A stretch of DNA of 28,085 nt from a virus: the IMG/VR virus record IMGVR_UViG_3300031227_000311, positions 1 to 28,085 of that record. One strand, written 5' to 3'. The notes under the pieces were generated by a model, which was not told the DNA's origin, did not search any database, and saw nothing but the letters and a program-made list of their open reading frames with translations. The position numbers were made by a program, and so were the translations under genes. Within the stretch, counting starts at the first letter, position 1; each line of letters begins with the position of its first letter. Shown here in pieces: positions 1 to 28,085 of this stretch.

Positions 1-625
1 CAGGATTGAAGTAGCCAGTGTAAGAATCTTGGTAGTTATAAATCTCAAAATCCATAGCATCAGACTTAAATGTGAATATGTCATCTTCTATTTCTCTCGA
101 TAGGTTTTCTATTCTTGAAATCTCATCTACCTTTAGTGGTTTTTTCTCATCATACCAATTAGACTTGTAAATATTTAATATATTGATAAGTACGTTATCA
201 TTAAGCGGAATCCCAGTTGTTTGATAGTTTGGCACAAGCAACACACGATATTGCTTAGTAGCGTCTATTTCAACCGAATACTCTACTGTAATCCAGCTTT
301 GTGAAAAAGATGCGTAAGTGTGTACAGTAGACCATCCAGAATCATCTTTTTGGATTAATATATTAATGTCGCCCTTGTGTATTGTCTGAATGGAAATATT
401 GTCACCACTATCAAGAGAACCTATCTCTTGCTGTATATATGTTTCAGTCTCACTCTCGATCTCATCTATACCACAAGCAAAACCACCTTCAAACGGATAT
501 GGAATAACCGTGCCAGAGTTATTGGTAACCGTCCACCCCGTAGGCACATTTTGATTCCAACGGCTGAAGTCGCTGTTTGAAACAAGGTTTACTATAGATG
601 ATACGTCAATGGTTAGATTTTTCAT
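1..625 (-). CDS. Distal tail protein with carbohydrate-binding-like N-terminal domain (partial)
   Basis: The reading frame is open from ATG at 625 to the left edge (208 codons), so the C-terminus is missing. The start overlaps the tape-measure stop as ATGA, which implies translational coupling. Residues about 10-150 look like a beta-sandwich carbohydrate-binding module: an early N-S-D-F-x-R-W stretch, then P-T-G-W, then alternating short strands. After about residue 155 comes a segment (IENLSREIEDDIFTFKSD) of the kind seen in tail proteins encoded just after tape measures. The place in the operon, directly downstream of the tape measure, fits a distal tail or baseplate protein that contacts the host surface. 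The domain call rests on sequence pattern only; the role is inferred from position. Confidence 0.6.
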   Translation of the reverse strand, partial: MKNLTIDVSSIVNLVSNSDFSRWNQNVPTGWTVTNNSGTVIPYPFEGGFACGIDEIESETETYIQQEIGSLDSGDNISIQTIHKGDINILIQKDDSGWSTVHTYASFSQSWITVEYSVEIDATKQYRVLLVPNYQTTGIPLNDNVLINILNIYKSNWYDEKKPLKVDEISRIENLSREIEDDIFTFKSDAMDFEIYNYQDSYTGYFNP

Positions 626-3225
626 AAGGAAGTTTTATTGGCATACTTCTTGCCTGTGTTGTAGATGAAAGCCATATCTCGCTGTGAGAATTTTGCATTG
701 ATGTTGTTATTGGGATTGAAATTATTTATTATGCTTGCTGGAGAAGTGCCAGCATTATATCCACTATCAAGGCTTCTGCCGGTTGAGCTTTGTCCTGCCG
801 ATTGACCACCACCACCTATTGCAGCGAAAGGATTGAAGCCAACTGGTAAATGTATTCCAATTAATGATAGTGCCTGAAACACTAACCACTGAGCTATCAT
901 CTTGGAAATCATATCAGCGAAAGACTGCCAAATATCTTTGAATATATCTTTGAATGAATCACGCCAAGATTTAGCACCTGTAAGCATATCTGAAAATGAA
1001 TCACCTATAGCATTAGACATTGACTTTGCTAAAGACTCGAATAATTCACTAAGAAATACAGTAGATGCTCTAACATATTCATCAAGTTCTTCAATATCTT
1101 GTTTCATCCCATCTAAGAATTGTTTAAAGTTAGCTGATGCAGCAACCCAATCAGCATAGTTTAATGTTTTAAGTTGTTCTAATAACGGCTCTATGGCTTT
1201 TTTAGCTTCTATAATATCAAGCGTACCAAGAATTTTCTCTGATCTAAATGTTTTCATTAAATCATTGTATTCACTATTAATTCTTGATATTGCTTCAGTT
1301 ATTCCTTCCATGCCCTGCATTACTTGAACTAAGCTATTATCGCCAGCACCAGGAAGAGGTGGCACATTTGCGTCACCCTGTCCACGTAAGATGCTTTCGT
1401 AGTTTTCGCCAAGCTTGTTTATTTCTTCTTGTTTTTTTACTATTTTATTCTGAACGGAAAGGATTTTTTTATCTGCATCAGCCACTAATTGACCAGCTTC
1501 AGCTTCCGCTAGTTTACCATTTTCTATTTGTTTTGTTAATGCTCTTGATTTTTCAAGAAATAGCTCATCGCCTTCAGCACCTTTTTTGATTAAATCGTTA
1601 AGCTCTGCCTGTGCGTTTTTGCCCTCATTTGCTTGCGCTTGTATATTTGATCTTAGCTGTGCCTTTTCTTTAATTAATTTGTTCTCTTCTAATTCTAGCT
1701 TGACTACTTTTTCTTGTATCTTACGAGCTTCTTCAAATCTTAGTTGCTCAACAAGTTTATCGTGTAGAGCGTTTCTTATTTCTTGTAGTGGTTTTATTAG
1801 GCTTTGATAACCAGACTTTTCCATGTCTATGTTTTTAAGATACTCTGGATAATTAGACTGTAATATACCTATGGTGCTTGCTAATAATTCTTTCTCTGTT
1901 CTTGTTTTGCTTTCTTTATCTAATAAATCTTCTAATATATTTGAATAATTATTTAAAGAGTTTATTTCTTCCTCTATTGATTCAGATAAATTAACCTTTT
2001 GCGTTTTCGTTAATGCTTCTGCAAGCTTACCAAGTGTAGGTAAAAATGCAGATCCGATTTGTCTCTCTAACTTCTTAAAGCTTTCTTTTGCTTGTGCAAG
2101 CTTGAATGATGTAGTGTCAGTGATTTCGTTATAGGCTTCCTGTGTCATGCCGGCAGAATTAAGCATTAAGTTATAATCGTATAGCTGACCCTTTGTATCA
2201 TTGATTCCAGCAGCAACAGCTTTAAATGCACGAACACTGCCAGCAAGTGCAACCATCTCATCATCAGTTGCATATCTTAGTTTTTTCAGAATATAGGTTA
2301 ATCCTTTTGCTGGATCTTTTATATCCCTAAGCGTAAATCCGTATTTATCAGCAACCTCGTTAGCGACCTTACTATTGCGGGCAAATGTTAAAAGTAATCT
2401 ATTCAGACCAGTCATAGCTTCTCTTGGTCTAATTGATTGCCTTGTCATTGTTGCTATTGATGCACTTAGTTGTTCAAATCCAATACCAAGCTGACCAGCA
2501 GAAGAAACTACCTTACCAATATTTTTGGCAAGTTCAGGGAAGGTTATTTTACCGCGTTTAACGGTAGCGAAGAGAATATCTGATACTTGACCAGCATATT
2601 CAGCACTAAGTGAATATGCATTAAGTACACCAGTTATTGCATCTGCCGACGTTGCAGTATTAGTCATGCCAGCAGTAGCAGCTTTAGCTGAAACAGCAAG
2701 AACGTCCAGTGCCTGTGAAGCTTCTACGGAAGCAGACAGAATATCATAAAGACCCTTAGTTAATGTTTCTGTAGTTTGACCAAACTCAACAGCAAGATTA
2801 ACAACACCAACCGTAAGATCATCTTTAAGAACCTTTGTTGTCTTATCGAGCATTGTAAAGACGTTAGCCATTTGGCGTTCAAAATCTATCGCACCCTTTA
2901 TGCCATCGTCAAAGAATTGCTTAATGGCTCTTCCCGCAGCATAGAATGTCCCCACTATACTAATGAAAGCTATCCTGCTAATCATACGTTCAAGTGAAAG
3001 TGCGGATCTTATGCTTTCCCTAAAAGATGTTTTTATCTTATGCCCAGCTTTAACTGATTCGTTGCCAAGTCTTTTTACTGATGTTCCTGCCTTATTAAAT
3101 CCAGATTGCATAACGTGTATCTGTTTCATCATCAGTACACGCATAGCAGCCATGTCGGCACGAAGTCCGGCAAGGTTTAAACCAATATCAACTTCAGCAG
3201 AACCTAATTTTGTTAAATCAGCCAT
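622..3225 (-). CDS. Tail tape measure protein, TP901 type
   Basis: The 867-residue protein sets tail length and helps DNA ejection in siphoviruses. Residues about 100-310 match the TP901 tape-measure core: an AxEFGQTTxxLxxGLYDILSA-like stretch, repeated Ala/Thr-rich helices (AATAGMTNTATSADAITGVL), then the RPREAMTGLNRLLLTF segment. Residues about 370-650 are long, charged and heptad-like, consistent with a coiled coil. Near residues 785-815 there is a hydrophobic stretch (MIAQWLVFQALSLIG), as expected for the part inserted in the host membrane. The tail end is Gly/Ser/Asn rich. The start overlaps the stop of the chaperone T frame (TAATG). Its ribosome site is weak, so coupling to T translation is likely. 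Confidence 0.93.
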   Translation of the reverse strand: MADLTKLGSAEVDIGLNLAGLRADMAAMRVLMMKQIHVMQSGFNKAGTSVKRLGNESVKAGHKIKTSFRESIRSALSLERMISRIAFISIVGTFYAAGRAIKQFFDDGIKGAIDFERQMANVFTMLDKTTKVLKDDLTVGVVNLAVEFGQTTETLTKGLYDILSASVEASQALDVLAVSAKAATAGMTNTATSADAITGVLNAYSLSAEYAGQVSDILFATVKRGKITFPELAKNIGKVVSSAGQLGIGFEQLSASIATMTRQSIRPREAMTGLNRLLLTFARNSKVANEVADKYGFTLRDIKDPAKGLTYILKKLRYATDDEMVALAGSVRAFKAVAAGINDTKGQLYDYNLMLNSAGMTQEAYNEITDTTSFKLAQAKESFKKLERQIGSAFLPTLGKLAEALTKTQKVNLSESIEEEINSLNNYSNILEDLLDKESKTRTEKELLASTIGILQSNYPEYLKNIDMEKSGYQSLIKPLQEIRNALHDKLVEQLRFEEARKIQEKVVKLELEENKLIKEKAQLRSNIQAQANEGKNAQAELNDLIKKGAEGDELFLEKSRALTKQIENGKLAEAEAGQLVADADKKILSVQNKIVKKQEEINKLGENYESILRGQGDANVPPLPGAGDNSLVQVMQGMEGITEAISRINSEYNDLMKTFRSEKILGTLDIIEAKKAIEPLLEQLKTLNYADWVAASANFKQFLDGMKQDIEELDEYVRASTVFLSELFESLAKSMSNAIGDSFSDMLTGAKSWRDSFKDIFKDIWQSFADMISKMIAQWLVFQALSLIGIHLPVGFNPFAAIGGGGQSAGQSSTGRSLDSGYNAGTSPASIINNFNPNNNINAKFSQRDMAFIYNTGKKYANKTSL

Positions 3226-3437
3226 TATCTCTTTATTCCCATAGCAGCTTCAAATTCAGCCCTGATAGCAGGATCGGAAGCGTCTCTGTTTGGATTATAA
3301 ATGTTACCAGGTTTAGGTGTATCATCTTTTTCCTCTACGCCAAGTACATATCCAAGATTGTCTAAGTAGGAACTATATTGACTCATACTCAGATTATATA
3401 TTTCATCTAAGGTAAAGTCGTAGTGGTATTTCAGCAA
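3225..3437 (-). CDS. Tail assembly chaperone T part, expressed as a GT frameshift fusion
   Basis: This frame carries the C-terminal T domain of a tail chaperone (LLKYHYDFTLDEIYNLSMSQ and following). The only start in it is a TTG at 3437 without a ribosome site. The frame is open upstream up to the A9 run at 3476-3484, where a TAA lies immediately before the run. It is the -1 frame relative to the G gene (3458-3856). A slip there gives a 210-residue GT protein covering 3856 to 3225. This is the arrangement of lambda G/GT, where GT coats the tape measure before tube assembly. The stop overlaps the tape-measure ATG. Confidence 0.8.
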   Translation of the reverse strand: MLKYHYDFTLDEIYNLSMSQYSSYLDNLGYVLGVEEKDDTPKPGNIYNPNRDASDPAIRAEFEAAMGIKR

Positions 3438-3457
3438 AGCAAGTGCTTTGTCCCACG

Positions 3458-3856
3458 TTATTTCTGTTCCTTCACTTTTTTTTTATCTTTGACGGGGCTA
3501 AGATTAGTCATCACTGTAATTATTTCACCCATGCTGTCAGCATCAACTAACCTCTCGACTGCTTCCAATTCAATTTCCTGATTTGGTTTTATCATACACC
3601 ATAAGAGATATGAGACACCCTCAACGGTCTGCATTTCGTTAAGAAATTCATCATCTGAAATACCATCCTTAAGTATTTCTCTTGTAAGTGCCATCCTATC
3701 TTCTTTGTCCTCAACTATGCTCACAAGCTTGATTTTATTGCTCTGTATCTTCCTTCTGAAATTAGCTAAGTCCTTGAGTGTGTATTCTGATACTTTATAC
3801 AAATCACCCTTTAGCTTTATCTCCAAAGGTGCATTAGTCATGCTTTCCATACTCAT
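3458..3856 (-). CDS. Tail assembly chaperone G
   Basis: A 132-residue protein lying between the tail-tube genes and the tape measure, the normal place of the tail chaperone. It begins MSMESMTNAPLEIKLKGDLY and has a compact, charged alpha-helical composition; I do not see an enzymatic motif. The ribosome site AAGGGGG precedes the ATG. Near its C-terminus the gene has the sequence DKKKVKEQK, encoded by a run of nine A residues on the coding strand. That run permits -1 slippage into the T frame, so most ribosomes should make G and a few make GT. The assignment depends on synteny plus the frameshift signal more than on recognisable residues. Confidence 0.75.
   Translation of the reverse strand: MSMESMTNAPLEIKLKGDLYKVSEYTLKDLANFRRKIQSNKIKLVSIVEDKEDRMALTREILKDGISDDEFLNEMQTVEGVSYLLWCMIKPNQEIELEAVERLVDADSMGEIITVMTNLSPVKDKKKVKEQK
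3476..3484 (-). promoter_or_regulatory. Slippery A9 run for -1 programmed frameshift (G to GT)
   Basis: On the coding strand the G frame reads GAT AAA AAA AAA GTG AAG. The nine A residues let P- and A-site tRNA-Lys re-pair one base back, giving AGT GAA GGA and continuing without a stop to the tape-measure start. The -1 frame has TAA directly upstream of the run and no proper start downstream, so frameshifting is the natural way to translate T. I did not identify a clear downstream pseudoknot. Confidence 0.75.
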
Positions 3857-3865
3857 AAATCCCCC

Positions 3866-4606
3866 TTAATTTAAGATTTCCCTCACTATTACTGTGCCTA
3901 TTTTAAGCGTTGCTGAAACTGAGGGTGTGAATACCAAAGTACCATCTCCACCCGATGTTATTATTTCTGTATATGTTCCAGTTGCAGTTCTTGAAGTTCC
4001 ATCTGTAGTTCCAACATCAATGATTATAGACCCGTCTGTAAATGCCGATATCGTGTACTGTGTAAAATACTTCGTAGTAGCACTTAGCGGATCAGATGAT
4101 GCTTCTAAATTACCAGCAGCACCTTGACCGTCAACAACAGCAGTATTATCCTCTGGTATAGTCCAGTCTGTTCCCTTGTCCCACGATGCGTCAGTTGCAA
4201 ATGTGCCATTAACAACTAAATTTGCCCCCATAACATATACATATCCATTGAATGTAATATTGTAAGTCATAGTTGCTTCGCCTGTTACGGCTACGCTTGG
4301 TGACTTACTGTTTACGATAGCTGCTCCGTAGAACGCCCTACTTGCATCAGCTACCAACAACATATTATACGAAGTACCGAGATCAAGTCCAGTATCTCCG
4401 TCCGTATGATTGCCTATAAATGAAGCTGTTGCAGATTTAAGAACTGTCATTGTAGACTTATGCGTTGGTGCGGTTTCAAGAAATTCAGTTATGTCTATTA
4501 CGTCTGTTACGTAATCTATAGACCATTCCCTAACCGCATCCACAACAGTATCAACACCAGAGACTTGCTTTGTTACATATCCAGCTTTTCCCGTTATACT
4601 CGCCAT
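3866..4606 (-). CDS. Tail tube protein paralogue 3 with C-terminal beta-sandwich extension
   Basis: Residues 1-125 are homologous to the two genes transcribed just before it: a MASITG start, EWSIDYVTDVIDITEF, APTHKS, LKSATASFIGN, TDGDTG and a late SVAVTGEATMTYN. It is the most divergent of the three. Residues about 130-246 are unique to this copy and begin NLVVNGTFATDASWDKGTDW, a pattern like carbohydrate-binding modules of the CBM_4_9 type, followed by Thr/Ser/Gly-rich strands. A decorated tube subunit made in lesser amount, or a distal ring subunit, is plausible, but that is inference. Start ATG has ribosome site TTAGGAG. Confidence 0.7.
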   Translation of the reverse strand: MASITGKAGYVTKQVSGVDTVVDAVREWSIDYVTDVIDITEFLETAPTHKSTMTVLKSATASFIGNHTDGDTGLDLGTSYNMLLVADASRAFYGAAIVNSKSPSVAVTGEATMTYNITFNGYVYVMGANLVVNGTFATDASWDKGTDWTIPEDNTAVVDGQGAAGNLEASSDPLSATTKYFTQYTISAFTDGSIIIDVGTTDGTSRTATGTYTEIITSGGDGTLVFTPSVSATLKIGTVIVREILN

Positions 4607-4614
4607 AACATCTC

Positions 4615-5010
4615 CTAAGTATTAGTGAACGCTACGCTGCCACTTGAAATAAAGTTACAAGTAACTATGGCTTCACCACCAACTGCCACACTTGTACTTA
4701 AACCAGTAACAATAGCAACTGGGATGTCGTAAAGGTCTGTTCCATCAGTTTCTAAATGAAGATCATAAGATGACCCTAATGTTAATGCACCCAAAACGCC
4801 AGTTGCACCATCGGTAACATTACCACTAAACGAACCAGTTGCACCCTTGAGTCCCGACAACTGTGATTTATGTGTAGGTGCGGATGCAGCCATCTCTGTT
4901 ATATCAAATATGTCTACGCTGTAGTCTAACGACCACTCTTTGATACCTACAATTACTGTGCTTCCACCTGCTATTTTTACACATCCTCCTGCTCCAGTTA
5001 TACTCGCCAT
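4615..5010 (-). CDS. Tail tube (major tail) protein paralogue 2
   Basis: A 131-residue protein, closely related to its upstream neighbour. Shared blocks are TVIVGIKEWSxDYSVDxFDITE, AASAPTHK, QLSGLK, ATGSFSGNVTDGATG, an LETDGTD turn and SVAVGGEA before the last strands. Small size, near absence of Cys, and Gly/Ser/Thr-rich beta composition suit a siphovirus tube subunit, which polymerises in hexameric rings around the tape measure. Ribosome site AAGGAGGG precedes the ATG. Position between the tail terminator and the chaperone supports the role. I cannot tell which paralogue forms most of the tube. Confidence 0.72.
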   Translation of the reverse strand: MASITGAGGCVKIAGGSTVIVGIKEWSLDYSVDIFDITEMAASAPTHKSQLSGLKGATGSFSGNVTDGATGVLGALTLGSSYDLHLETDGTDLYDIPVAIVTGLSTSVAVGGEAIVTCNFISSGSVAFTNT

Positions 5011-5019
5011 TATCCCTCC

Positions 5020-5409
5020 TTATGAGAAAGTCGGTGATACATCACCACTTGATGTGAAGTTTGCGGTAACGGTAGCTTCACCACCAACTGCTACACTTAC
5101 ACTAAATCCAGTAATGTAAGCCGTCATACTATATTTGTCAGTTCCGTCAGTTTCAAGATTAAGCGTATATGATGTTCCGATCGTGAATACGCCTAATGCT
5201 CCTGTTGCTCCATCTGTTACGTTGCCGCTAAATGAACCAGTTGCCGACTTCAGCCCAGACAGTTGTGTTTTGTGAGTAGGTGCAGATGCAGCAAATTCGG
5301 TAATATCGAACATATCAACACTATAGTCTATCGACCATTCCTTGATACCGACAATAACCGTACTGTCATTTAAAACACATCCAGCTACTCCAGATATACT
5401 ATTTGCCAT
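5020..5409 (-). CDS. Tail tube (major tail) protein paralogue 1
   Basis: First of three tandem tube-like genes in transcription order, 129 residues. It shares with the next gene the long block EWSIDYSVDMFDITE, AASAPTHK, ATGSFSGNVTDGATG, and the penultimate SVAVGGEATVTANF. The spacing to the neighbours is 9-10 bp on both sides, and the ribosome site is GGAGGAA. The beta-rich fold with no charge clusters fits a tube subunit. Being first in the set and shortest, it is a reasonable candidate for the main tube protein, but this is not shown by sequence alone. Confidence 0.72.
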   Translation of the reverse strand: MANSISGVAGCVLNDSTVIVGIKEWSIDYSVDMFDITEFAASAPTHKTQLSGLKSATGSFSGNVTDGATGALGVFTIGTSYTLNLETDGTDKYSMTAYITGFSVSVAVGGEATVTANFTSSGDVSPTFS

Positions 5410-5419
5410 TATTCCTCCA

Positions 5420-5848
5420 TTAGTCCTTGTCGACTTTTAAGCGATATGTCGTCATGGCTTGACGCACATCTTCTATTTCTATTATGTTACTTGATACTCT
5501 TCTCATTTCCATTATCGTATATCCCGATATGGTTAAATCGCAAAAATCATAAAGGTCGTGTAAGTGTTCCTCGTAACCTTCGATACTTGATTCAGCATTT
5601 GTAGCGTCATCGTATATCATAAATTGCACAAGCGTATCTTCACCTTCATCAGGCGCAGTCTCACCAAACCAGTATATAGGCTTATCTGCTAATAATTGGA
5701 ATACGCCATAGGGATATGTTGCTTGAGATGGTGCTTGTTTATAATACAATCTACCACCTAAGTCTGTGTATAAATCTACGTAGTCACCACTAACCTTAGT
5801 TGTAAACTTGCTGTATATCCCTGTTCTCGTTACATTAGTTCCAGACAT
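5420..5848 (-). CDS. Tail terminator / tail completion protein (DUF3168-like)
   Basis: A 142-residue protein located between the HK97 gp10-like neck protein and the tail-tube genes, the usual place of the tail terminator (lambda gpU-like). Features typical of that group include an early short helix, YPYGVFQLLADKPIYWFGE followed by strand residues VQFMIYDD, a middle helix (SIEGYEEHLHDLYDFCDL) and a final strand TTYRLKVDKD. It would cap the finished tube and join it to the head. The start codon overlaps the stop of the upstream gene by one base, and its ribosome site is weak, suggesting coupling. Confidence 0.6.
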   Translation of the reverse strand: MSGTNVTRTGIYSKFTTKVSGDYVDLYTDLGGRLYYKQAPSQATYPYGVFQLLADKPIYWFGETAPDEGEDTLVQFMIYDDATNAESSIEGYEEHLHDLYDFCDLTISGYTIMEMRRVSSNIIEIEDVRQAMTTYRLKVDKD

Positions 5849-6261
5849 TATATACCCAATATCTTCTTAATATCATCTTCATGTTCAAACATAGTCTTTC
5901 TTAAATATGGTCTTATTGCCATGTTTCTTGTTCCAACTCCAAGGAAATAAGCATACCCGATACCGTCTCCATCTAAATTAACTCCAATTATGCCGAACAA
6001 CTTATCTGCCGATCTTTTTATTTTGTACTCAACATTGTCATATAAAACACCAAATCTGTGTGCTGGAGATTCGTAAGGTGCAGAAGCTTGATATTCCTGA
6101 CCACCACCAAGAGAATAAACTATACCGCTCTTATTCTCAAGCATTTTAGACTTTATCTTATTAACTAAGAACTGACAAGTATCTTCCAGCAATCCTTCTG
6201 CATTGTTAGCAACTCGCTTGATAACCAAATCAGGTGTCCAAGACTTCCAAACAAGGGTCAT
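5848..6261 (-). CDS. Neck protein, HK97 gp10-like
   Basis: A 137-residue protein. The pattern IKRVANNAEGLLEDTCQFLVNKIKSKM followed by YQASAPYESPAHRFGVLYDNVEYKI is characteristic of the HK97 gp10 family: a helix with an Ala/Lys pattern, then a P-Y-x-S/T-G-like turn and strand. The C-terminus RPYLRKTMFEHEDDIKKIL matches the RPFLxPAL helix that ends this family. It lies between the head closure protein and tail terminator, with a 4-bp overlap with the upstream gene. The family joins head and tail. Confidence 0.75.
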   Translation of the reverse strand: MTLVWKSWTPDLVIKRVANNAEGLLEDTCQFLVNKIKSKMLENKSGIVYSLGGGQEYQASAPYESPAHRFGVLYDNVEYKIKRSADKLFGIIGVNLDGDGIGYAYFLGVGTRNMAIRPYLRKTMFEHEDDIKKILGI

Positions 6262-6563
6262 GTTCTCTGCTCCAGGTAAAACTTCGTAATTGAATGTACT
6301 GTATTATCCACGTGCGTGATGTCATATCTCTTACCCTTAATTCTTATCCGGTCTGCTATTGTTGCATCATCGATTCTATCTGCTATGAGCTTATAGCTTA
6401 CATTAGCAACTTCACGTGACCACATGGTGAGTTCCTTACCTCGCATACTGCGTAGAAATGCTTTGAACTTCTTTATCGTTGACCAAGCATCAGTCAAGCT
6501 ACCGCCAGCGTCAGGTGTTTCCACCGCACGTTCGAGATAGCAAGTGTCCTTTCTTCCTAACAT
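6258..6563 (-). CDS. Head-tail adaptor / head closure protein (SPP1 gp16-like)
   Basis: A 101-residue protein of the phage head-tail joining family. It shows the usual opening basic segment (GRKDTCYLERAVETPDAGGSL), W-S-T-I-K-K-F-K-A-F, then the RSMRGKELTMWSREVANVSYK stretch in which family members align, and the closing strand RIRIKGKRYDITHVDN. Members form a ring below the connector and close the filled head. Overlaps of 7 bp upstream and 4 bp downstream place it in the expected connector, closure, neck and terminator order. Confidence 0.78.
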   Translation of the reverse strand: MLGRKDTCYLERAVETPDAGGSLTDAWSTIKKFKAFLRSMRGKELTMWSREVANVSYKLIADRIDDATIADRIRIKGKRYDITHVDNTVHSITKFYLEQRT

Positions 6564-7666
6564 TTATATGCCTTGTAATTCCCTAAAATCATAGTTGCTT
6601 CATCTGGTAACAGTTTATAATCATACTTGGAAATATCATCTAACTTGTAACCACTCAGCCCGAAAGAATCTTCATTCCACTTGCCATAGTAATATTTCAC
6701 TATAGAAAGCACAGCTAACTTCAGATCTTCAGGAATAGTCGAATATCCAGCAGTGTAAGTTACATATACATTCTGAAATCCGTTTATGAAGTTACTGGAG
6801 TTCACTACAAGCCCAGTATTGGCATTTAAGCTAAACAGACCCTCGTGAGCATTACGTATCGTTAAATCAGCCGTTTGGTCGTCTAAACAGGAAAGACCGT
6901 AGCAGTTTACTATTTCTGTTGAAGCGAAGCTATTATATGTAGCATTTGCTGTTGCACTCCATCCTGAACCCGTAGCATTGATTTGAGTTGCTAAAGTCGC
7001 AATGGTTGTATAATCGGCATAAGCTAAAGTCGTATCACTTCCATCTAAACTCAAAGTAAGATTAGTGCCATCAGATGAAATGGTGGCATAATTGTAATCA
7101 GTAGAGTTATTGATTTCAAGTACATCCTGTGTTCCTATCGAAAGCCTTGCAACTGCCGTAATAGGGTATTGGTCTAACCAGAGTTGATTAGACCCGTCCC
7201 CATCATATATTTCACTGTAGGTAGAAGATTCAAAATCCCTTCTACAGTAATGTTTCACGAAAGCGTCAACTTGTGCTCGTATGGTTGAAATTATAGCCGT
7301 AGGATCGCTACAGGCTGTGTCTGATGTTATGGTAGCAGCGGCAGAACTATCTTCTGTGAATCCGATTGTGTACCCTGCTGTGGAATTAGAATGAATGTAC
7401 TGAATCGTATGAGCAGCTTCAGCTATTGTGAATTTACCAGTAGTTGAACTCCAGGTAACGGCAAGTGTGCTTGATAGTGCAGTATTAGCAACAGATGTTA
7501 AGTGTGTCGCTAAAGCATCACCGTCATAAGTAGCATTGGTTAATGTTACTTTCGTTGCAGCACCGGCATCATACTTGAAGTAGAGTATATTATTGTTACC
7601 TGTGATCTCAAACTCAATAGCTTCAACATCACAGAAATCAAGGCACTCTTGTAAGGTTACTAACAT
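6557..7666 (-). CDS. Head-tail connector (gp6-like) with two inserted beta domains
   Basis: The ends of this 369-residue protein look like a gp6-type connector: an opening LQECLDFCDVE helix, a middle IISTIRAQVDAFVKHYCRRDFES with a following strand, and a C-terminal VYVTYTAGYSTIPEDLKLAVLSIVKYYYGKW motif that is typical of the family. Normal members have roughly 100-200 residues. The excess is two Thr/Ser/Ala-rich segments, at about residues 20-120 and 180-280. The first contains DALATHLTSVANTALSSTL and TGKFTIAEA; the second resembles flagellar hook-type repeats (TIATLATQINATGSGWSA). They probably form beta domains on the outer face. Position between decoration and closure genes agrees. Confidence 0.68.
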   Translation of the reverse strand: MLVTLQECLDFCDVEAIEFEITGNNNILYFKYDAGAATKVTLTNATYDGDALATHLTSVANTALSSTLAVTWSSTTGKFTIAEAAHTIQYIHSNSTAGYTIGFTEDSSAAATITSDTACSDPTAIISTIRAQVDAFVKHYCRRDFESSTYSEIYDGDGSNQLWLDQYPITAVARLSIGTQDVLEINNSTDYNYATISSDGTNLTLSLDGSDTTLAYADYTTIATLATQINATGSGWSATANATYNSFASTEIVNCYGLSCLDDQTADLTIRNAHEGLFSLNANTGLVVNSSNFINGFQNVYVTYTAGYSTIPEDLKLAVLSIVKYYYGKWNEDSFGLSGYKLDDISKYDYKLLPDEATMILGNYKAYKC

Positions 7667-7667
7667 A

Positions 7668-7874
7668 TCATTCCCTTATTCCATATCGTTCAATTAGCAT
7701 TTTCCTACGTTCTTCCTTCTTCCGTTTCGCTTCATCAACCTGCATCTCGGCTTGAAGTATATCTTCTCTCTGTTTATCAATTTGCTTATCCGAGATAAGC
7801 CCAAAGGATTTCCGTTCTTTAAGTGTAAGTCTTTTAGCTGAACGACCCTTTTTCATGCCAAATTTTCCAGCCAT
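7668..7874 (-). CDS. Small basic protein of unknown function
   Basis: A 68-residue, strongly basic and helical protein (KKGRSAKRLTLKERKSFGLI, then a Lys/Arg/Glu helix to the end). No Cys, no membrane segment. It sits between the unknown protein at 7878-8183 and the connector, one base before the connector stop-start region. The upstream stop TAGGATG supplies part of its ribosome site. A head-assembly or nucleic-acid-binding accessory role would be a guess. I do not recognise the family. Confidence 0.6.
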   Translation of the reverse strand: MAGKFGMKKGRSAKRLTLKERKSFGLISDKQIDKQREDILQAEMQVDEAKRKKEERRKMLIERYGIRE

Positions 7875-7877
7875 ACA

Positions 7878-8183
7878 TCATCCTACGAACTTTTCATAAA
7901 GACTGAAGTGTTGTTCTGTAAGTTTCTTGCTGTCATTCAGTTCTTTAAGAGATTCAATTATGATGTCAGTTGCCTTTTCACCAATTTCAATTTCACGTTC
8001 TTCGTTACCCTTATTGTTCCATGTAGCTATTTCACCGTCTTGCTTAACTTCAAACTCTTTAATGTCACCTTCGCTTAAACCCAGACTTGAAGTTAATGAT
8101 CTCAATACTCTTAATGTAACAAAATTACCTTCTTTAGGTAAAATCTGTAACAGAATAAGCCTCTCCAATACGGTTAAATTCAT
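7878..8183 (-). CDS. Conserved-type phage protein of unknown function
   Basis: I start it at ATG 8183 (101 residues), because AAGGGGGAAGA stands directly before that ATG. An upstream in-frame ATG at 8213 lies within the preceding gene and lacks such a site. The protein begins MNLTVLERLILLQILPKEGN, a pattern common in hypothetical phage proteins, and continues with a TLRVLRSLTSSLGLSEGDIKEFE helix pair. It has no enzymatic motif. Its position in the head module, between a repeat-containing structural protein and the connector, says little beyond late expression. Confidence 0.65.
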   Translation of the reverse strand: MNLTVLERLILLQILPKEGNFVTLRVLRSLTSSLGLSEGDIKEFEVKQDGEIATWNNKGNEEREIEIGEKATDIIIESLKELNDSKKLTEQHFSLYEKFVG

Positions 8184-8197
8184 TCTTCCCCCTTTAT

Positions 8198-9307
8198 TTA
8201 TGCTTCCCAACAATTAATGTATGCTGTTCCACCATCTTGCATTTTAACCAAGATGTGTCCTGCGGCAGTTGTAACATATTTTGTAGTTGTAGCATCTACC
8301 CAACCGTTCTCTGCATCATCAAAATCAAACACAAAAGAACCAGTACCTTTTACTTCGATTGCGGCAGTAATTGTTCCAGATAACGAGGAACTATCACCAT
8401 GCAGGAGTAGTCCAACTGGTAATGCTTGTGAATTAGAATATACTCTCATTGCAGCTGTTTGATTGGTTGACATACTAACAATATTAAGACCGTAATCAAC
8501 ATAGTTAGCTGCTGTGCAGTTTATGTTAATCCTGATAGCAGATGTCTCACCTACTACATTAGCACGAATACGAGGTCTTATTTCAAGACAAGTAACCGCC
8601 TGTGCTACTGCTGCACCAGCTAATATTTCAGTATCGAATATACCAGCAGATAATGTAGCAGCACCAGTAGCAGTAATTGTTTTACTTGCTGCTATTTCCA
8701 ATGTTGCAATACAAGAAGCCTGTTCACCAAGAATACACGTGTCTGTAATTGCAAGTCTACTTCTTGTAGCGTATCCATTGACAAGGTCAAATCCAACTGA
8801 CAGGTAATTATATCCAGCGTAAACATAGCCTGTAGAATCTGCACTTACTGTGATATAGTTTACGTCACCCATTACAGCCGTAGCCGTAGCTGCTACTGTT
8901 ATGTGCATACCTTTCAATATTAAATATTTTGTCTGTGTTCCGTATGCTAATGCGGTTGAATATGTACCATGTGAGAATACACAAGATGCGTCAAGACCTG
9001 TTTCGTCAGTCTGAACGGCTGATATATTTATTGCGGTTGTGCAGGCTGCAGTAACATTAATTCCATTCGTGCAACCATTATCACTAATGTTTATGCCATT
9101 TGTGTAGGCTTCACTGATGTTTATACCGTTAGTACCTGATCCAGCAAGTTCAAATGTACCAGCTACAGTTAAATCCATAGCTTTATTGGCATCACCAATA
9201 ACTACGCCATCTTCGCCAACTCTAAAATAATTGTGTTTATGTGTGTCTCCAGCCCTCACTATTTTAAATGAGTTCCTTCCTTGAATTACTTGTAATTCAG
9301 CAGCCAT
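8198..9307 (-). CDS. Repeat-containing structural protein, probable capsid decoration or head fibre
   Basis: A 369-residue protein rich in Ala, Thr, Ser and Gly with almost no charge clusters. Residues 59-99 hold four 10-11-residue repeats of the form T-N-G-I-N-I-S followed by a variable three or four residues, suggesting turns of a beta-helix. The remainder repeats short hydrophobic strands (ITVSADS, SGIFDTEIL, IRININCTAA, GLNIVSMST, GLLLHGDSSS) and ends with a compact strand-rich tip, KYVTTAAGHILVKMQDGGTA. Such proteins occur as virion surface fibres. Location shortly after the capsid gene supports a head-associated product. Strong ribosome site AAGGAGG. Confidence 0.55.
   Translation of the reverse strand: MAAELQVIQGRNSFKIVRAGDTHKHNYFRVGEDGVVIGDANKAMDLTVAGTFELAGSGTNGINISEAYTNGINISDNGCTNGINVTAACTTAINISAVQTDETGLDASCVFSHGTYSTALAYGTQTKYLILKGMHITVAATATAVMGDVNYITVSADSTGYVYAGYNYLSVGFDLVNGYATRSRLAITDTCILGEQASCIATLEIAASKTITATGAATLSAGIFDTEILAGAAVAQAVTCLEIRPRIRANVVGETSAIRININCTAANYVDYGLNIVSMSTNQTAAMRVYSNSQALPVGLLLHGDSSSLSGTITAAIEVKGTGSFVFDFDDAENGWVDATTTKYVTTAAGHILVKMQDGGTAYINCWEA
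9011..9133 (-). repeat. Four tandem 30-33-bp coding repeats (NGINIS units)
   Basis: The repeats encode TNGINISEAY, TNGINISDNGC, TNGINVTAAC and TTAINISAVQ. The nucleotide copies have diverged, but the I-N-I spacing is kept, which points to selection on a beta-helix rather than recent slippage. Confidence 0.75.
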
Positions 9308-9317
9308 AACTACCTCC

Positions 9318-10094
9318 TTACGCTCTAACTTGTACGCATCTTACCCAATCAACGTAAAGTTCAGGTTCACCTGTACTCGACCCAGATTGACATACAAAAC
9401 TTGGTGTAATCCCAACGACAGGAATGTTAGCAGTCAAAATAGATGTTCCAATTTTTACGCCATCAACATAATGAGTAACATCCGTAACGCCATTAACGTG
9501 GAATCCTACCCTTACATAAGTAGCTTCTACAAGAGTTGTAGCTGCAACTGGAGTAGCTTCTGTTCCTGCTTTTTCTGCACCAAACAATAATGCGGCACTT
9601 GAAAGACATTCAAAACCAATATGATTTGCAGCAGTCATATCATTACCACTTATGATTGAAGTATCGGCTGCTGAAAGTCCAACAAATAATTGAACATCAT
9701 CAACTGCATCGGTTACTTTAATTTTTGCTTCAAACCAAATATCTCGACCTGCAACAGGAATAAATGGTAGTGTGCCTTCTGTGTATTGAATATTCATGCC
9801 TTGCCCTTCGGTAGCAGAATCACAATCAATTACACAAATTCCGCCCTGCAATGTATCAGATGTAGTAACGCCACCAGCAGTTGCTTGTGTTACTGTCCAT
9901 CCTGCCATAGCTGTAGTAGCAACGGCTACGCCCTTCCAGTTCATCCAATCTTCAAAAAAGTCGTATGCTACTGTCGGGTCTATTGCCATTGGTAGTAATG
10001 GTGCGTTTGCCCATACTCCTGTTTGATAAGTGGTATTAATCTGGCTATCCCAGAAACCTAACTTACCAGCTTTCCAATAACTTCTTGTGCTCAT
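9318..10094 (-). CDS. Jellyroll-like virion protein of unknown function
   Basis: A 258-residue protein whose middle and end look like a concanavalin/LamG-type jellyroll: DIWFEAKIKVTDAVDDVQLFVGLS, then HIGFECLSSAALLFGAE, TYVRVGFHVNGVTDVTHYVDG and a final ELYVDWVRCVQVR. That pattern of wide beta strands with conserved aromatic residues is common to virion surface or receptor-binding domains. The N-terminus (MSTRSYWKAGKLGFWDSQIN) may anchor it to the capsid. It lies between two other unknown structural genes in the head module. Ribosome site GAAGGAGGAAA. Confidence 0.55.
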   Translation of the reverse strand: MSTRSYWKAGKLGFWDSQINTTYQTGVWANAPLLPMAIDPTVAYDFFEDWMNWKGVAVATTAMAGWTVTQATAGGVTTSDTLQGGICVIDCDSATEGQGMNIQYTEGTLPFIPVAGRDIWFEAKIKVTDAVDDVQLFVGLSAADTSIISGNDMTAANHIGFECLSSAALLFGAEKAGTEATPVAATTLVEATYVRVGFHVNGVTDVTHYVDGVKIGTSILTANIPVVGITPSFVCQSGSSTGEPELYVDWVRCVQVRA

Positions 10095-10117
10095 AATATT
10101 TCCTCCTTCGGAAATAG

Positions 10118-10139
10118 TAGGGGCAGTTTCCCACCCCTA
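10118..10139 (-). other. Intercistronic hairpin, TAGGGG/CCCCTA
   Basis: A 6-bp perfect stem with a 10-base loop lies in the 54-bp gap between the genes ending at 10149 and starting at 10094. No T-run follows on the transcribed strand, so I read it as an mRNA processing or stability element rather than a terminator. Confidence 0.35.
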
Positions 10140-10148
10140 ATATAAGTT

Positions 10149-10637
10149 TTAGTCTGCGAGTGGTTCTATTGGAACGTCACTCTTGTAACGACCTTTCCAA
10201 AGCATGTATGTAGCACTATATACGTTATTGCCCGATGATGGAGCGTCAAGTGCAAGTTGGATGCAGTCAAAAGCAGTATCACTTGAACCCTGAATTGTGT
10301 CAGCAGGGATTTCAATTACATACATTGAAAGTGCTGTATCAACAGCAAATGAATCGTCAGTTACGTCAGTCTCTGTTAAAGGACTAAGAGTAGGTGCACC
10401 ATCATTGGTGTACATATAATCAAATTCTACTCCGCCCCCATCTTCATCAGTACCATCAACTGCTGTAGCACGATTTATTGTTGCCAATGTTTCATCTGAC
10501 ATACTAGCACCAGTGTTAATAATGATTGTGCAGTGGTCGTAACCTTTCATGCAGATATAATTGCCATCAACAGCATTAGTGGTATAGTCTAATGGTGGTA
10601 CGGCTTCTACGAGTGTTACTAATTGATTTCCTATCAT
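10149..10637 (-). CDS. Putative small structural protein next to major capsid gene
   Basis: A 162-residue acidic, beta-rich protein directly downstream of the major capsid gene. It has ICMKGYDHCTIIINTGASMSDE near residue 30, an Asp/Glu-rich middle (TDEDGGGVEFDYMY), and AFDCIQLALDAPSSGNNVYSATYML at the end. The shape (short strands, Asn/Gly turns, size about 160) is like cement proteins encoded beside capsid genes in other siphoviruses, but I do not recognise a specific family. Ribosome site AGGAGGAAA. Ten bases separate it from the capsid gene. Confidence 0.55.
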   Translation of the reverse strand: MIGNQLVTLVEAVPPLDYTTNAVDGNYICMKGYDHCTIIINTGASMSDETLATINRATAVDGTDEDGGGVEFDYMYTNDGAPTLSPLTETDVTDDSFAVDTALSMYVIEIPADTIQGSSDTAFDCIQLALDAPSSGNNVYSATYMLWKGRYKSDVPIEPLAD

Positions 10638-10646
10638 AATTTCCTC

Positions 10647-11843
10647 CTATGCCCTTTCAGCTAAGTTGACGTAAGGACTCATTGTCGAACCGTTAGCTGG
10701 TGTCTGATAAATAGGCCATAATGGTTGTCCGTCCCAACGATAACTAATCTTAAAGGTCTGTTGGTCATAGTCAAATTTCAAGTGCATGGATGTAGATGTT
10801 CTGATTCCACCGCCAGCCTTTTCACCGACAAGATACTGAGACCAGTCTATTAAAGCAACGTCATTAACATCACCTAAAGTAGCAGCGTGTTCAGTCATAA
10901 CTAACGGAGCATTAAATATACGTCCGTTAGGTGCTTTTGACGCATCATTGCTCTGAATCCAAACTGGTGTACTTGCTGTTCCACCAGTAATTGTTAAATC
11001 CATTAATTCAGGTAAGCAGTTATGGTTTGAGACCCAAGTAAGCCCTGCCTTGTTAGGTGTTCTTGACCACATTTTTGTTAAGTTCTTATAAACGATAGTA
11101 TCTGCAACCTGACCAGTTTCTTTAGCAACACTAATCAATGCTGGAGAGTTCTGAATACCGAGAGGTCGTCCTGCACCTGTACCTGTCAGCATATCCTTGT
11201 TTCTCTGCCATTTCACAGCATCAACAAATTTCTGTGATACATAAGGCTCGATGGATATAGGTGAATCTTCGATCATTTCATCACTAATGTAGCAAAGGCC
11301 AGTTAATTTATGCAGAGATAACTGGATTTGACCAACAGTAGGGGACGAAGCTGTGTAAGCCGCTTCCTCTGCTTTGTAATAAAGAGTTATTCCACCAAAT
11401 AAATTACTGGAGTGGTCTTTATCGATTTGGTAAGGGAATGATACCGTATTAGAGGACATAGGTATCTTCATGGCTTTTTCGTAGAATATGTCGCCTTCTA
11501 TACTGCGTTCCCAAAGTCTGTTGCTAAATTCTGGCGGGATTAAGAACCCACCTTCGAGATTGGATGTTTCGTTTACTGTCTTTTGTAACAAGTTCTTAGA
11601 TGATAGTCTTTCATCTTTCGGACTCTTTACTACGGTCTGCACAAAATCACTGAAGTTCTTGAATCCACCCTTCATAAGCTTATCTTCTTCTTCCTGAGAA
11701 GCGATTACCTTAATACTGGCAACTTCTTCACTGAGAGTAGAAAGTTTTTCGTCTATGTTCTTGGAGTGTTCTTCAAGAGAAGTTTCAAGTGTTTTTGTGA
11801 ACTGTTCTTCTGTGAGAACTTTTTCTTTTCTTGGTTCATCCAT
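10647..11843 (-). CDS. Major capsid protein, HK97 fold
   Basis: I start at ATG 11843 (398 residues): AAGGAG stands before it, and the in-frame ATG at 11879 has no such site. Residues 1-100 are charged and coiled-coil-like, as in the delta scaffold domain removed by the prohead protease. The mature part shows NLEGGFLIPPEF (N-arm and start of the core), VSFPYQIDKD, the RNKDMLTGTGAGRPLGIQNSP motif typical of HK97-family capsids, WVSNHNCLPELMDL, and GRIFNAPLVMTEHAATLG with ALIDWSQYLVGEKAGGGIRTS. The protease gene upstream supports a cleaved scaffold. Confidence 0.95.
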   Translation of the reverse strand: MDEPRKEKVLTEEQFTKTLETSLEEHSKNIDEKLSTLSEEVASIKVIASQEEEDKLMKGGFKNFSDFVQTVVKSPKDERLSSKNLLQKTVNETSNLEGGFLIPPEFSNRLWERSIEGDIFYEKAMKIPMSSNTVSFPYQIDKDHSSNLFGGITLYYKAEEAAYTASSPTVGQIQLSLHKLTGLCYISDEMIEDSPISIEPYVSQKFVDAVKWQRNKDMLTGTGAGRPLGIQNSPALISVAKETGQVADTIVYKNLTKMWSRTPNKAGLTWVSNHNCLPELMDLTITGGTASTPVWIQSNDASKAPNGRIFNAPLVMTEHAATLGDVNDVALIDWSQYLVGEKAGGGIRTSTSMHLKFDYDQQTFKISYRWDGQPLWPIYQTPANGSTMSPYVNLAERA

Positions 11844-11906
11844 TTTTAGTCTCCTTATTATTCCAGATTCAGTTTTCAAGCCTAATAGTTCTCGACCTAT
11901 CTCCAG

Positions 11907-12806
11907 CTATACTTTACCTCGTCTAATGTCTATTTTATCTGTCATTCTATTTAATGCTTTGTTAATTAGTTCTGCTGCTTTTTCAGTTGTTATCCCTTTG
12001 GGGGCAACAGTTTTTGGTTTAGTCAGTTCAGCTATCTTTGCTTCTAATGCTTCCACTTTATCAGTAAGTGCTTTCAACTCTTCACTGTTATCAACTACTT
12101 CTACTTCTTCTTCAGGAAACAATTCAGTTTTAAGGTCTAATGACTTGAATTGGAATTTACCTTCCTCTACGGCTAACGTAAGGGCATCAGGATTGCAAGC
12201 TACCGGAACATCAGAGTGTTCTAAAAGGTATGCTTTTGTGATAATGTTATTTGCACCTTTCAGATCTTCGTCTGTCATAAAGAATTTCTCTTTAGTATAT
12301 GTAATAGCTTTATCCCAAGCTTCAGTGTCAGATTTCTTAACTGATTTCAAAGGTATGAATCCTACACTTGCTGGCAGTGGATGTCCGTCTTTGTGCATAT
12401 TATAAATGTCGTCTGCCATATCGTGTTTAGCGTAAACTTGTTTTGCCAAGAGTCCTTTATCGGTAGTCTTAATCCACATATCAGTTCCAAGTGGTAATTG
12501 ACCCTTGCCACCGAAAGTAGTGCCACCGTAGTTGTGTCCATAAAGGAATAACTTTGTTTTGTTAAAGTCGTCTAATAGCCAAGCGTCAGGTAAAATCACG
12601 TCACCATCTCGATCCACAGACACAGTAGATACGTATTTAATAACAGCCCTTTCACCTTCTTTTATTTCCATACCATCGGAAACTTCTGCAAAACCCTTAT
12701 TTACAAATTCCAGTTCATCAGCTTTAATATGAAACTGCTTTGCCATATCATTCGCTTTCTTTGGGTTACAGTCCTTGTATTTTAATCTCTTAGTCACTAA
12801 TTCCAT
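11907..12806 (-). CDS. Prohead maturation protease, HK97 type (U35)
   Basis: Start ATG at 12806 (299 residues) follows AAAGGAGTAACG. The gene overlaps the portal end by 17 bp. The protease domain, residues about 40-215, has VSVDRDGDVILPDAW, the catalytic His in LFLYGHNYGG (H91), and the catalytic Ser in PASVGF (S147). Near its end is LLEHSDVPVACNPDALTLA, the SxVPxxxNPxA motif of prohead proteases. Residues about 230-265 form a coiled coil, followed by a basic tail, which may act as a scaffold. It cuts the capsid delta domain inside the prohead. Confidence 0.93.
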   Translation of the reverse strand: MELVTKRLKYKDCNPKKANDMAKQFHIKADELEFVNKGFAEVSDGMEIKEGERAVIKYVSTVSVDRDGDVILPDAWLLDDFNKTKLFLYGHNYGGTTFGGKGQLPLGTDMWIKTTDKGLLAKQVYAKHDMADDIYNMHKDGHPLPASVGFIPLKSVKKSDTEAWDKAITYTKEKFFMTDEDLKGANNIITKAYLLEHSDVPVACNPDALTLAVEEGKFQFKSLDLKTELFPEEEVEVVDNSEELKALTDKVEALEAKIAELTKPKTVAPKGITTEKAAELINKALNRMTDKIDIRRGKV

Positions 12807-14199
12807 CGTTACTCCTTTCGTTGTTCTCTCCACCCGTACCGCCAGAACCAGCTTCTTTAGGCGTCTTGTTCTCGTAAAAACCTTCTAACATATCAGCGTA
12901 TATCATATTGGAAGGAACTATACGTCTATCGCCATCATCTGTAGGTGACATTCCCTGTTCCTTGCGGATTTCGTTGATACTCGATACGCCCCATTTAAGG
13001 TTAGTCTCATGCTGTTTCCTTATCTGTTCATTATCTTCTTTAACGGGGTTATCAAAAGCACAGAATAGTTTAGCGGTAGGACTCTGTGCGTATTTAGGTA
13101 AGATAGTTTCAGTTACCTTCTCTTCTATGAATTTCAGCCTCGGTGAGATAGTGTCCCTAAAATAAGCATAATTCCCACTTTCAGCGTTTGATCTATTCAC
13201 TGACTCGACTGTGATTAAGGAGAGGGGGACTCCGAAAGCAGCAGCAATCTCTTCACGAGAGGTTTTTGAAGCTATGGCTGAGAACAAATCTTTTGGATTG
13301 ACAGCCACAGACTCAAATTTGAGATCATTGTCGAAGAGAGGTGTCGAGCCAGCGTTTTTAGCTCCACGATATTTACTGAGTTGCTCGTTCAGCCTGTCAA
13401 ATGCAATGTTGCCGAGGTTTTCTTTCGTGGTGAAGTAACCTGGTATAACCCCCATGTTTTTATAAAGGGCTTGTAAGTATGTATTGGAATAATTTGTTAT
13501 ATTAACTGCTTGCGGTACTGCTGAGAGTGGAGATGTGCCATAAAAGAGGTCGCCAGGGTAAGGAAATTTGTGGTGAACAATTAATTTAGGATCATACATC
13601 TTTGATTCACCAGAGTCGTTCTTATATTTATATCCTGAGATAAACTTCTTCTTATCAGGGATGATCTTCATGTTCTGACTCGGAAGTTGCCAAAGCTCAC
13701 CAGGAATATTCAAGCCGTTCATGCCGATTCCCCAATATGAGTTACCGGTTATCTCTGAGAATAGCTGACTTAAATACAAAAAATCCGTCTTATTGAAAAA
13801 CGGATTCACATTTCGCATTAAATCAAGGAAGGGGTGTACTAAAACTTCTTCCACAACTATCTTTTGGTTTAAATTCTTGTAAGCTTTATTTATCTGTGAG
13901 CTGTTGGTTTCATAAAGATAGCTTTTCTCTTTAGGTGATAGCTCTTTCGTGGGTACGAGAGATTGTTCACCTTCAGGCTTCGCTACATAGAGTCTTAGCG
14001 TTTGTTTAGCCACAGCTTTAGCGTTACGGTCAGCACATACATATACCCAACCAGCATAAGCCCTTATGAGTGCATCTATATTATGTGGATCAAAATGAGT
14101 CTGACCACTTGCCCAACTGTCGATAATTGTACCAAATCGACCTAACTTTTTTTCTCTAAGACTTGATTTTACTAATTCGAGACCGAATGGTAGTCGCAT
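12790..14199 (-). CDS. Portal protein, HK97/SPP1-like
   Basis: A 469-residue portal subunit; the dodecamer forms the DNA channel at one capsid vertex and binds the terminase. Recognisable parts are AYAGWVYVCADRNAKAVAKQ near residue 50, HPFLDLMRNVNPFFNKTDF, the LPSQNMKIIPDK/GYKYKNDSG strand pair, IVHHKFPYPGDLFYGTSPLSA (typical of family members with a HxRxxxxxxYxGxSPL pattern), the long YLQALYKNMGVIPGYF helix, and a C-terminal Gly/Asn-rich tail. It is the first gene after the promoter at 14281-14309. Ribosome site AAAAGGGTC is further from the ATG than usual. Confidence 0.92.
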   Translation of the reverse strand: MRLPFGLELVKSSLREKKLGRFGTIIDSWASGQTHFDPHNIDALIRAYAGWVYVCADRNAKAVAKQTLRLYVAKPEGEQSLVPTKELSPKEKSYLYETNSSQINKAYKNLNQKIVVEEVLVHPFLDLMRNVNPFFNKTDFLYLSQLFSEITGNSYWGIGMNGLNIPGELWQLPSQNMKIIPDKKKFISGYKYKNDSGESKMYDPKLIVHHKFPYPGDLFYGTSPLSAVPQAVNITNYSNTYLQALYKNMGVIPGYFTTKENLGNIAFDRLNEQLSKYRGAKNAGSTPLFDNDLKFESVAVNPKDLFSAIASKTSREEIAAAFGVPLSLITVESVNRSNAESGNYAYFRDTISPRLKFIEEKVTETILPKYAQSPTAKLFCAFDNPVKEDNEQIRKQHETNLKWGVSSINEIRKEQGMSPTDDGDRRIVPSNMIYADMLEGFYENKTPKEAGSGGTGGENNERSNDGISD

Positions 14200-14236
14200 T
14201 TTTTGACCCTTTTATGTTTACCACAATGAGTGTAAG

Positions 14237-14252
14237 TTATTAAAATTAATAA
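14237..14252. other. AT-rich palindrome downstream of the portal promoter
   Basis: A 7-bp inverted repeat (TTATTAA AA TTAATAA) in the leader between the promoter at 14281-14309 and the portal gene. It could be an operator or simply a chance in AT-rich DNA. Confidence 0.2.
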
Positions 14253-14280
14253 TACTATTCTTTAATTCTATCACTCCATT

Positions 14281-14309
14281 ATTAAATACTAAAAAAACAG
14301 TGGTGTCAA
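14281..14309 (-). promoter_or_regulatory. Strong sigma70-type promoter for the head and tail genes
   Basis: On the minus strand TTGACA (14309-14304) is followed after exactly 17 bp by TTTAAT (14286-14281). It sits in the 112-bp gap between terminase and portal, the only sizeable gap in the structural operon, and reads toward the portal. The -35 box is embedded in a 16-bp element also found at 18491-18506 and 19359-19374. Confidence 0.6.
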
Positions 14310-14311
14310 GC

Positions 14312-15685
14312 TTAAATAAAGGGATTACTCTTTATCCATCTGACTTTAGGAACTTTGTTACCCTGTACGTATTCTGTGTAAGTTCCGTAAATAATAGCCT
14401 TAATCCCATCGTCTTTAATGTCTATTGGATCTTCTTTCACATTATGGTCTTTATCCTCTTTAAATTTGTATGAGTAGAACTCGTTCTTTAGTTTAGTGTC
14501 ACGTTCCAATAAATGGATGTTAAGCATCTTCATGAAGTCAATGGAGTCTTTAACGTAATTATTTGACTTGTAACAACCTCTTGCGTTATATCCTGCTTTC
14601 TGTAGTTCGTCTATTCTGTCGGGTTCAGCATTGTCACACCACATTGTAATATTGTAACTGACCTTCTTATCATTCATCCACTGTATGAGTTCAGCAGTAT
14701 GGTGTCCGCTTTCGTGAAACAGCAGTTCACAGTAGATACTTTTAGGTTGTTCGTTAGCATCGTCCTTCTGATACACCTTTACAAGTGCGGTAGGGTGGAC
14801 AAAACCAAAGTCAAGCCCATAATATACTTTAGACCACTCTAAATCTGGGATTTCGTGAATGATTGAGTAGTTATTGAAGATCTTGTTCTTCAAATCGGCA
14901 TATTCACCTAAACAATAGATTTTGTAGTATGATTCGTCTTTGTTAATCAATGCTTCCAGTGAAGCCACATACTGTAGGTCAAGGAATAAGTTATCTTTGT
15001 AGGTAGAGTGCAAAACTGTTTTCATACCGGTTATTTTGTGCTTTTTGCCGTTATACTCCACTTCTGTAACGGTTTTCTTACGATATGAGAGCTTTTTAGG
15101 GTTGTGATTCTCTTTATATGTCCAATTTTCCTTTGAAATGGGATTATATGAGTACATAAATTGAGCATAGTTGCCTATATCTGCCGGTTTAGCACCTCTT
15201 TTAAGCTTTAAGCTCTGTTCTGCCGATAGGTTAAATTTAGGTCTTAATCGTAGGTCTAACTGCATCATATCATCATATCCGGCTTCAGTTGACTCTTCAT
15301 ACCAGATTGAAGTGATATTCTCGATAGACTTTATCTTTTCGAGATCATCCATACCCCTGAACAGAATTTCGTTACCATTCAGGTTATTTCTGATATTCAT
15401 TGGTTTAATTGTAGTGTGGCAGTTATCTAATAGTCCCCAAACTGATAGGGTGTCTTTGATTAGTCTGAAGGCTGAAGTTTCAAGCCCTGGTGAGTATCTA
15501 CGCAAAACAAGAAATCTGTGTCCTACATCTTCTTTGAAGAAACGGTAACATAGCTTCTGTGCAGCGAACCAAGATTTTCCCGATCCGGCACTTCCGACCA
15601 TCACAAAGTAACGGTCAGTGTTCCAAAGATGGGGGTAATACTTTTTGTTAATAATCTTATCAAGTTGTGAAAATTCAATTTTCAA
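14312..15685 (-). CDS. terL: Terminase large subunit, Terminase_3 type
   Basis: This 457-residue motor packages DNA into the prohead. The ATPase domain has Walker A GSAGSGKS (residues 31-38), Walker B with catalytic Glu in IWYEE (127-131) and the motif FMYSYNP (177-182). The RNase-H-like nuclease domain shows the acidic residues GLDFGFVHP (D292), WCDNAEPDRIDEL (D351) and IDIKDDGIKA (D425/D426), so both activities appear intact. Start is a TTG at 15685, with GGAGG six bases before. Its putative small subunit is five genes upstream (16685-17188), rather than adjacent. Confidence 0.95.
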   Translation of the reverse strand: MKIEFSQLDKIINKKYYPHLWNTDRYFVMVGSAGSGKSWFAAQKLCYRFFKEDVGHRFLVLRRYSPGLETSAFRLIKDTLSVWGLLDNCHTTIKPMNIRNNLNGNEILFRGMDDLEKIKSIENITSIWYEESTEAGYDDMMQLDLRLRPKFNLSAEQSLKLKRGAKPADIGNYAQFMYSYNPISKENWTYKENHNPKKLSYRKKTVTEVEYNGKKHKITGMKTVLHSTYKDNLFLDLQYVASLEALINKDESYYKIYCLGEYADLKNKIFNNYSIIHEIPDLEWSKVYYGLDFGFVHPTALVKVYQKDDANEQPKSIYCELLFHESGHHTAELIQWMNDKKVSYNITMWCDNAEPDRIDELQKAGYNARGCYKSNNYVKDSIDFMKMLNIHLLERDTKLKNEFYSYKFKEDKDHNVKEDPIDIKDDGIKAIIYGTYTEYVQGNKVPKVRWIKSNPFI

Positions 15686-15748
15686 TTTCAGCCTCCGTGT
15701 GCTTCCAGATTCAAGTTCAGTAGTGAAGGGTATTACCCCCGAATCCCC

Positions 15749-16063
15749 CTAAGGATTAAGCCAAACTGTTATATCTACATCTTCAGTCGTGTTATCATCA
15801 AATGTAGCGTGTATGGTTATCGTGGAGCTTCTTACTCCCGTGAATGAAATGTAAAACTTATGGTTGTTCGCTACTTCGTAATATGTTGGTGGCGTGGTAG
15901 ATTCTACTTCCCACTCGTCAATGTTGACCCCTGCGAAGTTGACAGTGATGATTTCATCGTAAGCAAACAAGCTGTAATCGTCAGGGCTGAGTATCTGAAT
16001 GAAGTTTGGTTGCGTAGCAGTGGAACATCCTAATAGGACAAGAAATATTAATAGGTATCTCAT
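15749..16063 (-). CDS. Phage-encoded Ig-like lipoprotein
   Basis: Start chosen at ATG 16063 (104 residues), because AAGGGGGTG precedes it and the upstream gene stops two bases before; a GTG at 16069 is less likely. The protein begins MRYLLIFLVLLGCSTA, a classic lipobox (LLGC), so it should be lipid-anchored after cleavage. The remaining 85 residues, with NFIQILSPDDYSLFAYDEIITVNFAG and a final THATFDDNTTEDVDITVW-like strand, look like a single Ig-like beta sandwich. It lies directly upstream of terL. Superinfection exclusion or a surface change in lysogens is possible; an outer-membrane spanin is less likely given the Ig fold. No homologue is recognised. Confidence 0.7.
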   Translation of the reverse strand: MRYLLIFLVLLGCSTATQPNFIQILSPDDYSLFAYDEIITVNFAGVNIDEWEVESTTPPTYYEVANNHKFYISFTGVRSSTITIHATFDDNTTEDVDITVWLNP

Positions 16064-16065
16064 AT

Positions 16066-16233
16066 TCACCCCCTTAAATGTTTAGCGATTACGTCATCGC
16101 TAACTGTTTCTATGTCTAATTCCATAATCTTTTCACACAAATCAAATTGGCAAGCATAGCATATATCTGAGTCTTTAGGAAAATTACCAACAGAAAGAAA
16201 ATCTTTGCAAACAATACATTCCTTTAATGCCAT
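16066..16233 (-). CDS. Small zinc-finger-like protein (55 aa)
   Basis: ATG at 16233 follows GGAGGATTAG, whose TAG is the stop of the preceding gene. The 55-residue product has C-I-V-C at residues 6-9 and C-Y-A-C at 25-28, a four-cysteine site likely to bind zinc. A helix-forming acidic tail (EKIMELDIETVSDDVIAKHL) follows. It ends two bases before the lipoprotein start. Function is unknown. Confidence 0.65.
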   Translation of the reverse strand: MALKECIVCKDFLSVGNFPKDSDICYACQFDLCEKIMELDIETVSDDVIAKHLRG

Positions 16234-16503
16234 CTAATCCTCCAATATCCAATCAAATGTTAAGTACACAGAAAAAATAGCTGGGTCGTAGTATTTTGCA
16301 TTTTTAGTTTCGTCAAGTTCATCCCATATATCAGACGGAAGTGCCTCATATCTCAAAAAATTCCAAAGCACTAATTTTTCCGTACAATTACTGCCTTTTT
16401 TATTTTTATATATATCTACCAATGAGTAAAACGTCATAAGGTGTTTTTCTTTTAAATAAAACTTCTTTAGCTTCTTCTCTTGTATTTTCTTTTTAAACCA
16501 CAT
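16234..16503 (-). CDS. Unknown small protein (89 aa)
   Basis: A basic N-terminus (MWFKKKIQEKKLKKFYLKEK) is followed by an acidic, aromatic C-terminus (SDIWDELDETKNAKYYDPAIF, then TFDWILED). It overlaps the upstream stop by one base and abuts the next start. I do not recognise it and see no membrane segment or cysteine site. Confidence 0.6.
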   Translation of the reverse strand: MWFKKKIQEKKLKKFYLKEKHLMTFYSLVDIYKNKKGSNCTEKLVLWNFLRYEALPSDIWDELDETKNAKYYDPAIFSVYLTFDWILED

Positions 16504-16685
16504 TAATCCCCCAAATATAACCTTATTGAATCCTTGTGTACCTTTATTGCTGCTGGAGCATAATCACCAACAATGGCTTGTTCAAAAAATTCAATATCTT
16601 CAATTATATACGCATCATAACCAACTACTAAGTATCCGATAACATCATTTCCTGTGCTAATTGATACTCCCCTGACCTTCCACAT
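16503..16685 (-). CDS. Unknown small beta-rich protein (60 aa)
   Basis: Begins MWKVRGVSISTGNDVIGYLV and continues with strand-like segments (DAYIIEDIEFFEQAIVGDYAPAAIKVHKDSIRLYLGD). The length and alternating pattern suggest a compact SH3-like beta barrel, similar in outline to YopX-type phage proteins, but this is only a pattern. It overlaps both neighbours by one base. Confidence 0.6.
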   Translation of the reverse strand: MWKVRGVSISTGNDVIGYLVVGYDAYIIEDIEFFEQAIVGDYAPAAIKVHKDSIRLYLGD

Positions 16686-17188
16686 TAATCCTCCAATATC
16701 TCAAACTCTGTTTCGATAATATCAGTTTCAGGCTTAGTCGCCCCTATCACGATAACTTTATCAGCAAAGCCGAAGCCTTCTCTTATTTTGTTATATGCTT
16801 GAGTCAAATCAAGATAATCTCTAATTTTAGCCTGAGATGTCATTCTGTCCAATATATCAGGACTCATTAATAATTCCTGTATTTTATTGAGTGCTTCTAA
16901 TTGCTTCTCCTGAGTCTTGTTTCTATCGAATAGTTCAGATAATTCCTTTTTAGTGTCAACTACCAAATCTTTAGTCTCTTCTCGGTCAGCTTTCTTAGCG
17001 AAGTGTTCTTTACGCTTATCATCCCATTTACCCAAGCCAGCGTTCATATCTTCCTTCTGCCACCGGAATAGAGATGCTACCGATACCTCAAGTTCGTCAG
17101 CGATTCTCTGGAAGGACTTCTTAGGGTCAGATGTTTTGTATAGATGCTTAGCTGCCCTATGCGTAGATTTTGTTTTCTTACTTATCAC
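16685..17188 (-). CDS. Putative terminase small subunit
   Basis: A 167-residue protein with an N-terminal helix-turn-helix at about residues 24-45 (KSFQRIADELEVSVASLFRW), a highly charged middle helix (KWDDKRKEHFAKKADREETKDL) and a C-terminal helical region (RDYLDLTQAYNKIREGFGFADKV). This order, DNA-binding domain, oligomerising coil and short C-terminal tail, is that of small terminase subunits, which recognise the packaging site. It starts at GTG 17188, with AGGAGGG seven bases before, overlapping the upstream stop as GTGA. It is separated from terL by four small genes, so the call is tentative; another DNA-binding regulator remains possible. Confidence 0.55.
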   Translation of the reverse strand: MISKKTKSTHRAAKHLYKTSDPKKSFQRIADELEVSVASLFRWQKEDMNAGLGKWDDKRKEHFAKKADREETKDLVVDTKKELSELFDRNKTQEKQLEALNKIQELLMSPDILDRMTSQAKIRDYLDLTQAYNKIREGFGFADKVIVIGATKPETDIIETEFEILED

Positions 17189-17451
17189 CTAATATCCCTC
17201 CTGTCTGCGTAATCACACCATCTCTCAACATTATCAACCCAATCTCCCAGTTCAAAGCAATACCACGCCTTAATGCAGAAATCGTAAAAGCCAGTATCGT
17301 ATTCACCATCCTCACGCTGTATGATAAGTTCCTTTGATCTGCCCCTGCCGTAAAGCGGTGTATCTCCGTACATCTCGTCACCTGTGTCCGCACCGTAGTT
17401 CACGTCCATAGGTGGTAATTCATATCCTTCGTTCCAGAAGATGTTTGCCAT
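17185..17451 (-). CDS. Unknown acidic aromatic protein (88 aa)
   Basis: Begins MANIFWNEGYELPPMDVNYG and ends with FYDFCIKAWYCFELGDWVDNVERWCDY, rich in Trp, Tyr and Asp. Three Cys residues occur but no paired zinc motif. Ribosome site AAAAGGATAATAAA is moderate. The -1 shifted alternative frame in the same stretch is out of context, since this one gives the GTGA overlap with the putative small terminase. Function unknown. Confidence 0.6.
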   Translation of the reverse strand: MANIFWNEGYELPPMDVNYGADTGDEMYGDTPLYGRGRSKELIIQREDGEYDTGFYDFCIKAWYCFELGDWVDNVERWCDYADRRDIR

Positions 17452-17482
17452 TTTATTATCCTTTTTTAAAACATAACCAAAC

Positions 17483-17695
17483 CTATTTCATATCCTCAGC
17501 TATAAGGCTTTGGATGTATTCAAATTCTTCTTTATGCAATTTAATCTTGATGTATGGGACTTCTCTTCCATCTTCTACCGTCTGTAATACACATGGCATA
17601 CGAAGCGTAAGGCTGCTCTCGCCTTCCTTCCACTCCATTTTAGGAACCCACTCTGATAAGACTTTTGCTACTGGATGCACTGCATCTAATTTCAT
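17483..17695 (-). CDS. Unknown small protein (70 aa)
   Basis: ATG with ribosome site TAGGAGTT. The product, beginning MKLDAVHPVAKVLSEWVPKM, has a central strand-like section (SSLTLRMPCVLQTVEDGREV) and a helix at the end (KLHKEEFEYIQSLIAEDM). No known motif. The stop is followed at once by the intercistronic element GTTTGGTTA that also occurs after the next two upstream genes. Confidence 0.6.
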   Translation of the reverse strand: MKLDAVHPVAKVLSEWVPKMEWKEGESSLTLRMPCVLQTVEDGREVPYIKIKLHKEEFEYIQSLIAEDMK

Positions 17696-17705
17696 TTTTA
17701 ACTCC

Positions 17706-17732
17706 TAACCAAACTTTGTTTACTTACTTAGT
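17706..17732. repeat. 27-bp direct repeat, left copy
   Basis: Identical over all 27 bases to 18465-18491. On the minus strand it supplies the last codon-and-stop of the zinc-ribbon gene (ACT AAG TAA) and ends in GTTTGGTTA just before the ribosome site of the next gene. See the right copy for comparison. Confidence 0.9.
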
Positions 17733-17885
17733 CATCTTGAATAATTTACACAAAGTTTCTTCTCTGTCTAATTCATTCATATCTAAGTCGAATACAGTGT
17801 CGCAGTCACCATTTAGGCATATATAAGTAGTTGTGCATTTTAATAGTGGATACGCACCACATTTAGGACATTTCTTGTCTGCCAT
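17724..17885 (-). CDS. Small zinc-ribbon protein (53 aa)
   Basis: ATG at 17885 is preceded by GGAGGGTAA. The product starts MADKKCPKCGAYPLLKC and continues to CLNGDC, giving a C-x2-C (residues 6 and 9) and a later C-x4-C pair, a zinc-ribbon arrangement common in small phage nucleic-acid-binding proteins. The gene overlaps the 3' end of its upstream neighbour by 23 bp. Its last three codons and stop lie within the 27-bp direct repeat. Confidence 0.65.
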   Translation of the reverse strand: MADKKCPKCGAYPLLKCTTTYICLNGDCDTVFDLDMNELDREETLCKLFKMTK

Positions 17886-18045
17886 TTACCCTCCTGAAAT
17901 AATTATATGCTCTCATTATTCTTAACCTTTTTAAATCAAATATGAATATTATCTCATTCTCAAAATAGCCCATTGATAAAAATGATTCCAGCTCTTCAGT
18001 TGACTTGCAAATTTCAATAAACCACTTAGCTATTATTAAGATCAT
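17863..18045 (-). CDS. Unknown small protein (60 aa)
   Basis: ATG at 18045 overlaps the upstream stop as ATGA and has GAAGGGAAG before it. The N-terminus MILIIAKWFIEICKSTEELE may form a short membrane-associated or buried helix; EIIFIFDLKRLRIMRAY follows. The last codons carry the ribosome site for the zinc-ribbon gene. Function unknown. Confidence 0.55.
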   Translation of the reverse strand: MILIIAKWFIEICKSTEELESFLSMGYFENEIIFIFDLKRLRIMRAYNYFRRVNGRQEMS

Positions 18046-18275
18046 TTCTTCCCTTCCCGACTTGTTAAAAATCCAGCATTACTGAATCTAATAAAGTGTT
18101 TGCCTAATTCAAAATAAATAAACCAATAGCCCATATCAATAAACCATTTGAATTTGAACCACAGGATAGTTATGTGAAGAAATCCAAAGAATTCCCAAAA
18201 GCTAAATTTATATGGTTCATCGGCACCGTATTCTTCTATTCTTCTATCACAGATTGATAATTTGAATATAGTCAT
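18042..18275 (-). CDS. Unknown hydrophobic aromatic protein (77 aa)
   Basis: The product is rich in Phe, Trp and Ile (FSFWEFFGFLHITILWFKFKWFIDMGYWFIYF), which suggests association with the membrane, perhaps as two amphipathic segments. The ATG at 18275 has GAAGGAAG upstream, which lies inside the micro-ORF 18247-18309. It ends with an ATGA overlap with the next gene. No family recognised. Confidence 0.55.
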   Translation of the reverse strand: MTIFKLSICDRRIEEYGADEPYKFSFWEFFGFLHITILWFKFKWFIDMGYWFIYFELGKHFIRFSNAGFLTSREGKK

Positions 18276-18309
18276 CTATTTCTTCCTTCAGTTCATTTAT
18301 CTGTTCCAT
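18247..18309 (-). CDS. Possible 20-residue leader peptide
   Basis: ATG at 18309 follows TTAAGGAGCAGAAT, a better ribosome site than that of the overlapping 77-residue gene. The product is MEQINELKEEIDDYIQIINL. Its 3' part overlaps the start of that gene by 29 bp in another frame, so ribosomes ending here could re-initiate nearby. It may be a translational-coupling leader or chance. Confidence 0.35.
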   Translation of the reverse strand: MEQINELKEEIDDYIQIINL

Positions 18310-18372
18310 ATTCTGCTCCTTAATCTTTAAAAAATCTCAATCATTCGTAAATAGCATATTGACCTTTAAAAA

Positions 18373-18447
18373 TGGAGCATGGAGCAGGAATCGAACCTGC
18401 ACCTGCTGGATTACAAAACCAGTGCCCTACCATTAGGATACCCATGC
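18373..18447 (-). tRNA. tRNA-Thr (anticodon UGU) with encoded CCA
   Basis: All four arms can be drawn on the minus strand. Acceptor GCATGGG pairs with TCCATGC, followed by T73 and an encoded CCA (18375-18373). The D loop is AATGGTA; the anticodon stem CTGGT/TCCAG has a U-U mismatch at 31-39; the loop TTTGTAA places TGT at 34-36; the variable loop is CAGGT; the T arm is GCAGG TTCGATT CCTGC. It decodes ACA. Position 73 is U, whereas many bacterial tRNA-Thr have A73. It stands alone between the RepL-like gene and the small genes, inside the segment bounded by the 27-bp repeats. Confidence 0.93.
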
Positions 18448-18464
18448 TTCAAAATATTTATTCA

Positions 18465-18491
18465 TAACCAAACTTTGTTTACTTACTTAGT
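18465..18491. repeat. 27-bp direct repeat, right copy
   Basis: Identical to 17706-17732 and 759 bp away in the same orientation. On the minus strand it encodes the last residues and stop of the RepL-like gene (CTA AGT AAG TAA), in a different frame from the left copy, and ends in GTTTGGTTA 18 bp before the tRNA. A partial third copy (11 bp) is at 17472-17482. Confidence 0.9.
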
Positions 18492-18925
18492 GGAGTCAAG
18501 CTTAAAAAACCATTCTCTTCAAATAAATTCATTCTCAGCTCAGATATGTTTTTCCACGAACCTTTGCCAATGAACTCAGGATTGACTAAATAAGTGCCAC
18601 GTGATACGTTGAACAGCCACTTCTTTGTATGGAGACCCACAACACATTTATTGACTGTACCTAATGTAAAGCCACACTTCTCTGCAATACGATTCTTTAT
18701 CCCTACTGTGATGTGGACTGTGTTCTTGTAATTGATGTGCCGGCTTAATAAGAAGAATACCACGATCTCAGCTTTCGTTAAGTCTAAGAGGCGTTGGATA
18801 TGCTCCATGTAAACTTTTACATAGTAACTCTCAGGTTTGCTCTCATAGACCGAGATTGACTTTTTGGATGTTACTTCCCCGTATTGGTCAATCGTTGTTT
18901 CTTCGTGGACTTTGGATCGCTTCAA
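18479..18925 (-). CDS. RepL-like winged-helix replication initiator
   Basis: A 148-residue protein. Residues about 50-118 have the layout of RepL-type plasmid initiators: LTKAEIVVFFLLSRHINYKN, then VHITVGIKNRIAEKCGFTLGTVNKCVVGLHTKK (helix-turn-helix), then the wing RGTYLVNPEFIGKGSW, where the Y-x-V-N-P turn is characteristic. RepL proteins start rolling-circle or theta replication in small plasmids and also occur in phages. Start is TTG at 18925: AGGAAGG is next to it, and an in-frame TAA directly precedes it. Three phased palindromic repeats lie 260 bp upstream. A transcription regulator with the same fold is the alternative. Confidence 0.55.
   Translation of the reverse strand: MKRSKVHEETTIDQYGEVTSKKSISVYESKPESYYVKVYMEHIQRLLDLTKAEIVVFFLLSRHINYKNTVHITVGIKNRIAEKCGFTLGTVNKCVVGLHTKKWLFNVSRGTYLVNPEFIGKGSWKNISELRMNLFEENGFLSLTPLSK
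18491..18506. repeat. 16-bp element, copy B (TGGAGTCAAGCTTAAA)
   Basis: Identical to 19359-19374 and one base different from 14301-14316. On the minus strand all contain AAGCTTGAC. This copy lies in the last codons of the RepL-like gene and abuts the 27-bp repeat. Confidence 0.8.
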
Positions 18926-18934
18926 TTAACCTTC

Positions 18935-19114
18935 CTAAAAATATTTGCAGACTACATAGATTACCAATCTAATTATAGCCAAAACTAACACAACGATCAA
19001 AACAAAAGAAACGAATCCAAGAAGAGTGTTCGTAAATTTCTCTTCTCCGAACTTACCTAAAACCCTCTCCCACCATTCCAATACTTTACTACCAAACTTC
19101 TCAAATAAATTCAT
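18935..19114 (-). CDS. Small single-pass membrane protein (59 aa)
   Basis: ATG at 19114 follows GGGAGGAATTAG. The N-terminal 28 residues are charged and helical (MNLFEKFGSKVLEWWERVLG), and residues about 32-56 are a strong membrane segment (LLGFVSFVLIVVLVLAIIRL). The orientation looks like cytosolic N-terminus. It is the first gene of the leftward operon. Holin-like or superinfection-exclusion functions are possible given size, but nothing in the sequence decides. Confidence 0.65.
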   Translation of the reverse strand: MNLFEKFGSKVLEWWERVLGKFGEEKFTNTLLGFVSFVLIVVLVLAIIRLVIYVVCKYF

Positions 19115-19181
19115 CTAATTCCTCCCTTTCCGACTATCGCATAATAATAAGATAACAAAACACCCCAAAAACACCCAATCA

Positions 19182-19240
19182 CTACCAAGTGGGTATGAGT
19201 TTGCTACCGAGTGGGTATGCTTAAGCTACCGAGTGGGTAT
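19182..19240. repeat. Three 15-bp palindromic repeats at exact 22-bp spacing
   Basis: CTACCAAGTGGGTAT at 19182-19196, CTACCGAGTGGGTAT at 19204-19218 and 19226-19240. Each holds an imperfect palindrome TACCnAGTGGGTA with TACC/GGTA arms. Start-to-start distance is 22 bp both times, two turns of DNA, so bound proteins would lie on one face. They act either as repressor operators or as initiator iterons for the RepL-like protein. Confidence 0.85.
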
Positions 19241-19266
19241 ATGTCTCCTTCCAAAATCACTTTCAT
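19204..19266 (-). CDS. Possible 20-residue leader peptide over the phased repeats
   Basis: ATG at 19266 has AGGTGG five bases upstream and lies just after the promoter at 19279-19308. It encodes MKVILEGDIYPLGSLSIPTR, the last half of which is read through two of the palindromic repeats; the stop TAG lies in the middle repeat. It could be a regulatory leader or chance. Confidence 0.3.
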   Translation of the reverse strand: MKVILEGDIYPLGSLSIPTR

Positions 19267-19278
19267 AAATACCACCTA

Positions 19279-19308
19279 AATAAACAACTTAACTCTGCCC
19301 CCTGTCAA
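19279..19308 (-). promoter_or_regulatory. Leftward promoter upstream of the phased repeats
   Basis: Minus strand TTGACA (19308-19303), 18-bp spacer, TTTATT (19284-19279). Transcription would begin around 19272 and run through the three repeats into the membrane protein and RepL-like genes, so a protein bound there could block it. Confidence 0.45.
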
Positions 19309-19358
19309 GCAACAACTCTCTATTATATTATACTACCTAATTTGATAGTATCGCTTTA

Positions 19359-19374
19359 TGGAGTCAAGCTTAAA
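19359..19374. repeat. 16-bp element, copy C (TGGAGTCAAGCTTAAA)
   Basis: Intergenic copy of the element at 18491-18506. It has a TTGACT box on the minus strand but no good -10 box at 16-18 bp, so here it may be a protein-binding site rather than a promoter. Confidence 0.7.
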
Positions 19375-19428
19375 ATAAAACTATCTCACGAATAATAACA
19401 TTGAAATAGCGTAGATGCAGTGGTGGTA

Positions 19429-19584
19429 ATGGTTAAGGAAAATGAGAGTGTTTGGAAAAAGGGTAAAATTGTGCGGGGCGATACCGAGCCTTCATTTCGT
19501 CTTCTTTTGGGAACTTTAGACCCCCCTGGGTTGTCCAGTAAACGTCAAGCAACAGACGCAGCTTTAATGTATATCCTTTATTAA
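19429..19584 (+). CDS. Possible small ORF (51 aa) in the control region
   Basis: ATG at 19429 with GGTGGTA upstream. The product begins MVKENESVWKKGKIVRGDTE and ends with a SSKRQATDAALMYILY segment. Composition is protein-like and basic, but the ribosome site is weak, and the frame overlaps a leftward promoter. It may be a true small gene or an accidental frame. Confidence 0.3.
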   Translation: MVKENESVWKKGKIVRGDTEPSFRLLLGTLDPPGLSSKRQATDAALMYILY

Positions 19585-19607
19585 TCACTGTTTACAGCCC
19601 CAGTCAA
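19578..19607 (-). promoter_or_regulatory. Leftward promoter with CTGTAAACAG in its spacer
   Basis: Minus strand TTGACT (19607-19602), 18-bp spacer, TAATAA (19583-19578). The spacer includes CTGTAAACAG, which shares nine bases with the operator in the other leftward promoter (26977-27005), suggesting a common regulator. Confidence 0.4.
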
Positions 19608-19858
19608 TAATATATCATAAATTATTACCCCCATTTTAGCACTGATCAGGTCAATATTATTAGAATGGTGATTCTATAATGAGTCATGCGTAACGGCTCT
19701 CGATCCGGTCATGCTACCATTGCACCCATCACCGCAACAATCTACTTGCACATTTAGCCAATTACCTACATTATTATTGTCGTCTCACCACTAACGACAG
19801 ATTGCTACATTAATATAATTTATCTATAAAATAAAAGTCACTTATTATTAATTAATAC

Positions 19859-19886
19859 TTGACACTAATTATGCCGGTATTAGTTT
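19859..19886 (+). promoter_or_regulatory. Rightward promoter for the plus-strand block
   Basis: TTGACA at 19859-19864 and TAGTTT at 19881-19886, a 16-bp spacer. The -10 is poor for sigma70; read as a Bacteroidetes-type -7 box (TAnnTTTG), TAGTTTAG at 19881-19888 differs at one position. The first gene starts 30 bp downstream. Confidence 0.4.
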
Positions 19887-19917
19887 AGGCAATGTGATTA
19901 AAAAGAAAGGGGGTCAC

Positions 19918-20094
19918 ATGAGTATAAGATTAATCGCAAGCAATAAGAATGAAGTTTATTTTGATCATGTAGCAAGACAAGGCACATCAATAGAAGGGGT
20001 CTGTCTATATGCTGAGCAAGAATTTTTTAATAACTTCACTGATAATGTTATTGTTTACGTTGACAATGAAATTCATATGCAATTAGAAAACTAA
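19918..20094 (+). CDS. Unknown small protein (58 aa)
   Basis: Start ATG at 19918 is chosen because GAAAGGGGG precedes it; a GTG at 19894 in frame lacks a site. The product, starting MSIRLIASNKNEVYFDHVAR and ending DNVIVYVDNEIHMQLEN, is strand-rich with no motif. It is the first gene of the rightward block and is followed by hairpins. Confidence 0.6.
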   Translation: MSIRLIASNKNEVYFDHVARQGTSIEGVCLYAEQEFFNNFTDNVIVYVDNEIHMQLEN

Positions 20095-20103
20095 GATTTA
20101 ACC

Positions 20104-20126
20104 GAGTGCATATAGCACGTGCACTC
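20104..20126 (+). other. Hairpin GAGTGCA/TGCACTC after the first plus-strand gene
   Basis: A 7-bp perfect stem with a 9-base loop, 9 bp after the stop. The tract after it (ATTTAAGTTTTAAC) is T-rich but has no uninterrupted run, so it could be a leaky terminator or an mRNA-end element. Confidence 0.4.
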
Positions 20127-20176
20127 ATTTAAGTTTTAACTGTTCTTTATAGCTTTATAGAGTGACTGAGTGAATA

Positions 20177-20232
20177 TAACACAGTCAATATATTTTCTGT
20201 GTTACTAGCTCCTAAGGTTTCACTATAAAACC
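20177..20232 (+). promoter_or_regulatory. Leader hairpins before the acidic protein gene
   Basis: Two inverted repeats occur between the hairpin at 20104 and the next start: TAACACAG/CTGTGTTA (20177-20204, 12-base loop) and GGTTT/AAACC (20216-20232), the latter touching the ribosome site GAAGGAG. The pair could fold in the mRNA and control translation, or be operator half-sites. Confidence 0.4.
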
Positions 20233-20246
20233 GAAGGAGATTTAAC

Positions 20247-20960
20247 ATGAACAAAAAAGAATTTAGCACATGGTTACCAGTGTTCCCAGGTTTTTATGGC
20301 ACGTATTTTGAAGTGGATACTTGCGACGGTGAGTTTGAGCACATTATGGAAAATGGAATTTATATCTCTGAAATTAAAAGGGCTTTTATTCCTGAAGATA
20401 AACTTTCAGATTTAATGTGGGATAACTTTGATAACAAAGAATATGAGAAGGACGTTTGCATTGCCGCCTGTGAATCTATAGAAAATGCTTGCGACTTAAT
20501 TATCAATATAGAATTTGAAAATGAATCTTCTCCTAAGTTTTACAATTATTCCAATGATTCTATAAACTGCAAAATTACTATTGATCTGGATGCTTTACGT
20601 GACTGGATATATGAAAATAGCAATAAGGAATATCTTGACGGATATTTTAAAGAACGCTATACTTCGTGCAGTGGTTTTATTTCGAGTTATCCAAATAGCT
20701 TTAAAGGGTGGGAACTAGAGACAAAAAACTTCACTGAATTAGACGATCATTATTTAGGAGCTATTCTTAATTGTTATTTTGAACTATTAGATTATGATTC
20801 ATTGGCACTTTATTATGATTGCAGTGACAAGGACATATATCCGGGCTTTTATTTTGAGCATAAGAAGATACTTCAGGAAGCTATTGATAATGAGTTTGAT
20901 ATTACCTATAAGATTGATGATCCGAACCAGCTAAAAATTGATTTAGGCGGTGTAAGATGA
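20247..20960 (+). CDS. Very acidic protein of unknown function (237 aa)
   Basis: ATG with GAAGGAG upstream. I count 49 Asp/Glu against 21 Lys/Arg, a net charge near -28, with many aromatics. It begins MNKKEFSTWLPVFPGFYGTY, and similar WLPVFPGFYGT starts are familiar from hypothetical proteins of mobile elements. Strongly acidic, DNA-like charge is a trait of antirestriction proteins such as Ocr and ArdA, but I find no ArdA motif, so that idea is inference. It forms a unit with the next gene (ATGA overlap) and is preceded by leader hairpins. Confidence 0.7.
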   Translation: MNKKEFSTWLPVFPGFYGTYFEVDTCDGEFEHIMENGIYISEIKRAFIPEDKLSDLMWDNFDNKEYEKDVCIAACESIENACDLIINIEFENESSPKFYNYSNDSINCKITIDLDALRDWIYENSNKEYLDGYFKERYTSCSGFISSYPNSFKGWELETKNFTELDDHYLGAILNCYFELLDYDSLALYYDCSDKDIYPGFYFEHKKILQEAIDNEFDITYKIDDPNQLKIDLGGVR

Positions 20961-21142
20961 CAAAAAAACACTACATAGCAATTGCCCGAATCTTTAATCG
21001 ACTCATGAAGTATTATCAGGAACCGGAGCAACGGCACATTTTGACCACGGTCATAAGGTCATTAATGGAATACTTCCAAAGCATTAATAACAAGTTTGAT
21101 CCAGACAAGTTCCTTGCCGCAATCTATGAGGCTAAAAAATAA
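20957..21142 (+). CDS. Small conserved-type phage protein (61 aa)
   Basis: Overlaps the acidic gene as ATGA. The pattern KKHYIAIARIFNRLM, then helices, then NNKFDPDKFLAAIYEAKK is widely seen in small phage and plasmid proteins ending N-x-x-F-D-x-x-x-F-L. Helical and without Cys. Function is not known. A terminator follows the stop. Confidence 0.7.
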   Translation: MTKKHYIAIARIFNRLMKYYQEPEQRHILTTVIRSLMEYFQSINNKFDPDKFLAAIYEAKK

Positions 21143-21169
21143 ATAACTTTTAAAGTTATAATTTAATTG

Positions 21170-21199
21170 ACCCGTTTCTTAATTGAGACGGGTTTTTTT
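21170..21199 (+). terminator. Rho-independent terminator after the plus-strand block
   Basis: ACCCGTTTC (21170-21178) pairs with GAGACGGGT (21185-21193) with one G-T pair and a 6-base loop, followed by six T residues. It separates the acidic-protein pair from the integrase gene. A 17-bp AT palindrome (21143-21159) precedes it. Confidence 0.85.
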
Positions 21200-21221
21200 A
21201 TTACCCAGATCATTTTCTAAT

Positions 21222-21250
21222 ATTTGAACAAATCGTTAAAAAGTTCAAAT
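21222..21250. other. Inverted repeat ATTTGAAC/GTTCAAAT upstream of the integrase
   Basis: Perfect 8-bp arms separated by 13 bp. No T-run follows. It may be an operator or part of the recombination region. Confidence 0.4.
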
Positions 21251-21293
21251 AGAGAGATTCACTCAGACACGATTCTATAATAAGCTAATATTT

Positions 21294-21305
21294 ACGGGGA
21301 AAATC
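21294..21305. repeat. ACGGGGAAAATC, upstream copy (possible integrase arm site)
   Basis: Identical to 22426-22437 on the other side of the integrase gene. A variant, TCGGGGAAAAAAC, lies at 21325-21337. The bases between (CTATAAAGGGC at 21305) also resemble CTATAAAGGAC just after the integrase stop. Confidence 0.5.
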
Positions 21306-21335
21306 TATAAAGGGCTCAAAATAATCGGGGAAAAA

Positions 21336-21374
21336 ACTTGACACCTATAACAATGAAATTTCACTTGACACATA
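21336..21374 (+). promoter_or_regulatory. Duplicated CTTGACAC boxes before the integrase
   Basis: CTTGACAC occurs at about 21337 and again near 21364, each followed by an ATAACAA word. The first may serve as a -35 box, but no good -10 box is seen at 16-18 bp. The start codon lies at 21390 behind AAAGGAGG. Confidence 0.35.
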
Positions 21375-21389
21375 ACAAAAGGAGGATGT

Positions 21390-22412
21390 ATGACAGTACC
21401 AAAGTATCTAACCAAGATCAATGCTTTAAAGCGGCTCAAACTACGAGCCAGGAAGGTGAAAGGCGGCTACTCTCTATACCTTGACACAATCCTGAATGGA
21501 CACCGTGAGAGGCTGACGCTCAAGATTGAGATTAGTAATGTAAAGGACAAGATGTTTATTTATGCAGTAGCTTTACGAGATCGCAAGGAGCTGGAACTGT
21601 TGCAGGATCAAAACGGGTTCAGGCTATACCGGCAACAAGTTGTTTTAACCGACTACTTCAAGCAGAACGGAACAACAGCGAATCGGGGATCGGTTCAGAG
21701 GTACATTGACGGTTTCTATATAGGGCGTAAAATAGCGGGGGAAATTTCCGAATCTGATATAAGAGCATGGAAGGATTATTTATTGGAACACATTTCACCC
21801 ATGACGGCTAAAACATATTTACAAATACTAAGAACTTGTTTCAATAAAGCCGTTAGGGAGCAATTAATCACCTCGAATCCTTGCGATAATGTCCACGTTA
21901 AGGCAAAGGCAGCCAGGAAGGAATTTCTTAACTTAGAGGAGCTTAAAAAGTTAGTGGGAACTCCGTGTCGTAATGAAGAAGTTAAACGAGCATTTATATT
22001 CAGTTGCCTCACCGGAATAAGATTCTCGGATCTGAACCGGATAACCAAGCACGACATCAATGATAATATATTGACTTTCAGACAACAAAAGACTCAGGAT
22101 GTAATATCGGTCCCATTAAATGAGAAAGCCCGCCAGATTGCAGAAATGACACCTTCAGTTAAATTATTCACACTACCATCGATCAAGACTTACCTTAAAA
22201 TATTAAAGTCTTGGGTTAAGGCTGCGGATATTACCAAGAAAGTTACTTCTCATGTTGGTAGGGTTTCGTTCGCCACTATGTTGCTATCCAATAATGTTTC
22301 AAGCTATACTGTATCTCAGTTATTAGGACACCGAAGTTTGACCTCGATAACACCTTATGCTAACTTGGTGGATCAGAAGAGAGTGGATGCTATTAAGTTG
22401 TTGCCCCTATAA
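21390..22412 (+). CDS. int: Tyrosine-family integrase
   Basis: A 340-residue phage integrase catalysing site-specific recombination between attP and attB. Catalytic residues are all present: Arg211 in TGIRFSDL, Lys234 in RQQKTQD, His288 and Arg291 in SHVGRVSFATMLLS, His314 in LLGHRSL, and nucleophile Tyr323 in TPYANLVD. Residues about 1-60 form an arm-binding domain and 80-175 the core-binding SAM-like domain. The catalytic sequences resemble Bacteroidetes/Chlorobi integrases. Strong ribosome site AAAGGAGG. It converges with the operon ending at 22436, and no hairpin is visible in the 23-bp gap. Confidence 0.95.
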   Translation: MTVPKYLTKINALKRLKLRARKVKGGYSLYLDTILNGHRERLTLKIEISNVKDKMFIYAVALRDRKELELLQDQNGFRLYRQQVVLTDYFKQNGTTANRGSVQRYIDGFYIGRKIAGEISESDIRAWKDYLLEHISPMTAKTYLQILRTCFNKAVREQLITSNPCDNVHVKAKAARKEFLNLEELKKLVGTPCRNEEVKRAFIFSCLTGIRFSDLNRITKHDINDNILTFRQQKTQDVISVPLNEKARQIAEMTPSVKLFTLPSIKTYLKILKSWVKAADITKKVTSHVGRVSFATMLLSNNVSSYTVSQLLGHRSLTSITPYANLVDQKRVDAIKLLPL

Positions 22413-22425
22413 AGGACAAGAATTA

Positions 22426-22437
22426 ACGGGGAAAATC
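22426..22437. repeat. ACGGGGAAAATC, downstream copy (possible integrase arm site)
   Basis: Second copy of the word at 21294-21305, lying between the integrase stop and the end of the opposite operon, overlapping the TGA stop of the 52-residue gene by two bases. Confidence 0.5.
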
Positions 22438-22594
22438 ATGCTGAATTTGGATCATCTCCATTTGGAGAATATATATCTAATTGTCTTATTACTCCTGAAG
22501 CTATGGTAGACTGAAGCATATTCCCGCCTAACGCCCAACCCCATAAAAGTTCTACTATTTCATCATATTTATTAGCTTTTTCTTTATCAGTCAT
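22436..22594 (-). CDS. Unknown small protein (52 aa), last gene of the operon
   Basis: ATG at 22594 has AAGGAGAAG upstream and overlaps the stop of the helix-turn-helix gene as ATGA. The product begins MTDKEKANKYDEIVELLWGW and continues with a hydrophobic helix (ALGGNMLQSTIASGVI) and an acidic end. No motif. The tight overlap and ribosome site support it as real. Confidence 0.65.
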   Translation of the reverse strand: MTDKEKANKYDEIVELLWGWALGGNMLQSTIASGVIRQLDIYSPNGDDPNSA

Positions 22595-23160
22595 CTCTTC
22601 TCCTTGAAATCTCTATATTTCTTAGCAGTCAAATTTACCACATCACAAACTGTCCTTCTATTTATATTCATCATAATCCCGATCTCAGTCTGGTTCATAT
22701 CGTTATCCCACATATCCCAGATTCGACCGAATGTATCTTCGTTAATCCCCTCAATGTAGTTGTGTGCGTATTCAGTGACACCTAATATCCACATCTCAAC
22801 ATAGTTCTTATAGCTGTTTGAGTTCAGTTTAATATTTATCTTATGAGCTTCTTCGTATGTAATATCAAGAGCTTCAGCAACATCACGGATAGAATCAAGC
22901 TTTGCTTTCAGGTCAAGGAATTGTTTAGTCAGTTCATAGGTTATCTTCTTACGCCCATCTTTACGCTTACGCTGTTTTATAAGTGTCTTAGTCCATTCCC
23001 ATCCACATCTATCCCTATCATCCCAAATCATAGTTCCTTCTTCCATGTCCCATCCCTCACATTGCATATTGAAAGCCCATATCTTAGGGTTAGGCTCACC
23101 TTCTACTTCAAACCGTGTTATATATCTATTGCCGTCTTTATACCTGTAAGAGTTGCTCAT
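22591..23160 (-). CDS. Helix-turn-helix DNA-binding protein, probable regulator
   Basis: A 189-residue protein with two helix-turn-helix-like regions: about residues 85-112 (LDSIRDVAEALDITYEEAHK) and 146-176 (WDNDMNQTEIGIMMNINRRT). The N-terminus is acidic and aromatic (WDMEEGTMIWDDRDRCGWEW), with a very basic patch KQRKRKDGRKK at residue 62. A gene-expression switch, perhaps of late genes, would fit a position near the end of the early-type operon, but no family is certain. Its start overlaps the membrane microprotein stop as ATGA. Confidence 0.55.
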   Translation of the reverse strand: MSNSYRYKDGNRYITRFEVEGEPNPKIWAFNMQCEGWDMEEGTMIWDDRDRCGWEWTKTLIKQRKRKDGRKKITYELTKQFLDLKAKLDSIRDVAEALDITYEEAHKINIKLNSNSYKNYVEMWILGVTEYAHNYIEGINEDTFGRIWDMWDNDMNQTEIGIMMNINRRTVCDVVNLTAKKYRDFKEKR

Positions 23161-23228
23161 TCATTCTCCTTTGTATAGCAATATGCAGCAAACATCATCA
23201 GTAGTATAAATATTATTGCCGGTATCAT
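23157..23228 (-). CDS. Membrane microprotein (23 aa)
   Basis: ATG at 23228 has GGAGAAG upstream and overlaps the previous stop as ATGA; its own TGA overlaps the next start as ATGA. The product is MIPAIIFILLMMFAAYCYTK followed by ENE: a single hydrophobic helix with a short polar tail. Both overlaps and a good ribosome site make this unlikely to be chance. Function unknown. Confidence 0.6.
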   Translation of the reverse strand: MIPAIIFILLMMFAAYCYTKENE

Positions 23229-23551
23229 TTCTTCTCCTTTGGTGGTTGTGGTTTGTAAAATTTATCTATAGCTAATATTATTCCAGTTGAAGATGCTTTT
23301 ATTTTCCCAATATTATGTGATACATTAGATGCGTGTGTCCTTTCTGAATTAACCTTTATAATTTCTGCCCTATTCTTAATAAGGTTTAGTAGTCTATCAA
23401 TCTTCTTTATCTCTTCCAGTTCAGAGAGAAGCTCAGTAGCTTCTTCACCCCAAAAAGATATTGTTATAATAGAACCTCCATCAAAATCCTCTCCATCACA
23501 CCTTATTGAATCATTAATCTTCTCTATCAACTTATCTATCTGTGTATTCAT
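23225..23551 (-). CDS. Unknown helical protein (108 aa)
   Basis: Starts MNTQIDKLIEKINDSIRCDG, has an EEATELLSELEEIKKIDRLLNLI coiled-coil-like helix in the middle and a Lys/Pro-rich end (YKPQPPKEKK). No known motif. It overlaps the preceding gene by four bases (ATGA) and the microprotein start as well. Confidence 0.6.
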   Translation of the reverse strand: MNTQIDKLIEKINDSIRCDGEDFDGGSIITISFWGEEATELLSELEEIKKIDRLLNLIKNRAEIIKVNSERTHASNVSHNIGKIKASSTGIILAIDKFYKPQPPKEKK

Positions 23552-23751
23552 TTCAATTCCTTTTCAGATTCACTATAATCCATCATTGTCATATCATAAA
23601 GAACTTTTGTATTACGCATATCCTTACTCAATAAGTAACTACAAGTCATTATTGCCGTCTGATTAGTTTCCTTGCTTTTGTAAAAATGCCTATACCCACC
23701 AGATTTTGTTTTTCTGTACGTGTAATAGTATAATTTCAATTCAATATCCAT
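23548..23751 (-). CDS. Unknown small protein (67 aa)
   Basis: ATG after AAGGAGCTGAAC. The product starts MDIELKLYYYTYRKTKSGGY and has many Tyr, Lys and Met residues, without a recognised motif. Tight placement two bases after the stop of the replication initiator supports it. Confidence 0.6.
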   Translation of the reverse strand: MDIELKLYYYTYRKTKSGGYRHFYKSKETNQTAIMTCSYLLSKDMRNTKVLYDMTMMDYSESEKELK

Positions 23752-23753
23752 GT

Positions 23754-24611
23754 TCAGCTCCTTAGTTTATTAAATTCAGTTACAGCTTGATCCAATCTTA
23801 TATTCTGGTTTATAAATGCGTATGCCAGATCTTTAATCTCTCTTGAATATGGTAGAAGTGAGTCTTTTGCTTTCTGCTGGTAGGGCTTGTAGTAATCAAT
23901 AAAAGCCCCGAAGTCTTTAAATGAAGATAGCACTTTGTATTCTGGTCTGGTAGTTTCATCTGTCATATTATACCTCTGCTTTTTAGTGTATCGATTCAGG
24001 AATGTTCCTAACCGCTTTCCCATATCAAAGAATCTCTCATTTTCATATCGAAATGTTTTGCCTGTTTTATTCAGCTCAGTCCAGTAACCTATAAATTCAG
24101 ATTCTACAGGTTTATATTTAAGGTTTTCTTGCACATAATCTTTTACGGTCTTTTTGAAGGTTTCAATTCTGTGCGATATGTCTTTATTCTTATCATTCTT
24201 TACTTCTTTATTTATTATAGTGTTGTTAGTTGTTTGTTGATTGTTTGTTAGTTGTTTGTTAGTTTGCTTGTTAATCTGCTTGTTAGTTTTGTTTTCCTTA
24301 ATCTGGTAACTGTTGTAATTGCAGATAGTTATTATGCTAAATTTGTTTGTTGATTCGCTTGTTAATTCGCCTGTTGATTTTAGCCTTTTTATGTAAGTGC
24401 GAATGGATTGCTCTGAAATTCCGGTATGCTTATGTAATGCCTTAATACTGGTAGGTAATTGTCCCGTTTGGATCATCCTTCCCTCAAAGTTATTTGGCAC
24501 ATGGTTAGCGTTAATTAATAGATATATGAATAGGTGAACCATATCTGATTTATGAAACCATTCCCAATTTTCAAATTTCTTATGAAGTTTAATCCAGCCG
24601 ACTTTCTTCAT
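23754..24611 (-). CDS. Replication initiator / helicase-loader-type protein (O-like)
   Basis: A 285-residue protein. Residues 1-105 form a winged-helix domain as in phage replication initiators (WIKLHKKFENWEWF, GQLPTSIKALHKHTGISEQS, IRTYIKRLKSTGEL, FSIITICNYNSYQ). Residues about 107-131 are low-complexity Asn/Thr/Lys/Gln repeats encoded by tandem DNA repeats. The C-terminal part (FKKTVKDYVQENL, then NERFFDMGKRLGTFLNRYTK) is helical, as in domains that recruit the helicase. This modular plan, with origin repeats in the middle of the gene, is known from lambda O. No ATPase motif. Adjacent genes in this operon are small and unknown. Confidence 0.65.
   Translation of the reverse strand: MKKVGWIKLHKKFENWEWFHKSDMVHLFIYLLINANHVPNNFEGRMIQTGQLPTSIKALHKHTGISEQSIRTYIKRLKSTGELTSESTNKFSIITICNYNSYQIKENKTNKQINKQTNKQLTNNQQTTNNTIINKEVKNDKNKDISHRIETFKKTVKDYVQENLKYKPVESEFIGYWTELNKTGKTFRYENERFFDMGKRLGTFLNRYTKKQRYNMTDETTRPEYKVLSSFKDFGAFIDYYKPYQQKAKDSLLPYSREIKDLAYAFINQNIRLDQAVTEFNKLRS
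24222..24290 (-). repeat. Tandem 11-12-bp repeats inside the replication initiator gene
   Basis: The minus strand carries about six units built on ACTAACAAACA with variants ATTAACAAGCA and ATCAACAAACA. They encode the Asn/Gln/Thr-rich linker. Position within an initiator gene makes them candidate initiator-binding iterons. Confidence 0.65.
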
Positions 24612-24625
24612 ACTATCCCCTTATA
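24608..24625 (-). promoter_or_regulatory. Repeated translation-start cassette (copy 1)
   Basis: An 18-bp sequence, TCATACTATCCCCTTATA on the plus strand, identical to 25358-25375; on the minus strand it reads TATAAGGGGATAGTATGA and holds the ribosome site and start. A 14-bp version is at 24839-24852. All three are starts in the same operon. Confidence 0.7.
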
Positions 24626-24842
24626 TTGATTCATTGATTTGCATAAATACAAACTTACCATCTAAAAAGAATATTTCCATATAATACCACTTGCTATGCG
24701 TTTCATATAATATTAGCGTGGAATTATAATTTAGTTTTTTATCCATTGGGTAATCGTTTGAAAGATAACTTGCACCTTCAGTAATCTCAAATTCTAATCC
24801 GGCATTTGTAAATGATTTCTTAAACTCATCTAAGTTAGTCAT
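24621..24842 (-). CDS. Unknown small protein (73 aa)
   Basis: Starts MTNLDEFKKSFTNAGLEFEI and ends in strand residues (WYYMEIFFLDGKFVFMQI). Its start uses the repeated AGGGGATAGT cassette. One base separates it from the upstream gene. No motif. Confidence 0.55.
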   Translation of the reverse strand: MTNLDEFKKSFTNAGLEFEITEGASYLSNDYPMDKKLNYNSTLILYETHSKWYYMEIFFLDGKFVFMQINESI

Positions 24843-24843
24843 A

Positions 24844-25098
24844 CTATCCCCTCAACTTCCCCAATTCTTTTTCTATTATGTCTTGTATTTCACTGCCATC
24901 ATAAATGCCTTCAATTCTATAAACTATCCCGTTAAGTAAATCTATCTTTATTGTATCAGAATCCATCTGCATAAGTTCTAATTCATATATCAGCTTTTCA
25001 ACCATTAATTCACCATCAATAGGACAATCTTTACAAATACAGCCACATTCAGCTTTCCAGTTAATGTTCTTCAACCACTTTATTAGTTTATCAGTCAT
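24844..25098 (-). CDS. Small cysteine-cluster protein (84 aa)
   Basis: Contains the cluster CGCICKDC at residues 18-25, with four Cys in eight positions, followed by an acidic beta/helix region (SDTIKIDLLNGIVYRIEGIY). The cluster may bind a metal. Overlaps its upstream neighbour as ATGA. Function unknown. Confidence 0.55.
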   Translation of the reverse strand: MTDKLIKWLKNINWKAECGCICKDCPIDGELMVEKLIYELELMQMDSDTIKIDLLNGIVYRIEGIYDGSEIQDIIEKELGKLRG

Positions 25099-25361
25099 TT
25101 CTCCCCCAATTCTTTTTCGAGCCTCTGGTTTTCTGAGTATAAAAATTCAATCTCTTTTAAATCATCTTCCCTAACTGTTATAAAATTAATCAAAGTATTA
25201 GAAAAAGCAGTTGTTGTGCGGTTGAAACTTTCGCCTCGTTTTAGTGCAGAAATTAAACAATCTACTTCTTCACCAGTAAAAGTAAACATACTTTTACCAT
25301 CTGCTACTTTTGATCCGAAATCTAATTCTAAGTTAGCTATGATATTTTCTACTAAAGTCAT
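25095..25361 (-). CDS. Unknown small protein (88 aa)
   Basis: Begins MTLVENIIANLELDFGSKVA and ends with a coiled-coil-like helix (VREDDLKEIEFLYSENQRLE). Start uses the repeated cassette, and the gene overlaps its neighbour by four bases on both sides. No motif. Confidence 0.55.
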   Translation of the reverse strand: MTLVENIIANLELDFGSKVADGKSMFTFTGEEVDCLISALKRGESFNRTTTAFSNTLINFITVREDDLKEIEFLYSENQRLEKELGEK

Positions 25362-25648
25362 ACTATCCCCTTATACATTTCATGGACACTTTTCAATATC
25401 TCCAACTGCCTGTCAACCGATATTTCGTACGACTGCATTTCCATGTGAGTATCTTTATCTACCGGAATACAATATAGGTCTATCGGTCTCATGCCCATCC
25501 CAGCATTATTAACCGTCCTGACGTGATGCTTCTCGCAGTTTGGGTAATTCTCCCGAAGCCAAGTCATGTAGTCCCGACACATCTTCCTGCGTTCTTTCTT
25601 ATCTAATATCTTATTGAGCGAGTTGTAATATTTGATTAGGGGTGTCAT
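25358..25648 (-). CDS. HNH-like nuclease of the Ref/DUF968 type
   Basis: A 96-residue protein with the motif C-E-K-H-H-V-R (residues 38-44), a MGMRPIDLYCIPVDKDTH stretch with Arg54-Pro55-Asp57, and a final His at 68. The H-H-x-R, then G-x-R/K-P-x-D, then I-P-x-x-x-x-x-H order is that of phage recombination-associated nucleases (P1 Ref, DUF968). The usual zinc-binding Cys pairs are reduced, so it may be a minimal version. It could nick DNA during recombination. Start overlaps the zinc-finger gene stop as ATGA. Confidence 0.6.
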   Translation of the reverse strand: MTPLIKYYNSLNKILDKKERRKMCRDYMTWLRENYPNCEKHHVRTVNNAGMGMRPIDLYCIPVDKDTHMEMQSYEISVDRQLEILKSVHEMYKGIV

Positions 25649-26028
25649 AATTTAATATCTAATATTAGATCTTCAATAGTTAATGAGACTGGATACAAGG
25701 CATTACTGCAATCTTTAGGCATTTTTATTTGTTCTTCAAACTGGTCGGGATATTTTTCTGCATACCCCTTTCTTTCAACTAACAATGGATACATTAATTG
25801 TTTTGTAGCCTTACACCTAAAACAATGAGTATTTACTTCGCTATCAATACCATAGCTATCAGTATAATATTTATAATCAATATATTCCAATAGTAAACAG
25901 TTAGTACATGCCTTAAAATTATCTGGATTTTTAATGCAACACTTTTCATGTTTAGCTGCAAAATCTTTTCTAAAATAGTGTTTATTGCAATATTCACATG
26001 TGTAAACAATTCTTTCATTTATCTTCAT
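25645..26028 (-). CDS. Zinc-finger protein of unknown role (127 aa)
   Basis: Start ATG at 26028 is preferred because GAGGTGG stands before it; a GTG at 26037 is in frame upstream. Residues 11-31 (CEYCNKHYFRKDFAAKHEKC) form a C2H2/C2HC-type finger, and C-T-N-C at 41-44 with C-F-R-C at 69-72 a second zinc site. The layout suggests nucleic-acid binding. A 16-bp leader element is shared with the gene upstream. Confidence 0.65.
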   Translation of the reverse strand: MKINERIVYTCEYCNKHYFRKDFAAKHEKCCIKNPDNFKACTNCLLLEYIDYKYYTDSYGIDSEVNTHCFRCKATKQLMYPLLVERKGYAEKYPDQFEEQIKMPKDCSNALYPVSLTIEDLILDIKL

Positions 26029-26051
26029 TTTTTCCACCTCACCCTATGCTA

Positions 26052-26067
26052 TGCAATAAGTGTTCCA
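26052..26067 (-). promoter_or_regulatory. Leader element shared with the PAPS-reductase gene (copy 1)
   Basis: TGCAATAAGTGTTCCA on the plus strand matches 26827-26842 at 14 of 16 bases. Both copies begin 24 bp upstream of a start codon (26028 and 26803). The equal spacing suggests a conserved translation or promoter element. Confidence 0.5.
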
Positions 26068-26068
26068 A

Positions 26069-26803
26069 TTAAAATTCAAATTTATTCTGTTCTTTCTTTG
26101 CAAGGTGCTTTCTTTTAGAATCTCCACTAATCCACCATTCATAAACATCTTCTCTGTCATCAAAATCGCTGAACTTACCCATATCTATAAGCTTTTGTAT
26201 TGTATTCAGATAAGCAACCTTGTGTTGTTTCCATCTATCAAACTCGTATAAATGTTGATTATATGTGTGCATTGGGCAACCTATACAGCCTATTCTCAGA
26301 AACCCTTCATCATATAATTTGCAATATGGAAGATTATTATTCCTAATGAAATTCCACACATCATTTTCAGACCATTTAAAGATAGGGTGGACAAATGACT
26401 TCCCCCTATTCCCTTCCTCGGTTTCTTCACGCTTTGCTCTATTAGGTGATTCCTTTGCACGTATGCCAGTGATAACTGTTTCATCAGTTCCGAGATGTTC
26501 TTTAAGATTTTTACAGCAGAACTTTATCCTACGGGTAGGCAACATCTTTTCTTTAACTATAAGCTGATACATTGTCAGTTCAGGTCTATGCCAGATAACG
26601 TCTTTATGATACCCCCTAATGAAGTCCAATAGTTCAGGTGGGTCAATGCTTGTTCTTGCGAAGTGAGAAGTATGCTTCACTCCTGAACGAATGACTAATT
26701 CCTTTATGACTACAGAGTCTTTACCGCCAGAGAAAGCTACGTGATAACCTTCTGGCGGTTCGTTGTCTTGGATTAGCTTAACTGATTCATCTACAAGATT
26801 CAT
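26069..26803 (-). CDS. PAPS-reductase-like PP-loop protein
   Basis: A 244-residue member of the phosphoadenosine-phosphosulfate reductase/sulfotransferase fold. The PP-loop is SGGKDS (residues 25-30). Cys96-Cys97 lie in RRIKFCCK, Arg-rich GIRAKES follows at 113-119, and Cys173 and Cys176 in CIGCP give a likely Fe-S cluster. Related enzymes act in sulfate activation, DNA phosphorothioation (DndC-like) and tRNA thiolation. Phage homologues of this family are common, and their substrate is unclear. It is the first gene of the leftward operon, behind the operator-promoter at 26977-27005. Confidence 0.85.
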   Translation of the reverse strand: MNLVDESVKLIQDNEPPEGYHVAFSGGKDSVVIKELVIRSGVKHTSHFARTSIDPPELLDFIRGYHKDVIWHRPELTMYQLIVKEKMLPTRRIKFCCKNLKEHLGTDETVITGIRAKESPNRAKREETEEGNRGKSFVHPIFKWSENDVWNFIRNNNLPYCKLYDEGFLRIGCIGCPMHTYNQHLYEFDRWKQHKVAYLNTIQKLIDMGKFSDFDDREDVYEWWISGDSKRKHLAKKEQNKFEF

Positions 26804-26937
26804 TTTTCACCTCTTATGTATTATGTTGCAATTACTGTTCCATATAATATTATATTTTTTATCACCATTTTAATAGGGTTTAGCGATAATACCAATATCG
26901 GAAGTAACAAAGTGGACAATATGGGCGTAAAGAATAT

Positions 26938-26952
26938 TTACACAATTTGTAA
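26938..26952. promoter_or_regulatory. Inverted repeat TTACA-N5-TGTAA
   Basis: Fifteen bases with 5-bp arms, near the larger operator at 26978-26996, using similar half-sites in reversed order. It may be a second binding site for the same regulator. Confidence 0.4.
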
Positions 26953-26976
26953 GACCGCTCATAATCATGCTTTATA

Positions 26977-27005
26977 ACTGTAAACAAGATTTACAGCAGT
27001 GTCAA
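26977..27005 (-). promoter_or_regulatory. Leftward promoter with operator CTGTAAA-N5-TTTACAG in its spacer
   Basis: Minus strand TTGACA (27005-27000), 17-bp spacer, TACAGT (26982-26977). A perfect 7-bp inverted repeat with a 5-base centre (26978-26996) fills almost the whole spacer. A repressor bound there would stop RNA polymerase from starting the operon 26803-22436. Confidence 0.6.
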
Positions 27006-27123
27006 CAATAGCAATATCTGGTCTGTTCTATGCCGGAAATCAGCGTAAACCAGTAGGAATGTTTAATTATTTTTCTGATAGTATGGAACGCTTTTTGCAA
27101 TGTATATTGGCGTGGAGGATGAA

Positions 27124-27297
27124 ATGGAAAAAGAAAAATGTTATAAGCATCCAAGTAGAGAAGCTACACATTACAGAGATTCTTGGTTTACTAATAACCC
27201 GCCTGTATTCGTGTGTAATGAATGTGCGGAAGATTTAAAAGATTGTGGTTTAGAATATACATTGAATTTAACCAAAATATTAAAGGAGTCGAAATGA
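27124..27297 (+). CDS. Small Cys/His protein (57 aa)
   Basis: ATG at 27124 follows GTGGAGGATGAA; an earlier in-frame ATG at 27100 lacks a site. The product has C-Y-K-H at residues 6-9, then C-N-E-C at 31-34, a possible zinc site. First gene of the rightward block, overlapping the next start as ATGA. Function unknown. Confidence 0.6.
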   Translation: MEKEKCYKHPSREATHYRDSWFTNNPPVFVCNECAEDLKDCGLEYTLNLTKILKESK

Positions 27298-27470
27298 AAA
27301 CAGCCAAAAGACTGCATGAAGCAGAAGCATTACGCATAGTCATCAAATACGGTCATTGCCCCGATACGGTGCTCTTCAACAAGCTGAACGAGTGTTGCAA
27401 TGTTGATGAATCGGTTACTGATCTGCTGGACGTTATGCAGGCTGACAGTGTTATTAGGATTAGGGGGTAG
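27294..27470 (+). CDS. Unknown small helical protein (58 aa)
   Basis: ATG at 27294, after AAAGGAGTCG, is preferred to the upstream in-frame start. The product begins MKTAKRLHEAEALRIVIKYG and is helical and acidic toward the end (DESVTDLLDVMQADSVI). Possibly a small regulatory protein; no motif. Confidence 0.55.
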   Translation: MKTAKRLHEAEALRIVIKYGHCPDTVLFNKLNECCNVDESVTDLLDVMQADSVIRIRG

Positions 27471-27472
27471 GG

Positions 27473-27742
27473 ATGACACTTGTATTTTTTTTATCGGAAT
27501 CAAAAAATGGTGGTGGCTATCTTGAAATTGAAGTTGATGACAACAATGGATATAGACCGGTTGTAGGTGATATTGTTGAACTTGATGAATATATAGAAGA
27601 ACAATATAATGAAGAAGCACTCAAAAATGCTGGAATAGATGATATTGATTTTTACATTGAACATGATTTTGTTGTTGCTGAATGTAAAATTGCAAATTTT
27701 AGAACAATGTTCTGTGAATGTTATCCAAAGGAGGAAGCATGA
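27473..27742 (+). CDS. Unknown acidic protein (89 aa)
   Basis: Starts MTLVFFLSESKNGGGYLEIE, two bases after the previous stop, with ribosome site TAGGGGGTAGGG. Strongly acidic (IEEQYNEEALKNAGIDDIDF), with three Cys near the end. It overlaps the next start as ATGA. Not recognised. Confidence 0.55.
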   Translation: MTLVFFLSESKNGGGYLEIEVDDNNGYRPVVGDIVELDEYIEEQYNEEALKNAGIDDIDFYIEHDFVVAECKIANFRTMFCECYPKEEA

Positions 27743-28014
27743 CAAACTATGTTATCATTTTAATTCTGTCGTTAGCTGTAATTATCCTGTTGCTGGTCAT
27801 CAGACAGCTAAAACACAACGAAGGAATCACAAAAGATTGGCTCTGGTCGATCAGGGCTACTCACGATGATGCGATCAAATGTCTTGAGCATCAGAACGTA
27901 AACCTTAAATGGAAGCTGGAGAGCTGCAAGGCGTTCATAGCATATTGCAATCTGAAATCACCACAGGTAATTACTCAACTTAGTAAAAAATTTGAAGCAA
28001 GAAAGGAGCTATAA
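27739..28014 (+). CDS. Membrane-anchored small protein (91 aa)
   Basis: ATG at 27739, after AAAGGAGGAAGC, is chosen over an upstream in-frame ATG at 27718. Residues 4-21 (YVIILILSLAVIILLLVI) form an N-terminal membrane anchor; the rest is a charged helical domain (KHNEGITKDWLWSIRATHDD), probably cytosolic. The stop overlaps the next start. A lysis-accessory (i-spanin-like) role is imaginable but unsupported. Confidence 0.55.
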   Translation: MTNYVIILILSLAVIILLLVIRQLKHNEGITKDWLWSIRATHDDAIKCLEHQNVNLKWKLESCKAFIAYCNLKSPQVITQLSKKFEARKEL

Positions 28015-28085
28015 TGGACAACTTATATCATATCGGTGATCCCGTGATGTATAAAGATAAGGATTGGGTGATAAATTCAGTCCAA
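28014..28085 (+). CDS. Partial ORF at the right edge
   Basis: ATG at 28014 after AAAGGAGCT, overlapping the previous stop by one base (TAATG). The 24 visible codons begin MDNLYHIGDPVMYKDKDWVI. The GDxVxYKxxxWVI pattern recalls small SH3-like phage proteins. It continues past the window. Confidence 0.5.
   Translation, partial: MDNLYHIGDPVMYKDKDWVINSVQ

Follow-up and report, generated by a model that had tools for sequence, protein, structure and literature searches.

An uncultivated, integrase-bearing tailed phage probably carries a compact RepL-type replicon, in which a RepL-family protein would bind an array of three phased repeats, initiate replication and repress its own operon. The window analysed here is the whole IMG/VR virus record IMGVR_UViG_3300031227_000311, a linear sequence of 28,085 bases with 37% GC and without end repeats. 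Its genes, as assigned with Pfam and PHROG, include those for a terminase, a tape-measure protein, a tyrosine integrase and a DnaD-like helicase loader, and a terminase search returned remote phages only. A contig from a second metagenome (L002) represents the same virus, being 99.8% identical over 8.4 kb with no mismatch in the first 1500 bases, and both the array and repL are unchanged in it.

The repL gene (18479..18925, minus strand) starts with TTG and encodes a 148-aa winged-helix protein of the RepL family. The product matches PF05732 near full length (profile positions 13-128 of 164) at E 6.7e-11, with a score of 42.4 bits (cut-off 20.3), and contains NPEFIGKG, an instance of the NPx5G motif described for RepL in PMC5779722. 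The original prediction had taken the gene for RepL, with a MarR-like regulator as the competing assignment; the profile match and the motif bear it out, and no MarR-family Pfam profile matches the protein at E up to 10. The AF2 model, only moderate given its pLDDT of 65, is a winged helix with weak fold matches to MarR/SarZ regulators (TM 0.33-0.43) and to viral replication proteins, crAss-like ones among them. A PDB sequence search gave no match. Remote relatives of RepL, at ~22-33% identity, occur in Sodalis phage phiSG1, Erwinia phage LS-2018a, a Klebsiella Slopekvirus, and Priestia, Campylobacter and enterobacterial plasmids. Close relatives were absent from a protein search of genome contigs, and a Firmicute RepL alignment used as query returned no viral relatives. 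Chromosomal PF05732 matches in 399 related-phylum genomes mostly cover the HTH part alone.

Upstream of repL in its direction of transcription, as the original prediction had it, three TACC-N5-GGTA repeats stand exactly 22 bp apart at 19182-19240. The unit is TACC(A/G)AGTGGGTA, with starts at 19183, 19205 and 19227. Copy 1 is TACCAAGTGGGTA (19183..19195) and copies 2 and 3 are TACCGAGTGGGTA (19205..19217 and 19227..19239), each 22 bp from the one before and with no strand assigned. Among the window's direct-repeat arrays of period 9-40, this one ranks first with 34/44 matches, whereas the best of 200 shuffles (first-order Markov samples of the whole window) reached 29; a chance origin is unlikely. 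Tandem Repeats Finder likewise gives the array the top score in the window (83). The full motif has no further occurrence in the window, and an exact-motif scan of viral contigs matched only the near-identical L002. Adjoining the array, AT content is 68-69% at 19250-19400.

A period scan of the 520 bp upstream of repL at 30 loci from phages, plasmids and genomes, partly non-independent (e.g., L004/L133, L121/L130, L078/L125/L126 and L116/L132), places this spacing in a family-wide pattern. Period 22 is dominant, with a mean z of 6.32 against 1.44 at 21 and about 1 or less elsewhere, the shuffles behind the z-scores being first-order Markov samples. At the same period, repL coding sequence gives a z of -0.53, and in 155 windows taken from elsewhere in these loci the mean is 0.08, with z of 3.9 or more in 2 of them; these two controls rule out a coding-period artefact as the source. 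By our own grouping, 22 is the single best period in ~14 separate lineages whose repeat units are unrelated. In most of the first nine loci, direct repeats of differing sequence recur every 22 bp or close to it (or every 44), and the arrays comprise 12 copies in Erwinia phage LS-2018a, three in phiSG1, four in the Slopekvirus and three or four in the Priestia plasmids. Steps of 22/21 bp are found in Campylobacter fetus, and 21 bp is favoured at L085, L120, L123 and L124, a preference shown by Campylobacter conjugative plasmids and phage HS5. No clear 21-22-bp array was found upstream of repL at L079, L091, L134 or L119, the last of which, a Vibrio phage, has three TACC...AGTA sites that are not regularly arrayed. 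As a separate observation, the T4-like Slopekvirus Klebsiella phage KP13MC5-1 (L078, 1088-1591) has a RepL gene and a 22-bp array whose counterparts on small E. coli plasmids (L126, pKMi025_4) are nearly identical, which suggests either a recent move from plasmid to phage or an assembly chimera.

The repeat units at RepL loci are odd-gapped palindromes of lineage-specific sequence, and several share the TACY...RGTA half-sites of the window array. Palindromes with 4-bp arms recur 22 bp apart with gaps of 5, 7 and 9 at 10-13 loci each; such pairs number 29, 47 and 27, respectively, against 0-7 for every other tabulated combination. The half-sites are enriched at distant RepL genes: TACYN7RGTA is present upstream 26 times, spread over nine loci (0.89 expected). 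TACYN5RGTA, seen in the window and a cyanobacterial plasmid, occurs six times (0.87 expected), and control gaps of 4, 6, 9 and 12 give 0-2 occurrences, about the expected number. Because tests on single arrays are mostly not significant, the palindrome claim rests on the pooled family test. The earlier description of 22-bp-phased palindromic repeats therefore stands for the spacing within the window itself, and its palindromic part, 4+4 bp arms around 5 bp, stands in the pooled test but not for this array alone (p 0.65). Given the family-wide pitch and the shared half-sites, the repeats at 19182-19240 are most likely the iterons, or predicted binding array, of the window RepL and not operators of an unrelated repressor. 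The proposed pairing of RepL with iterons was thus well founded, in family, in the lack of a MarR-family Pfam match and in an array architecture like that at other RepL genes.

Between the array and repL lies a 59-aa ORF (18935..19114, minus strand) with no Pfam or PHROG family and one membrane span predicted by eye. It is probably in the same operon as repL, and its presence sets the array ~255-320 bp from the repL start. The first codons of this ORF (MNLFEKFG, 19091-19114) resemble the repL 3' end (MNLFEENG, 18509-18532), with 83% identity over 24 nt. A candidate 20-codon ORF (MKVILEGDIYPLGSLSIPTR; 19204..19266, minus strand), read from L002 positions 181-243, which are identical to the window, overlaps two iterons and may be a leader ORF. 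Upstream of the array is a -35-like element, TTTAAGCTTGACTCCA (19359..19374, minus strand), one of three minus-strand occurrences of TTTAAGCTTGAC(A/T)CCA in the window; the others, at 14301-14316 and 18491-18506, precede the portal gene and tRNA-Thr, respectively. Two of these copies form direct repeats flanking the repL module, and the TTGACA upstream of the portal gene (14301) is kept in L008, a 75%-identical relative. All three copies probably mark phage promoters that have an extended -35 in common, and the 19359-19374 region is likely the promoter region of the repL operon, with no good -10 element near it. Since the TTGACW element precedes the array, has copies before the tRNA and the portal gene and is kept as TTGACA in the relative, the array is probably located in the operon leader. 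The repL gene heads this leftward operon, which leads toward the late genes, rather than the replication gene cluster, a point against the replicon reading. Downstream of repL is a tRNA-Thr(TGT) gene (18373..18447, minus strand; ARAGORN and Rfam). A 30-bp repeat (ACTAAGTAAGTAAACAAAGTTTGGTTA, minus strand, 97% identical) at 17698-17732 and 18457-18491 precedes a small gene and this tRNA.

Known systems share parts of this arrangement. Sodalis phage phiSG1 gp23 and its kin (Erwinia phage LS-2018a, Arsenophonus plasmids) also have a 22-bp-pitch palindrome array upstream of a RepL-family gene, with TACTC...GAGTA sites in phiSG1. However, these proteins are only 25-30% identical to the window RepL, and what follows repL is recombination genes, RecE/RecT-like in phiSG1 and a PD-(D/E)XK nuclease in the plasmids, rather than a tRNA and leftward late genes. 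RepL plasmids of Priestia, enterobacteria (2.3-2.4 kb), S. mutans (pMut2) and the pNE131/pSN2 family share the PF05732 protein, phased upstream repeats and, in most, NPx5G, but they are free plasmids and their array sequences differ. Campylobacter RepL plasmids (pCFF04554, pCC42) are nearest to the window RepL in the tree, with modest support (84/64), although their RepL proteins are much longer and a 21-bp pitch is favoured in C. coli and C. jejuni; a Campylobacter RepL plasmid has been said to lack iterons (PMC11389370). For Paracoccus pMOS6, a single RepL-family Rep was reported to be sufficient for replication, with iteron-like repeats upstream (PMC3832669). These are two 18-bp repeats 3 bp apart, a 21-bp pitch, so that pMOS6 differs from the window in being a plasmid with two copies only and an unlike sequence. 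Phage P1 RepL has the gene name and the phage-plasmid context in common with the window protein; P1 gave no PF05732 match at E 0.1, in a search that did not pick up the divergent RepLs of HS5 and Vibrio either. Phage crAss001 gave no PF05732 match.

We infer that the window RepL recognises and binds the three TACC-N5-GGTA sites, probably acting as a dimer of winged-helix subunits. Their spacing of two helical turns puts the sites on the same DNA face, so that RepL dimers would be aligned along it, as in iteron origins. The bound array would then nucleate strand opening and helicase loading at or beside it, in a theta-type, iteron-like initiation, and RepL on the array would also repress the operon from which it is made. 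Less certain is that RepL starts replication here rather than only regulating its operon. Tiny plasmids in which RepL is the sole recognisable replication gene (L126, L127 and L129) have such arrays, which favours an initiator, whereas the RepL loci without an array or with a 21-bp pitch, and the absence of a consensus DnaA box from 19000-19900, count against one. Against the theta-type step, a 2017 review files RepL plasmids as rolling-circle, with copy control not identified or studied in detail (PMC5703833); RepL plasmids have also been described as of unknown mechanism (PMC5779722). A study of pBAS2 saw neither an obvious nick site nor a single-stranded intermediate (PMC5779722).

The window also contains the two genes that the original prediction placed beside repL: a tyrosine integrase (21390..22412, plus strand; PF00589 E 1.4e-16, phrog_1 E 3.4e-44) and a separate replication gene for the DnaD-like helicase loader, or O-like protein (23754..24611, minus strand; phrog_2514 E 1.6e-26). 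Inside the latter, direct repeats of 11-bp period at 24209-24285 score 32/44, above the shuffle maximum of 29, and form the only other window array scoring 31 or more. Because the coding sequence here is of low complexity, with many Asn, Lys and Gln residues encoded, they are only a candidate origin, possibly an in-gene lytic origin and possibly a low-complexity coding effect. Should both arrays prove real, there would be two replication modules in this phage. A broader proposal, less likely than not, is that RepL is a family of iteron-binding theta-type initiators with a conserved 22-bp pitch, not rolling-circle proteins, and that this phage uses its module as a second, plasmid-like origin beside a DnaD-type lytic origin.

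Compatible with a RepL replicon, though doubtful, is a phage-plasmid lifestyle, in which the replicon would keep the prophage extrachromosomal and the tyrosine recombinase would mainly resolve multimers. Phage-plasmids that use RepL include Carjivirus communis, a crAssphage proposed as a phage-plasmid in work cited in PMC11652158. RepL and an Xer-like recombinase occur together on pBAS2, as noted also for Sodalis (PMC5779722), and the putative second origin in the DnaD-like gene is in keeping with this lifestyle. The recombinase, however, resembles an integrase (weak Arm-DNA-bind_5 and SAM_5 domains), and the proteins scanned with Pfam and PHROG included no recognisable partition gene. Phage structural genes are present, and the plasmid replicon is present by sequence only. 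On circularity, a point that the original prediction had raised, no circular junction was found: the record is a linear fragment without terminal repeats, and a search for contigs joining its ends yielded only one that runs 765 bp beyond the left end. This extension lies within an open frame and does not meet the right end, so the record is incomplete.

An unlikely alternative is that RepL acts as a transcription regulator only, the three sites being operators of its own operon (the membrane ORF and repL, possibly with the tRNA and late genes) and the DnaD-like loader initiating replication at another place. The array does sit between the promoter-like element and the operon, the weak fold matches include MarR/SarZ regulators, and a separate loader gene is present; RepL is not strictly needed in a phage with another replication gene. 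The island of the RepL-annotated SEN1990, moreover, replicates without that protein (PMC10655114), but the window RepL retains the conserved NP, which is missing from SEN1990, and plasmids whose only recognisable replication gene is RepL have the same array layout. That the repeats are another phage repressor's operators, near repL by accident, is highly improbable: the array does lie between divergent transcription units, the usual site of phage repressor action, and an immunity repressor may have escaped recognition, as none was recognised among the proteins scanned with Pfam and PHROG, but a chance match to both the pitch and the half-sites of RepL arrays would be needed, and the full motif is confined to this array.

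RepL phages and phage-plasmids are already known (phiSG1; Carjivirus communis, cited in PMC11652158), and repeats near a RepL gene had been described in a single case, pMOS6, with its 21-bp pitch (PMC3832669). A family-wide 22-bp rule was not stated in the open-licence papers searched; its novelty is thus provisional, subscription papers lying outside that search. RepL is a widespread replicon type, found in pSN2-family plasmids, tiny enterobacterial plasmids and crAssphage. The 22-bp spacing beside most of the distant repL genes examined suggests how RepL may find its origin and yields a testable model, with RepL on phased palindromes along one helix face. The array can also serve as a sequence test for RepL origins and for functional RepLs in phages. 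Elsewhere in the window, the phage encodes a phosphoadenosine phosphosulfate reductase-family protein (26069-26803, minus strand; PF01507 E 1.1e-26), and a tandem duplication at 4563-5418 has given two neighbouring ~130-aa genes with ~70% DNA identity.
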